Assembly: GCF_009498235.1 (NCBI RefSeq)
Contig: NZ_CP044205.1
Location: forward strand, 3,535,389 to 3,599,388
Length of the DNA stretch: 64,000 nucleotides
DNA from: Candidatus Methylospira mobilis
GTDB taxonomy: Bacteria > Pseudomonadota > Gammaproteobacteria > Methylococcales > Methylococcaceae
Direction of reading: 5' to 3'
Below are positions 1-64,000 of the stretch, one piece after another. Made by a program: the position numbers and the translations under genes. A model generated the notes under the pieces. It was given only the letters and a program-made list of their open reading frames with translations. It was not told where the DNA came from and ran no database searches. The number at the start of each line of letters is the position of its first letter. Within the stretch, counting starts at the first letter, position 1.

Positions 1-2
1 AT

Positions 3-2165
3 CTGGCATGGTGCCATCCGGTTTTATTCCAGCGCATTGCTGCCGCGAAGCAAAACAACCCCCGCCTGAAAGTCGTCAGTATCGATCCGCGCCGTACTGC
101 AAGCTGCGATATTGCCGACCTTCATCTGGCATTGAAACCCGGCACCGATGTCTTACTGTTCAATGGGTTGCTGCATGCTTTGCGTAAACACGGCCAGCTC
201 GATTTCGCTTATCTGGAACAACATGTTTCGGGGTTTGCCGCCGCGCTGGACGCAGCTAAAGTCACCGGCGCCTCTCTACCGGAAACAGCCTCGGCCTGCG
301 GCCTGAAAGAAGAAGATTTGTCCAGGTTTTATCATTGGTTCGGCCGTACCGAAAAAACGGTCACGGCCTGGTCCCAAGGCGTCAACCAATCGTCCAGCGG
401 CAGCGACAAGGTCAACGCCATCATCAATGTGCATCTGGCCACCGGACGCATCGGCAAACCCGGCATGGGGCCGTTCTCGCTGACCGGCCAACCCAACGCG
501 ATGGGCGGACGCGAGGTTGGAGGGCTCGCCAACCAATTGGCCGCACATATGGATTTCGATAGTCCCGGTCATTGGGATATAGTCAGCACGTTCTGGAAAG
601 CGCCCAATCTCGCCAGGCGGCCGGGATTTAAAGCGGTCGATCTATTCAACGCGGTGGCCGATGGGCGCATTAAGGCGTTATGGATCATCGCAACCAACCC
701 GGTCGTGAGTCTGCCCGATGTGAGGCATGTGCGCCGGGCGCTCGGCGCATGCCCATTCGTTGTCGTATCCGACTGCGAAGACAACACCGACCTCAAAGCG
801 TACGCCCATGTCCGTTTGCCTGCGCTGGGCTGGGGCGAAAAAGACGGCACCGTAACCAACTCCGAGCGCCGCATTTCGAGACAACGCTCTTTTCTGCCTG
901 CGCCTGGCGAAGCAAGGCCGGACTGGTGGGCGCTGACCCAGGTTGCTCATCGCATGGGTTTCGAGCAAGCCTTTGCTTATCAACATCCTCAGCAGATTTT
1001 CGTCGAATTTGCCCGGTTATCAGGCTACCGCAACGACGGGATGCGCTTGTTCAATCTGTCCGGTTTACAAAACCTCGACGTACCGGCTTACAACACGTTG
1101 CAGCCGATTCAATGGCCTATAAAACAGCCAAACGGTCGTGGCTGCCGGCGTTTGTTTCACGACGGACTTTTCAGTCACGACGACAGCAAAGCGCGCATGC
1201 TCGGGCTTACTCCGCAACCGGCAGGCAATCCGACCTGCGCCGCTTTTCCCTTTGTTTTGAATACGGGCCGAATTCGCGACCAGTGGCATACCATGACCAG
1301 GACCGCGCGCAGCCCTCGTCTTAATCAACACATGAGCGAACCTTATGCAGAACTTCACCCGGATGATGCCGAGCATGCAGGCTTGAAAGACGGGGAACTT
1401 GCACATTTGAAAAGCCGTTGGGGCGATGCTCTGGCGCGCGTCAGGGTCAGCGCCGATCAGCAACGTGGATCGGTATTCATGCCCATGCACTGGAGCGACC
1501 GGTTTGCCCGCCATGGACTGGTTAATGCACTGGTCAATCCGGTTGTGGACCCGGCTTCCGGAGAGCCGGAGTTCAAACATACGCCGGTATCCATCGAAGT
1601 CTACCGTCCCGCCTGGCACGGGTTCGCGATCGCCCGCGAAGCGCTCAGCATCGACGCAGCCGAGTATTGCGCGCAACAACGCGGCGACGGCTACTTTCTG
1701 TACGAACTGGCCGGAAATACTCTAATCGCGGATACTGCCGGGTGGGCAAAACCGGCGTTTTGCCGCACCGGGCATGAATACCTGGAGTACGCCGATATGA
1801 CTGCCGGCCGTTACCGCTGCGCAACACTGCATAATAATATACTGATGGCATGCTTGTTTATCAGTTGCGGACGCCAGTTACCGGACCGGGCCTGGCTCAT
1901 CGGCTTGTTAACAACCGAAACCACGCTGACATCTACGGCTCGCATGGCGGTATTGGCCGGAAAATCGCCTGTGGCGCGTGAAGACCCCGGCCGGATAGTC
2001 TGCGCCTGCTATAGTATCGGCGCCAATACCTTGAGCAAAGCCATCCGTGAATTCGGTTATTCCAGCACCGAACAATTGGGGCAAGCCCTAAATGCCGGCA
2101 CGGGCTGCGGCTCCTGTCTACCGGAATTGCGTACGCTGTTGGAGAACACGAGGAGGTCGCTATGA
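3..2165 (+). CDS. nasA: Assimilatory nitrate reductase catalytic subunit, 5' end outside window
   Basis: Cytoplasmic molybdenum (bis-MGD) enzyme that reduces nitrate to nitrite for nitrogen assimilation. About 720 residues are visible, and the frame is open to the window edge, so the gene begins upstream; the TTG at 132 is internal. The visible part covers most of the molybdopterin oxidoreductase domain (WCHP near the edge, a long ATNPVVSLPD stretch) and the dinucleotide-binding domain (FVLNTGRIRDQWHTMTRT). The last ~55 residues form a BFD-like [2Fe-2S] domain with CAC and CGSC cysteine pairs, as in Klebsiella-type NasA. The stop overlaps the start of the following nasT-like gene (ATGA), so the two are translated together. 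Confidence 0.93.
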   Translation: MAWCHPVLFQRIAAAKQNNPRLKVVSIDPRRTASCDIADLHLALKPGTDVLLFNGLLHALRKHGQLDFAYLEQHVSGFAAALDAAKVTGASLPETASACGLKEEDLSRFYHWFGRTEKTVTAWSQGVNQSSSGSDKVNAIINVHLATGRIGKPGMGPFSLTGQPNAMGGREVGGLANQLAAHMDFDSPGHWDIVSTFWKAPNLARRPGFKAVDLFNAVADGRIKALWIIATNPVVSLPDVRHVRRALGACPFVVVSDCEDNTDLKAYAHVRLPALGWGEKDGTVTNSERRISRQRSFLPAPGEARPDWWALTQVAHRMGFEQAFAYQHPQQIFVEFARLSGYRNDGMRLFNLSGLQNLDVPAYNTLQPIQWPIKQPNGRGCRRLFHDGLFSHDDSKARMLGLTPQPAGNPTCAAFPFVLNTGRIRDQWHTMTRTARSPRLNQHMSEPYAELHPDDAEHAGLKDGELAHLKSRWGDALARVRVSADQQRGSVFMPMHWSDRFARHGLVNALVNPVVDPASGEPEFKHTPVSIEVYRPAWHGFAIAREALSIDAAEYCAQQRGDGYFLYELAGNTLIADTAGWAKPAFCRTGHEYLEYADMTAGRYRCATLHNNILMACLFISCGRQLPDRAWLIGLLTTETTLTSTARMAVLAGKSPVAREDPGRIVCACYSIGANTLSKAIREFGYSSTEQLGQALNAGTGCGSCLPELRTLLENTRRSL

Positions 2166-2731
2166 GTTTGGGCGTGATGCTGGTAGACCGCAATGCCGAA
2201 CGCGGACAGCTATTGGAACAAGCGCTCGCCGATGCGGGTTACCGCATAATCCTGCGCACTAGCGACGACAGCAATCTGATTGCCGATGTCGCCAAACATC
2301 AACCCGACGTCATCGTCATCGATATGGAAGCGCCTGGCCGCGATACCCTGGAGCAAATGCGCGAAATTGGCCGCAATCATCCCAAACCCATCATACTATT
2401 TTCCGATCAGCGCGACTCGGATTACATTAGACAGGCGGTACAGGCGGGCGTCAGCGCCTATGTAGTAGACGGTTTGCAACGCGAACGGGTCATGCCCATC
2501 GTTGAAGTCGCCGTCGCCCGCTTCGCTGCATTCCAAACCCTCAAGCGCGAACTGGACGAAACCAAAATCCAGCTCGCCGACCGCAAGATCATCGAAAAGG
2601 CCAAAGGCATATTAATACAGAAAAAGCATATGAACGAAGATCAGGCGTATCAGTTTTTGCGCAATACCGCAATGAGCCACAACACTAAACTTGTAGAAGT
2701 CGCGCGCATGCTTATTTCATTGGAACGCTAG
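2162..2731 (+). CDS. nasT: NasT-like ANTAR response regulator (transcription antiterminator)
   Basis: RNA-binding antiterminator of 189 aa. Residues ~1-120 are a receiver-like domain (VIVIDMEAPG holds the usual acceptor Asp). Residues ~125-185 are an ANTAR domain, recognisable from the KAKGIL core, QAYQFLRN and the terminal ARMLISLE. In NasS/NasT systems, NasT is held by the nitrate sensor NasS and, when nitrate is present, binds a two-hairpin leader RNA to prevent termination. No nasS gene is in the window; it may lie upstream. The gene starts inside the nasA stop (ATGA overlap). A matching leader lies about 430 bases downstream. Confidence 0.9.
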   Translation: MSLGVMLVDRNAERGQLLEQALADAGYRIILRTSDDSNLIADVAKHQPDVIVIDMEAPGRDTLEQMREIGRNHPKPIILFSDQRDSDYIRQAVQAGVSAYVVDGLQRERVMPIVEVAVARFAAFQTLKRELDETKIQLADRKIIEKAKGILIQKKHMNEDQAYQFLRNTAMSHNTKLVEVARMLISLER

Positions 2732-3160
2732 TCCGTCGTCTTTGACCATGGCTCAACAGCATTCGCTGAATAGTTGTTCCGGATATAACTATGCTGCATT
2801 AACACAATAACACCGATCCTTCTTTTATTAATCGCCGCTGACCTGTCTTGCGGCCTGCATATGGCCCGCTTACCACCACCAAATATTCTCGAATGTTTTG
2901 ACGGGATAGAACAAATGATCGGCAATGCCACGCGAGATATCACCAAATCCTGTCCTTATTAGGACCCTGAAGGTTTCGCCTATTTTATCGTCAAACCGGT
3001 TATTGCATATTTGGTGCGTTCTGTCGTGTTTCGCCCTATTCTGGCGTCGGTTTTATTCATTAACCATATCTTTTAATACTTGCGGACTAATCCCATTTTA
3101 TTGGTTTTTATAAAAATAATATGGAATATCGTATACGGCATGATAAGTGCTTTATGAGTT
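2732..3160. other. Intergenic stretch without a convincing gene
   Basis: About 430 bases between nasT and the ANTAR-type leader. The short open frames here have no family resemblance or good ribosome binding site. The part just before the leader (3061-3122) is AT-rich and contains TATAAA- and TAATAT-like hexamers that could be a -10 element for the leader transcript, but no good -35 stands out. Confidence 0.5.
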
Positions 3161-3244
3161 TATACCTTGCAGCGATGGCAAGGTATATTTGGACATTGGC
3201 GTCCAGCTGCCCTGAGATCAGGTGGCTAGACGCCTTTTTTTCTC
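3161..3244 (+). promoter_or_regulatory. ANTAR-target two-hairpin leader with overlapping terminator
   Basis: Hairpin P1 has a perfect 10-bp stem (3161-3170 with 3178-3187) and loop AGCGATG. Two bases later P2 has a 5-bp stem (TGGAC 3190-3194, GTCCA 3201-3205) and a hexaloop ATTGGC. Both loops have A at position 1 and G at position 4, the signature bound by ANTAR proteins. A terminator stem GGCGTC (3198-3203) / GACGCC (3229-3234) followed by a T-run uses the 3' arm of P2, so P2 and the terminator exclude each other. Binding of NasT would favour read-through into the porin gene. Confidence 0.82.
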
Positions 3245-3297
3245 GAACCCGGGCAGCTTTCGGACCGAACGCAAACTCCGACTTTCGAGAAAAAACC

Positions 3298-4851
3298 ATG
3301 ACATATCTCTCCCAGCAGTTTTTAAAGACCGCCGCCGGTAATTATTGCCGGCTCGACAATAAACAAATACCCATCCGCTACCTCAAAAAATTCGCCGCTA
3401 CGGTAACCGCCTGTCTTTTTCTTGGTTACATACCAACCGCCTGCATCGCCGACGAGAACCTATTGCCATTTCCAACCGAATTCAATCTGGGTGATGAAAC
3501 CAGGCTCAAACTTGAAATGAATGAGCGAATACGTGGCGAATTTGCTGATTGGTTCGGAAATCAGCAGGCCAATGGGAAGGTGACTCCAAAAGAATATTCC
3601 TATAATTTTGTCGGCAACAAATTCCAGTTGGGTGCGCGATTGACCAACAGCTTCTCAGAAAGCTTTGCTCAACTGCAGGACACCCTGGTTGCCGCATTGC
3701 CCACTAACGGTTTAGGCGTCGGGGCGGCTTATTATCAAAACAGGCCACCCGAAACCACGCAAAACTCGGTATTCTTAAGACAGGGGTGGTCAAAATTAAA
3801 ATACAACGGCTTCTTCCTCTCCGGAGGGCGTCAACTCTACTCCGACGGCGCACAAGGAACTGCCAGGAACACAAGCCTCAAGTGGATACAGGATACGCGC
3901 ATCGCTCAACGTTTGATCGGTCCCTTCGACTACACTCATACGGGAAGAAGTTTCGACGGCGGCGCGCTGGGGTACAGTTCGGATAGCATCGAAGTGTCTG
4001 GCTTCGGCTTTGTTCCTACCTGGGGCGGCTTCGAAACCGACGGCATGCCTGAAATCAGCGGCGTCGATGTAGCGGGCGCCTCATTAAACCTGCGCGATAC
4101 CGGTTTCCTGCCGAATGTGCTGGCACGCCTTTCATACTATTATTACGGCGACAATAGAAACATAGCAGCAGTCGACAACAGTATTGCCGCTACACAAGCT
4201 AATGGTCTCCCTATCAATATTCACACCCTAGGAGGATCGATTGCACATGTCATCCGGATTGGACCCGGCAATTTAGACGGCATGCTTTATGCGTTCGGGC
4301 AAGTTGGAAAATGGCGAGCTTTGAATCAGGCCGCCTGGGCTTATGGCGCCGAATTCGGCTATCAATTCATGGATGTATGGGCCAGTCCCTGGCTGCGTGT
4401 AGGCGTCAATAGCGGATCTGGCGATTCGAATCCCCACGACAACACACATGGGACTTTTTTTCAAATGCTTCCAACGGCTTGGCTGTATGCTCAGTTCCCA
4501 TTTTACAACATGATGAATAATCAGGATGTTTTTGTTCAAGCCGTTCTAAAACCGCATCCTATGATCACCACTCGCATAGATTTCCACTCTCTCAGTGTAA
4601 ATGCCAGTAGCGACCTGGTCTATTCGGGTAGCGGTGCGACCAATAATACGCTATTCGGCTATTCAGGCATGAAAACCGGAGGATACCTCGACCTTGCCTA
4701 TCTGGCTCACGCGTCTGTAAATTTTAAGCCTCTGGATTTTTTACAGTTTAATGCCTTTTACGCACACGCGTTCGGGCAAAGCATCCTAAGCGCAAACTAC
4801 GCCGGCAATCAGGGCAACTATGCATTTTTGGAGGCCGTTGTTTCATTTTAA
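3298..4851 (+). CDS. Outer-membrane alginate-export-family porin, likely nitrate-regulated
   Basis: 517-residue protein. After a long N region comes a hydrophobic segment (ATVTACLFLGYIPTACIA) that reads as a signal peptide, then a Gly/Asn/aromatic-rich beta-barrel ending in Phe, the usual outer-membrane C-terminus. The barrel resembles the alginate_exp family (RLKLEMNERIRGEF, FLRQGWSKLKYNG, GGRQLYSDGAQGT). An upstream in-frame start at 3121 is rejected because it would translate through the leader hairpins; ATG 3298 follows the terminator. Control by NasT suggests a channel for nitrate or nitrite, but substrate is inference. Confidence 0.75.
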   Translation: MTYLSQQFLKTAAGNYCRLDNKQIPIRYLKKFAATVTACLFLGYIPTACIADENLLPFPTEFNLGDETRLKLEMNERIRGEFADWFGNQQANGKVTPKEYSYNFVGNKFQLGARLTNSFSESFAQLQDTLVAALPTNGLGVGAAYYQNRPPETTQNSVFLRQGWSKLKYNGFFLSGGRQLYSDGAQGTARNTSLKWIQDTRIAQRLIGPFDYTHTGRSFDGGALGYSSDSIEVSGFGFVPTWGGFETDGMPEISGVDVAGASLNLRDTGFLPNVLARLSYYYYGDNRNIAAVDNSIAATQANGLPINIHTLGGSIAHVIRIGPGNLDGMLYAFGQVGKWRALNQAAWAYGAEFGYQFMDVWASPWLRVGVNSGSGDSNPHDNTHGTFFQMLPTAWLYAQFPFYNMMNNQDVFVQAVLKPHPMITTRIDFHSLSVNASSDLVYSGSGATNNTLFGYSGMKTGGYLDLAYLAHASVNFKPLDFLQFNAFYAHAFGQSILSANYAGNQGNYAFLEAVVSF

Positions 4852-5067
4852 GGTATCTCGAATTTACATGCCCGAGTCTCGGCCTGCCCAGCGGCTGGAA
4901 GTAGATGCGAACACTGCTTTTAGCCGCTCGGCCTGTTTTTGGTGTCTCCTGCCTTTGACGCTTATCTGCCCATGATCAACTTTACCTCCGCTTTTTGACA
5001 CCCTCGGACACTATTTAAGCTCGCAAAGCGTTAGAATTGTATGCCTGTTATTCATTGAGTACTGCCC

Positions 5068-5865
5068 ATGCCTTCACTGTCTGCCATTTTAATCACTAAA
5101 AATGAAGGGCATAATCTGAACGATTGCCTTGCTTCATTAGCCGACATTGCCGATGAAATCATTATTGTTGACAGCAACAGCAACGATGATACGCTTGCCA
5201 TCGCCCAGCGCTATGGCGCCATCGTCTCCCAGCCCGAGGATTGGCCGGGATTCGGCACCCAGAAAAACCGGGCATTGGATCTCGCCACCAGCGAATGGGT
5301 GTTATCGCTGGATGCCGATGAACGGCTTACGCCTGAGCTCAGAATTGAAATCCGGCACGCGTTAGCCTACGCCAACGAAAACACCTGTTTCGCGATACCC
5401 CGTTTATCCTGGTATTGCGGACGCTATATGAAGCATTCCGGCTGGTATCCCGACTATGTCGCGCGTCTGTTCAAACGCGGTACGGCGCGCTTTTCCGATC
5501 ACCTCGTTCATGAGCGCCTGATCGCGCAAGGCAAGGCAGGAAAGCTACGGAACGCTTTACTGCATGAATGCTTCCACACTGTGGAAGAAGTACTTGATAA
5601 AATCAACCGTTATTCCAGCGCAGGCGCCGAGCAGCGTTACCAGCAAGGTCATCGCAGCAGTTTGACCAAAGCCGTATTCCACGGCTTATGGACTTTTTTC
5701 CGTACTTATTTTATCAAAGCCGGGTTCCTGGATGGGCGGGAAGGTTTCATCCTGGCGGTTTCGAATGCGGAGGGCGTGTATTATCGCTACCTCAAGCTGA
5801 TGTATTTAGAAGACCCTCGTTATTCGGCGCGCATATCAGCCACTAAATCGCATACTGCCAACTAG
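5068..5865 (+). CDS. Family 2 glycosyltransferase, WaaE/KdtX-like
   Basis: 265-residue GT-A fold enzyme likely acting on lipopolysaccharide core or a related surface glycan at the cytoplasmic face. The N-terminus SAILITKNEGHNLNDCLASL is the nucleotide-sugar binding start of GT2 enzymes; IIIVDSNSNDDT and the metal-binding LSLDADERLTPE (DxD) follow. The C-terminal half (GWYPDYVARLFKRG, LHECFHTVEEVL) matches the WaaE subfamily. It stands alone and converges on the pmo operon. The acceptor cannot be told from sequence. Confidence 0.82.
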   Translation: MPSLSAILITKNEGHNLNDCLASLADIADEIIIVDSNSNDDTLAIAQRYGAIVSQPEDWPGFGTQKNRALDLATSEWVLSLDADERLTPELRIEIRHALAYANENTCFAIPRLSWYCGRYMKHSGWYPDYVARLFKRGTARFSDHLVHERLIAQGKAGKLRNALLHECFHTVEEVLDKINRYSSAGAEQRYQQGHRSSLTKAVFHGLWTFFRTYFIKAGFLDGREGFILAVSNAEGVYYRYLKLMYLEDPRYSARISATKSHTAN

Positions 5866-5924
5866 TATCCCACGGGGCAAGCCCCCTCTCTACGTTCGCC
5901 TGCTTTTTCCCTATCTAATACGCA

Positions 5925-5960
5925 TAAAAAAACCCTCTCCGATCAACTCGGAGAGGGTTC
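5925..5960 (-). terminator. Rho-independent terminator of pmoCAB
   Basis: Perfect 12-bp stem (5931-5942 with 5948-5959), five-base loop, followed on the minus strand by a run of seven T. It lies 57 bases past the pmoB stop. The strand is set by the T-run, which lies on the pmo side. Confidence 0.9.
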
Positions 5961-6016
5961 GATTCCTCTTTCAATCTCTCAGCTTCAGGCCGCCGTCACC
6001 GGCGGCCCGCTTCCGA

Positions 6017-7264
6017 TTAAATGAACGATGGGATCAGAGGCGCGTCGATCTGTACGATCTGACGGGTGCCCGATGCATCGAAGAAGAACAGCAAGCCGGC
6101 GAAACGGCTGTCCGGATCGTAGATGATGTCGGCCAGACGATATACTTCCCATGCTGCGTCGGACGCCTGTACTTCTACAGTGCGGCTTTCGCCCGGAGCG
6201 ATCGGTGAATTGTCGCTTACGGTCAGGCCGTCTTCCGCCAGCAGGTCTTCAGGATAGCCGGTGGTGTCTCTGTAGACGTCGGAATCCAGGAAGCGTACCG
6301 ATGCGGTGTAGAACTCGCCCAGACGGATCGGGCTGTTGCCGCTGTTGGTGATGGTCAGCTTCATGCGCATTGCACGGCCAGGTACGCGGTAGGTTGCATC
6401 TTCAACCTTGACGGATACCGTCGGCTTCGGCAGATCGATCGGTTTGATACCGCGCATCGTACCAGCCTGCAACGGGATGGTGATCGGGTATTTGCCGTTC
6501 GCGCTGCTCATCGCTACGACGACGATCAGTATGGTCGCCGCGGCGAATGCTGCGCCTACTTTACGATCCAGCGGAGTGACGATTTCGTCTGCACGCCCTG
6601 CGTCAACCAGCAGAAGACGCGGCAGGAATACCGGACGACGTACCCAGTACAGGATCCATGCCAGGCCAAATACCGCCCAGAAGATGTGCCAGAATGCAAT
6701 GTTGCTTTCCTGGTAAACTTCGAGGTCTACGGTCTGACCGGTCAGCGTGGTTACAGGATTCTTGAAGTCGGAGAAGGAACCGCCTTCGATGGAGATCCAT
6801 TTACCCGGCCCGATGATCGGACCGCCGCCCTGGACGCTCATCATGGTGTGGACGTGCCAGTCGCCAGGACGACGCGCTCTCAGTACGACGCGGAATTCGT
6901 AGGTCTTGCCAATTTCAAGACGTACGGAACGCGGCACCAGCTGACCGCCGATGTACGACTCCTTGCGGATGAAGACCGGGCCGGGGATACCGATGTTCAG
7001 GAACGCGACATCGGGTTCGGCTACGGTTTCAGGCCAGCCTTCGAATACGTGGAATTTACCAGTGATTTCCACGTCTTCGTTGACCGCCACTTTTTCTTTT
7101 GACCATTTCAGGTCAAACCAGTGGATGGTGCGCATACGCATGAACGCTGCCTGGGATTTTTCTCCGTGGGCAGAGGCGCTCGGCGCGTACAGGCTGGTGG
7201 CTGCAACCGCCAGCAACAGGCCCAGCAGGGACCAGTTGGCGATCCGGGTTCTGATTTGTTTCAT
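6017..7264 (-). CDS. pmoB: Particulate methane monooxygenase subunit B
   Basis: 415-residue periplasmic copper subunit of pMMO, which oxidises methane to methanol at the membrane. A signal peptide ends at Ala32, so mature protein begins with His33, followed by HGEKSQAAF. His33, His137 and His139 (DWHVHTMM) are the dicopper ligands, and His48 and His72 of the bis-His site are present; all have the Methylococcus capsulatus numbering. Two transmembrane helices (FWHIFWAVFGLAWILYWV and AAFAAATILIVVVAMSS) separate two cupredoxin-like domains. Last gene of pmoCAB, about 150 bases after pmoA. Confidence 0.98.
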   Translation of the reverse strand: MKQIRTRIANWSLLGLLLAVAATSLYAPSASAHGEKSQAAFMRMRTIHWFDLKWSKEKVAVNEDVEITGKFHVFEGWPETVAEPDVAFLNIGIPGPVFIRKESYIGGQLVPRSVRLEIGKTYEFRVVLRARRPGDWHVHTMMSVQGGGPIIGPGKWISIEGGSFSDFKNPVTTLTGQTVDLEVYQESNIAFWHIFWAVFGLAWILYWVRRPVFLPRLLLVDAGRADEIVTPLDRKVGAAFAAATILIVVVAMSSANGKYPITIPLQAGTMRGIKPIDLPKPTVSVKVEDATYRVPGRAMRMKLTITNSGNSPIRLGEFYTASVRFLDSDVYRDTTGYPEDLLAEDGLTVSDNSPIAPGESRTVEVQASDAAWEVYRLADIIYDPDSRFAGLLFFFDASGTRQIVQIDAPLIPSFI

Positions 7265-7415
7265 ATGTTCCTCCTCTTTCGAGAATGTTCGTGTTTCGGC
7301 TGCTACGCGCTTGCGCGCTTCGCGCCGACGCTAATGTTTTGTCTTTCCCGACTTGAGAGCGTTCAGGTCGCCCTTGTGCTCTCGCATCTCATGTCTTCAA
7401 GTCTTCGTCAAACGA

Positions 7416-8159
7416 CTAGGTCGACTTGATGAATCTGACGGTTGCAAACCAGCGACCTACAAAGTGCCAGATGAAGTAGATCAGGATGGACATGAACGCT
7501 GAGAAGAACGCTGATACCGGCGCTACGTCTTTACCGAAAGTACGCAGGGTGCCTTTTTCCACCATGCGGATGTACTCGGGTGTGCCGGTACGTACGTAGT
7601 TGTATCCGATCAGGTCGGCTACGGACAGCAGCATGCCGTTGTATTCAACAGGTACGTGGTACGGTGCGATGATCGGCCAGTTGCCCGGATAGAAGATCAA
7701 GCCCCAGCCCATTGCCCCTACGACTGCGGTGAACAGGTAGCTGCCGCTCAGCAACAGTACGGAGTCGAGCAGGATGGCGCCCGGTACGATCTGCGACGGG
7801 AAGCACATGGTGATCGGGAAGTAGGTCCAACCCCAGAAGTTGAAGTAGCGGTTGACCCATTCGCCGAACAGCAGCGCCAGTACGCATACGGTGGCGCCCC
7901 ATGGCAGACGCAGGCGCTCCCACATCCACGATTGTACCGCCGCAGGGAAAGTGACCAGTACGATCGGTACTACGGTTACCCATAGACGGCGATCTTTCCA
8001 GTCGATCCAGAAGTCCCAGTCACCCATGGTCAACATGGCGTGAATGTGGTAGGAACCGCAAATTACAAAGAAGAATATGAACAGGCCCAGGTAGTCGACT
8101 GTACGTGAGACTGACACTGCTTCGGCATGTGACCGAACCGCAGTTTGTAGTGTGCTCAT
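7416..8159 (-). CDS. pmoA: Particulate methane monooxygenase subunit A
   Basis: 247 residues, exactly the usual PmoA length, an integral membrane subunit with about seven helices. Diagnostic stretches are HAMLTMGDWDFW, GEWVNRYFNFWGWTYFP, YPGNWPIIAPYHVP and RMVEKGTLRTFGKDVAPV. The last two are typical of type I methanotrophs and separate it from AmoA. Middle gene of pmoCAB. The phylogenetic marker could place the organism to genus; reading suggests Methylococcales only. Confidence 0.98.
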   Translation of the reverse strand: MSTLQTAVRSHAEAVSVSRTVDYLGLFIFFFVICGSYHIHAMLTMGDWDFWIDWKDRRLWVTVVPIVLVTFPAAVQSWMWERLRLPWGATVCVLALLFGEWVNRYFNFWGWTYFPITMCFPSQIVPGAILLDSVLLLSGSYLFTAVVGAMGWGLIFYPGNWPIIAPYHVPVEYNGMLLSVADLIGYNYVRTGTPEYIRMVEKGTLRTFGKDVAPVSAFFSAFMSILIYFIWHFVGRWFATVRFIKST

Positions 8160-8198
8160 GAGTTACCTCCAATTTTACACGTTTGGTTGTGTAGTGCG

Positions 8199-8234
8199 GG
8201 ACCGCGCCCCTCGCTCGCGCTTGTCGCGCGGTCC
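8199..8234 (-). repeat. Stem-loop in the pmoC-pmoA spacer
   Basis: A perfect 9-bp inverted repeat (GGACCGCGC 8199-8207 with GCGCGGTCC 8226-8234) lies in the 161-base gap between pmoC and pmoA, with an 18-base loop and no T-run. It is a candidate RNA-processing or partial termination point setting subunit ratios, as proposed for related amo/pmo operons. Confidence 0.55.
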
Positions 8235-8320
8235 GCCCTACGCTCTTGGTTTTCGAGGGTTTGCCATCGGCGCTTTTCGCTGTTTTTCAGTTCAGCCATC
8301 CCCGCTTCCGGCCCGCCTTC

Positions 8321-9100
8321 TTATTTTGAAATCAAACCCTGATCAACTGCTTCGCACAGCTGTTTGCCGATCAGGTTGTTGAAGCTGTTGAATATCTGGG
8401 TCAGTACGCCCATTATCGACAGCGCCATCCAGCCGAAGAATACGAAGCCGTAGTGCAGCGGCGCTACGAACAACTCTTCCATGAACCAGAAGGTGTGACC
8501 CCATTCGTTCAGACCTACGTTCGGCAGGATCATGAACGGACCGACTACGGTGACCAGGTACGGCAGGGACAGGTCCGTCGCAAAGTACGGCAGACGGGTC
8601 TTGGCGTACAGGAACGATGCAAAGCCGGTGATGATGTAGATCGGGTAGCTCAGGTAGAACTCGATGATGTGCGACGGGGTGAAGTCGGTGTCGCGCACGA
8701 TCGTCTGATGCCAGGTGCCGTCCTGCTCGGTGAAGTAGCTGGCGCCCCAGTAGATGGCCCATGCGTACGCAAATACCCATACCACGTGGGTCATGTTGCG
8801 GCGCAGTTCTTCGCGCGGGGTGATCGCAGCCAGGTTGCGATCGCGGGTTTTCCAGATGTAGCCCCACAGCAGCGATGCGGTGCTGATTTCAGCCACGATT
8901 TCGATGTACAGGAAGTTCATCCAGTAGGTTTCGAATTCCGGTGCAAATGAGTCCAGACCGGCTGACCAGCCATAGACGCCTTCGTACCAGCGTACCCACA
9001 TGTAAAACACGGTGTAGATTGTAAATGCAAATGCCAGCCACTTGATATCAAGAATCGGCTTGTCGTTTGCAGCTACGCCATCAATTGTCGTTGCAGCCAT
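8321..9100 (-). CDS. pmoC: Particulate methane monooxygenase subunit C
   Basis: Membrane subunit of 259 residues, first gene of the operon. Start chosen at 9100 (MAATTIDG) because of the AGAGG ribosome site 10 bases before it and the normal PmoC length; the frame is open further upstream but that part looks noncoding. The helix with DTDFTPSHIIEFYLSYP carries the Asp/His copper ligands, and NEWGHTFWFMEELFVAPLH the second conserved membrane site. Order C-A-B is that of pMMO operons. Confidence 0.97.
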   Translation of the reverse strand: MAATTIDGVAANDKPILDIKWLAFAFTIYTVFYMWVRWYEGVYGWSAGLDSFAPEFETYWMNFLYIEIVAEISTASLLWGYIWKTRDRNLAAITPREELRRNMTHVVWVFAYAWAIYWGASYFTEQDGTWHQTIVRDTDFTPSHIIEFYLSYPIYIITGFASFLYAKTRLPYFATDLSLPYLVTVVGPFMILPNVGLNEWGHTFWFMEELFVAPLHYGFVFFGWMALSIMGVLTQIFNSFNNLIGKQLCEAVDQGLISK

Positions 9101-9217
9101 TTCAAATACCTCTTTGTTGAGTTTATTCCCGGGATAGCTCCCGGGCCACGTTCTTGGGTTACCTGGATGCGACGGTTTTTGCGTCTTGCTGCGCTTTTCA
9201 CCGACAGAGCCAAGTGC

Positions 9218-9251
9218 GCGACACTTTGTCACACCCCCCTCTGACTGTCAA
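9218..9251 (-). promoter_or_regulatory. Candidate pmoC promoter
   Basis: A perfect -35 hexamer TTGACA reads on the minus strand at 9251-9246, about 146 bases before the pmoC start. At 17 bases there is only a weak -10 (CAAAGT), preceded by GTGTGA. Strong pmo promoters are usually sigma-70 type. The rest of the 9101-9378 spacer shows no gene. Confidence 0.35.
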
Positions 9252-9378
9252 CCCTAATCTACGTTCTTTTTTTAAAATATTTCAGGTTTATTACAAAAAT
9301 CACGCATACACAACTTGTTAGTTGCGGCAGCTCGCGGCCAGCCTTATCGGGCGTCAGTACGGATATCGCAATCAGAGA

Positions 9379-10368
9379 CTATGCTTGCCCGGCCAGGAAT
9401 ATTGCTCGCCTGGGCGCGGGATAGCCTTCACGGGTTTTTTGAGGATTACCCGGATCGAGAAAATCCGGCAATGATTGAAAACGCATCCAGCCAGTGCTGC
9501 GCTGCTCTTCGCTTGTGGTCGGGGATACGTCCAGCAGACGCGGATTACCAAAGCCGCAGCGATTCAACCAGCCGATCAGGGTTGCGGGGGAGGGAATAAA
9601 CCAGACATTGCGCATCTGGGCATAACGATTTTCCGGCAGTAGCACCTGCCCTTCCTCGCCCTCGATCACCAGCGTCTCCAGCACCAGTTCGCCGCCGGGT
9701 TTCAGCAAGCCGCGCAACTCCAGCAAATGATCGAGCGGCGAGCGACGATGATAAAGTATGCCCATGGAAAATACGCTGTCGAACGCGGCCAGGCCTGCCG
9801 GCGCCTGTTCGATGCCCAGGGGCAGCACATGCGCAGGCCATTGCCGCCCTAGAAAATGCTTGATTGCGTAAAACTGAACTACGCTGAGCAGCGTTGGATC
9901 TATGCCGACAACCAGATCCGCGCCCGCGCCCAGCATACGCCAGACGTGATAGCCGTTGCCGCAGCCGACATCAAGTACGGTTTTGCCTGCCAGGGGCTGT
10001 ATCGCGCCGCTCAGGCGCCTCCACTTCATATCCGAGCGCCATTCGGTATCGACATGCACCCCGTGTATGCTGTATGGCCCTTTGCGCCAGGGGTGCAGTT
10101 GCCGTAATAAAGCTTCGATTTCGTTACGCTGTCCGCAATCGACAGGCTGCGCGGCAGAAACCGATACGATATCGGCATCGAACGCAGGCGCGGCAGATTC
10201 GACGTGCGGCAGCTGAGCCAGCAGATTTTGCCAGGTGCCGGCTTCTCCGTGGCGCTTCGCATCCAGAACGGAGGAAAGCTGCTCCGGCAGAACATCCAGC
10301 CACGGCCTCAATTCGGAAGGGTAGCGGGATGCCAGCAACCCGGAATAATCGAACGCGCCGCCAAACAT
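9379..10368 (-). CDS. cmoB: tRNA U34 carboxymethyltransferase
   Basis: 329 residues. CmoB transfers the carboxymethyl group of carboxy-SAM to 5-hydroxyuridine at tRNA position 34, making cmo5U. The protein has the family's N-terminal region (LPHVES), the HPWRKGPYSIHGVHVDTEWRS block, and a SAM-binding motif VLDVGCGNGYHVWRM, then GILYHRRSPLDHL and LVIEGEEGQVLLPENRYAQM, both family-specific. The partner cmoA is not in the window. It follows lspA with a 17-base gap and could share its transcript. Confidence 0.95.
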   Translation of the reverse strand: MFGGAFDYSGLLASRYPSELRPWLDVLPEQLSSVLDAKRHGEAGTWQNLLAQLPHVESAAPAFDADIVSVSAAQPVDCGQRNEIEALLRQLHPWRKGPYSIHGVHVDTEWRSDMKWRRLSGAIQPLAGKTVLDVGCGNGYHVWRMLGAGADLVVGIDPTLLSVVQFYAIKHFLGRQWPAHVLPLGIEQAPAGLAAFDSVFSMGILYHRRSPLDHLLELRGLLKPGGELVLETLVIEGEEGQVLLPENRYAQMRNVWFIPSPATLIGWLNRCGFGNPRLLDVSPTTSEEQRSTGWMRFQSLPDFLDPGNPQKTREGYPAPRRAIFLAGQA

Positions 10369-10385
10369 ACGTCGATCAGGCGCGA

Positions 10386-10862
10386 TTACGCTACTACGGA
10401 GCCGCGGCGCGAAGTGACGAATCCGTCATATAGCAGATACATCACGCCTACGGTAATCGCTGAATCGGCCACGTTGAATGCCGGCCAATGCCAGTTTTGA
10501 TAAAATACGTCGAGAAAGTCAATGACGTAACCGTAGGCGACGCGATCGATCAAATTGCCCAATGCGCCGCCCAGCACCAGCGACCAGGCTATGGCTTCAC
10601 GTTGCCGCCCTGCATTGAGTTTTTTCAGCCAGACGGATATGCCTATGCTGGCAGCAACAGAAAGCGCGATGAAAAACCAGCGCTGCCAGCCGCCCGCATC
10701 ACTGAGAAAACTGAATGCGGCGCCATGGTTGCGCAAATAGGTAAATTGAAAAAAAGGCAGCAGTTCTATCGTTTGATAGAGCTGCATGCTGCCGTCCACC
10801 ATCCGTTTGCTGAGTTGATCCAGCACCACCACCAGCACAGCCAGCCAAAGCCATTTCAACAT
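10386..10862 (-). CDS. lspA: Lipoprotein signal peptidase
   Basis: 158-residue inner-membrane aspartyl peptidase that cleaves prolipoprotein signal peptides before the lipidated Cys. Four hydrophobic helices are visible; catalytic Asp residues lie in GNLIDRVAYGYVIDF and FNVADSAI, with the N-terminal DQLSK motif. Start set at 10862 (MLKWLWLAVLVVVLDQ); a longer frame running back into ileS is not family-like. It sits seven bases after ileS, the standard ribF-ileS-lspA order. Confidence 0.95.
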   Translation of the reverse strand: MLKWLWLAVLVVVLDQLSKRMVDGSMQLYQTIELLPFFQFTYLRNHGAAFSFLSDAGGWQRWFFIALSVAASIGISVWLKKLNAGRQREAIAWSLVLGGALGNLIDRVAYGYVIDFLDVFYQNWHWPAFNVADSAITVGVMYLLYDGFVTSRRGSVVA

Positions 10863-10869
10863 AGTATTC

Positions 10870-13689
10870 TCATGCGCAGCAACGCTGTTCACCCGGACCC
10901 GCCACATTTTCCACGCAACGCCCGCATAACTCGGGATGCTCCTCATGCGCGCCGACATCGGCACGGTGGTGCCAGCAGCGGATACATTTCGAATGCGGAC
11001 TCGGTGCGACACGCAACTGCAAACCTTCGATCTCGGTCGGCAACGCATCCGCCGGAGCCTGATCGGCAGGCCATATGACGGCCTCCGATGTAATCAGCAC
11101 AAATCGCAATTCATCACCCAACAGACTCAAACGGTAATGAACGTCAGGCGAGCAATACAACTCGACTTCGGCATCCAGCGACGAACCGATCTCTTCGCGC
11201 ACACGCAGGACTTCCAGTTCCTTACCGATCGCTTCGCGCACGGCGCGCACGAAATCCCATTCATCGCGGGCAAGAGCATGGCTGCCGTCAAACCCGAACA
11301 GGCCCTCGTACCAGGTCGCCAGAAAAACCGAATCCGCGTGTCTGCCGGGCAAAAAACGCCATATTTCCTCGGCGGTAAAACTCAATATCGGCGCCAGCCA
11401 GCGCACCAGCGCTTCGACGATATGGTACATCGCCGTCTGCGTCGAACGGCGCGCCAGACTGCCGGGTTGGCAGGTATATTGCCTGTCCTTGGTGATATCG
11501 AGATAAAAACTGCCCAGATCCACCGAACAGAAATGATGCACCTTCTGGTATACGAGATGGAAGCTGTAATCGTTATAAGCCTGTATTACTTCCTGCTGCA
11601 ACTGCGCCGCCCTATCGACCGCCCAGACATCCAGCGGCAGTAAACGATGCGAATCGAGCAGATCGATTTCCGGGTCGAATCCGTTCAGGTTGGAAAGCAG
11701 ATAACGCGCGGTATTTCTGAGACGCCGGTAGACATCCGCAGTGCGCTTCAGAATTTCGTCGGAAACGCTCATCTCGGCGCGATAGTCGGTCGCCGCCACC
11801 CATAGGCGCAGAATATCGGCGCCCAGAGTCTTCATCACCTTCTGCGGCGCAACCACGTTGCCGCGCGACTTCGACATTTTTCTGCCTTGCGCATCGACGG
11901 TAAATCCGTGCGTCAGCACCGAGCGGTAAGGGGCGCAGCCTTGCATCGCCACCGAAGCCAGCAGGGAAGACTGGAACCAGCCGCGATGCTGATCGGAACC
12001 CTCCAGGTAAAGATCGGCGGGGAATTGCAGATCGTCGCGGCGCGACAATACGCAGGCATGGGTAACGCCGGAATCGAACCAGACATCCAGCGTGTCACGC
12101 GTGCGTTCATAAAACTCGACATCGTCGCCAAGCAGTTCACGAGCATCCAGGTCGAACCAGGCGTCTATGCCGCACTGTTCGACGCGCTGCGCTACCGCCT
12201 CGAACAAACTCGCCATATCGGGGTGAATTTCGCCGCTTTGCTTATGCACGAACAGCGGAATCGGCACACCCCAGTTGCGTTGACGCGAAACGCACCAGTC
12301 GGGACGGTTCATCACCATGCCTTCGATACGCGCCTGCCCCCAGTCGGGTATCCAGGCAACATCGGAGATTTCACGCAAGGCCTGCTCGCGCAGGCCTTTG
12401 TGGTCCATCCCAATAAACCACTGCGGCGTGGCCCTGAAAATAACCGGGGTTTTGTGACGCCAGCAATGCGGATAACTGTGCTCGATACTCGCTTCATGCA
12501 ACAGCGCGCCGTGTTCCTGCAAACATTCCACCACCTTGGCGTTCGCGGACAGCACATGCTGGCCGGCAAAGAACGGCGTGCCGTGTACGAAGCAGCCTTC
12601 ACCGTCAACCGGGTTGTCCACAGGCAGCCCATACTTCAAACCGGCGACATAGTCTTCCTGACCATGTCCCGGTGCGGTATGAACCGCGCCGGTTCCCGCA
12701 TCCAGCGTGACATGATCGCCCAGGATGACCGGCACCTCCCTGCCCAGGAACGGATGCAAAAGCCGGACGCCTTCCAGGGCCTCGCCCTTGCAGTAGGCGA
12801 CAACGCGATACTGATCGACGCCATAGCGTTGCATGGCGTCCTTCATCAACCCTTCGGCCAGCAACAGCCTCTCGCCTTCGAGCTGTACGACGACATATTC
12901 CAGTTCAGGATTCAATGCGACCGCCTGATTGGCAGGCAAGGTCCACGGCGTAGTCGTCCAAATCGCCACTGACATAGGCCCCTGCCCCGACTGACCGGGT
13001 ACTGAATGACAAAGCTCGATCACATCGTCCTCATGTACCACGCGGAAACGCACATCGATAGCCAATGACCGTTTGTTCTCGTACTCGACCTCGGCTTCGG
13101 CCAGTGCCGAGCCGCAATCGGTACACCAGTGAACCGGTTTGGCGCCCCGGATCAAATGCCCGTTGGCGTAAATACGCGCCAACGAGCGAATGACATTCGC
13201 CTCGAAGGCATAGTCCATACTCAGATACGGTTGCTCCCAATCGCCGAAAACACCGAGACGCACAAATTCGTCACGCTGCAACACCACTTGTTGCGCGGCG
13301 TAATCGCGGCAGGCGGCGCGAAACGTGCGCTCATCGACCTTGACACCGGCCTTGCCGATCCTTTTTTCAACCATCAGCTCTATCGGCAATCCGTGGCAAT
13401 CCCAGCCCGGCACATACGGAGCATCGAAACCGCTCAGGCTCTTGCTCTTGACGATAATATCCTTCAACACCTTATTGACCGCATGACCAATATGAATCTC
13501 GCCGTTGGCATAGGGAGGACCGTCGTGCAGGATAAATTTGGGACGCCCGGCGAACGCCTCCCTGATCCTGCGGTAAAGTTTTTTTTCCTTCCAGGCCTGC
13601 AGTTGCTCGGGCTCGCGCTGGGCAAGATTCCCCTTCATCGGAAAATCGGTGCTGGGAAGATTGAGTGTAGCCTTATAGTCAATAGTCAT
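10870..13689 (-). CDS. ileS: Isoleucyl-tRNA synthetase
   Basis: 939-residue class I synthetase charging tRNA-Ile in the cytoplasm. The HIGH motif is in [16 protein letters not shown], the KMSKS motif in [10 protein letters not shown], the CP1 editing domain lies between, and the C-terminus has a zinc finger with CIRCWHHR and CGRC cysteine pairs. Length is normal for bacterial IleRS. The start overlaps the ribF stop (ATGA), so translation is coupled. Confidence 0.98.
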
Positions 13690-14648
13690 GTTGTAACAGT
13701 CAAAAGCGGGTTCGTTGCATGGTGCTCGAAATAAGCCCTGGCGGATAATACATCCTGTGTTATCTGTTTTTTGAGGGCGGATATGTCCTGAAAAAGCTGC
13801 TCGTCGCGAATTTTATGATGAAAATAAACCGAGACTCTTTTTCCGTATATACTAGCATCGAAATCAAAAAGATGAGTTTCGAGTCGAATATCATCCCTGC
13901 CACCCAGCGTCGGCCTGACGCCGATGTTGGCGACGCCTGGTATGGGTTGGGCGGCTATGCCGCCCATTGTAACGGCAAAAACCCCCGAAATTGGCGCTGT
14001 TTTACCAAAGACGCTCATATTGGCGGTGGGAAAACCGATACTGCGCCCCAGCCTGTTCCCCTCGATCACCCGCCCGCACAGGAAGAAAGGCCGCCCTAGC
14101 AAGCGCGTAGCCAGCGCCATATTGGACGCGCTCAGGGTTTCGCGTATCAGCGTACTGCTGACGCGCACCCCGTCGAATTGTATGGATCGCGTATCCGCAA
14201 CATCAAAACCCGCCGCTGCGGATACGGCGCGCAGCAAGGAATAATCGCCGCTGCGCCGGTTGCCGAAGCGAAAATCGTCTCCTATCAATAAATGCCTGAC
14301 GCGCAACCCTTCCACCAGAACCCGCTGAATAAAGGTTTCCGGCGGCATTGCGGCAAACGCGGAAGTAAAGCGCAGCAACAGTACCGCATCGACCGGAAGA
14401 TCGCACATGCAGGCCAGTTTTTCGCGTAAGCGAGTCAAACGCGGCGGCGCATCCTCCGGCCTGAAATACTCCAGCGGCTGCGGCTCGAACAGCACGACGA
14501 CAACCGGCAAGCCGCGCCGAGCGCCCTCATCGGCCAGCTCGCAAATGATGGAGCGATGTCCCAAATGCACGCCGTCGAAATTCCCGATAGTCGCCACGCA
14601 TCCATCGGCAAATTGGGGCAATGCCCAGACCCCCCGGATCAATCGCAT
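13686..14648 (-). CDS. ribF: Bifunctional riboflavin kinase / FAD synthetase
   Basis: 320-residue enzyme making FMN and then FAD. The N-terminal nucleotidyltransferase domain has [15 protein letters not shown] and [16 protein letters not shown]; the C-terminal kinase domain has [15 protein letters not shown] and [17 protein letters not shown]. Start set at 14648 ([11 protein letters not shown]), which fits the family; the frame is open 40 codons further up inside murJ. It overlaps the murJ end by ten bases and the ileS start by four. Confidence 0.95.
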
Positions 14649-16228
14649 CGCTGAATTCCCGCCGCTGCTGCAACCGGGCGTAGCGGCGCATGTAAATGAC
14701 GCCGGCGCACCCCGCCAAGCCAGAGCACGGAAAAATAAACGCCCGTCCCGCCCGCGACCAGCACGCACAAGCGCAGATAACTATTTTCGATAGGCATGAT
14801 CAATCTCAAGCTTTGCTTGTCCCCGTACAGCAACCCAACCGCCATAATCAGCGCTGCAAATCCGGTTCTCAATAAAAACAAACCCCAGCCCGGTCGCGGA
14901 CAATATATACCGGTTCGTAACAGCTTATGCAGCAAAAACCCGCCCTGCAGCAATGCCGCCAGCGCTGTCGATAAAGTCAGTGCCGCATGTCTCCAGCCTT
15001 GAGGCGCTGCCATGAACGCCAGCGCCACACCCAATCCGCCATTGACCAGTACCGCCAGCAAACCGCTCGTTAAGAGGGCTCCACTGTCATGCCGGGCCGC
15101 ATAGGCCGAAGATAGCACGCGAACCGCAATCAGACCCGGCAATGCCGGCGCATAGGCCATCAAACTCCGCGCCGCCATGACTATATCGGTTTCTCTCGCG
15201 GCATCCGTTCCAAATACGCAAGCCATCAGCGGAGTCGACAACATTCCAAGGCCGAGCGCAGCAGGAAGGCTTATCAATGTAACCCAGCGCAGCCCCCAAT
15301 CCAACACTTCGGAAAAATGCGCGCCGTCGCCTTGCAGATGCAAATTGGCCAAACGCGGCAGGATAGCCGTTCCCAGCGCCACGCCTACCATGGCCACAGG
15401 CAATTCGATATAACGGTCGGAGTAATACAGCCAGGATATGCTGCCCGACATTAAAAAAGAGGCAAAAAAGGTGTCGACGAGAATATTCAACTGGGGTACC
15501 GATACCCCAAGCAGAGACGGCATGACGCCACGCAAAAGCGGCCAGGACTGCCGGAAGCGCCGCAAGCTGAAATGCGGGCGCGGAACATGGCCGGTATAAG
15601 CAAGCGCGGGAATTTGCAGCGCAAACTGCAGCAGGCCGGCCAACAACACCGCCCAGGCCAGCGCCATGATCGGCCGATCAAGCAAAGGCGCGAACCAGAT
15701 TGCCCCAATAATCATACATAGGTTCAACAGGACCGGCGTAAACGCAGGCACGGCGAAATGTCCACGGCTATTCAGTATGCCGCCGGCAAACGCCGTCAGC
15801 ACGATAAAAAAAAGATAGGGAAAGGTTATGCGCACCATGTCCGTACATAGCGCGCTATCCAGGGGTTGCGCAAACAAACCCGGCGCAAATACGGCTATCA
15901 GCAACGGCGCGGCCAGGGTACCCGCCAGAGATATCTGCAGTAATAGGAGAATCAGCGCGCCGAACAGCGTATCGACCTCAAGCCTCCCCTGTACGCCGCC
16001 TTTCCCGTCCGTTCCTCGCAGCAAAGGTAAAAACGCCAGAGAAAAACTGCCGTCGGAAAACAGCCGGCGTAAAAAATTGGGAATACGGAATGCAACCAGA
16101 AACGCATCGGTAGCCGGACCGACGCCGAAATAGCGCGCTATAACCACATCGCGCGCAAACCCCAACAGCCGCGACAACATTGTCAAGCCACTGACAATGG
16201 ACGACGACTTTACAAGATGGCCGTTCAG
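14639..16228 (-). CDS. murJ: Lipid II flippase MurJ, probable CTG start
   Basis: Inner-membrane flippase moving lipid II across the membrane for peptidoglycan synthesis, with about 14 helices. Conserved stretches include SRLLGFARDVVIARYFG, TDAFLVAFRIPNFLRRLF and ASFLMSGSISWLYYSDR. The frame offers only TTG (16186) or ATG (16180), which would cut off the conserved start. The reading continues upstream as LVKSSSIVSGLTMLSRLL, matching full-length MurJ. A CTG at 16228 has GAGG eight bases before it, and a TAG lies 11 codons upstream. From CTG it is 529 aa. If CTG is not used, the start is 16186. Confidence 0.9.
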   Translation of the reverse strand: MNGHLVKSSSIVSGLTMLSRLLGFARDVVIARYFGVGPATDAFLVAFRIPNFLRRLFSDGSFSLAFLPLLRGTDGKGGVQGRLEVDTLFGALILLLLQISLAGTLAAPLLIAVFAPGLFAQPLDSALCTDMVRITFPYLFFIVLTAFAGGILNSRGHFAVPAFTPVLLNLCMIIGAIWFAPLLDRPIMALAWAVLLAGLLQFALQIPALAYTGHVPRPHFSLRRFRQSWPLLRGVMPSLLGVSVPQLNILVDTFFASFLMSGSISWLYYSDRYIELPVAMVGVALGTAILPRLANLHLQGDGAHFSEVLDWGLRWVTLISLPAALGLGMLSTPLMACVFGTDAARETDIVMAARSLMAYAPALPGLIAVRVLSSAYAARHDSGALLTSGLLAVLVNGGLGVALAFMAAPQGWRHAALTLSTALAALLQGGFLLHKLLRTGIYCPRPGWGLFLLRTGFAALIMAVGLLYGDKQSLRLIMPIENSYLRLCVLVAGGTGVYFSVLWLGGVRRRHLHAPLRPVAAAAGIQRCD

Positions 16229-16432
16229 AGCGTTTGCCTCAAATACCGTAAAAAGCCGCTATCGTATCAGGATATCGCGAAATATCGTAGTTACAGCGCA
16301 GGTTATAAAGTCGTGACGATTTTTCTATATGACTGAATTTGGCTTTGTCTGACGGAACGAAGGTTAGATATGCGAGACCGGCCATGGCAGGGATTCCGTA
16401 GCCGGGCATCCATCGACGGATGCGTTGCACAG

Positions 16433-19423
16433 TTAATCGAACGACACGCTTCCGCCTGTCTCGGCAGCCTCATCTCCAAACCCGAAATCTGTAGCTGGAT
16501 GCTTACGAATCGCAGCCTCCAGCTCATCAACCGGCATGGGCCTGCCGAAAAAATAGCCCTGATAGGCATCGCAACCATATTGCCTGAGAAACGCGTACTG
16601 CGCATCGGTTTCCACCCCCTCGGCTATCACATCCAGCCCCAGGCTGTGCGACATGGCAATAATAGCCTGCACGATAGCGGCGTCATTATGATCGATAATA
16701 ATATCGCGCACGAAGGATTGATCTATCTTGATTTGATCCAGAGGCAGCTGTTTGAGATAGAGCAACGAAGAGTATCCCGTACCAAAATCATCCATGGAGA
16801 AGCGCACACCCAATGTCCTCAGTTGCCGCATTTTAAGTATACAGCCCTCTACATCATCCAAAACCATGCTTTCCGTCAGCTCCAGCTCAAGCTTGACCGG
16901 ATCAATGGCGTATTTCCTCATGCACAGACTGATATAGTCGACAAAGCCCTTTTCACGAAATTGGCGCGCGCTGACATTAACCGCAATGCTTAGCCGGCTC
17001 AACCCCGGTTCGCTCCGCCATTTCGCCAATTGCGCACAGGCCACATCTATCACCCAGCGGCCTATCGACTGAATCAAACCGGTATCTTCCGCTACAGGAA
17101 TAAATTGGGCGGGTGTAACCGGCCCCAGCGCCGGATGCACCCAACGCAACAACGCCTCAACACCCAGCGGGTGTCCGCTTATATCCTGCTGCAACTGATA
17201 AAACAGTCTGAACTCCTGACGATCCAGCGCGGAGCGGAGCGCGCTTTCAAGCTGATTGCGCGCTTCCAGCGCAGCCTGTATGGACGGATCGTAAAAACAC
17301 CAGGTGTTGCGCCCGTTGGACTTGGCCTGATACATGGCGGTATCGGCATAAATCAGCAGATTTTCCAGACTGTCCTGATGCCCCCGGAACAAGACAACCC
17401 CGACGCTGGGAGTAATGTGGTATTCAACATCGCCCAGCCGGAACGGGCGGCAAAGATCCCCGCGTATCTTCTCCGCGACGGTTTCCGCCTGAACCGCAGC
17501 CTCATCCGAGTTGGAGCTTAGACTCAGCAGCACGACAAACTCGTCGCCTCCCAAACGAGCAACGCTATCCTCCGCGCGCACGCATTCTTTCAGGCGGCGC
17601 GCCACTTCGATCAGCATTTTGTCGCCTATACTATGGCCCATGCTGTCATTCAAGCGCTTGAATTGATCCAGATCGAGCAGCACCAGCGCGCCATATCGTC
17701 CGCTGCGAGCGCTGGCCGACATGGCCTGATGAACACGGTCGCCGAGCAGTCGACGGTTGGGGAGATTGGTGAGCGGATCAAAGTTGGCCTGCTCCCATAT
17801 CAACGCGTCCTTACGCTTTTTCTCGGCGATATTCTGCGCGAATACGAAACTGTATTCTTCACCGGCGTAGGCGATATAACTGGACGTTACTTCGACAGGG
17901 AAAATCGCTCCGTCCTTACGGCGCTGACGAGACTCCGATTGCGAACTACCCAGACTTTTGAGTTTTTCCCACGCGGCAAACCAGATGCCGGGAGATGAAT
18001 CGGGGTCGATATCCCAAATGGACAGGCCGACCAGGTCTTCGCGCGCGTACCCCAGGCTTTCGCAGGCATATTCGTTTGCATACACAACACGCCCTCTGGG
18101 ACTCAACCAGAAAAAACCCGCACAACTCTTGTTGATGGCGACATGGATCAACTCCTGATTACGCCGGGTTTGATTGCGTTCGGTAATGTCCTGCACGATG
18201 GACCAGATATACTGCTCGCCGTCCTTCCCTGTCACCAGCATGCCGTTAAGCTGGACGGGAATCAGCCGTCCGCTTTTCTGCCGGCATGTTTTTTCATACG
18301 GACCATAACGGCCGGTCTGCGCCAGAAATTCCAGCTGTATCGCTTCCTGATCATGATATTCCTTCGGCGTCAGCATCCAGTAATCCAGCGCCTTCAATTC
18401 CTGCTCCGAATACCCGCATATTTTGCGGAACGCCTCATTAAATTCCATGTAGCGGCCATCCATACTGTTCAGCGCAATGCCGAGCGGCGCCAGCTCGTAA
18501 AACCCCCGCAGCTTTTCTTCGTTTCGCCGCAGCTCGGCTTCAGCCTGCCCGCGCCCGGCCAGCAATGCGGTAATCGCCAACTCGGACAAAACCAGCGTGA
18601 GAATATAAACCCAGAGCAGCAGCATCCCCTGTTCCAGGGTAAGCTGAGAAAACGGCGTAGCCTGCCCTGCTGCAAGCCAGGCGGCGACCAAAGAAAACAT
18701 CGTCACGGCAAATGCGGAGCCCGTCGCCTCAAAACGTAAAGCAGCCCATACCGCCATAGGCAGGGACAACAGCGCCATTGGCAGCAATACCCCGCCGCTA
18801 TCCGCATGAAGCGCCCCCCATCCCAGCAGAGCAGCCAACAGGCTCCACAACAAGAACTCCAGAGAATGCCGGCGCATGGCGGTCAGGTTCTTGCTCGTCA
18901 GCGTCAAAAGCAGCGGCCCGGCCAGCAGCACGCCAATGAAATCCCCCATCCACCATGCCAGCGCGGCATTGATAAACCTGCCGGAGGGCGCCGGACCCGC
19001 GAGCCACAGTATAATTGCGCCGCTCAACGCCGACACCAGCGTACCCGCTGCTGCCGCCAGACAAAAAAGAGGGATATCCTTTTGGCGGTCAAACTCGGCA
19101 TGGAACCCGGCACGCCCCAGCACGCCGGCGATCAGCAGCGGAGCAAGCGTGCCCCCGGTTGCCAGTCCTGCCGCCGATAAAACGGGTACGCCGATAAATA
19201 GATCGCCTACGAACGCGCCGACAAAAACGCCCGGCCAGTATGTTCGCCCCCAGCGCAACAAAACCGCTACCGCGATACCGGCGGGCAGCCAGAACAGGCT
19301 GATATTGGAGCCTGCATAAGGCATTGAAAACCCTAACAAGCCAAAGACAACGTATGTCAGCGCAACAAGCAGGAGTTTACCTGCGTATCGGTACTGCTCC
19401 GGTTTTAAAATACCTTTTGACAC
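16433..19423 (-). CDS. MASE1-PAS-PAS-GGDEF-EAL signalling protein
   Basis: 996-residue membrane protein predicted to make and/or break cyclic di-GMP. Residues ~1-300 hold about eight helices of a MASE1 sensor (SMPYAGSNISLFWLPAGIAVAV). Two PAS domains follow (~305-420, ~425-545). The GGDEF domain has an intact RLGGDEFVVLL active site and the EAL domain an intact EALLRW, DDFGTGYSSL and AEGVET. Both activities may therefore be real, or one may regulate the other. Transcribed alone; the ligand of the MASE1 part is unknown. Confidence 0.93.
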   Translation of the reverse strand: MSKGILKPEQYRYAGKLLLVALTYVVFGLLGFSMPYAGSNISLFWLPAGIAVAVLLRWGRTYWPGVFVGAFVGDLFIGVPVLSAAGLATGGTLAPLLIAGVLGRAGFHAEFDRQKDIPLFCLAAAAGTLVSALSGAIILWLAGPAPSGRFINAALAWWMGDFIGVLLAGPLLLTLTSKNLTAMRRHSLEFLLWSLLAALLGWGALHADSGGVLLPMALLSLPMAVWAALRFEATGSAFAVTMFSLVAAWLAAGQATPFSQLTLEQGMLLLWVYILTLVLSELAITALLAGRGQAEAELRRNEEKLRGFYELAPLGIALNSMDGRYMEFNEAFRKICGYSEQELKALDYWMLTPKEYHDQEAIQLEFLAQTGRYGPYEKTCRQKSGRLIPVQLNGMLVTGKDGEQYIWSIVQDITERNQTRRNQELIHVAINKSCAGFFWLSPRGRVVYANEYACESLGYAREDLVGLSIWDIDPDSSPGIWFAAWEKLKSLGSSQSESRQRRKDGAIFPVEVTSSYIAYAGEEYSFVFAQNIAEKKRKDALIWEQANFDPLTNLPNRRLLGDRVHQAMSASARSGRYGALVLLDLDQFKRLNDSMGHSIGDKMLIEVARRLKECVRAEDSVARLGGDEFVVLLSLSSNSDEAAVQAETVAEKIRGDLCRPFRLGDVEYHITPSVGVVLFRGHQDSLENLLIYADTAMYQAKSNGRNTWCFYDPSIQAALEARNQLESALRSALDRQEFRLFYQLQQDISGHPLGVEALLRWVHPALGPVTPAQFIPVAEDTGLIQSIGRWVIDVACAQLAKWRSEPGLSRLSIAVNVSARQFREKGFVDYISLCMRKYAIDPVKLELELTESMVLDDVEGCILKMRQLRTLGVRFSMDDFGTGYSSLLYLKQLPLDQIKIDQSFVRDIIIDHNDAAIVQAIIAMSHSLGLDVIAEGVETDAQYAFLRQYGCDAYQGYFFGRPMPVDELEAAIRKHPATDFGFGDEAAETGGSVSFD

Positions 19424-19558
19424 CTGGTTATGCCCAGAAATTAATGCAGCGAAGAAATATCGATATTTAAAGTGTGCGGCTTATCGCCTTTAACTGTCTA
19501 TCTAGGGACAAACAATAATACCAACAGTGCGGCAGAAAGCAGAAAAGAAAAGTTTTTA

Positions 19559-19588
19559 TTGACAACGACACATGCATCCCGCCATAAT
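19559..19588 (+). promoter_or_regulatory. Promoter of rpsT
   Basis: TTGACA (19559-19564), 18-base spacer, CATAAT (19583-19588). Transcription would start near 19595, leaving a ~120-base leader before rpsT. The rest of the 19424-19718 spacer shows no gene. Confidence 0.65.
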
Positions 19589-19718
19589 TAAGTGCTAAAT
19601 ATTGCACAAGGTACACCCTTGTCATCAGGTTAGTTGTGTTCGACCTGGGAACACAGCCTGTTTCGTATCGATTCACACATGCTTGTGCCGGCTCTTTGCC
19701 GCATATTGAGAGGTTAAC

Positions 19719-19997
19719 TTGGCAAACATCGCTTCCGCAAAAAAACGCGCCCGTCAGTCCGAAAAGAACCGCGCACACAACGCCGCAGCACGCAGCCGCC
19801 TGCGTACGTTCATCAAAAAAGTCATACTGGCCGTGGACGCCGGCGACCTTGAAAAGGCGCGCAACGCCTTTGCCGAAGCCGTGCCGGTTATCGACTCGTC
19901 CGTGAACAAAGGATTAATCCACAAAAACAAGGCCGCACGCAGCAAAAGCCGGCTAAGCGCTCACCTCAAAACACTGGCGCTGAAAAACGCAGCCTAA
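19719..19997 (+). CDS. rpsT: 30S ribosomal protein S20
   Basis: 92 residues, highly basic and helical, binding 16S rRNA in the small subunit body. The sequence [20 protein letters not shown] is typical. Start codon is TTG at 19719, preceded by GAGAGG; UUG is also the start of E. coli rpsT, where S20 represses its own translation through this weak start, so similar autoregulation is likely. Transcribed alone from its own promoter. Confidence 0.97.
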
Positions 19998-20018
19998 CTG
20001 CTGCATACCGCGCAAGCA

Positions 20019-20060
20019 GGCACCCCACTAACCCTAATAAAAAGGGTTTTAAGGGGTGCC
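20019..20060 (+). terminator. Hairpin after rpsT
   Basis: Nested stems: GGCACCCC (20019-20026) with GGGGTGCC (20053-20060), and inside AACCCT (20030-20035) with AGGGTT (20043-20048). No clean T-run follows the outer stem; the inner one is followed by TT. It separates convergent rpsT and proB and may act on both. Confidence 0.55.
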
Positions 20061-20103
20061 GAGACGCGGTAGCTACGCCCTCACTTGAAGCTCGACGAAG
20101 TAT

Positions 20104-22273
<2,170 letters not shown>

Positions 22274-22291
22274 TCAAAAAACAATACAAAC

Positions 22292-22317
22292 AAAAAACCC
22301 CGCCAAAAGCGGGGCTT
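22292..22317 (-). terminator. Terminator/attenuator between rpmA and obgE
   Basis: On the minus strand a GC-rich stem GCCCCGC / GCGGGG with short T-rich loop is followed by six T. It would end most rplU-rpmA transcripts before obgE, leaving read-through to set obgE-proB levels. Confidence 0.8.
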
Positions 22318-22385
22318 AAAGAACAGCCAAACGGCAAAGCGGTCAACGACCCCCGGCCCAGCCGAAAGCCTCGCTCACTCAATAA

Positions 22386-22652
22386 TCAAGCTTCGACAGA
22401 CTGAACAATACTGACGTATTTGCGCTTTTGCGGACCCTTGACATGGAAAAGCACGCGCCCCTCAGCCGTGGCAAACAAGGTATGATCCTTGCCGCAACCC
22501 ACATTTTCACCGGGATGAAACTGCGTGCCGCGCTGACGCACGATAATACTGCCGGCCGGAACAAGCTGACCACCGAACCGCTTTACACCCAAACGCTTGG
22601 ACTCTGAGTCGCGACCGTTTCTGGAACTGCCGCCCGCCTTTTTATGAGCCAT
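22386..22652 (-). CDS. rpmA: 50S ribosomal protein L27
   Basis: 88 residues. N-terminus [20 protein letters not shown] is diagnostic; the tail of L27 reaches the peptidyl transferase centre. The [18 protein letters not shown] and [15 protein letters not shown] blocks are intact. Lies 11 bases after rplU, standard ribosomal operon. Confidence 0.98.
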
Positions 22653-22663
22653 GAATCTCTCCT

Positions 22664-22975
22664 TTAATCTGAAATAGCAGTGATCAGAATTTCCGTATAA
22701 TTCTGCCGATGCCCTTGACGCTTCATGTAATGCTTACGGCGTCTGAACTTGATAATGTGAACCTTGTCGTGGCGACCGTGAGTTTTCACCGTCGCAGCCA
22801 CCTTACCACCCTCCACAAGCGGCTTGCCAATCTGGATACCTTTATCCGATTGGATCAGCAACACCTGATCGAACTCAATTGTTTGGCCGATCTCGGCAGC
22901 CAGGGATTCAATTTTGAGCGTTTCGCCTTCTTTCACCCTGTACTGCTTGCCGCCCGTTTTGATAACCGCATACAT
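22664..22975 (-). CDS. rplU: 50S ribosomal protein L21
   Basis: 103 residues. Begins [17 protein letters not shown] and contains [20 protein letters not shown], the rRNA-binding KRRKHY region. Start at 22975 rather than the open frame at 22990 because the family begins with MYAV. First gene of the rplU-rpmA transcript with a strong promoter. Confidence 0.98.
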
Positions 22976-23017
22976 AACGTAAAGCTCCACGAAGCATTAT
23001 TCTTTTGATAATCGCCT

Positions 23018-23046
23018 ATTGTATTTTATAAAGGACTGGGTGTCAA
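23018..23046 (-). promoter_or_regulatory. Strong sigma-70 promoter of rplU
   Basis: On the minus strand TTGACA (23046-23041), exactly 17 bases, then TACAAT (23023-23018). It sits 43 bases upstream of the rplU start. Confidence 0.85.
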
Positions 23047-23110
23047 TATTTTTGCATGGACTGGCCCTGCAATTTTTACTGCAGCGCATGCTCAATCTCG
23101 TTGCGTCACT

Positions 23111-23956
23111 TTACCAGGTTGAGAGCCCCGCCTGCTGCAGACTGATTTCCCACAGCGTCTCCTGCTTTGCTTCGTCAAGACTGAGAGCGGAAGACGGAGC
23201 TTGCCTGCAATTGGAGAAGTATTGTCCGCTGACCCCCTCCACATCCTTCGAGCTGGCGAGATGGATGGATGTTTTTGCGCCTTCTTCCGCGGAAATAAAA
23301 AAAGGGCGAATCAGACGGATCAATAGCTTGAGCCACCCTTTGTTATTTTGCCCGAAGTTGGTCGACACCACTCCCGGATGCAGGCTATTGACGGTTACTC
23401 CGCTGTCTTTCAGCCTGCGCGCCAAGGCATTAGTGAACATTACATTCGCCAATTTGGACAATCTGTAATTGGGCATGCCACCATAGCTTTTCTCGCCTTG
23501 CAGATTATCGAAATCCAGAACTGCGCTACGGTGCGCTATCGAAGCGACATTGACGATGCGGGCGGATTCGGAGGCCTTCAAGGACGGCAACAGCTCATGC
23601 GTCAGCAAGACATAGGCGAGATGATTGAGCGCCCAGGTGCGTTCGAACCCATCCACCGTCAACTCGCGCTCCATAAAAAGCGCGCCTGCATTGTTGAGCA
23701 GCACATCCAGCTTCGGGTATTTCCGCCTGACTTCGCCGCCCAGTCGCCGGACATCGGCAAGCGAAGAACAATCAGCAACAAAGAAATCAACCCGGTTGTT
23801 CGCGCTTTCTCTAGCCAGCCATGCGGCCGTAGCGCGCGTGCGCGCTTCATCGCGCCCGGCGATCGCCACATGCGCGCCCAATTTCGCCAGCCCCAAAGCG
23901 GTTTCCTTTCCTATGCCCGCCGTTGCTCCGGTTACCAAACAAATTTTGTCTTTCAT
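23111..23956 (-). CDS. Short-chain dehydrogenase/reductase, retinol-dehydrogenase-like
   Basis: 281-residue NAD(P)-dependent oxidoreductase. Rossmann motif LVTGATAGIGKETA at residues ~6-19, NNAG near 85, active-site YRLSK (Tyr-x3-Lys), and HPGVVSTNFG. Closest in style to the WWOX/retinol dehydrogenase branch of classical SDRs. Start set at 23956 (MKDKICLVTG); the open frame up to 24112 does not look coding. The substrate cannot be predicted. Stands alone between rplU and tRNA-Leu. Confidence 0.85.
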   Translation of the reverse strand: MKDKICLVTGATAGIGKETALGLAKLGAHVAIAGRDEARTRATAAWLARESANNRVDFFVADCSSLADVRRLGGEVRRKYPKLDVLLNNAGALFMERELTVDGFERTWALNHLAYVLLTHELLPSLKASESARIVNVASIAHRSAVLDFDNLQGEKSYGGMPNYRLSKLANVMFTNALARRLKDSGVTVNSLHPGVVSTNFGQNNKGWLKLLIRLIRPFFISAEEGAKTSIHLASSKDVEGVSGQYFSNCRQAPSSALSLDEAKQETLWEISLQQAGLSTW

Positions 23957-24140
23957 CGGATTCGCTAATGCCTTAACTTGAAAAATCGTGCCAGCATACC
24001 CTTGATTCCAGCCCGAGCCAAGCCGGCACGCATCGGTGCTTCCCGCCCCCCCCGAAGCCATTACAGTATAAAAAATCAGTTTTTGCGGCAAAAAATAAAA
24101 CTCTACAGCCAACTCTCTCCCAAATCAGCCGTTTTTTCGC

Positions 24141-24146
24141 TATAAT
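24141..24146 (+). promoter_or_regulatory. -10 box of tRNA-Leu promoter
   Basis: A perfect TATAAT lies 20 bases before the tRNA. The -35 region is poor. Confidence 0.5.
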
Positions 24147-24166
24147 TATCAATCAAACTCAAGCAA

Positions 24167-24253
24167 GCCTCGGTGGTGAAACTGGTAGACACAAGGGACT
24201 TAAAATCCCTCGCCCTTACCGGCGTGCCGGTTCGATTCCGGCCCGAGGCACCA
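24167..24253 (+). tRNA. tRNA-Leu (anticodon UAA), CCA encoded
   Basis: Acceptor stem GCCTCGG pairs with CCGAGGC. D arm GTGAAACTGGTAGAC, anticodon loop CTTAAAA (UAA) closed by GGGA/TCCC, long class II variable arm, T arm with GGTTCGATTCC, and encoded CCA at 24251-24253. Its 3' end is the likely attachment site of the adjacent integrase-bearing element. Confidence 0.97.
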
Positions 24254-24297
24254 AATCTCTGTTTCACCCCGTCGCATACCGTATCAGAACCCCGCAC

Positions 24298-24321
24298 CCC
24301 GTAAGGCTTAACGGGTTTTTT
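24298..24321 (+). terminator. Terminator after tRNA-Leu
   Basis: Stem CCCGT / ACGGG with eight-base loop followed by TTTTTT, 45 bases after the tRNA. Confidence 0.7.
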
Positions 24322-24354
24322 ATTGTCTCATGCCGTAGCACCCCGTATCATGCA

Positions 24355-24418
24355 ATACCATCAATCTTGCTGGTATATCTGATGGTATTGGCTCATACCA
24401 TTAAACCGATACCATCAA
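24355..24418. repeat. Iterated ATACCATCAA sites before the integrase
   Basis: ATACCATCAA occurs at 24355-24364 and 24409-24418, ATACCATTA at 24395-24403 and an inverted TGATGGTAT at 24380-24388. Spaced short repeats between an attachment site and an integrase gene are typical of integrase arm or excisionase binding sites, and could also autoregulate the gene. Confidence 0.55.
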
Positions 24419-24433
24419 CACGGGGAAATGGGT

Positions 24434-25657
24434 ATGTTGAGCGATATTCAGGTACGCAAAGCCAAGCCGCAAGAGAAGCCTTTCAAGCTGGCTGATGAAC
24501 GCGGCCTTTATCTGTTGGTGAATCCGAACGGCGCGAAGTTGTGGCGCATGAATTACCGATTCACCGGGAAACAAAAAACGCTGGCGCTGGGGGTTTACCC
24601 TGATGTTTCGCTGTCCGATGCCCGCACCAAGCGCGACGAAGCCCGCCAGCTTATGGCGCAAGGCATAGACCCTAGTGCGCAGCGAAAATCAGCGAAGGCC
24701 GCAACAGCGGAGCGCGCCGCAAACAGCTTCGAAGTCATAGCCCGCGAATGGCTGGAGAGCCAGCGCAGCAAGTGGGATACAGGCACCCATGAAAAAATAC
24801 AGGCGCGCCTTGAATCAAACCTTTTTCCCTATCTGGGCGTGCGTCCCATTGCCGAAATTACAGCGCCGGAACAGCTGACCGCATTGCGCCGCGTGGCTGA
24901 ACGTGGGGCGAACCATACCGCCGCGCGCCTGCGTAGCGATGTAAGCCGCATCTTTCGCTTTGCCATTGCCACCGGGCGCGCTGACCGTGACCACGCACGG
25001 GATATTACCGGGGCATTACCAGCGGCCAAAACCGCGCACATGTCAACCATCGTTGAACCGAAGGCCGTAGGCGAGTTATTGCGCGCGCTGGATGGTTACA
25101 CCGGCTTGCCTGTTGTCCGTGCGGCCCTGAAACTTGCGCCGCTGGTATTTCTCAGGCCGGGAGAGTTGGCCGGGGCTGAATGGGGTGAGTTCGATCTTGA
25201 CGCCGGAGAGTGGCGCATACCCGGCGAACGCATGAAGATGGACGGGCGGCACATCGTCCCCTTGTCCGCTCAGGCCGTGGCAATTCTGCGCGATCTGCAC
25301 CCGCTGACCGGCCACCAGCGCTACGTATTCCCCCATGCCCGCAACAAGGGCCAGCACATGAGCCGGGAGACCGTGCGCGCGGCGCTGGTGCGTATGGGTT
25401 ACGGGCCGAGCAGTGAAACGCCGATGACGGCGCACGGCTTCCGGGGTATGGCGTCCACCCTGCTGCATGAGCAGGGCTGGCCGTCCGACATGATAGAGCG
25501 CCAGCTTGCGCACTCCGAGAAAAACAAGGTCAAGGCTGCATACAACCACGCCGAACACTTGCCTGAGCGCCGCAAGATGATGCAGTCCTGGGCCGATTAT
25601 CTGGACGGCTTGAAGGCTGGCGCTGTTGTGATTCCTTTTCTCCAGAAAACCGGATGA
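24434..25657 (+). CDS. Tyrosine integrase of a genomic island or prophage (DUF4102 type)
   Basis: 407-residue site-specific recombinase for insertion into the tRNA-Leu gene. N-terminal arm-binding DUF4102 domain (LSDIQVRKAKPQEKPFKLAD, GLYLLV, LALGVYPDVSLSDAR), core-binding domain ~100-190, catalytic domain with Arg in FLRPGELAGAEW, HGFR, and AAYNHA carrying the Tyr nucleophile. All catalytic residues are present. ATG 24434 is preferred over 24428 because GGGG lies at better spacing. The other attachment site was not found by reading. Confidence 0.92.
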   Translation: MLSDIQVRKAKPQEKPFKLADERGLYLLVNPNGAKLWRMNYRFTGKQKTLALGVYPDVSLSDARTKRDEARQLMAQGIDPSAQRKSAKAATAERAANSFEVIAREWLESQRSKWDTGTHEKIQARLESNLFPYLGVRPIAEITAPEQLTALRRVAERGANHTAARLRSDVSRIFRFAIATGRADRDHARDITGALPAAKTAHMSTIVEPKAVGELLRALDGYTGLPVVRAALKLAPLVFLRPGELAGAEWGEFDLDAGEWRIPGERMKMDGRHIVPLSAQAVAILRDLHPLTGHQRYVFPHARNKGQHMSRETVRAALVRMGYGPSSETPMTAHGFRGMASTLLHEQGWPSDMIERQLAHSEKNKVKAAYNHAEHLPERRKMMQSWADYLDGLKAGAVVIPFLQKTG

Positions 25658-25732
25658 CGCTCAACCTACAGGCGTTGGGATAAAAGCCGGGATCAGTTTA
25701 CAACTGCTCTTTAAAGAGCGCAGGAGGGTTTC

Positions 25733-26062
25733 ATGGCAATGATATTCAGCGATTGGCGCCCACGGATAGCCCTGCGGATGGCCGCAGGAAATGATGAAAT
25801 CAAGCGCTGGCTGAATCAAGCGACCTTCGCCAAGGCATCAACCGGGCATTGGATGGCCTGGAAGGGTGACGATCCCAGCCGCATAGCGGTGCTGCCGCCA
25901 GATCACCCAGAAGGCTCGGAATGTTTTTGGCTTGATAGCTGGGATAAAGACGACACCATCGAAACGGCTATCGAATACGTTGAGTCCGGGCGCTTTGATA
26001 CGGATGACGGTGTAGTGCTGAATCTGCAAATCCTGAATCCAAAAACTGGGGAGTGGGAATAA
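25733..26062 (+). CDS. Hypothetical protein
   Basis: 109-residue soluble acidic protein, unrecognised. A very strong AGGAGGG ribosome site precedes ATG 25733, so it is likely real. Notable residues: MIFSDWRPRIAL, WMAWKGDDPSRIAVLPPDHP and a Trp/Glu-rich end. It follows the integrase by 75 bases and is probably island cargo. Confidence 0.65.
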   Translation: MAMIFSDWRPRIALRMAAGNDEIKRWLNQATFAKASTGHWMAWKGDDPSRIAVLPPDHPEGSECFWLDSWDKDDTIETAIEYVESGRFDTDDGVVLNLQILNPKTGEWE

Positions 26063-26214
26063 TGCATGCCTGAACGCATCTTTTGACTGTTCGTCTATAC
26101 ACCACACCGTAACTGTTGTAGATTTTCCATCGCGCCTAGTCCGGCCAGACGAAAACGGGATTCCTTCACCCGCTGGCGCATCCAGTCTTGAAGGTGCTTC
26201 CTGAAGGTAAAGCG

Positions 26215-26376
26215 ATGCACGATATTTTAAGGCAAACCATTTATTCACTGAATGATCGGAAAGAAAAACTCGAACGCCTCAGTTCGAAGGCCGCAGGACT
26301 CAATGACGACCCATCGTTTCTCGCAATAGAATCGCGGGAATATCTTCCAACGAAAAAACTTACCTGTTGTCGCTGA
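26215..26376 (+). pseudogene. Possible hypothetical gene cut by the IS21 element
   Basis: A small frame begins at ATG 26215 behind AAGG and reads MHDILRQTIYSLNDRKEKLE, a plausible helical protein. It runs into the IS left end at 26365 and stops four codons inside it. It may be a truncated N-terminus. The 26063-26214 stretch before it holds nothing recognised. Confidence 0.35.
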
Positions 26377-26477
26377 CCGAAAACTGACCCATGTAGAGGT
26401 GGTTTGCTGATTCAAAAGTGACCCAGGTGTTCTACTTGCCCTGTCCAATTTTTGGGCAGGAGATAAAGGTGATCACT

Positions 26478-28003
26478 ATGGAAATGATAGGCAAGATACG
26501 GCGGATGTATTTACGCGACAAAATGTCGCTGCATGCGATAGCAAAGCGCACGAGCTTATCGCGCAACACGATACGCAAATGGCTAAGGGCGGAAGAGAAA
26601 GCAGTACCGCCGAAATACCGCAGGATAAAGGCGGACTGCAAGCTCAGCGCGTTTCACCCCACACTGGAACAAGCCCTCAAAGCGGATTCCCATCGCCCCA
26701 AACAGAATCGGCGCACCGCCAAAAATCTGTTTGCACAAATCAGGACGGATGGTTACACGGGCGGTTACAGCCAGGTGACTGCGTTCATTCGCAACTGGCG
26801 TGCTGACTCAGGCAAGAAGCCCCACGCCTTTGTGCCGTTGAAATTTGAGTTTGGCGAAGCCTTCCAGTTTGACTGGAGCGAAGAAGGGTTGGTAATTGGA
26901 GGCATTTACCGGCGCATACAGGTATCGCACCTGAAGCTGTGCGCCAGTCGGGCATTCTGGCTGGTGGCGTATCCGGGCCAAGGGCACGAGATGCTGTTCG
27001 ATGCCCATACGCGCTCCTTTGCGGCGCTGGGTGGCATTCCTCGCCGTGGCATTTACGACAACATGAAGACTGCCGTTGATCGCGTCAACAAAGGTAAGGG
27101 ACGCGTGGTCAATGCGCGCTTTGCCGTGATGCGCGCGCACTACCTGTTCGATGCCGATTTCTGCAACGTGGCATCCGGCTGGGAGAAAGGCGTTGTCGAG
27201 AAGAACGTACAGGACAGTCGGCGGCGCATCTGGCTGGAAGCGCAGAACCAGCGGTTCGGTTCATTCGTCGAACTCAATGTGTGGCTGGGTGATCGCTGCC
27301 GGGCATTATGGGGCGAGTTGCACCATCCCGAGTACAAGGAGCTTAGCGTAGCCGACCTGCTGGAGCAGGAGCGCGCGCACATGATGCCCATGCCGGTTCA
27401 ATTTGATGGGTATGTTGAAAATCCGGCTCGTGTATCGAGCACGTGCCTGATCAATGTACAGCGCAACCACTACTCCGTGCCATGCGAGCTGGCGGGAAAG
27501 ATGGTCAGCGTCCGGCTCTATCCCAATCAAGTCATCGTTGTGTCGGACGACACACTTGTTGCCTGCCACGAGCGCCTGAGACAGAACGTGGACATGTTCG
27601 CTACGACTGGCAACACTACATCACGCTGATCGAACGCAAACCGGGAGCGCTGCGCAATGGCGCCCCGTTCGCAGACATGCCTGTACCACTCAGACAGCTC
27701 AGGCAGGGGCTGATGCGCGATCCGGGCGGAGATCGCTGCATGGCGCAGGTGCTGGCCGCCGTACCACGGGCGGGGCTTGAAGCCGTTATTGTTGCGGTGG
27801 AACTGGTCATCGAGTCCGGCGTGTTGAGTGTGGAACACGTCCTCAACGTACTGGGACGGCTGAATGCGCCGCCCCTTCCACCGAATGTGGAAACGAATTT
27901 GCAGCTCAAGGATGTGCCGCTGGCCAATACCCGCCGATATGATGAGCTGAGGCATGACGCTGAAGCTCACCTCAATGCGGAGGAGATTGATCATGCGCTG
28001 TGA
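26478..28003 (+). pseudogene. istA: istA transposase, frameshifted near its 3' third
   Basis: IS21 transposase with N-terminal helix-turn-helix (MSLHAIAKRTSLSRNTIRKW) and rve/DDE core (FGEAFQFDWSEEGLVIGG, GIYDNMKTAVDRV, GVVEKNVQDSRRR). Compared with copy 2, two extra bases lie near 27579-27582 (CCTGAGACAG versus CCTGACAG). The reading stops at 27629 and the C-terminal part continues in another frame to 28003. The first half is intact. It overlaps istB. Confidence 0.88.
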
Positions 28004-28799
28004 TGTCACTGCTGAACTCAAGGATTTGCGGCTACATGGCATGGCCGGTGCTTGGACAGACCTGATCGCACAAGGGTCTGCATCGACCGATTCGTCGAAA
28101 TGGCTGATCGAACACCTGCTGCAAGCCGAAGCAACGGACCGGCACATGCGCTCAGTGAGAAACCAATTGAATGCGGCCAGGTTTCCGGTACATCGCGACC
28201 TGGCCAGATTCGACTTCGCCGCCTCCAAGGCTGATCGGCCGCTGGTAGAGCAATTGGCAACGCTATCATTCACCGAGACAGCGCAGAACGTGGTGCTTAT
28301 CGGCGGGCCCGGGACAGGCAAGACGCATTTGGCGACCGCCATCGCGGTGTCGGGTATCACCACGCAGAGTAAGCGGGCGCGATTCCATTCGACGGTCGAT
28401 CTGGTCAATGCACTCGAACGCGAGAAACAGGATGGCCGTGCCGGGCGAATCGCCGCATCGTTGATGCGCATGGATGTGCTCATACTCGACGAGCTTGGCT
28501 ATCTGCCGTTCAGCCAAACGGGAGGAGCCTTGCTGTTTCACCTGCTCTCGAAACTGTATGAGCACACCAGTGTGATCATCACGACGAACCTGAGCTTCTC
28601 GGAATGGTCGGGTGTATTCGGTGATGCCAAGATGACGACGGCGTTGCTGGATCGGCTGACGCATCACTGCCACATTGTTGAAACCGGGAATGAGTCATAC
28701 CGGTTTCAGCACAGCAGCATGGCCGCGAAGGCCCGCATCAAATCGAGAGAGCAAACACGAAGAGGAGGCAAAAACGCAGCAGTAGAAGAGCCGTTCTAA
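27993..28799 (+). CDS. istB: IS21 transposition helper ATPase
   Basis: 268-residue AAA+ ATPase needed with IstA for target capture. Walker [12 protein letters not shown], Walker [11 protein letters not shown], and the DnaC/IstB family region [10 protein letters not shown] at the N-terminus. Start 27993 ([16 protein letters not shown]) overlaps istA by 11 bases. Intact, two amino acid differences from copy 2. A long inverted repeat (GCGCGGGGAGTTCAC type) follows the gene inside the IS. Confidence 0.93.
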
Positions 28800-28977
28800 C
28801 CAGGCACGCGCGGGGAGTTCACTACGGTCTCCAAACTTCGTGAACTTCCCGCGCATCTAAAAACTTCAAATCAACAATCTGGTAGACTTATCCACAGTTG
28901 CTGCAACACAAAACAGCAACAGGTCCTGGGTCAAAATTCAATCAGCACTCTGGGGCATTATTCAATCAGCGTTAACA

Positions 28978-29198
28978 AGCAGGCCGTTTGGCAACTCTCT
29001 GAGCCGGTTCCGGGCAGTGGGCATCTTTTCAAGTACCGGTTGTATTGCGGACGGGGCAATGAATGCCTGGTACGTTACGATAACGAGCGCGGCAAGGGCG
29101 ATCACCGCCACATGGATGGGCGGGAAGAAGTCTATATTTTTACCGGTCTGGCGGCGTTGCTTGAAGATTTTTGGAACGATATTGAGAGGCTGACATGA
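28978..29198 (+). pseudogene. DUF6516-like toxin gene, 5' end removed by IS21
   Basis: Directly at the IS right end an open frame without start reads AVWQLSEPVPGSGHLFKYRL, then LVRYDNERGKGDHRHMDGRE and a C-terminal FWNDIERL. These motifs match DUF6516 proteins, usually found paired with a small HTH protein as a putative toxin-antitoxin pair. About the first 20-25 residues are missing. The stop overlaps the next gene (ATGA). Confidence 0.7.
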
Positions 29199-29563
29199 AA
29201 GCAATCATTGAAGTAAGCCGACCCGGCGATTACCGGGCGCGCGCATTGGAAATAGCGAAGCGCGCCGATGCGGGCGCGCCTGCGACGGAATCCGACTACC
29301 ACTTGGGGTTCGAAGATGCCGGACAGCTTTTCTCGGAATTTACCGCAGAACGTTGCCGTATGCTTGATGTGCTGGCGGCTACCGGTGCGCAGTCGATTTA
29401 TGCACTGGCTAAACGACTGAGGCGCAATTACAGCAATGTGCACCGTGATGTGCAGGCCATGATCGAACGCGACATAATTGCAAAAGATGACGACGGCCGG
29501 GTGTATGTACCGTGGGACAGCGTGGATATTCGCGTTACCCTGGGCAGTTCAAGAGCGGCATAA
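29195..29563 (+). CDS. Winged-helix DNA-binding protein, putative antitoxin (HVO_A0114-like)
   Basis: 122 residues. The C-terminal half is a MarR-like winged helix (QSIYALAKRLRRNYSNVHRD, then a wing DDDGRVYVPWDSVDI). The N-terminal half begins KAIIEVSRPGDYRARALEIA. Such proteins follow DUF6516 genes. Here the partner has lost its start to IS21, so this is an orphan antitoxin/repressor. Intact start ATG 29195 overlapping the upstream stop. Confidence 0.72.
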   Translation: MKAIIEVSRPGDYRARALEIAKRADAGAPATESDYHLGFEDAGQLFSEFTAERCRMLDVLAATGAQSIYALAKRLRRNYSNVHRDVQAMIERDIIAKDDDGRVYVPWDSVDIRVTLGSSRAA

Positions 29564-29657
29564 CCTAGTCCTGCCGTCTGGCTGGGCTTTCTCATATCTG
29601 AGGTACGCCCGACTACATTCAAGATGTCGGGCAAGATGACACTCACTCAAGAAATAA

Positions 29658-29679
29658 GGGGTCAGATACCGTCTTTTGC
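29658..29679 (+). repeat. Inverted repeat, left copy (REP/RAYT-type)
   Basis: GGGGTCAGATACCGTCTTTT and two more bases; its inverted copy is at 30423-30443 (20 of 20 core bases match). A related motif GGGGCAGGTCTTGAGTTTTGC lies at 30364. These GGGGTCAG..TTTTGC repeats commonly border REP-associated tyrosine transposase loci. Confidence 0.6.
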
Positions 29680-29689
29680 GCGCTTTCGG

Positions 29690-29815
29690 GGATAGACTGA
29701 GTACGACAGGATTGGCGCCGAAGGCGGTGGTGGGAGCAGTGATGCGCAAACTGGCACATCTTAATTTACGGGGTAATCAAATCGGGGCAGCCGTTTGATG
29801 TCAATCATTCAAGTC
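29690..29815 (+). pseudogene. IS110-family transposase remnant (C-terminus)
   Basis: In two adjoining frames the sequence reads GLAPKAVVGAVMRKLAHL and then LIYGVIKSGQPFD, the C-terminal end of IS110/IS1111-type transposases. Only ~40 codons remain, with a frameshift. Confidence 0.5.
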
Positions 29816-29881
29816 TCAGGCTTGACTTACAAGACGGTATCTCGTATCCGTAAACCAATTATTAAATTTAAAATCATCAGT

Positions 29882-30310
29882 ATGACTGATATTCCAACAG
29901 TTTCACTTGCCATTCGCGAAGCAGTGGCGCCGGTATTCCTGTTAACCGGCATAGGTTCATTTCTAGCGGTTCTTACCAATCGTTTGGTTCGGTCGGTGGA
30001 TCGTTACCAGCGCTTTAATGAACTTTCCGCCGAGCGCGTGACAGAAGCTTGCCGCTATGAAATCGACATTATTTATCATCGGATACGCTGGATTCGGCGT
30101 GCGATAAGTTTGTGTACCTTTTCAGCACTGTGCGTTTGTCTGTCGATCGCTTCACTTTTTCTCTCCGTTGAATTAGGAGTGGATTTATCCAAGGCGGTGT
30201 CGATTCTTTTTGTCGCCGCCATGCTGGCATTAATTTCCGGTTTACTGTGCTTCCTCCGCGAAATCAGTTTGGCCACCAAGGAAGTCATCAATGTTTCACA
30301 CCGATCCTGA
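29882..30310 (+). CDS. DUF2721 membrane protein
   Basis: 142 residues. N-terminal helix with REAVAPVFLLTGIGSFLAVL followed by TNRLVRSVDRYQR, the DUF2721 signature, then two C-terminal helices (ISLCTFSALCVCLSIASLFL and SILFVAAMLALISGLLCFL). Function unknown in the family. Start at ATG 29882; an upstream in-frame ATG (29795) lies in the IS110 remnant. The gene is bracketed by the inverted repeats at 29658 and 30423. Confidence 0.75.
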   Translation: MTDIPTVSLAIREAVAPVFLLTGIGSFLAVLTNRLVRSVDRYQRFNELSAERVTEACRYEIDIIYHRIRWIRRAISLCTFSALCVCLSIASLFLSVELGVDLSKAVSILFVAAMLALISGLLCFLREISLATKEVINVSHRS

Positions 30311-30422
30311 TAGTGTCTCGATTAAAATGGGTAACGGCTATCCATGCTGACGCAAAACAAAAGGGGCAGGTCTTGAGTTTTGCTATTCGCGAGCCCACCG
30401 TATCGTAAAGAAACAGCGACTA

Positions 30423-30443
30423 GCAAAAGACGGTATCTGACCC
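30423..30443 (-). repeat. Inverted repeat, right copy (REP/RAYT-type)
   Basis: Reverse complement of the repeat at 29658-29679. Together they enclose the DUF2721 gene and the IS110 remnant. Confidence 0.6.
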
Positions 30444-30487
30444 TAAATTTCTTACTATTAGCGTACCTTATGGTCTTGACTGGTGTG

Positions 30488-31765
30488 TTATTCAAAAACA
30501 GGGTTAATCTGCGCCAGCACCCAAGTGAAGCCGCCGCCCGCGAGGTTCACATATTGGGTTTGCCCACTGAAGGCAATAATGGTTTTCCCGGTGGGCGCTG
30601 TAACCTGATGCATTTGCGGGTTGGATACTGAAGGGTTTACCGCAGCCGGATAGCTGGTGCCGTTAATGGTGATCTGCGCAATAAACTGCTGCCCGTACCA
30701 GTTGCCGGTAACGTAACTGAAAGCCGTGAGGCCATTTGTGAGGCTGATCGGATCGTTCCCATTGCCACCATCACCGCCGTGTTGCAATAGTTGTACCGCA
30801 TACGAGCCATCGCTGCTGGCATTGGTACATTGGATGGCATCCACGACATCGCCGCTGCGGATAACGATACTTTGGATAAGCGTTGGCGTGGTTTGCACAT
30901 TCAAGATGGCTCCATCGTTAAACGGAACAACATTCGGTTGGCCAGTCATGTATTGTCGCAGCAATAGTTGCTGACTTTGCTCGAAAGGCCAGTTGGAAGA
31001 ATCAAGCCGCCAACTGATCATAGATTGGTAGGGGTATTGCTGGCCATTGTATTGAATCCCCGCCGCGTATTGCTGATAGGCTTCAAGCGCAGTGACCCCA
31101 CTTTCGAAATAGGCGCCGAATCCCAACAGATCGGCATTGATGCCGTGTGCGATAAATACGCTCGGATCGCTAACCCAGTAACTTTGCAAATTGAACACAT
31201 CCACATTGGCATTCACAGCATCCGCATTCAGGTTTTCGACATTACCGTACTGATTCGAACTCGCCGAAACGGCCAGATAATACGTATCCCCGAAAGCCGC
31301 ACCCAGTGCGTTGAGCCAAGCGCCACATTGCTCCTGAGTGAGTGTGCTGGTAGGCTGTTCCCAGTCAATGTCGAAACCATTGAGGCCGTTGTTACCCAGA
31401 AAGTTGGCCACATTGTTCGCAAAGGTGGTCAGCAGGGTGGGATCGGCGATGATCGTTTGCAGATCGGTGGTGATTTCATCGGTATAGGCCAGCAAAGCAA
31501 ATATGATGATGTCCGGGTTTTGTGCACGGGCATCTGCCACCTGTTGGGCGAGATACGTGTTACTCGTGCTCAGGGTAGGACTGGTCGGGTTGCTCATATC
31601 CACACCAAACCAGCCGATGCTGAGATAATCGAGGGTGCCGTAAATCCCGTTGAGCTTAATGGAACTGAAATTGCTGTTGGGTGAGCTGTAGGTAGCTCCT
31701 GTAGGATGCAATTCACTAGTCAGCCAGGCACCAATGGCACCGGTAAAGTTTGCTCTTTTTTTCAT
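30488..31765 (-). CDS. GH18 chitinase-like protein with jacalin-like lectin domain
   Basis: 425 residues. Residues ~1-290 form a GH18 barrel; the catalytic motif reads NGFDIDWEQP, keeping the Asp-x-Asp-x-Glu acid/base residue though the first Asp of DGxDxDxE is Asn. LQSYW and an aromatic SWRLDSSNW strand are family-like. The C-terminal ~130 residues (IQSIVIRSGDVVDAIQC, HGGDGGNGN, FIAQITINGT) look like a jacalin-related lectin. No signal peptide is visible, so export would need another route, or the protein acts inside. AAGGA precedes the ATG. Accessory cargo. Confidence 0.78.
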   Translation of the reverse strand: MKKRANFTGAIGAWLTSELHPTGATYSSPNSNFSSIKLNGIYGTLDYLSIGWFGVDMSNPTSPTLSTSNTYLAQQVADARAQNPDIIIFALLAYTDEITTDLQTIIADPTLLTTFANNVANFLGNNGLNGFDIDWEQPTSTLTQEQCGAWLNALGAAFGDTYYLAVSASSNQYGNVENLNADAVNANVDVFNLQSYWVSDPSVFIAHGINADLLGFGAYFESGVTALEAYQQYAAGIQYNGQQYPYQSMISWRLDSSNWPFEQSQQLLLRQYMTGQPNVVPFNDGAILNVQTTPTLIQSIVIRSGDVVDAIQCTNASSDGSYAVQLLQHGGDGGNGNDPISLTNGLTAFSYVTGNWYGQQFIAQITINGTSYPAAVNPSVSNPQMHQVTAPTGKTIIAFSGQTQYVNLAGGGFTWVLAQINPVFE

Positions 31766-31897
31766 TGGAGTGTCCTTTAGGATTTTAAATCAAGAATTGA
31801 ACGAAGTCGCTACTCGCCAGGAACGCGATCCGGGCTGAGGAACAAAAACTTATTAACTCATTTTAGTTCTCCTCAATAGTTATATTGGTCATACAAC

Positions 31898-31977
31898 GTC
31901 TAACGCCACAGGTAAGCCGCCGCCTGCCTGGTCGCGTAGCGGACGGGTAGGCGGTCGGCTTGACCTGTTTGTTAGCT
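31898..31977 (-). repeat. attC-like integron recombination site
   Basis: 80-bp imperfect palindrome. On the minus strand it starts right at the ATPase stop with GCTAAC, has arms ACAGGTCAAGCCG and CGGCTTACCTGT that pair with one extra unpaired base, and ends GCGTTAGAC, which fits the GTTRRRY core site. The left core is less perfect. ORF followed at once by such a site is gene-cassette architecture. No integron integrase is in the window. Confidence 0.6.
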
Positions 31978-31978
31978 G

Positions 31979-33721
31979 CTAACTGGAAAGATATGCAAAT
32001 ACATTTTCCATAAATAACCAGGGCTTCTTTTCTTTATCGGGGTCGAGACTAGGAACAGTTTCCAACGCTCTAACAATCCATTTTGATTTGTTGGAAGAGT
32101 GTGGCAGTCCGTGCTCTACCAGCCAGCCCTCTAGCTCACCTACAGGAACTATAAATAGTCCGTTTTCCTCACAGATTTCGCTTAACCTGTGGAACAGAGG
32201 TCTGGTTTCTTCGTTTAGAGCCGCAGCGCCACTTTTCTTATACTCCTTCCATGGGCTCCCGCTCTCCCTAACGCGCTTCAAATTTCCGGCAAGCTCTGAA
32301 AGTAATGTCCCTGCGCCAACTTCATGCTCATTGGTTCTTATTCTAGATATTTCGCTTTCTAGCTCTACAAGCTGGGCAGACAACATTTGGCCTTGATCTA
32401 CGTTTTCAATATACCCAACGATAGTCGCTTGCAGTTCTAAAGCTTTTCCGATGCTTTCTCCAGGAAAGTCTAATTCTTCAAGAAGCGATTTGAATTCGTT
32501 TCTAACACGTATTACGTCAAAATCTACAATCGCTGAGAATGGAATGCTGAGAGTTCGATATGGATGCAGGACTTTAGCTACGGTTTGTTTATTGTGAGCA
32601 TGCGCTATATGGAAGCTATCTGCTCTCTCTAGTTGCCTTGCAATTCTCTGATAAAATACAGCATCTGCATCTGCCTCTACAATAATCGCCCCTTTGTAGA
32701 AAAGCCCTTCCATAATTCTAGTGGAAGAAAGAAGGGGGTCGTTAGCTATCCTAGCGACTTGGGCGCTATCCAGCGATCTTATCCTATTGGTATTTTCTGC
32801 TCGATCCACACGTATTATTGTTATATCTTGCCGCTTGCTCAAAATTCCTCTCAGAAATTCTGAGCTATGTGTTGACACTACAACTTGCCTTTCGCCGACT
32901 GCTTGGTCCGCAATAACTTCTCCCAGTCGAAACGCTTGTGGAGGATGGAGAAAGGACTCAGGCTCATCTAAAAGCAATACAGGCCTCTTCCCCACTAGGA
33001 CTGCCAGCAGTGTAGCAACAAAACTCCTTAAGCCGTCGCCCTGGGTGTCTAGCCTTTCAAAATCGTCAAAATACGATAACGCCTTTCGAGGGTCTTCCGG
33101 ACAATCATCAAAATTTTCACCAATTCGAAATAGAATTTTTCGCAGCGATGAATAATCGAGCTTTATGTCGATGGAGAAAGCTTCTTTGACGATATTTCTG
33201 AGCTTTCGTTCAACCTCTGCTCCTTCTTGATAGAATGCTTGGAGCAAGTTCGTCATTATCCCTTTTTCCGAACTTTCGGATTCTTTCGCTAGCTTTAGGC
33301 GCTCTTCGGTTTCAAAGAATGACACAAAGAAACTTCCAAACCAATGACTAAAAAGCCTTTTAGTGTTCGAGTTATTTTGGTTCAGTAAGTTTTGGAAACT
33401 AGTTTCCCAGCCTAGACCGACAGGCACGTTATGCTGGCTAACTAGATTAGAGGAAAGAGTTCTGAGAAAGACGTTATTATTTTCATCCGTAAATGTTGTA
33501 ATCTCACATGAATCAACTAATTCAGTAACGGACGAAGGAAGATTAAAGTCAAGTTCAGTTACTACTACAGACTTGCTTGTTTGATCTGATGTTAGTGATT
33601 TTATATCTTTTAGAATCCTGCTTTTGCCGCAATTGTTTGGGCCAACAACCACGGTTAAGTGTCCAGGTACTATTTCTGTTCCATCATTGAACCTTAATCG
33701 TTCTATCTTGTACTCGTACAT
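31979..33721 (-). CDS. OLD-like ATP-dependent nuclease (AAA ATPase plus TOPRIM)
   Basis: About 580 residues from the Met at ~33721 (MYEYKIERLRFNDG), the probable start; a GTG at 33853 would add 44 codons that do not look family-like. Walker A VVVGPNNCGKSRIL, then after a long insertion LLLDEPESFLHP (signature/Walker B) and VVVSTHSSEF. The C-terminal part has TOPRIM features (IIVEADADAVFY, AIVDFDVIR). This matches overcoming-lysogenization-defect nucleases, several of which are antiphage (GajA type). No GajB-like helicase is adjacent. AT-richer than neighbours and followed by an attC-like site, so likely acquired. Confidence 0.78.
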   Translation of the reverse strand: MYEYKIERLRFNDGTEIVPGHLTVVVGPNNCGKSRILKDIKSLTSDQTSKSVVVTELDFNLPSSVTELVDSCEITTFTDENNNVFLRTLSSNLVSQHNVPVGLGWETSFQNLLNQNNSNTKRLFSHWFGSFFVSFFETEERLKLAKESESSEKGIMTNLLQAFYQEGAEVERKLRNIVKEAFSIDIKLDYSSLRKILFRIGENFDDCPEDPRKALSYFDDFERLDTQGDGLRSFVATLLAVLVGKRPVLLLDEPESFLHPPQAFRLGEVIADQAVGERQVVVSTHSSEFLRGILSKRQDITIIRVDRAENTNRIRSLDSAQVARIANDPLLSSTRIMEGLFYKGAIIVEADADAVFYQRIARQLERADSFHIAHAHNKQTVAKVLHPYRTLSIPFSAIVDFDVIRVRNEFKSLLEELDFPGESIGKALELQATIVGYIENVDQGQMLSAQLVELESEISRIRTNEHEVGAGTLLSELAGNLKRVRESGSPWKEYKKSGAAALNEETRPLFHRLSEICEENGLFIVPVGELEGWLVEHGLPHSSNKSKWIVRALETVPSLDPDKEKKPWLFMENVFAYLSS

Positions 33722-33919
33722 TTCATTTCTCAATATTGCAGCTAACGTGAAGTAGCAGGCCAATATGACGTAATCCGCCACGTCAATATATTGTCTATCG
33801 CGCCCGAAATCATTAAACATACCTTTCTTCAACGGTTTGACAGAATTTGGCACACTCTAAGTAGAAATACAAAATGCGTCGATGCCGCTCGGATTTTAAT
33901 GCCGATACCTACGCATGTC

Positions 33920-33941
33920 ACCCTGTCAACTTTGACAGGGT
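33920..33941. repeat. Perfect inverted repeat upstream of the OLD-like gene
   Basis: ACCCTGTCAA (33920-33929) and TTGACAGGGT (33932-33941), a 10-bp dyad with a 2-base centre, no T-run. It lies ~200 bases before the ATPase start and ~50 before the IS3 element, and could be an operator. Confidence 0.45.
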
Positions 33942-34056
33942 AGGACTAATCAGTGGTCCTCTTGGTTTGCATGGCGTTACCCTGATCGCAGGTGTAATGG
34001 TTTAATGAACCCGGACACTTCCAAAGGCAGAATTTATACTGTCAGCAGAGGTGAGC

Positions 34057-34374
34057 ATGAAGACAAACGAGAAAAAACACAAGCGCCCCAAATACAGTCT
34101 GGAATTTAAGCAGGATGCCGCCAAGCTGGTTCTTGAAAAAGGCTACAGCCTGAACCAGGCTGCCGATCATTTGGGCATATCATTAAGTGCCCTGGGACGC
34201 TGGGTGCGGGCGGAACGCAAGCCTTCCGGCAATGAGTCTGCGACGAAAAAGCCAAGCTTGAATCTGGGTGGTCACGATGAATTGATTCGCTTGCGCAAGG
34301 AAAATGAACAGTTGCGAATGGAGCGCGAGATATTAAAAAAGGCCGCAGTCTTCTTTGCGAAAGAAGCCGAATAA
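34057..34374 (+). CDS. IS3-family orfA (HTH protein)
   Basis: 105 residues. N-terminal helix-turn-helix (YSLEFKQDAAKLVLEKGYSL, GISLSALGRWVR) and a C-terminal leucine-zipper-like coiled coil (ELIRLRKENEQLRMEREILK). ATG 34057 follows AGAGG. The heptamer A-AAA-AAG at 34335-34341 is in the correct phase for -1 slippage, giving the OrfAB transposase. OrfA alone usually represses transposition. Confidence 0.9.
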   Translation: MKTNEKKHKRPKYSLEFKQDAAKLVLEKGYSLNQAADHLGISLSALGRWVRAERKPSGNESATKKPSLNLGGHDELIRLRKENEQLRMEREILKKAAVFFAKEAE

Positions 34375-34412
34375 AGTACGGATTTATTCAGGCGCAACAG
34401 AAGACGTATCCA

Positions 34413-35240
34413 GTGACCGTGCTCTGTCGAGTGATGCAGGTGAGTAGCAGTGCATATTATGAGTGGTTAAAAGCCCCGCAGGACAGTGATAAGGATCAAC
34501 AAGATCAAAAGCTTGCCGAGAAGGCGAGGCAGATTTTCATCGACAATAAACAGTGCTTTGGTTCGCGTCGTTTAGCGGATCGACTGCAAAAACAAGGTTT
34601 TGTCGTTGGGCGTTTTAAAACGCGGCGCATCATGCGAGATTTAAACTTGAAGGTGCGCTATCCCAGGCGAATTAAAGTCACTACCGATAGCAACCATAAC
34701 GAGGCCATTTCGCCCAACCGCTTGGACCGGCAATTCCAGGTTGGCAAGCCCAATCAAGTATGGACGACAGATATCACCTACGTGTGGACCCTAGAAGGCT
34801 GGCTTTATGTCGCGGTGGTCATCGATCTGTTTTCCCGGCAAGTCGTGGGCTGGGCGATTGATGATCACATGCGGGCCTCGCTGTGCGTCAAGGCCTTGCA
34901 AATGGCCTTCTGGCGCCGTAAACCGCCACCCGGTCTGTTGCATCACTCGGATCGTGGCAGCCAGTATGCGGGCAGGGAATATCGCCAGCATTTAGACGTG
35001 ATGAAGATGGAACAGAGTATGAGCCGCAAAGGGAACTGCTGGGACAACTCGCCGACCGAACGTTTTTTTCGCAGCTTGAAGCATGAGCAGCTCAACTACG
35101 AAAAATTCAAGACCCAAGCGGCGGCAAAACTGAGTGTGATCGATTATTTGGCTTTTTATAATGGCCTCCGACCACACTCAACATTGGGCTACCAGTCCCC
35201 ACTCGAATTCGAGCGGGAATTTTATAGAAACGCTGCCTGA
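34413..35240 (+). CDS. IS3-family orfB transposase (DDE)
   Basis: 275 residues from GTG 34413, but expressed mainly as a fusion: the -1 frame from 34341 runs open into it (YGFIQAQQKTYPVTVLCRVM). HTH_21-like part, then rve integrase core with the DDE residues in WTTDITYVW, HHSDRGSQY and PTERFFRSLKHE. Intact, so the element may be active. Confidence 0.92.
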   Translation: MTVLCRVMQVSSSAYYEWLKAPQDSDKDQQDQKLAEKARQIFIDNKQCFGSRRLADRLQKQGFVVGRFKTRRIMRDLNLKVRYPRRIKVTTDSNHNEAISPNRLDRQFQVGKPNQVWTTDITYVWTLEGWLYVAVVIDLFSRQVVGWAIDDHMRASLCVKALQMAFWRRKPPPGLLHHSDRGSQYAGREYRQHLDVMKMEQSMSRKGNCWDNSPTERFFRSLKHEQLNYEKFKTQAAAKLSVIDYLAFYNGLRPHSTLGYQSPLEFEREFYRNAA

Positions 35241-35389
35241 ACAGGTGTCCGGTTTTTGTTGACCATTACATTAATCGTTTGCGAACTCTCGGAAAGCAGC
35301 GCCGGTCCTCACATTTCGCAGACTTTGCAGATTTCGCGCTGCTGTTTTGATTTAGCCGAATGGAAGCGCTACCCTATCGCCCACAGTAA

Positions 35390-35415
35390 CAGCCCGCACT
35401 CTTGCGGGCTTTTTG
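35390..35415 (+). terminator. Terminator downstream of the IS3 element
   Basis: Stem AGCCCGCA / TGCGGGCT followed by TTTTTG. It shields the next gene from upstream transcription. Confidence 0.75.
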
Positions 35416-35442
35416 TTTCCATGCCGGAAAGTAACGCCTTAT

Positions 35443-35501
35443 TGTACACTGGCGACAGTGCATAATAATATTAATGTACATTGGCGAGAGTGAACAATAA
35501 T
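35443..35501 (+). promoter_or_regulatory. Two 27-bp direct repeats overlapping the start of the next gene
   Basis: Copies at 35443-35469 and 35475-35501 (22 of 27 identical, 32-base period). Each begins TGTACAYTGGCGA and ends AATAAT; the first contains a dyad CACTG-GCGA-CAGTG. The second covers the ribosome site and first base of the start codon, as an autoregulatory operator would. Confidence 0.6.
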
Positions 35502-36102
35502 GGCGATACAGCGCAACACCAAACAACGCGCGGCAGTGTTGCAGGCAATTGAGGAAGGGCATCCAGATTGCGGGCATCCGCCCTACGATATTGGCGCTAT
35601 CGCCTATATGCTGGGAACTGAAGACAGCATAGGCACTGCCGGCGCTCTTGGATATTACCAACTGAGTAAGCCGATACCCTTGTGCTCACTGCATCGCATC
35701 CTGAACGACCTGCACCGGGAAGGACTCATTACCTTTGAAATGAAGATGGTCGACGCCAGCGCCGCCGGACGGCTTCCGCGCAGGCAACGGCACTGGCAGA
35801 TAGCAGGCCTGGAAGTTTACAACGGGCTTTTTAATGAACTTGCCGGATTGATGCGGCGGGCGCGTGTTGTGCACGGTTGCACAAACAGCTTTTTCGGTAA
35901 GACCTGGGATGAACCGGCCAAGTCGGAAGCGGAACGCCGGTTATTGACCGATGCCCTGAAGTCGTTCCTGCAGCGGACGCACCCTGATAAGGTTGATGGA
36001 TGCGCCGATCTGTTCTCGTCGGCCAAGACGGCGCTGGATTATGTTCGTACAAGAAAGAAGGTTGAGGGAGTTGTTCTGGAGTTACCGGCAAGGGCTGGAT
36101 AA
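35500..36102 (+). CDS. Hypothetical protein with HTH-like N-terminus and HPD tail
   Basis: 200 residues, not recognised as a named family. The first ~75 residues (NTKQRAAVLQAIEEG, then CSLHRILNDLHREGLI) look like a winged-helix DNA-binding domain. The C-terminal ~60 residues contain FLQRTHPDKVDGCADLF, reminiscent of a DnaJ-type helix-HPD-helix. It may be a plasmid or island regulator that binds the repeats at its own start. The short spacing of operator and ATG supports self-repression. Confidence 0.6.
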   Translation: MAIQRNTKQRAAVLQAIEEGHPDCGHPPYDIGAIAYMLGTEDSIGTAGALGYYQLSKPIPLCSLHRILNDLHREGLITFEMKMVDASAAGRLPRRQRHWQIAGLEVYNGLFNELAGLMRRARVVHGCTNSFFGKTWDEPAKSEAERRLLTDALKSFLQRTHPDKVDGCADLFSSAKTALDYVRTRKKVEGVVLELPARAG

Positions 36103-36159
36103 CTGGCTTATCGCGGGACGGCGTCTCATCGAGTAGCACCCTGTATCACCTAAGCGCGG

Positions 36160-36566
36160 TCAAAATGATGGCATTATTGATGGTATCGACAAAACGCGGA
36201 AACAGAAAACCCATAAACAGCGCGGTCTGTAGAGGTTAATTCGAAGACGGCCAGAGCATAAGAAACCCATTACCGAATAACCAATAATAGCGGCAAGCGT
36301 TGTATCTGAAAGGTAGGGCTTGTCTATCCAGGCCAGAAAAACAGTTGCCGAAAAACCGACAACAATAATCAAAAACGCCACCCAGTCACGGCGGCGGTTA
36401 TCTGATGCTTGGTGCTTTAATGTGTTCTCTCGAATGAGGCGTTCCGATTCAGCGTTTTTTCAAATACGCCCAGAATACGCCGGGGCGCGTCTGGCATTAA
36501 GCGGCTGTAATGCTCGATAACATCAGGATCAAAGATAGTTTTATGTTCAACTGACTGCTGAACCAT
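36160..36566 (-). pseudogene. DUF2335 membrane protein, frameshifted
   Basis: From ATG 36566 (minus) one frame reads MVQQSVEHKTIFDPDVIEHY then RLMPDAPRRILGVFEKTLNR; it stops at 36430 or so. After a one-base shift the next frame continues ENTLKHQASDNRRRDWVAFL and a helix IIVVGFSATVFLAW followed by TLAAIIGYSVMGFL. Together they give the DUF2335 layout (P-G-A-xx-I-L motif, two helices). The C-terminal tail may be altered too. Confidence 0.6.
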
Positions 36567-36591
36567 ATCGACATGCTGCTGATTTTAAAGA

Positions 36592-37714
36592 ATGACTCCA
36601 CCGACAGCGCCGATTTTCGATGGCGAAGCGGAAGCGAAACTCATCGCGCTGCGTTGTTCGGAGCCACCCGCCGGCTATGCGCGCTGGACACTACGCCTAT
36701 TGGAAAAAAAGGTGGTCGAATTGAACATCATCGAGTCGGCCAGTCATAGTACGATAGGACGGCTTTTAAAAAAACATTCTCCAGCCCCACCGCCAGGGCA
36801 ATCGCGCTATATTGCAGCGCTAACGTATTGATTTTTAGAAACTGGTAGCAATCATTGCGCTTGTAATATTTCGCTATTTATGATGAGTAAACCGAATTTT
36901 TAGATTTAATCTCAAAAATTACGACGTTTTAAGCCCAATTAGAATGCAAAGTCATTCCGTAGCAAGCAAATTAAAAATTTCATTATCGTAAGTTATTGAT
37001 TTTTTGATCGACATAGCGCGATTGCCCTGGCCCCACCGCAACCGGCAATGGGTCATTCCGCCGGAGGCGAACACGGCGTTCGTCGCCGCGAAAGAGGATG
37101 TGCTGGCCGTTTATTGCCGACCATGTGATCTGGATCAACCCTATGGTGTGTCTGGATGAAGGCATGAAACAACTCGTCAGGGAAACGCGTGTTCCAACTC
37201 CTCTGAAACCGGGTTGCCCTGTGCACGCCACGACCATGAATACGAACGTAACGTAACGGCCAATCTGTTTATGATGTTTGCGCCGCTGGAAGACTGGCGT
37301 CACGTCAAAGTGACTGAACGCCATACAGCCGTCGACTACGCGCATATTTTAAAATATCTGGCCAACACGCACTTTCCACACGCAAAGAAAATTGTGCTGG
37401 TACAAGACAATCTCAATACACATAAGACAGCTTCAGTCTACGAAGCCTTTCCAGCCGTCGAAGCGCGACGACTCGTTGAACGTTTTGAGGTGCATCACAC
37501 GCCTAGGCACGGCAGCTGGCTTGATATGGCCGAATCCGAACTCAGCGTTCTTTCATCCCAATGTCTTGATCGTCGCATCCCCGACAGGCAAACGCTCACG
37601 GATGAAATCGCTACCTGGGAGGCTGATCGCAATAAAAACAACGCCAAAGCTGACTGGCAGTTCACCATTGACGATGCTCGCATTAAACTCAAGCATCTAT
37701 ACCCTGTAATTTAG
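36592..37714 (+). pseudogene. IS630-family transposase remnant interrupted by a MITE
   Basis: N-terminal part (36592-36792) reads GEAEAKLIALRCSEPPAGYA and RWTLRLLEKKVVELNII, the HTH part of IS630-type transposases. After the 238-bp insertion it resumes in several frames (WVIPPEANTAFVAA, MVCLDEGMKQLVRETRVPTP, HDHEYERNVTANLFMMF, IVLVQDNLNTHKTASVYEAF, HHTPRHGSWLDMAE). The DDE residues in LDEG and QDNLNTH are recognisable but frameshifts make it dead. Confidence 0.85.
36793..37030. mobile_element. 238-bp MITE with 18-bp perfect inverted repeats
   Basis: Ends CCAGGGCAATCGCGCTAT (36793-36810) and its exact reverse complement (37013-37030). The flanks are an 8-bp duplication CCCCACCG (36785-36792 and 37031-37038). 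The interior is AT-rich and non-coding. It sits within the IS630 remnant. The TIR start and 8-bp duplication resemble ISAs1-type elements, which is inference. Confidence 0.9.
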
Positions 37715-38558
37715 ATGAGACATGGCACTAGGTTTAAGTTTGTTTTTAACAAATCGCATAATGCGCTTGCTGCTAAACCGGAAATGCTAAAGTCGAGGCG
37801 GCATCAGGGCGGCATTTTTCTGGTGCGTCTGAAGAGTCCGCTGCTGCGGGCGCTGGCATGACGCGATTGTTTTACAGGCGCGCTCCGTCTGTATTTTCTG
37901 CTGACAGGATGCACGCGACCTGCATGGCCGCACTCACCATCGCCGCTCTTTCCTGCGGCATCATTGTGCTGGCAGGAACGTTGCGGACGAATAAGCGGCA
38001 TACCGAATCCTGGCCGCACATCGAAATGCCGGGCAGTGATATTGATTTCTGCCTTGTAACGGAAAGCGCGCGCCCTGATAAAAGACAATAGAGATAGATT
38101 CGTATTTTGCAAATCACGCAACACTCTATTTACACGCGAAATCGTATTCACGACACAAATAGGACTACGCTCACAGCGAAGCATCACTGTCCGAAGAAAG
38201 TACGAGGGTTACTTGCAATCGCTCAATATCATTACACGAACATCGACAACTTAAACCCTGCCAATTGCCAAAGGCAACAATTAAATCAGCCCCTCACAAA
38301 ACATGAAGTCAACACAGGGTGGTCCGGGTTCAGACGCCACGGAAAGCTTCCATGTAAACGGAATGGACGCGAAGAAAGAGTTGGAGGTATCATAATCGTT
38401 ACGGAGAATAAAGCGCGTCAGAAAAAACTCACGCTGAATGGATGCAGAAAGCGGGGCAGCGTCGTTCTGCTGCATATTAATGGTTACCCTCTTAAACTTC
38501 GATACATTTTCATATCGACCAAGAAGGGTCACCAACTAGTGATAAATATTTAGGATAA
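37715..38558. other. 844-bp stretch without a convincing gene
   Basis: Open frames on both strands (for example 38107-38553 plus, 37804-38187 minus) have no ribosome site, composition or family resemblance to support them. It is probably decayed accessory DNA between the IS630 remnant and the lipoprotein gene. Confidence 0.5.
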
Positions 38559-38564
38559 ATGAAC

Positions 38565-38963
38565 ATGTTTAGGATTTCGTTAGTATTTCTTCTTCTTTTA
38601 AGCAGCGGCTGCGCCTCACAGGGAAAAGTCGAAGCTTTGCAGACCAGCGTGCAAGCACTGGAAGAAAGAATGGTTACCGTTGAAAGCAGTATTGCCAATG
38701 TCAGCTCCGATGTAAAAAGACTCGAGATCGACGTAGACAAAAATCTGGCCGTTGTTAAAAATGATGTCTTGAGTATACACGCAAAAGCACAAAACAACTT
38801 CAGGGAAATAAACAATGCGTTAGACTCTATTAACAAAAAAGTTGACGCCATCAAAGTGAAACTGTACCCCCAGGCTCATCACAAGACAGACAAGACCCAT
38901 AAAACGGACAAAACAAACAAAACCAGCAAAACCAGCAAAACCAGCAAAACCAGCAAGAAATAG
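38565..38963 (+). CDS. Small coiled-coil lipoprotein with Lys/Thr repeat tail
   Basis: About 132 residues; start at ATG 38565 or 38559. Lipobox LLSSGC after a short hydrophobic signal, so lipidated at Cys. Residues ~20-105 are heptad-rich (VEALQTSVQALEERMVTVES, VSSDVKRLEIDVDKNLAVVK), an alpha-helical coiled coil like Lpp-type spacers. The tail is (K-T-x) repeats ending TSKTSKTSKK, encoded by four tandem AAAACCAGC units. Likely envelope-anchored; partner unknown. No homologous neighbours. Confidence 0.7.
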   Translation: MFRISLVFLLLLSSGCASQGKVEALQTSVQALEERMVTVESSIANVSSDVKRLEIDVDKNLAVVKNDVLSIHAKAQNNFREINNALDSINKKVDAIKVKLYPQAHHKTDKTHKTDKTNKTSKTSKTSKTSKK

Positions 38964-38972
38964 CCCCCTTGG

Positions 38973-39001
38973 CGCAACCCCGTATCCGGTTGCGCCAACG
39001 T
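38973..39001. repeat. Inverted repeat after the lipoprotein gene
   Basis: TTGGCGCAACC and GGTTGCGCCAA around an eight-base loop, shortly after the stop. A stable hairpin without T-run, possibly a terminator or mRNA-stabilising structure. Confidence 0.5.
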
Positions 39002-39139
39002 CTATCCTTCAGGGCATTGTCGCTGGGAAAGCTACAGCACCTGCCCCACCTCAAACTGTAGCGCGGTTTGAATGGTATCGAGATCGGGAAATATTCCTAA
39101 ACTTGCCGATTTCGAAAGCAGATTACCTGGAGAATATGA

Positions 39140-39547
39140 TCGTGGAAATAACATGATCTGTTTACTGCAGTTTTGGACGTGAAGGAGCCTTGGGAAGTAG
39201 AGGCTATCTGCTCCGATCCGGAAACAGGAGCCATCCATTTCGATCTATTCTGTAAAATCAGACGTTCGAATTGCGTTGTTGCGACCATGAAAATCAGCCC
39301 GTTGATGGTCCTCAGTCGCGTAGCTGTCAGCATCTGCATTTTTCCAGTATCAAGCCTTTCTCCATGCTGCCGCCCCGAAGCAAGATGCGGAAACTGTGGC
39401 AAGGTCACGCAAGTACCCATACCGTGCTCGCGGCTGCGGCCGGGCAGTGACTTTACCTTACTGATGGTTATGCTGGCAGGAAATCACGTAACCGTTCGCG
39501 GCTTTTCCAAACCTGTGTTTTCTACTCAGTTGAAAGACGGGAAATAG
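39140..39547 (+). pseudogene. ISL3-family transposase remnant
   Basis: Reads DLFTAVLDVKEPWEVEAI, DPETGAIHFDLFC at its start, and CGNCGKVTQVPIPCSRLRPG with SDFTLLM further on, the N-terminal zinc-finger region of ISL3 transposases. The middle part is out of phase or replaced and the rest of the protein is missing. No gene is seen from here to 39804. Confidence 0.55.
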
Positions 39548-39804
39548 CATGTGAGTGTTTATTGGGAGATGAGGCTACTCAACACCTCCGACGTTTTCGA
39601 ATATCGGTACGCTATCTGTTGCGGTTCATGTCGCTTTACAAAAACAAAATGCAAAAATTGTGAACGCTATCGGAACCATCAAGCAAGCACAAGACTACAG
39701 CCGGTAATCATTTAGTGTATGGGCAGCGCTGTCGACAGGTTTGAGTTGCATTCACCCGGCGCCTTGCGTAGTATTCGCCCCGAAGTTTGGCGTTATAATG
39801 GCTC

Positions 39805-40731
39805 ATGCAGAGGTTTTGCGTTATCTCGGAACTTGTATCAAAGAACGATCAGCTGATTCAGTCGTTTCAGGATGGCTTATGGCTGGAAGAAGGCCTGAGC
39901 GTAAACACGCAGAAGGCTTATGTCAGCGATCTCACCCTTTTCGCACTATGGTTGAAGCAGCAGGCCGAAAAATGGCTGCCGGAAGCCAATGGCGCGGATA
40001 TCGAAGCCTATCTCTCCAAGCGCGTCAAGGAAAATGCCAGCCTGCGCAGCAGTGCGCGCCTGGTATCATCGTTACGCAAGTTTTATGCGTCCCTGGTGCG
40101 TCAGGGAAAACTGGAGTTCAATCCCTGTTTGCAGATTCAAGCGCCGCATATCGGCAAGCCGTTGCCGCAAGCGTTGAGCGAAAATGATGTCGAAATGCTG
40201 CTGCTCGCCCCCGATGAAAGCGATGCGCGCGAACAGCGCGACCGGGCCATGCTGGAGTTGCTTTATGCTACCGGTTTGCGTGTAACCGAGCTGGTAACCT
40301 TGCGTATCGATCAAGTCAGCTTGCGTCAAGGGGTGGTCAGGGTAACCGGTAAAGGCAGCAAGGATCGATTGGTACCCTTGGGGGAAGAAGCCGTTTCATG
40401 GATAGAGCGCCATCTGATTGATGGGCGTCCTGCGCTGCTGGGAAGACGGCAAAGCGATGATCTGTTCGTTACCGAGCGCGGAAGCGCAATGACGAGACAG
40501 GCCTTCTGGCATCTTGTCAAGCGGTATGCGTTCAGGGCGGGGATACACAAGCACCTTTCTCCGCATACCCTGCGTCACGCCTTTGCCACGCATTTGTTGA
40601 ATCACGGCGCGGATTTGCGCGTGGTGCAAATGCTGCTCGGCCATAGCGATTTATCCAGTACGCAGATTTATACGCATATTGCCCAACAGCGCTTGAAGGA
40701 GTTGCATACCCGCTGTCATCCCCGCGGCTGA
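39805..40731 (+). CDS. xerD: Tyrosine recombinase XerD
   Basis: 308 residues. With XerC it resolves chromosome dimers at dif, activated by FtsK. SAM-like core-binding domain (LWLEEGLSVNTQKAYVSDL) and catalytic domain: Arg in YATGLRVTELVTL, Lys in GKGSKDRLVPLG, HTLRHAFATHLL, LGHSDLSSTQIYTH with Tyr nucleophile. The ending LKELHTRCHPRG is that of XerD rather than XerC. First core gene after the accessory region. Confidence 0.93.
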   Translation: MQRFCVISELVSKNDQLIQSFQDGLWLEEGLSVNTQKAYVSDLTLFALWLKQQAEKWLPEANGADIEAYLSKRVKENASLRSSARLVSSLRKFYASLVRQGKLEFNPCLQIQAPHIGKPLPQALSENDVEMLLLAPDESDAREQRDRAMLELLYATGLRVTELVTLRIDQVSLRQGVVRVTGKGSKDRLVPLGEEAVSWIERHLIDGRPALLGRRQSDDLFVTERGSAMTRQAFWHLVKRYAFRAGIHKHLSPHTLRHAFATHLLNHGADLRVVQMLLGHSDLSSTQIYTHIAQQRLKELHTRCHPRG

Positions 40732-40741
40732 GCGCTTTGCA

Positions 40742-40832
40742 GGAGCTGGCTTCAGCCCGCGAAACCTCGGCGCGGATTGACCTGTAAATCGTGGGAAAAA
40801 GCCAAATCGCGGGCTGAAGCCCGCTCCTACAG
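40742..40832. repeat. REP-type inverted pair between xerD and lpxA
   Basis: Two palindromic units, GGAGCTGGCTTCAGCCCGCG and CGCGGGCTGAAGCCCGCTCC, face each other across ~45 bases. These GTAGGAGC-type repeats are common extragenic elements in gammaproteobacteria and may act as terminator or gyrase site. Confidence 0.75.
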
Positions 40833-40882
40833 TATTTATGAGCTGCGGGAAAGGAACTCGAACAGTTGAATTTGGAGCTTAC

Positions 40883-41665
40883 ATGTCTGTGAATATACAT
40901 CCAAGCGCCGTGGTTTCCCCTGAGGCCAAACTGGGCGCGGGCGTAACGATAGGGCCTTTCGCGGTAATTGAAGACCGAGTGGAAATCGGCGACGATTGCG
41001 TTATCGGCGCACATGCCGTCATCCAACCCTGGGTGCGCATGGGGGCAAGGAATACGATTCATCCGACGGCGGTAATCGGCGGCTTGCCGCAGGATCTAGC
41101 CTTTGATCCGGAACAGGAAACATGGGTCGAAATCGGCGAAAACAACGTGTTTCGCGAAGGCGTTACCATCAGCCGCGCAACCCAACCGGGACAGGCAACG
41201 CGCATCGGCTCCCATTGCTACCTGATGAACAACAGCCATGTCGGCCATGACTGCACGGTGGGCGACTACACGATTTTCGCCGGCGGCGCAACGCTGGGCG
41301 GACATGTCCATGTAGGGGACAGGGTGTTTCTCGGCGGCGGCGTGATGACGCACCAGTTTTGCCGCATCGGCAGTTATGCGATGCTGCAGGGACTGGCCGG
41401 CATCAATAAAGATGTATTGCCGTTCATGATGGTGGGCGGACGGCCCGGCAAACATTACCGGCTCAATCTGGTCGGCATGCGCCGCGCCGGCATCGACGGC
41501 GACCGGCTGAAAGCCGTATCCGCCGCGATACGCCGCATACGCAGCGGCGCGGGGCTGGAAGGACTGCCGGATACCCCCGAGCTGGCTTATTTGGCCGCAT
41601 GGCTGGCGGAACCGGGCAAGCGCGGCGTTCTGCCGTTTATAGACATACGTCGCGATACAGATTGA
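40883..41665 (+). CDS. lpxA: LpxA acyltransferase, probably UDP-GlcNAc3N-selective
   Basis: 260 residues of left-handed beta-helix hexapeptide repeats (AKLGAGVTIGPFAVIEDRVE). Catalytic His is in LMNNSHVGHDCTVGDY, and the C-terminal helical part begins RLNLVGMRRAGI. First step of lipid A synthesis, adding the 3-position acyl chain. The next genes gnnA and gnnB make the 3-amino sugar, so this LpxA should form an amide as in Acidithiobacillus. ATG 40883 follows GGAG. Confidence 0.9.
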   Translation: MSVNIHPSAVVSPEAKLGAGVTIGPFAVIEDRVEIGDDCVIGAHAVIQPWVRMGARNTIHPTAVIGGLPQDLAFDPEQETWVEIGENNVFREGVTISRATQPGQATRIGSHCYLMNNSHVGHDCTVGDYTIFAGGATLGGHVHVGDRVFLGGGVMTHQFCRIGSYAMLQGLAGINKDVLPFMMVGGRPGKHYRLNLVGMRRAGIDGDRLKAVSAAIRRIRSGAGLEGLPDTPELAYLAAWLAEPGKRGVLPFIDIRRDTD

Positions 41666-41682
41666 TAAGGCATGGAACTGAT

Positions 41683-42621
41683 ATGAGTAGATTGAAATGT
41701 GCGGTTATCGGCGCGGGCTATCTGGGTAAATTCCATGCCGAAAAATATGCCGGATTGCCGGACTGCGAACTGGTCGCCGTGGTAGATAACAACGCCGAAA
41801 CCGCGCAGGCCATAGCATGGAAACACGGCGTTCGAGCACTGACCGATTATCAGGAACTGCTGGGGAAGGTGGATGCGGTCAGCATCGTGGTGCCGACCAG
41901 CCTGCATTATCAGGTTGCCCGCGATTTTCTGCTGCACGGCGCGCATGTGCTGGTAGAAAAACCGATTACCGTGACCGTGGAAGAGGCGGATGAACTGATA
42001 AAAATCGCTGATGAAAAACGGCTCAAGCTGATGGTCGGCCATCTGGAGCGCTTCAACGCCGCGCTGCTCGGCATGAACCTGACCGAGCAGAAACCGCTGT
42101 TCATCGAATCGCACCGTCTGGCGCCGTTCAATCCGCGCGCCAACGACGTCAGCGTAGTGCTGGATTTGATGATCCACGATATCGACATCATTCTGGACAT
42201 CGTCGATTCCGAAGTGGAGCGCATCGACGCCAAGGGCGTTACCGTGCTGACCTCGGATACCGATATCGCCAACGCTCGCATCGTGTTTAAAAGCGGCTGC
42301 GTCGCGAATGTCACCGCCAGCCGCGCCAGCCTCAAGGTCGAGCGTAAAATGCGTTTGTTCATGCCGAATTGCTATGTCTCGGTCGATTTTCAGAACCGCA
42401 TACTGGCGCAGTATCGCAAGGGCGAAAAGGAAATGTATCCCGGCGTACCGGAGATTGTCAGCGAAGAAGCCGCTTATGAAAACGGCGACGCGTTGCTTGC
42501 GGAAATTCAGCACTTTGTCGATTGTATCCGCGAAGATCGCGAACCACTGGTTTCCGGCCACGCCGGACGGCGCGCGCTGGCTACCGCGATTGCGATTACC
42601 GAGTTATTGAAGCAGGATTGA
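41683..42621 (+). CDS. gnnA: UDP-GlcNAc 3-dehydrogenase GnnA (Gfo/Idh/MocA family)
   Basis: 312-residue NAD-dependent oxidoreductase. Rossmann motif AVIGAGYLGKFHAEKYA, then VEKPITVTVEEADEL with the catalytic Lys and LDLMIHDIDIILDIV with the conserved His. GnnA oxidises the 3-hydroxyl of UDP-GlcNAc so that GnnB can aminate it. Identification rests on family plus position between lpxA and lpxB, the known gnn arrangement. Start ATG 41683, 17 bases after lpxA. Confidence 0.82.
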   Translation: MSRLKCAVIGAGYLGKFHAEKYAGLPDCELVAVVDNNAETAQAIAWKHGVRALTDYQELLGKVDAVSIVVPTSLHYQVARDFLLHGAHVLVEKPITVTVEEADELIKIADEKRLKLMVGHLERFNAALLGMNLTEQKPLFIESHRLAPFNPRANDVSVVLDLMIHDIDIILDIVDSEVERIDAKGVTVLTSDTDIANARIVFKSGCVANVTASRASLKVERKMRLFMPNCYVSVDFQNRILAQYRKGEKEMYPGVPEIVSEEAAYENGDALLAEIQHFVDCIREDREPLVSGHAGRRALATAIAITELLKQD

Positions 42622-42982
42622 GTAAACCACCAAACGCCACAGGAAAAAAATAATTGTCCACGAAAAACACGAAAGGCACGAAAGGCACGAAAAGTGGAGA
42701 AAGCTTAAGGAAATACTGAATAAAGCGTTTCTTTTCATGGCTCGACAAGGCTCTCCTGAGCGTAGTCGAAGGGCTCTCCAGTCGCATTCGCGGCGCTACG
42801 CCCACGAACAGAAATAACCACCTGCCGTTCGTCCTGAGCCTGTCGAAGGGCCGTTCACGGTTCGGCTAGCTCACCGGAGACCGGGTTTATCCCTCTGCCG
42901 TCAGCTTTATTTTCGTGCTTTTCGTGTCTTTCGTGGACAAAAAATATCTATCAAGTATCTAAAAATTTTGGAGTCGCTGTTT
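42622..42982. repeat. Repeat-filled 361-bp gap in the gnnA-gnnB cluster
   Basis: Holds CACGAAAGG-type short tandem repeats near 42663-42695 and again near 42915-42945, and between them a block GTCCTGAGCCTGTCGAAGGG with CATTCGCGGCGCTACGCCCA. The latter module recurs inverted at 47063-47145. No gene is present. The rest of the cluster is tightly spaced, so this is an inserted extragenic repeat. Confidence 0.7.
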
Positions 42983-44077
42983 ATGATCCCCATGGTTGAT
43001 TTGAAAATCCAGTACGCGCTTTTGAAGGATGAAATCGATGCCGGTTTGCACAGCGCACTGGACAGCTGCGCCTTTATACTGGGCCCGAATGTGCAGGCTT
43101 TCGAGCAGGAATCCGCGCAATACCTGGGCGTCAAACATGCGATAGGCGTCGCATCAGGCACCGATGCGCTGCATTTTGCGCTGCTCGCCGCCGGCGTCAA
43201 GGCCGGAGATGAAGTCATTACCACCGCCTTCACCTTCATTGCCACGGCAGAAGCGATACGCTATATCGGCGCGAAACCGGTTTTCGTCGATATCGACCCG
43301 CGCACCTTCAATATCGATCCGGCAGCGATAGAAGCAGCCATCACCGAACGCACCACGGCGGTTATGCCGGTGCACCTGTTCGGACAGCCATGCGACATGG
43401 CTGCTATTCAAGCTCTTTGCGAACGCCACGGTTTGAAGCTGGTTGAGGATTGCGCGCAGTCCTTCGGCGCGACGGAGGCAGGCAGGCAAACCGGCAGCAT
43501 CGGGCTTGCGGCCGGTTTCAGCTTTTTCCCGAGCAAAAACCTCGGCGGCTACGGCGACGGTGGACTGGTCACTACCGACTCCGACGATATGGCCCTGCAT
43601 ATTAAAAGCCTGCGCAACCATGGCTCGCAAGTACGTTATTATCATGACGAAATCGGCTACAACAGCCGCCTGGACGAACTGCAGGCCGTCATCCTGCGCG
43701 TCAAGCTGAAACGCATCGACGCCTTCAATGAAGGCAGACGCCGCGCTGCGCATCTGTACTCCGAACTGATGGCCGATCTGCCGCTGGAAACGCCTCATGA
43801 AGACGGTATCGGCGCCCATGTCTATCATCAATATACGCTGCTGAGCGATCGCCGCGACGCCATCATGCAGGCATTGCAGCAGCAAAAGATTGGCTGCGCG
43901 GTGTATTACCCGGTACCGCTGCACCAGCAAAAAGTGTTCGCCGAGAACTGTAAAGGACAGGTATTACCGGTTACCGAAGCGGTGGCGGCGCGCTGTTTGT
44001 CGCTGCCGATTTATCCGGAACTTACGGAAGCGCAAATCCGCGAGATAGTCGCGGTCATCCGCTCGGTGCCGGCCTGA
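42983..44077 (+). CDS. gnnB: UDP-3-keto-GlcNAc aminotransferase GnnB (DegT/DnrJ family)
   Basis: 364-residue PLP enzyme that aminates the 3-keto sugar from GnnA with glutamate to give UDP-GlcNAc3N. DegT signatures: GVASGTDALHFALLAAGV, PVHLFGQPCDM, EDCAQSFGA, and the PLP Lys in FSFFPSKNLGGYGDGG. Start ATG 42983 with GGAG nine bases upstream; a TTG 15 bases earlier is less likely. Confidence 0.84.
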   Translation: MIPMVDLKIQYALLKDEIDAGLHSALDSCAFILGPNVQAFEQESAQYLGVKHAIGVASGTDALHFALLAAGVKAGDEVITTAFTFIATAEAIRYIGAKPVFVDIDPRTFNIDPAAIEAAITERTTAVMPVHLFGQPCDMAAIQALCERHGLKLVEDCAQSFGATEAGRQTGSIGLAAGFSFFPSKNLGGYGDGGLVTTDSDDMALHIKSLRNHGSQVRYYHDEIGYNSRLDELQAVILRVKLKRIDAFNEGRRRAAHLYSELMADLPLETPHEDGIGAHVYHQYTLLSDRRDAIMQALQQQKIGCAVYYPVPLHQQKVFAENCKGQVLPVTEAVAARCLSLPIYPELTEAQIREIVAVIRSVPA

Positions 44078-44084
44078 CGCTGTT

Positions 44085-45251
44085 GTGAACGACACATTGA
44101 GCGAACGGTCGCGCAGCCCGCTGGTGATGCTGGTTGCCGGGGAAGCCTCCGGCGATCAGCATGCCGCCAGCCTGTTCCTGGAGCTGAAAAGGCGCATACC
44201 CGGAGTCAGGGCCATCGGCATGGGCAGCTCGAAAATGCGGGCGGCGGGCGTCGATATCCGTTTCGACTCGTCGTCGATCGGCGTTATCGGCGTTACAGAA
44301 GTGATCAGGCATTACGGCAAGATCCGCGCTGTCCTGCAGCAAATGAAGCGGCTTGCAGCATCAGAGCGCCCCGACCTGCTGATCTGCGTCGATTACCAGG
44401 CATTTAACTTCCAGCTCGCCAAATATGCCAGGTCGATCGGCATCAAGGTGTTATTCTATGTGAGTCCGCAGGTTTGGGCTTCGCGTCCGTGGCGGGTGAA
44501 AAAATACGGCAAGGCCATCGACCACATGGCGGTGATATTTCCGTTCGAGCAGCCGTTTTACGAATCCTACCGGATACCGGTAACCTATGTCGGGCATCCG
44601 CTGGCGGGAAAAGTAAGGCCCAGCGCGGATAAATCCGTACTGATCAACGAATTCGGGTTGGACCCGCTGCGTCCGGTGATCGGTTTGCTGCCGGGCAGCC
44701 GCGCCAACGAAATCAGGCGTCTGCTGCCGGTGATACGCGACGCCGTAGTGTTGCTGGCGGCGCGCTATCCGCAGGCGCAATTCATGCTCAGTCAGGCGCC
44801 GACAGTGGATGACGGCGCGCTCGATGAGGTGCTGGCGTCATGTCCGGCGGCAATACGACGCATCAAGGCGCGCAACCATGACGTACTGGCCTGTTGCGAC
44901 GTGGCAGTTACCGTGTCCGGGACCGCCACACTGGAAGTCGCGCTGTCGCGCGTGCCGATGCTGATTATCTACAAAGTCGCGCCGCTTACCTACTGGCTGG
45001 GACGCTGGCTGATCAATATCCCGTTCATCGGCATGCCGAATATACTGGCCGGACGCGCCATCGTGCGCGAATTGATACAGCACGAAGCGAGCGGACCGGC
45101 CATAGCCGGCGAGGTGGGGCAACTACTGGACGATACGGAATACGCCGCTCAAATGCGGCGAGATCTCGATGATGTCAGCCGCATGCTCGGCGAGGGCGGC
45201 GGTTCCGCCAATCTGGCCGGTCTGGCCTGTCGGATGCTGGAATATGGCTAA
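44085..45251 (+). CDS. lpxB: Lipid-A-disaccharide synthase
   Basis: 388 residues, GT19 glycosyltransferase joining UDP-diacyl sugar and lipid X at the inner membrane. Motifs VMLVAGEASGDQHAASL, DYQAFNFQLAKYAR, FYVSPQVWASRPWRVKKY, VGHPLAG and LLPGSRANEIRRLLP are all present. Start is GTG 44085, seven bases after gnnB. Completes the lpxA-gnnA-gnnB-lpxB cluster. Confidence 0.96.
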   Translation: MNDTLSERSRSPLVMLVAGEASGDQHAASLFLELKRRIPGVRAIGMGSSKMRAAGVDIRFDSSSIGVIGVTEVIRHYGKIRAVLQQMKRLAASERPDLLICVDYQAFNFQLAKYARSIGIKVLFYVSPQVWASRPWRVKKYGKAIDHMAVIFPFEQPFYESYRIPVTYVGHPLAGKVRPSADKSVLINEFGLDPLRPVIGLLPGSRANEIRRLLPVIRDAVVLLAARYPQAQFMLSQAPTVDDGALDEVLASCPAAIRRIKARNHDVLACCDVAVTVSGTATLEVALSRVPMLIIYKVAPLTYWLGRWLINIPFIGMPNILAGRAIVRELIQHEASGPAIAGEVGQLLDDTEYAAQMRRDLDDVSRMLGEGGGSANLAGLACRMLEYG

Positions 45252-45283
45252 AACAGGGATACGGCAAACTTCGGGAGAGAACC

Positions 45284-45793
45284 ATGAGCCGCGCTTTTGT
45301 AAAAGAATCGGATAACAACAGCTCTGTATCGGATTTGCCGGAAAGGCCGCAAAGCCCTTACACCAACTATGTGACGCGTAGCGGTCTGGAGCAGATCCGG
45401 CAGCGCATCAAGGATCTGCTCGCGCAAAAAGCCGCGTTGAACAAAGAGGACGGCGACCTGTCAGCACAAACGCAACGCGCAGCGATAGAACGCGATCTGC
45501 GTTATTATGAAGCGCGCGAGGAAAGCGCCGAGCTGGTCGACCCGGCGCTTCAGGATGCCGCGCATGTGCATTTCGGCGCAACTGTCGTGGTGGTTGCCGA
45601 TACCGAAGACAGGCAGCAGACATTCAGCATCGTCGGCGAGGACGAAGCCGATGCCGAAATCGGCAAGATCAGCTGGATTTCACCATTGGCAAAAGCTTTG
45701 CTTAACGCCCGGGTAGGAGAACATGTGACATGGCCGCGCCCGCTCGGCGACCTGGACTTGCGGTTGCTGTCCATCCATAAAGCGGACGCATGA
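45284..45793 (+). CDS. greB: GreA/GreB-family transcription elongation factor
   Basis: 169 residues. Opens SRAFVKESDN with LPERPQSPYTNYVTRSGLEQ, the GreB-like N-terminus, then a coiled-coil that enters the RNA polymerase secondary channel, and a C-terminal FKBP-like domain (ISWISPLAKALLNARVGEHV). It stimulates RNA cleavage in backtracked complexes. The coiled-coil tip retains acidic residues (NKEDGDL). Stop overlaps the following gene (ATGA). Confidence 0.9.
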   Translation: MSRAFVKESDNNSSVSDLPERPQSPYTNYVTRSGLEQIRQRIKDLLAQKAALNKEDGDLSAQTQRAAIERDLRYYEAREESAELVDPALQDAAHVHFGATVVVVADTEDRQQTFSIVGEDEADAEIGKISWISPLAKALLNARVGEHVTWPRPLGDLDLRLLSIHKADA

Positions 45794-46521
45794 CTGTCGC
45801 CATGCCGCAAACGTTTGCAGACGCCTTTAGAATACGCCACAGTGCGCGCGCCAAACGCCTGCGTCTGGTGGTCAAACCCGGCTTGGTGGAACTGGTCGCT
45901 CCATTGGCGGCCAACGAACGTCAGGCGCAGGATTTTCTGGCGCGCCATCGTAGCTGGGCTGAAAAGAAACTGCATGAAATGGCTGCGCATCAAACCGGCG
46001 CCGCTCACATATCGCTGTCCGCCGCCACCAGTCTGCCCTGGCGCGGCAAGGAAATACCGCTCACCATATTGGATGAACCTCGGCGTAATGCGCGCGTGGA
46101 GTTATCCGACGAGGCCTGCGTCATCCGTTTGCCGGCCACTACCCTGGGCGCGGCGCGGGAACAGTTGCTCGATCGTGCGTTGATGACGGCGGCGCAAAAG
46201 CGGCTTGGCGTACGCATAGACTACTGGATACAGCGGCATGCGGCGCGCTACGGCTTATACCCGCGCGCAACCCGCATCAAGCGCATGAAGTCGCGCTGGG
46301 GCAGCTGCGGCCCGCGTAACGATCTGAATATCAACCTGCTGCTGGCGTTTGTACCGGACGGCGTGCTGGAATACGTGGTCGTGCATGAATTATGTCATAT
46401 CCGCGAGCGCAATCACGGTCCGGCGTTCTGGCAGCTGGTCGCGCTGCATCTGCCCGAGTATATGCAGCAGCGGCGCTGGCTGAAGACCCACGGTTCGGCT
46501 TTACTGCAGAGATTTTGCTGA
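45790..46521 (+). CDS. YgjP-like zinc metallopeptidase domain protein (DUF45/M48-like)
   Basis: 243 residues. N-terminal strand-rich part (RIRHSARAKRLRLVVKPGLV), then the YgjP signature RIKRMKSRWGSCGPRNDLN and the zinc motif VVHELCHIRERNHGPAFW (HExxH with third His). The substrate is unknown; some members associate with restriction systems but this lies among core genes. Starts in the greB stop. Confidence 0.88.
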   Translation: MTVAMPQTFADAFRIRHSARAKRLRLVVKPGLVELVAPLAANERQAQDFLARHRSWAEKKLHEMAAHQTGAAHISLSAATSLPWRGKEIPLTILDEPRRNARVELSDEACVIRLPATTLGAAREQLLDRALMTAAQKRLGVRIDYWIQRHAARYGLYPRATRIKRMKSRWGSCGPRNDLNINLLLAFVPDGVLEYVVVHELCHIRERNHGPAFWQLVALHLPEYMQQRRWLKTHGSALLQRFC

Positions 46522-46524
46522 TCC

Positions 46525-47031
46525 ATGCCTATAAAGAAATCGAAAAACAAGCACGAACTCCTGCTCAATATAGTGTTGATCGTGGCGCTGCTTGCCGGAA
46601 CGCAATGGTACGCCGCGCACGGACTGGCGTCCGGCGCGCCTCCACCGCTCAACGGACAGATGCTGGACGGCAAAACATTCAATCTCACCGATTTCGACGG
46701 GCGCTCCGCCGTCATTTATTTCTGGGCAAGCTGGTGCGGCATTTGCGGGCAGATGCAAAGCGGCATGAAACAGATTGCGCAAACCACCCCGCTTATCAGC
46801 GTGGCGATGCAGTCGGGCGATGCCGCCGAAGTGGTGCAATATATGGCGGAACATGACTTTCACCCGGACACTTTGCTGGACGAAAGCGGCAGTTTGTCGA
46901 AGACTTACGGAATTAAAGGCGTACCCGCGATCTTTATCCTCGACCCGCAAGGCAGGCTGCGTTTCGCTACTTCCGGTTTTACCACGACCTGGGGCATCCG
47001 CTTACGCTTGTGGCTGGCGGAAAATTTTTAG
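46525..47031 (+). CDS. Membrane-anchored thioredoxin-like disulfide oxidoreductase
   Basis: 168 residues. One N-terminal helix (ELLLNIVLIVALLAG) anchors a periplasmic TlpA/ScsD-like thioredoxin domain with YFWASWCGICGQMQ (CGIC active site) and the cis-Pro in KGVPAIFILD. Probable role: reduction or isomerisation of periplasmic disulfides. Starts 3 bases after the peptidase stop, so co-transcribed. Confidence 0.85.
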   Translation: MPIKKSKNKHELLLNIVLIVALLAGTQWYAAHGLASGAPPPLNGQMLDGKTFNLTDFDGRSAVIYFWASWCGICGQMQSGMKQIAQTTPLISVAMQSGDAAEVVQYMAEHDFHPDTLLDESGSLSKTYGIKGVPAIFILDPQGRLRFATSGFTTTWGIRLRLWLAENF

Positions 47032-47432
47032 GGCTAAGGATATGGTCATAAATAACTTCCCGTTCGTGGGCGTAGCGCCGCGAATGCGGCTGGAGAGCTT
47101 GTCGAAAACCATGAACGGCCCTTCGACAAGCTCAGGGCGAACGGGGGATGTTGTAAATTCGGGAAGTTATTTTCTGCCATGTCCTAACGTACAAAAGGTT
47201 GCAACTACTCTGCTGCCGTTGCCCGCCCCTGCAAGGGGGGCCAAGCCCAAACCGCCGAAAATTCTGTCGGCTACACGAGCGTTACCGTGCAAATCGCGAA
47301 GCGCCCCCCCTCCTCTGCCGGGTGATGGAAATCGGGCGTGGCGCACGCGTTTGCATGATAAGGGCGACGCTTGCGCCACGACCGGTTAGGTCTTAACCTG
47401 ATCTTAGCTTGAAAGACATACAGTTTGTCCAT
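47032..47432. other. Repeat-rich intergenic DNA
   Basis: 47063-47145 holds the extragenic repeat modules GGGCGTAGCGCCGCGAATGC and GGCCCTTCGACAAGCTCAGG, inverted relative to those at 42740-42860. The remainder is GC-rich with no convincing gene. Confidence 0.6.
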
Positions 47433-47440
47433 GGTTTGAC

Positions 47441-47604
47441 GTAACTGTTCAGCTACTGGCTCTGGGTCTACGGGTAAGGCTGTCGAGACACGCCGTGAAT
47501 CCATCCATGGAGGCTCGACTGCGGCATCCTTGCCGCAGACGGTCTCGCCAACCTTACCCGTAGCTCCTTTTCCATCGTTACGCTAGGTGGTGCTGAATAG
47601 TTAC
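47441..47604. mobile_element. 164-bp MITE with GTAAC termini and 8-bp target duplication
   Basis: Terminal repeats GTAACTGTTCAGC (47441-47453) and GCTGAATAGTTAC (47592-47604), 12 of 13 complementary. Flanked by GGTTTGAC on both sides (47433-47440, 47605-47612). Inside is a long imperfect palindrome (CTACGGGTAAGG...CCTTACCCGTAG) with an inner GCGGCATCCTTGCCGC. Termini and 8-bp duplication recall IS66-type elements (inference). A relative lies at 58573-58728. Confidence 0.88.
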
Positions 47605-47730
47605 GGTTTGACAAGTATTTGTCATAACCAGGATGTTTGCCAGTTAATGATCGTTTTGACGATACATTCTATTTTTCTATTACTTACGATAACTGCGGAA
47701 TTTTCGGCGGTTTGGGCTTAGACCCCCACC

Positions 47731-47873
47731 ATGCGGGAACAGGCGGCGACCTTAAGCGCCGAGGTGGCAACATTGCAGGCGCAGGCCGAAGATTGGGAGA
47801 AACGCGGTGGATGGGCGAAGCTCATTACCTGCGGCGAAAAAAGGCGCTTATGTGTCCAGATAGACACCAAGCA
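47731..47873 (+). pseudogene. Fragment of an unknown mobile-element gene cut by IS21 copy 2
   Basis: Frame reads MREQAATLSAEVATLQAQAE then GGWAKLITCGEKRRLCVQID and meets the IS at 47874. The helical start and CG..RLCV motif recall small proteins of integrative elements, but no function can be named. The 47613-47730 stretch before it shows nothing. Confidence 0.5.
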
Positions 47874-47986
47874 TGTTGTCGCTGACCGAAAACTGACCCA
47901 TGTAGAGGTGGTTTGCTGATTCAAAAGTGACCCAGGTGTTCTACTTGCCCTGTCCAATTTTTGGGCAGGAGATAAAGGTGATCACT

Positions 47987-49509
47987 ATGGAAATGATAGG
48001 CAAGATACGGCGGATGTATTTACGCGACAAAATGTCGCTGCATGCGATAGCAAAGCGCACGAGCTTATCGCGCAACACGATACGCAAATGGCTAAGGGCG
48101 GAAGAGAAAGCAGTACCGCCGAAATACCGCAGGATAAAGGCGGACTGCAAGCTCAGCGCGTTTCACCCCACACTGGAACAAGCCCTCAAAGCGGATTCCC
48201 ATCGCCCAAACAGAATCGGCGCACCGCCAAAAATCTGTTTGCACAAATCAGGACGGATGGTTACACGGGCGGTTACAGCCAGGTGACTGCGTTCATTCGC
48301 AACTGGCGTGCTGACTCAGGCAAGAAGCCCCACGCCTTTGTGCCGTTGAAATTTGAGTTTGGCGAAGCCTTCCAGTTTGACTGGAGCGAAGAAGGGTTGG
48401 TAATTGGAGGCATTTACCGGCGCATACAGGTATCGCACCTGAAGCTGTGCGCCAGTCGGGCATTCTGGCTGGTGGCGTATCCGGGCCAAGGGCACGAGAT
48501 GCTATTCGATGCCCATACGCGCTCCTTTGCGGCGCTGGGTGGCATTCCTCGCCGTGGCATTTACGACAACATGAAGACTGCCGTTGATCGCGTCAACAAA
48601 GGTAAGGGACGCGTGGTCAATGCGCGCTTTGCCGTGATGTGCGCGCACTACCTGTTCGATGCCGATTTCTGCAACGTGACATCCGGCTGGGAGAAAGGCG
48701 TTGTCGAGAAGAACGTACAGGACAGTCGGCGGCGCATCTGGCTGGAAGCGCAGAACCAGCGGTTCGGTTCATTCGTCGAACTCAATGTGTGGCTGGGTGA
48801 TCGCTGCCGGGCATTATGGGGCGAGCTGCACCATCCCGAGTACAAGGAGCTTAGCGTAGCCGACATGCTGGAGCAGGAGCGCGCGCACATGATGCCCATG
48901 CCGGTTCAATTTGATGGGTATGTTGAAAATCCGGCTCGTGTATCGAGCACGTGCCTGATCAATGTACAGCGCAACCACTACTCCGTGCCATGCGAGCTGG
49001 CGGGCAAGATGGTCAGCGTCCGGCTCTATCCCAATCAAGTCATCGTTGTGTCGGGTGACGCGTTTGTCGCCTGCCACGAGCGCCTGACAGAACGCGGACA
49101 TGTTCGCTACGACTGGCAACACTACATCACGCTGATCGAACGCAAACCGGGAGCGCTGCGCAATGGCGCCCCGTTCGCAGACATGCCTGTACCACTCAGA
49201 CAGCTCAGGCAGGGGCTGATGCGCGATCCGGGCGGAGATCGCTGCATGGCGCAGGTGCTGGCCGCCGTACCACGGGCGGGGCTTGAAGCCGTTATTGTTG
49301 CGGTGGAACTGGTCATCGAGTCCGGCGTGTTGAGTGTGGAACACGTCCTCAACGTACTGGGACGGCTGAATGCGCCGCCCCTTCCACCGAATGTGGAAAC
49401 GAATTTGCAGCTCAAGGATGTGCCGCTGGCCAATACCCGCCGATATGATGAGCTGAGGCATGACGCTGAAGCTCACCTCAATGCGGAGGAGATTGATCAT
49501 GCGCTGTGA
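47987..49509 (+). pseudogene. istA: istA transposase, frameshifted near its 5' end
   Basis: Same IstA as copy 1, but one C is missing at 48205-48207 (ATCGCCCAAA versus ATCGCCCCAAA). The first frame ends at 48286 and the rest is read in another frame from there to 49509, which includes an intact DDE core and C-terminus. The C-terminal half is therefore sound here, whereas in copy 1 the N-terminal half is. Confidence 0.88.
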
Positions 49510-50305
49510 TGTCACTGCTGAACTCAAGGATTTGCGGCTACATGGCATGGCCGGTGCTTGGACAGACCTGATCGCACAAGGGTCTGCATCGACCGATTCG
49601 TCGAAATGGCTGATCGAACACCTGCTGCAAGCCGAAGCAACGGACCGGCACATGCGCTCAGTGAGAAACCAATTGAATGCGGCCAGGTTTCCGGTACATC
49701 GCGACCTGGCCAGATTCGACTTCGCCGCCTCCAAGGCTGATCGGCCGCTGGTAGAGCAATTGGCAACGCTATCATTCACCGAGACAGCGCAGAACGTGGT
49801 GCTTATCGGCGGGCCCGGGACAGGCAAGACGCATTTGGCGACCGCCATCGCGGTGTCGGGTATCACCACGCAGAGTAAGCGGGCGCGATTCTATTCGACG
49901 GTCGATCTGGTCAATGCACTCGAACGCGAGAAACAGGATGGCCGTGCCGGGCGAATCGCCGCATCGTTGATGCGCATGGATGTGCTCATACTCGACGAGC
50001 TTGGCTATCTGCCGTTCAGCCAAACGGGAGGAGCCTTGCTGTTTCACCTGCTCTCGAAACTGTATGAGCACACCAGTGTGATCATCACGACGAACCTGAG
50101 CTTCTCGGAATGGTCGGGTGTATTCGGTGATGCCAAGATGACGACGGCGTTGCTGGATCGGCTGATGCATCACTGCCACATTGTTGAAACCGGGAATGAG
50201 TCATACCGGTTTCAGCACAGCAGCATGGCCGCGAAGGCCCGCATCAAATCGAGAGAGCAAACACGAAGAGGAGGCAAAAACGCAGCAGTAGAAGAGCCGT
50301 TCTAA
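49499..50305 (+). CDS. istB: IS21 transposition helper ATPase
   Basis: 268 residues, Walker [12 protein letters not shown] and Walker [11 protein letters not shown] intact. Differs from the copy 1 protein by His-to-Tyr (RFYSTVDL) and Thr-to-Met (DRLMHHC). Overlaps the end of istA by 11 bases. Confidence 0.93.
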
Positions 50306-50483
50306 CCAGGCACGCGCGGGGAGTTCACTACGGTCTCCAAACTTCGTGAACTTCCCGCGCATCTAAAAACTTCAAATCAACAATCTGGTAGACTTATCCA
50401 CAGTTGCTGCAACACAAAACAGCAACAGGTCCTGGGTCAAAATTCAATCAGCACTCTGGGGCATTATTCAATCAGCGTTAACA

Positions 50484-50928
50484 TTCCCCACCCCTTCACG
50501 ACAAAATCCACCTTCGCTTCCGGTTTCGGAATTGCTGTTCCGGGGTGAACTGATTGCCGAATTCGCTCTTCGATCATGAACTCATCCTCTTCTTTAGAAG
50601 AGCAACGTGGCGCAAATCTGGAGCATCCATTGTGATGCCATCAAGGTAGGACAGCCAGTTACCCAACTGCCCCCTCACAAATCCCGGCGTGCGGAATTAC
50701 CGCACCGGGCTTTTCAATGTTGTTCACTTCGCATATATCTTTTGTTATTCCCCACAGTGAGGTTTGCATCGTATTATCCAGCTCTACATGTCCGGTACGT
50801 GTTTCCTTTGAGGGCTACACAACATTGTCCACTCTGGATTTTTACGTAAAAACCGTTGACATGTAACTGTAACCGCTCTTGATATGCGATTGGACATTTT
50901 GAGCCCTTTTCTCTAGTTTGCCCTGACC
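50484..50928 (-). other. Non-coding stretch with possible group II intron 3' remnant
   Basis: No gene in 445 bases. On the minus strand 50735-50640 contains the hairpin AGCCCGGTGCGG / CCGCACGCCGGG followed by GATTTGTGAGGGGGCAGTTG and GGGTAACTGGCTGTCC. This layout is typical of RNA just after the reverse transcriptase of bacterial group II introns. The ORF itself is absent. Confidence 0.35.
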
Positions 50929-51243
50929 CTAGTTAGGGTGTAGGTGTGTTGGTTGAACGACAAGGCGAACGCCCAAGGCTGAGCAAACACGGTTAATTGT
51001 ATCAATGCGCGGTTCACTGTCTGGGCGTAGTGCTTTGTAAAGGGCTTCGCGGGTAATGCCCGCTAATTTTGAAATTTCGGTCATGCCACGAGCGCGGGCA
51101 ATATCGCCAAGGGCGGCGGCTAAAAGCCCCGCGTCGTTGGCTTCTAAAATGTCAGTAAGATAAGCCGCTACAGCCTCTTCACTGCTCAGGTAGGGGGCGG
51201 CGTCAAATTCTGGTAAATCGTCAATTTTAATACGTTTTGTCAT
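50929..51243 (-). CDS. Antitoxin, HTH type (HI1420-like addiction module)
   Basis: 104 residues from MTKRIKIDDLPEFDAAPYLS. A helix-turn-helix domain fills the C-terminal half (MTEISKLAGITREALYKALR). Such proteins neutralise the RelE/ParE-type partner encoded just upstream, and repress the pair. Overlaps or abuts the toxin stop at 51258, toxin first. Likely stabilises the accessory patch. Confidence 0.85.
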   Translation of the reverse strand: MTKRIKIDDLPEFDAAPYLSSEEAVAAYLTDILEANDAGLLAAALGDIARARGMTEISKLAGITREALYKALRPDSEPRIDTINRVCSALGVRLVVQPTHLHPN

Positions 51244-51257
51244 GGTTTCTATTCCTC

Positions 51258-51551
51258 TCAATCCAATAGGGTGGCAAGTTGTTTGGCTCGTTTGAAGTCA
51301 TTTTTCTGGGTGCTTTTAGAACCGCCAACAAGCAAAATAATCAGTCGTGCGCCGCGTTTTGTAAAATATACCCGCAAGCCTGAGCCAACATGAATCCGTA
51401 ATTCTGAAACGCCTTCCCCTACGGGTTCAACGTCTCCCATCAACCCACGTTCTAAGCGTTTGATGCGGGCGGAAATGATTCCGCGTGTTTTTTCGTCAGC
51501 CAGACCGTCAAGCCATTCGGTAAAATTGGGAAGAGGTTTGATGATATACAT
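51258..51551 (-). CDS. RelE/ParE-superfamily toxin (HI1419-like)
   Basis: 97 residues. Reads FTEWLDGLADEKTRGIISAR, GVSELRIHVGSGLRVYFTKR and LLVGGSKSTQKNDFKRAKQL, the Gp49/HigB-like addiction toxin family acting as mRNA interferase on ribosomes. First gene of a toxin-antitoxin pair. ATG at 51551. Confidence 0.88.
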   Translation of the reverse strand: MYIIKPLPNFTEWLDGLADEKTRGIISARIKRLERGLMGDVEPVGEGVSELRIHVGSGLRVYFTKRGARLIILLVGGSKSTQKNDFKRAKQLATLLD

Positions 51552-51613
51552 AGATAAAAAGTAATCGCTCGATTACGTATTGTCAAGTTAAATCAAAAAG
51601 CAAAACCAGACAA

Positions 51614-52160
51614 AATGAACGACGAGCGAAAACACCTGACCGGGCGCGAGCTCAAAAGCTGCTGGCGGCGGGGGTCTAGGGCGCGCGTAACGAAGCGCGC
51701 GACCGCTGCCTGTTGGTGATGCTGTTCCGGCATGGATTGCGCGTCTCGGAAGCGCCGGCGCTGAAACTGAACACGGCCGATCTTGGACGGGCGCACCCTG
51801 CATGTGACGCGCCTGAACAAAGGCTTATCGACCACACACCCGCTGCGCGGCGACGAGCTGCGATTGTTGCGCGTCTGGCTGGCTGGCGGTGCGTGTGAAG
51901 ATGCAGCCGGAAACGGCGGCGCTGTTCATCAGCGAACGGCGCGGGGTGTTGTCGCGGAAAACGGTATGGGCGCTGATGCGGCGCTATAGCGACGCTGCCG
52001 GGCTTGGGATATTGCTGCAACATGCTGCGCCACGCCTGCGCCTTTGCGCTGGCCGACCAGGGCGCGCGGATACGCGACTGATTCGGGATTACCTGGGACA
52101 CCGGAACATACAGCATACGGTACGCTATACGGCGACCAATCCGGCAAGGTTTAGAAGCTG
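51614..52160 (+). pseudogene. FimB-type tyrosine recombinase, decayed copy A
   Basis: Pieces in all three frames: MNDERKHLTGRELK, ARDRCLLVMLFRHGLRVSEA (Arg region), LNKGLSTTHPLRGDELRLLR, FISERRGVLSRKTVWALMRR, MLRHACAFAL-like and RLIRDYLGHRNIQHTVRYTA (His and Tyr region). Several frameshifts. The first ~100 bases recur at 53143. Confidence 0.8.
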
Positions 52161-52429
52161 TGGCGGTAGCCTCGTCTTTTCTATTGTAGTGTCTGAACGG
52201 AAAAGCCACATGCCGCACAGCGTATGGCCTGCAACGTTTTTCCAAGCGCGAAGATTTTCGAAAAAACAAGATTATACCCCTCTAATATAATCGCATATCT
52301 ATATCCCATGATCATGAAATATCGTGAATTATATGCATACTCACACTTTACTGAAAAAATCCTCGTTTGAAATAAGTAGTTTATCGAATTGATTTTAAAT
52401 AACAATATGCATTTCCGTTCAGACACTAA

Positions 52430-52711
52430 TTAAGCCGCAAATCGTTTAACGGTAAGGTTTGCCTTTTTGCGTACTTGAGCAAGCTCATACAGAGCTTGCT
52501 GCTGTATCCAGCTTTCAGCCGTGCCACCAAAGCCAAGAGACAAGCGCAAGGCCATTTCTGGAGAAATTCCAGAATGACCGTTTAACAGTTCTGAAAACGC
52601 CTTGCGCGTCACGCCCAAACCTTCGGCTGCTGCGGTCACGCTAAGCCCTAGCGGTTCCAGGCATAGTTCCCTGATAACTGCGCCCGGATGTGGTGGATTC
52701 AACATAGCCAT
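52430..52711 (-). CDS. higA: HigA-family antitoxin
   Basis: 93 residues from [26 protein letters not shown] core [26 protein letters not shown] lies five bases before ATG 52711. Represses the operon and neutralises HigB. Nine bases after higB, toxin-first order typical of higBA. Confidence 0.92.
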
Positions 52712-52720
52712 AAACACCTC

Positions 52721-53002
52721 CTAATGGTAATCAACTAAATCAACATCAGCGGCATTGCCGCTGTCATCAAAGCGGAAAATCAACCGCCAGTTACCCGACA
52801 CGTCAACGGAAAAAAAACCGGCCATGTCACCTTTCAGTGGATGCAGACGCAAGCCGGGAAAATCCATATCATCTGGACACCGGCTTACTTCCAGACGCGC
52901 CAGCAAAACACGAAGACGCTTCACCTGATCCTGCCGGATGCCGCGCGTGCTGTCTTCCTCGTAGCAGGCTTTTAAGCCCTTGTGTCTGAAGCTATTAATC
53001 AT
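52721..53002 (-). CDS. higB: HigB-family toxin
   Basis: 93 residues. Begins INSFRHKGLKACYEEDSTRG and ends GNWRLIFRFDDSGNAADVDL, VDYH, as in RelE-fold HigB ribosome-dependent mRNA interferases; conserved RLHPLKGD and WRLIFRF are present. Lies between two broken copies of the same recombinase gene. Confidence 0.92.
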   Translation of the reverse strand: MINSFRHKGLKACYEEDSTRGIRQDQVKRLRVLLARLEVSRCPDDMDFPGLRLHPLKGDMAGFFSVDVSGNWRLIFRFDDSGNAADVDLVDYH

Positions 53003-53142
53003 GGCTTATTGTAACGTATTACGTTTCTGGTTTCAATCCATTCATATGATTGGACAAAATGAGCCGTTTTTTTCTCATTTTAAAATCGGCGCTTCAGGCG
53101 CGGCGCGGGTTGTAGCGCCTTTTTTTTCAAACATGAGTCAAA

Positions 53143-53240
53143 ATGAACGACGAGCGAAAACACCTGACAGGGCGCGAGATAGAAAACCTGCTGGCGGCGG
53201 TCAAGGGCGCGTAACGAAGCGCGCGACCGCTGCCATCACT
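53143..53240 (+). pseudogene. FimB-type tyrosine recombinase, truncated copy B
   Basis: Repeats the first ~100 bases of copy A (ATGAACGACGAGCGAAAACA onward), here still reading MNDERKHLTGREIENLLAAV. It breaks off after CGCGACCGCTGCC. Copies A and B are direct repeats bracketing higBA. Confidence 0.75.
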
Positions 53241-53417
53241 GAACGTGATCATCAGCCCATCAAATTACTTGATCACACTCGCTCAGGACGAACGGAGTTG
53301 ATGGCTGATTCGGGATGTTATTTTTTACCATATCCAAAGCGTTTCAAATGCACTTCATCTGAAGCTTTGTACTCAGTCCGATATAAGCGCGTATTTTCCG
53401 CAAACAGTGCTGATGCG

Positions 53418-53912
53418 CTAAATTGTTACCAAAGTTTTGATGACGGCAATGGTTTCTACAGGCGTATCGCTGATGTAAACCCGGCCCTGCCCCAGCTTCA
53501 GGAACAAAGCCTTAGCCTCGGCATCGGGCGACAACAGAATAACCGGTTTCTCCGCCTTCAACGCCAACGCGATTTCCGAAGCCGTGCCGGCGCCTGCGGG
53601 GCCGCAGGCTACCACGACATCGCTGCTCAGCACGTTGATATTGTTGCGGGCGTTGTGCATATCGGTGACGACGACGATATCAATATCAGGACTCGGCGCA
53701 ACCACGGACGAAGGCAGAATACCCAGGGTCAGACTGCCAGGTATCTGTTTGGCGCCCTGATTAACCGCTCTCATCACGCCGCTGTCGCGCCCGCCGCTGA
53801 GCACTATCCAGCCTTCCCCGGCGATCAGCGCGCCGAGTTCGCGCGCCTGAGCGAGCGCCGGCTCATCGGCGCCTTCGCCCTGCCCCATGACCCCAACAAT
53901 AAAGCGACGCAT
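53418..53912 (-). CDS. LOG-like nucleotide-binding protein (TIGR00725 family)
   Basis: 164 residues, Rossmann-like SLOG fold. Features: FIVGVMGQGEGADEPALAQA, WIVLSGGRDSGVMRAVNQGA and VVACGPAGAGTASEIALALK (the PGGxGTxxE-type loop, here GPAGAGTASE). Relatives of cytokinin-activating LOG and molybdopterin carrier proteins; role here unknown. First core gene after the accessory patch. Confidence 0.8.
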   Translation of the reverse strand: MRRFIVGVMGQGEGADEPALAQARELGALIAGEGWIVLSGGRDSGVMRAVNQGAKQIPGSLTLGILPSSVVAPSPDIDIVVVTDMHNARNNINVLSSDVVVACGPAGAGTASEIALALKAEKPVILLSPDAEAKALFLKLGQGRVYISDTPVETIAVIKTLVTI

Positions 53913-54072
53913 CCGTTTAACCCACCAACCTGTCTAAAAATCCGGATTCTTTCAACATTATTCTTCTCTCCCAGCGGGAAAGAGGAGTATTCGCTGTGAT
54001 GCTGTCAGATACCACCCCTGAGAAAAGAGCTAAAAACGCATTCGCTTACGCGGTTTGCAGATAATGACCGCA

Positions 54073-56205
54073 TCAAGGTAAACGAAACACGGCAGTCATC
54101 GCCTGTAGTTGGCGCGCCTGATCCTCCAGCGACTCCGCGGATGCCGCCGCCTGCTCCACCAGCGCCGCATTCTGCTGCGTGGACGCATCCATTTCCGAAA
54201 CCGCCTTGTTGACCAGATCGATGCCCGCACTCTGCTCCGTGGAGGCCGTCGAAATTTCCGACACCAGTTCCGTTACGCGCTGAACCGAAAATACGATTTC
54301 CTGCATCGTCCGTCCGGCAAATTCGACCTGACGGCTGCCATCTTCAACTTTTTCAACCGAATCGGAAATCAATTGCTTTATTTCCCTGGCCGCCGCCGCC
54401 GAACGCTGCGCCAGGGTACGGACTTCGCTCGCCACCACGGCAAAACCGCGACCCTGCTCACCGGCCCGCGCCGCTTCAACTGCGGCGTTCAGTGCGAGAA
54501 TATTGGTTTGAAATGCAATGCCGTCAATAACACCGATAATATCGACGATTCTTTGCGAGCTTTCATTGATGGCATTCATCGTGTTGACTACGTCACGCAC
54601 TACACTGCCGCCCTTGATGGCGACAACTGAGGTTTCGCTCGCCAGCTCGCTGGCCTGACGCGCGCTGTCCGCATTCAATTTCACAGTGGACGCCAGCTGT
54701 TCCATGCTTGATGCGGTTTCCGCCAAACCGGCCGCCTGCTGCTCGGTGCGATGTGAAAGATCGGCATTGCCCGCGGCTATTTCTCTGGCCGCTGCGCCGG
54801 TCGCATCAACCGCGTCCTTGATCAACAAGACATGACGCGCCAGATTGTCGACGGTCGTATTGGCGTCGTTGCGCAAGGTGGCGAATGTACCCTGGTACTG
54901 CTGGTTGATTTTTTCGGTCAAATCGGCTTTTGCCAGCGCCGAAAGCACGCGTACCGTCTGTTCTATCGGTTCGATAATCGCATCCAGCGTCTGGTTGACG
55001 CCTTGCACGATGCGCCGGTAATCGCCTTGATGGCGCGAAGCATCGGCGCGCGTTGACAATTTCCCCGCCATCGCTGCCTGGGATAACTGCGCGGAATCCG
55101 CTATCAGTGCATTGATATTGTTGATTGCCAGATTGAGGTTGTTCCTGAGCGCGTTAAAATCACCGGGGAAACCATTGGTTATCGGCGCCGGTATATCGCC
55201 CTGCGCAATCCGCTCCACGGTCTGTGCTGCCGCGTTCATCGGCACAATCACCGCATCAAGGGTTTCGTTGAGACCTTGCACGATGCGCCGGTAATCGCCC
55301 TGATGCCGCGATACATCCACGCGCGCCGACAAATCGCCCTGCGTAGCGGCGCTGGAAAGCCGGCCTATGTCGGCCAACAATTCGCCGATCGCTACCACCA
55401 TGTTTTTCAACGCCACAATCAGACTGCCGGGATCGCGTCCGTCGCTTTCGATCCGAAAGCTGTAATCGCCGGTAGCAATCTTGCGCGCGTATAAAGCCGC
55501 TTCGGCGGGTTCACAGCCCAATTGCCGGTTTATGGTCCTGCCAATCAGAAACGTGGTGACTCCGGAAAGTATCAGTCCGCAAACGATAGCAATCGCAAAT
55601 GAAACCAGACCGCGTTCCACTGCCAGTTTCTCGGCTGCGCTGAGCTCGAAATCGGTAATGATCAACCCCCAGGCCGGATTGTTCGCGCCATGGCAGCTGT
55701 TGCATTCCGGTTTTGCTGAAACAGGACTGATCACGCGCAGCCAATCTTTTCCGTTTTTATCGGTAATGGTTTTTATCGAAGGGAAATCGGCCGTGTTGGT
55801 ACTGCCGCACGCCGGACAATCGGGATTACCCGCCAATTTGATGCTCTTGCCCTGCATGGCGCTGTCGGTCGCAACCCTGATCCGGCCTTGCCGGTTAAGC
55901 AGGGTAACGCGGGAAACATTGCCGGCATCGACCAGCAGCCCGGCGGTATCGAGAACCTTTTGCCAGACTTCTGCGCCGTTCCCCTGCAGCATCAGTTCAC
56001 TCACCTCGCGCTCCAGCGCATTGACGATGGTGATGCTGTTATGCAGGCGCTGCTCCTGCTCCTGGCTTTGCGTATATTTATTAAGCAGCCAGCCGACTAT
56101 TACCAGCGCCAGCAATGTAGTTGCCAGCACCGAAAGAGCGACCCTGAATGAAAAACGCTGCCACAAGGGTGTTTGTGAGCCCGGCCTGGACATAGTACTT
56201 TTCAT
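54073..56205 (-). CDS. Methyl-accepting chemotaxis protein with periplasmic heme-type sensor
   Basis: 710 residues. One helix near residue 25-45, a periplasmic domain of DUF3365/Tll0287 type with CPAC and CNSCHG (CxxCH heme c motif), second helix ([20 protein letters not shown]), HAMP plus two further HAMP-like repeats (each containing [13 protein letters not shown]), then the signalling domain with the hairpin tip [20 protein letters not shown] and [20 protein letters not shown]. Likely senses redox state, oxygen or NO through heme and talks to CheW/CheA. Transcribed alone. Confidence 0.9.
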
Positions 56206-56320
56206 AAGTGTTTTCGCATTATGCGACCATAAAAATCAACTTGACTTCAAAACGGTTACAATTCCTTGTAAATGCCATGCTCCGGATGGTCACCGCCAAC
56301 TGTTGCGATACGGCTTCGAT

Positions 56321-58564
<2,244 letters not shown>

Positions 58565-58572
58565 GCTGTTTT

Positions 58573-58728
58573 TAGCTATTCAGTACCACTTAATGTGACG
58601 CTGCGAAAAAGGGATGGAGAGGGGCAGCAAGACCGTCTGCAGTCAGGAGAGCAAAATCCAGGCACTCAAGGACGTATTCACGGCGTAGTAACTATCCCCC
58701 TGCCCCAGCTCCGGTAGCTGAATAGTTA
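58573..58728. mobile_element. 156-bp MITE abutting the parC start
   Basis: Termini TAGCTATTCAGTACC (58573) and GGTAGCTGAATAGTTA (to 58728) are imperfect inverted repeats of the family seen at 47441. The 9 bases TGCTGTTTT flank both sides (58564-58572 and 58729-58737). The left copy includes the last base of the parC start codon complement. Confidence 0.8.
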
Positions 58729-59005
58729 TGCTGTTTTTTGCAACATCACCAGGTTCTGTTGATATTACACAACAGATGAATCAATGAGTTGGCGTCATGC
58801 CGTCAGAGCCTGTCCGGACTCGATCCGGCGGAGTGCCGGCTCCAGTCGGCAGGGATGTTACCCTGAACATCTCCCTGGCGTCCGGATTCCGGCAATCCAT
58901 GCCGGGATGACGATTTTTCTATTTTGATCAATCATATTTGATTGATATAGTCTTTTCACTTTTCACGGTAACGTCAACAGAACCTGGTAGAAACTATTCG
59001 GTAAC
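58729..59005. repeat. Intergenic DNA with a second inverted-repeat unit
   Basis: ACCAGGTTCTGTTGA (58748-58762) recurs inverted at 58974-58988, and the match extends over ~21 bases with two mismatches (TTAC / GTAA). The ~240-base unit between them is non-coding, with a GCCGG-type palindromic repeat near 58835-58910. No target duplication is seen. Confidence 0.65.
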
Positions 59006-60199
59006 TCAGACCTGTACAGAGGCCACACGATTTCGCCCATCGCGTTTGGCCTGATACAGGCCGTCATCGGCCATATTCAATAATGCATTAAAACTTTCCA
59101 TATTATTACGGAATTCTGCGACGCCAACGCTGATACTTCCCAACCAGGTTCCCAGCCCCGCTTTGACGCGCATGGCCGCAACCGCCAGCCTTACCTGCGC
59201 CGCCACCTGCATGCCGCCTTCCAATGCGGTCCGTGGACAGATAATCAGAAACTCGTCTCCTCCGATACGGCAAACGATGTCATCGTTGCGAACGGCGCTC
59301 TTAAGTTCTTCCGCCAGCGCCGTCAGTACGACATCGCCGGCGTCGTGTCCGTAAAGGTCGTTGATGTCCTTAAATCCGTCGGCGTCTATCATAATACAAA
59401 CCAGGGGAATATTTTCCCAAACAGCCGACGCCCACTCCTGCTCCAGACAGGCCGCTGCATGGCGCCGATTTGGCAGACCGGTCAAAATATCCGTCATCGC
59501 CATGGCTTCGAGTTGCCGGTTGGCCACGGAAAGCTCGCGGCTTAATCGTTGCGACTCTTCTTTTTCCGCTTCAAGATTACTGATCACGCTGACCAGACGC
59601 TGATTGGCCTCGAAAAGCGCCTGGGTGCGCTCCTGAACCTTGGCTTCCAATGTCAGATTCAGTTCGGCCAGATTGCGATTGCGCTCGGTAACCTGATGGA
59701 ACAGCCCGTCCATCGCGACCAGTATCGGCTCCATCGCTCCCGTCGAGAACCGTTCCTCCGCATCATAGGCTTCGGCGGGCGGCATGCCGCCTTGTATCGC
59801 GGCGACCTGCCGCGCCATGGCCTGATCGGTTCCAAGGATATGATAAGCCAGCCAGTGGGTTAAGAATTTGAGCAGATTTTCGGCCGCCTTGATATCATGC
59901 GTAACCCCTCCGCGCATTGCGCTGATCTCGTCCAGAAAAGCCGCGTGCGCCTTGCTTTGAGCTGTGACATGGCGTTCGTCGACCCCGACTTCGGCCATCA
60001 TCGTTTCTTCTTCCGTAAAATGATATTCGGTATACGCCGCCAGTTCATCCAGCACGCCATCTATGGATTCCGACAATACGGAACCCGACTCGTTCAGTAT
60101 ATCGCCGAAGCGGTTGATCAAATCAACCAGACGATGATGTTGGTCGTCTACATCGCTCAATCCGGTTTCAAAATGCTTATCCCAACGAAACGACTCCAT
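59006..60199 (-). CDS. Bacteriohemerythrin-GGDEF diguanylate cyclase
   Basis: 397 residues. Residues ~1-135 are a hemerythrin domain with the diiron ligands in DVDDQHHRLVDLINRF, YHFTEEETMM, HAAFLDEI and LAYHILGTD. A coiled coil (~165-235) leads to a GGDEF domain with intact RIGGDEFLIICP and the TDILTGLPNRR start. Predicted to change cyclic di-GMP synthesis with bound oxygen, as shown for a similar Vibrio protein. Cytoplasmic, transcribed alone downstream of ligA on the same strand order. Confidence 0.93.
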   Translation of the reverse strand: MESFRWDKHFETGLSDVDDQHHRLVDLINRFGDILNESGSVLSESIDGVLDELAAYTEYHFTEEETMMAEVGVDERHVTAQSKAHAAFLDEISAMRGGVTHDIKAAENLLKFLTHWLAYHILGTDQAMARQVAAIQGGMPPAEAYDAEERFSTGAMEPILVAMDGLFHQVTERNRNLAELNLTLEAKVQERTQALFEANQRLVSVISNLEAEKEESQRLSRELSVANRQLEAMAMTDILTGLPNRRHAAACLEQEWASAVWENIPLVCIMIDADGFKDINDLYGHDAGDVVLTALAEELKSAVRNDDIVCRIGGDEFLIICPRTALEGGMQVAAQVRLAVAAMRVKAGLGTWLGSISVGVAEFRNNMESFNALLNMADDGLYQAKRDGRNRVASVQV

Positions 60200-60344
60200 G
60201 AGTTCTCTCTAAAAGGTGAAAGTTCGCTGGTATTCGATACCGTCGTTTCAGATCCGGCACGCGGCATGGAACCTCCAGGCTGCCCCCATGATCTCAAGCT
60301 TAAACGGAATGCTATATGCCACAAATGTATTAATTTGATAATAA

Positions 60345-63177
<2,833 letters not shown>

Positions 63178-63186
63178 TGCTCAACC

Positions 63187-63999
63187 TTATGACGAAAGTG
63201 CTGCCAACTCTACCGCTTCGGCTATATCCACGGCAACAATACGCGATACCCCCGGCTCTTTCATGGTCACGCCGGCAAGATGCCGGGCTATTTCCATGGT
63301 AACCTTGTTATGGGATATAAACAGGAATTGTACCTGTTCCGACATCTCTCTGACCAATTGACTGAAACGCCCGACGTTGGCGTCGTCCAGCGGCGCATCG
63401 ACCTCATCCAGCAGACAAAATGGAGCGGGATTCAGCTCGAAGATCGCAAATACCAGCGCAACGGCGGTCAGCGCCTTTTCCCCTCCTGACAGCAGGTGGA
63501 TGGAACTGTTGCGCTTTCCCGGCGGACGCGCCATCACGCTGACACCGGTTTCCAGTAAATCCCGTTCGTTCAACTCGAGATAGGCCTGCCCGCCGCCGAA
63601 CAGCTTGGGGAACATGCGCTGCAAGCCGATATTGATTCGCTCGAAGGTTTCCCTGAACCTCGCGCGGCACTCGCGATCAATTTTTTCCATCGCCTGCTGC
63701 AGAGTCGCTTGCGATTCCGCCAGATCCTGATACTGGGCGTCCAATATCCGCATACGCTCCAACTGCTCTTCGTATTCCTCTTTCGCCATCAGGTTAACGG
63801 CGCCCAGCGCATTGATTTCCGTGGTCAAATCATTGGCGCGCCGCTGCCACTCGCCTTCGTCCGCGTCTTCCGGCAGCGTCCGCAATATTGCGGGGCCATC
63901 GGCTTCCAGCTCGGCAAGCTGCTCATCTACCGTCTGCCGCCTGATTTCGTTGGCCTGCAACTCCAGCTTGGCGGCCTCCAGACGCGCTTTCAATGTTTC
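63187..63999 (-). CDS. smc: Chromosome partition protein Smc, C-terminal part
   Basis: The frame is open to the window edge, so only about the last 270 residues are seen. End of the coiled coil ([20 protein letters not shown]), then the head with signature [20 protein letters not shown] and Walker [14 protein letters not shown], and FLFISHNK. Smc organises and condenses the chromosome as a dimer. First in an smc-zipA-ligA run, the usual gammaproteobacterial order. Confidence 0.97.
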
Positions 64000-64000
64000 C

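Follow-up and report, generated by a model that had tools for sequence, protein, structure and literature searches.

A probable ANTAR-type antitermination leader before an outer-membrane porin gene in the methanotroph Candidatus Methylospira mobilis

The RNA targets of ANTAR proteins consist of two hairpins, P1 and P2, whose hexaloops carry A at position 1 (A1) and G at position 4 (G4), with P2 excluding a terminator (PMC3369931, PMC8934654). In Paracoccus denitrificans, NasT binds the leader RNA of nasA once nitrate frees it from NasS (PMC3795266). The nas leader hairpins HI and HII have been studied by mutation, NtrC control of nasTS has been described, and it is already known that NasT and the Ntr system act jointly on nas genes (PMC5424462). 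For EutV, the closing base pairs of P1 proved important, and the ANTAR targets named in the accessible text of the same paper are enzymes, transporters, and regulators of nitrogen metabolism (PMC3369931).

We analyzed a stretch of 64,000 nucleotides from the genome of Candidatus Methylospira mobilis (hereafter, the window), in which hairpins of this kind lie between a nasT gene and a porin gene. As at the nasA and nas leaders of P. denitrificans and Azotobacter vinelandii, the hairpins resemble those of nitrate-gene leaders and nasT is adjacent; here, however, the target is an outer-membrane porin, and a NasS-like gene heads the operon in which nasT is the last gene. With the targets of EutV (eut of Enterococcus faecalis), NasR (nasF), and AmiR (amiE), the locus shares P1, P2, A1 and G4, and the overlap of P2 with the terminator, but its P1 loop has 7 nt, and its linker of 1 to 2 nt compares with 5 to 12 nt in E. 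faecalis eut (PMC3369931). A porin is not among the target types named in the accessible parts of PMC3369931 and PMC8934654, and no word beginning with "porin" occurs in the main texts of PMC3369931, PMC5424462, and PMC6759348. Among the papers listed by searches of openly available main texts, judged by title and the beginning of the abstract, none deals with an ANTAR- or NasT-controlled porin. In Bradyrhizobium, an "outer membrane protein," blr1311, is upregulated 2.3-fold in a nasT mutant (PMC6759348, in part), which is the opposite direction to that proposed for the porin here. The type of switch is known; the porin as its target appears to be new.

The nas operon and the structure of the porin leader

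The genome (G000) is a single contig of 4,703,534 bases. Its nas operon begins before the start of the window and, in the record L002, has the gene order NasS-like, NrtA-like, nrtB, nrtC, nirB, nasA, nasT. The first two genes both encode NMT1_2 proteins: the NrtA-like protein (L002:8993-10282) has a Tat-signal match, and the NasS-like protein (L002:7717-8955), named from gene order and its missing signal, has none. The whole nasA gene spans L002:14879-17554; its product matches the NCBIfam NasC/NasA models below their cut-offs. The start of nasT overlaps the stop of nasA, and one nas cluster holds both the NasS-like gene and nasT, as expected of a NasS-NasT system. The nasT-like neighbor named in the original prediction is indeed a NasT-type ANTAR protein, and a genome-wide search found no other ANTAR match. 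The gap between nasT and the porin gene contains the leader, and the genome has a second ANTAR leader (L002:7575-7670) at the head of the nas operon, before the NasS-like gene.

Table 1. Features of the window (R1 and R2 are covariance models described in the text)
Feature	Position	Strand	Details and support
nasA, assimilatory nitrate reductase catalytic subunit, 3' part	1-2165	+	Pfam Molybdopterin, Molydop_binding, Fer2_BFD
nasT, receiver and ANTAR protein	2162-2731	+	Pfam ANTAR 73.1 bits, Response_reg 51.1 bits
Sigma-54-like box CGGCATGATAAGTGC	3136-3150	+	GG 3137-3138, N10, GC 3149-3150; 3/6 further consensus bases
Hairpin P1, 10 bp	3161-3187	+	Folds; R1 match 3164-3207
Hairpin P2 (putative antiterminator), 6 bp, hexaloop AUUGGC	3189-3206	+	Fold; R1 and R2 matches
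Predicted intrinsic terminator GGCGUC...GACGCC + U7	3198-3241	+	Fold -23.1 kcal/mol; shared-arm test
Alternative post-terminator pairing 3205-3212/3251-3258 and 3213-3217/3241-3245	3205-3258	+	Minimum-energy fold
Alginate_exp-type outer-membrane porin, 517 aa	3298-4851	+	Pfam PF13372 54.4 bits (cut-off 25.2)
pmoB, pmoA, and a further frame	6017-9232	-	Pfam Monooxygenase_B, AMO
tRNA	24167-24250		
int-alpA RNA	26129-26194		Rfam 42.1 bits

The host is a methanotroph, as marked by pmoB and pmoA; with the further frame, the stretch looks as expected of a pmoCAB operon, and it lies shortly behind the porin gene and a glycosyltransferase gene. Farther along the window, the int-alpA RNA near a tRNA points to a probable integrated element.

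P1 pairs 3161-3170 with 3178-3187 around the seven-base loop AGCGAUG (3171-3177), and P2 pairs 3189-3194 with 3201-3206 around a standard hexaloop (3195-3200); both loops have A1 and G4. The two hairpins with A-x-x-G loops that the original prediction described are therefore present, except that the P1 loop is not the standard hexaloop. Their spacing of two bases holds if P2 is counted as 5 bp; between the full stems there is a single unpaired base (3188). The distance from the A1 of P1 to that of P2 is 24 nt, the commonest spacing among related leaders (25 of 60 aligned matches, see below). P1 lacks the stem base beside the loop, which is unique among the 60 aligned matches except for the poorly aligned L081 and L082, and some other leaders of the aligned set have G at P1 loop position 1. 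Of the features given for ANTAR targets in PMC3369931 and PMC8934654 (two hairpins, hexaloops with A1 and G4, a P2 that excludes the terminator), only a P1 loop of six bases is missing here.

The terminator pairs 3198-3203 with 3229-3234 (6 bp) below an upper stem and is followed by U7 at 3235-3241. Its 5' arm consists of the last three bases of the P2 loop and half of the P2 3' arm, which bears out the predicted sharing of that arm with a terminator followed by a T-run; because of this shared use, P2 and the terminator are mutually exclusive. At 4.1 sd above shuffled sequences in stability, the fold of 3150-3260 was matched by none of 200 shuffles. The minimum-energy fold of 3150-3260 and of 3160-3262 is not the terminator but a read-through fold that pairs across the U-run; the pairing within 3205-3258 is possible only in RNA that extends past the terminator. 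The porin leaders of G000, G001, G015, and G032 (the window, L010, L011, and L147) differ at other bases but share the motif GCTGCCC on the upstream side of the terminator and GGGCAGC on its downstream side.

The sigma-54 consensus used for scoring comprises GG-N10-GC and six further bases. The box before the porin leader suggests a transcription start near 3162, at the foot of P1, and no sigma-70-like promoter was found in a sequence scan of 2700-3400. A GG-N10-GC box with at least three of the six further bases lies within 80 nt upstream of 44 of 56 related leaders (mean 3.4, maximum 9 in 200 shuffles), including 9 of 13 porin leaders. The genome encodes RpoN and two proteins above the cut-off of the NtrC model. 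An NtrC-site search returned one 10/12 match before the nas leader and, at 8/12 or better, none before the porin and 216 in the whole window; NtrC control as judged from this search is unconvincing.

Recognition and conservation of the leader

Two A-x-x-G hairpins 15 to 30 nt apart occurred in 14 of 5,000 dinucleotide shuffles of 2732-3297, the whole motif with the shared terminator occurred in 1 of 5,000, and in the window the whole motif was found in 2 of 450 tiles, both covering the site; because the criteria were set after the site was seen, these numbers are a guide only. No Rfam family reached its gathering score over the leader; only the tRNA and int-alpA did so, elsewhere in the window.

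The original prediction had proposed a covariance search and an alignment of porin leaders from other methanotrophs as checks, and both kinds of check come out in its favor. Five leaders from other genomes went into the model R1, with both G000 leaders held out; four of the five precede porin homologues (found by an A-x-x-G scan), and one precedes a NasS-like gene. Its best match in the window is the porin leader (25.3 bits, E = 0.00047; next match, 15.8 bits). In the whole genome, R1 scored the nas leader at 34.8 bits, another site at 26.5 bits, the porin leader at 25.3 bits (E = 0.034), and two sites lower. Because the porin leader ranks third genome-wide, the score is insufficient by itself, and its place and conservation carry the case. 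The site at 26.5 bits, G000:3432876-3432916 on the minus strand, is followed by no U-run within 75 nt and by no ATG frame of 120 aa, and is probably spurious. A second model, R2, trained on a wider set of leaders that included the window's porin leader, scored that leader at 31.8 bits, one of two matches in G000 at E ≤ 0.01.

We searched 101 genomes (G000 and relatives) with R1 and found a match at E ≤ 0.05 in 34 of them. An ANTAR gene is present in all 27 genomes with a best R1 E ≤ 0.01 (G000 included) versus 69 of the 101 overall (hypergeometric P = 4e-6, with genomes taken as independent despite their kinship). Three of the seven genomes with a best E between 0.01 and 0.05 are without an ANTAR gene (G033, G034, and G035). 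From 68 R1 matches, we discarded 7 by eye because P2 had no terminator or no nitrate gene followed, left out 6 more (all E > 0.02), and added the porin match of G002, which gave 56 leaders. The genes behind them encode MFS proteins (16), NasS-like proteins (14), homologues of the porin (13), NirB (7), a second porin (4), and NrtA-like proteins (2). The label "MFS" is based on one Pfam scan (L120) and likeness among the 16 translations, and NasS-like and NrtA-like proteins, which are homologous, were separated only by best tblastn match.

The alignment of these leaders (A3) comprises 60 matches from 56 loci in 49 distinct rows, with L081 and L082 poorly aligned in P1. Among the distinct rows, 90.6% of cells pair, a value from an alignment that was fitted to the model and is hence biased toward it. 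Two-sided changes occupy 83 cells; shuffles gave 24.9 (sd 4.0), and slid partners no more than 37 (49 rows). They affect 8 of the 12 pairs; as many pairs were affected in 7 of 500 shuffles and with one of the slid controls (+2). The relatives, porin leaders among them, thus keep both hairpins by compensatory change. In 55 of the 56 leaders, the P2 loop or 3' arm takes part in a terminator stem of 5 bp or longer; the exception by the strict rule is the NasS leader of G000, whose stem AAGGCGTCC/GGAGGCCTT was found by eye and contains a mismatch. Together, the R1 match, the compensatory changes, and the shared arm argue for an ANTAR-type antitermination leader as originally predicted, and we are highly confident that such a leader acts on the porin gene.

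In a class-wide sample of 369 genomes, 73 matches were listed and 28 leaders were inspected. Of these 28, 24 precede nrtA/nasS-, MFS-, nasA-, or nirB-like genes (the label of one, L172, is only a 25% match), and 4 have no U-run. Neither porin type lies behind any of the 28 inspected leaders of the 73 matches listed.

Identity and distribution of the porin

The predicted alginate-export-type porin is upheld by a Pfam score above the curated cut-off and by a structural model that most resembles AlgE. The AlphaFold2 model (15 sequences; pLDDT 76.2, pTM 0.74) is strand-rich and of beta-barrel type, and Foldseek ranks AlgE entries first (8q2o, E = 2.5e-17, TM by query 0.56), ahead of other outer-membrane channels. 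AlgE/Occ-type channels thus have the nearest predicted fold, but identity is 10 to 13% in the 50 matches listed, and here nitrate assimilation genes surround the porin. A PDB sequence search with the porin alignment returned nothing at E ≤ 1, and no relative of the porin turned up when viral contigs were scanned.

Homologues of the porin occur in 27 of the 101 genomes at E ≤ 1e-50 (G000 included) and in 32 at E ≤ 0.001, of which five weak matches (E > 1e-6) were excluded from the counts. In 14 of the 27 genomes (G000 included), the porin gene has a leader of its own, 13 found by the model and that of G032 by eye. Eight of the 13 R1-found porin leaders are members of the R1 training set or near copies of them (G001, G005, G008, G015, G017, G023, G027, and G031), and five are independent finds (G000, G002, G006, G012, and G016). 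In G001 and G015, the leader-bearing porin gene is divergent from MFS-nirB genes and does not follow nasT. The G032 leader (L147) has two hairpins, a sigma-54-like box, and a stem without a U-run, which suggests a decayed terminator or another mechanism.

In four of the 27 genomes (G003, G019, G025, and G037; L144-L146 and L148), the porin gene directly follows nasT without a leader of its own, an arrangement in which the leader was gained or lost between relatives; in one of them, G025 (L148), the nasT match before the porin covers just residues 117-188, the C-terminal part, and nasT may be broken. One genome (G061) has the porin directly behind nrtC. Eight have neither a leader nor a nasT or nrtC neighbor in the stretches of about 1.5 kb on each side of the porin; in G069 and G092, a 25% NMT1-like match lies behind it.

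Among 19 loci from named genomes, nas, nrt, MFS, or nirB genes lie beside the porin in nine (L033-L037, L039, L042, L043, and L047), and 10 have no nas or nrt neighbors in the stretches examined, some of which are short. L033, L034, L035, and L047 apparently duplicate contigs of G015, G001, G061, and G017, and therefore the counts from named genomes and from the 27 genomes overlap. In five named loci (L035, L037, L039, L042, and L043), nrtC directly precedes the porin gene; three of them are in records titled Deltaproteobacteria, and L037, L039, L042, and L043 carry this gene order outside the order Methylococcales. In L037, a model match of 32 bits, a candidate leader, lies at the start of a stretch that extends across nrt genes as far as the porin. 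In Methylococcus capsulatus (L047), nasT, leader, and porin follow one another in that order. Class-wide, homologues at E ≤ 1e-20 were found in 2 of 369 genomes (G000 included), and therefore the porin as a target has so far been seen in this order.

A second porin of 422 to 430 aa lies behind a nasT-adjacent leader in G014, G021, G026, and G030 (L125, L129, L136, and L078). It is labeled Alginate_exp from one Pfam scan (L125, 37.2 bits) and four like translations, and it has no significant BLASTP similarity to the window's porin. The strongest case for an outer-membrane channel being needed at this position is that two dissimilar porins occupy it.

Proposed control of the porin and alternative readings

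We consider it very likely that NasT controls the porin gene through an antitermination leader at 3161-3241, and the porin itself is very probably a member of the NasT regulon. RNA polymerase starting from the sigma-54-type promoter, or reading on from nasT, would make P1 and P2. When nitrate is absent, NasS would hold NasT, P2 would yield to the terminator, and transcription would stop near 3241. When nitrate is present, NasT would be freed, bind the A-x-x-G loops, and hold P2, so that the terminator would be blocked. Because only one terminator-like site was found in 2700-3400, NasT would gate both the RNA that starts at the sigma-54-like box and the RNA that comes from nasT, and read-through RNA could add the hairpin 3205-3217/3241-3258. 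The porin would be expressed alongside the nas operon, which begins with a leader of the same type, and would most likely supply nitrate or nitrite to the periplasm for NrtA. Nitrate is the likely signal; we call the leader nitrate-responsive by analogy, because NasS and NasT work in this way in Paracoccus (PMC3795266, in part) and because of the nas/nrt neighborhood. That nitrate or nitrite is also the main substrate of the porin is a reading we favor with less assurance.

The leader could be a true ANTAR leader on a porin with another substrate, for example an exported polysaccharide or anions in general, that is co-regulated for envelope reasons. The predicted fold is nearest to AlgE, an exporter, and the porin stands apart from nas and nrt genes in 8 of 27 genomes and in 10 of the 19 named loci (again within the stretches examined, some of them short). 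However, several records have the porin immediately after nrtC, and a second, dissimilar porin can occupy its slot; both observations point to uptake together with the Nrt and MFS transporters, and we regard another substrate as possible though rather unlikely.

A less probable reading is that the leader is a relic, in which the 7-nt loop of P1 weakened or broke the recruitment of NasT, the terminator is constitutive, and the porin is expressed otherwise. P1 is without the loop-side stem base that nearly all aligned leaders have, and both hexaloops are needed for antitermination by EutV in vivo (PMC8934654, in part). The stem of a relic would be expected to decay, whereas P1 still has 10 paired bases along with A1, G4, and the 24-nt spacing; we think it improbable that the leader has lost its function. 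We give similarly little credence to the idea that the short terminated RNA (about 3162-3241) is functional in its own right, as a P1-bearing decoy of NasT comparable to the EutX/rli55 RNA. The sigma-54-like box would place the 5' end at P1, P1 would be intact after termination, and sequestration of EutV by EutX has been mentioned (PMC8934654, in part), but the position before the porin is explained without a decoy. Finally, the terminator could simply close the nas operon behind nasT, with P1 and P2 as chance hairpins and the porin on an unregulated downstream promoter. This reading fits the terminator's place behind the last nas gene as the only terminator-like site found in 2700-3400, but is very improbable given the rarity of the whole motif in shuffles, the failure to find a sigma-70-like promoter in the same interval, and leaders before the porin in 13 other genomes (in G032 without the U-run), two of which (G001 and G015) do not have it behind nasT.

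Returning to a NasT-controlled leader on the porin gene, a bolder version can be sketched, which as a whole we consider speculative and unlikely. The porin would be a dedicated outer-membrane nitrate/nitrite channel of methanotrophs under double gating, with sigma-54 starting transcription under nitrogen limitation and NasT letting it pass when nitrate is present. Two porin lineages would have been recruited independently, the odd P1 loop would set a higher threshold for NasT so that the porin is made after the nas operon, and the 80-nt RNA would act as a sponge for NasT.

The usual view is that nitrate enters across the outer membrane via general porins. A porin under a nitrate antitermination switch, in many genomes and in two dissimilar types, would mean that entry through the outer membrane can be a regulated step. 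We suggest that the cell may admit nitrate through its outer wall only when importing it pays, and cultured methanotrophs such as M. capsulatus offer a ready test case.
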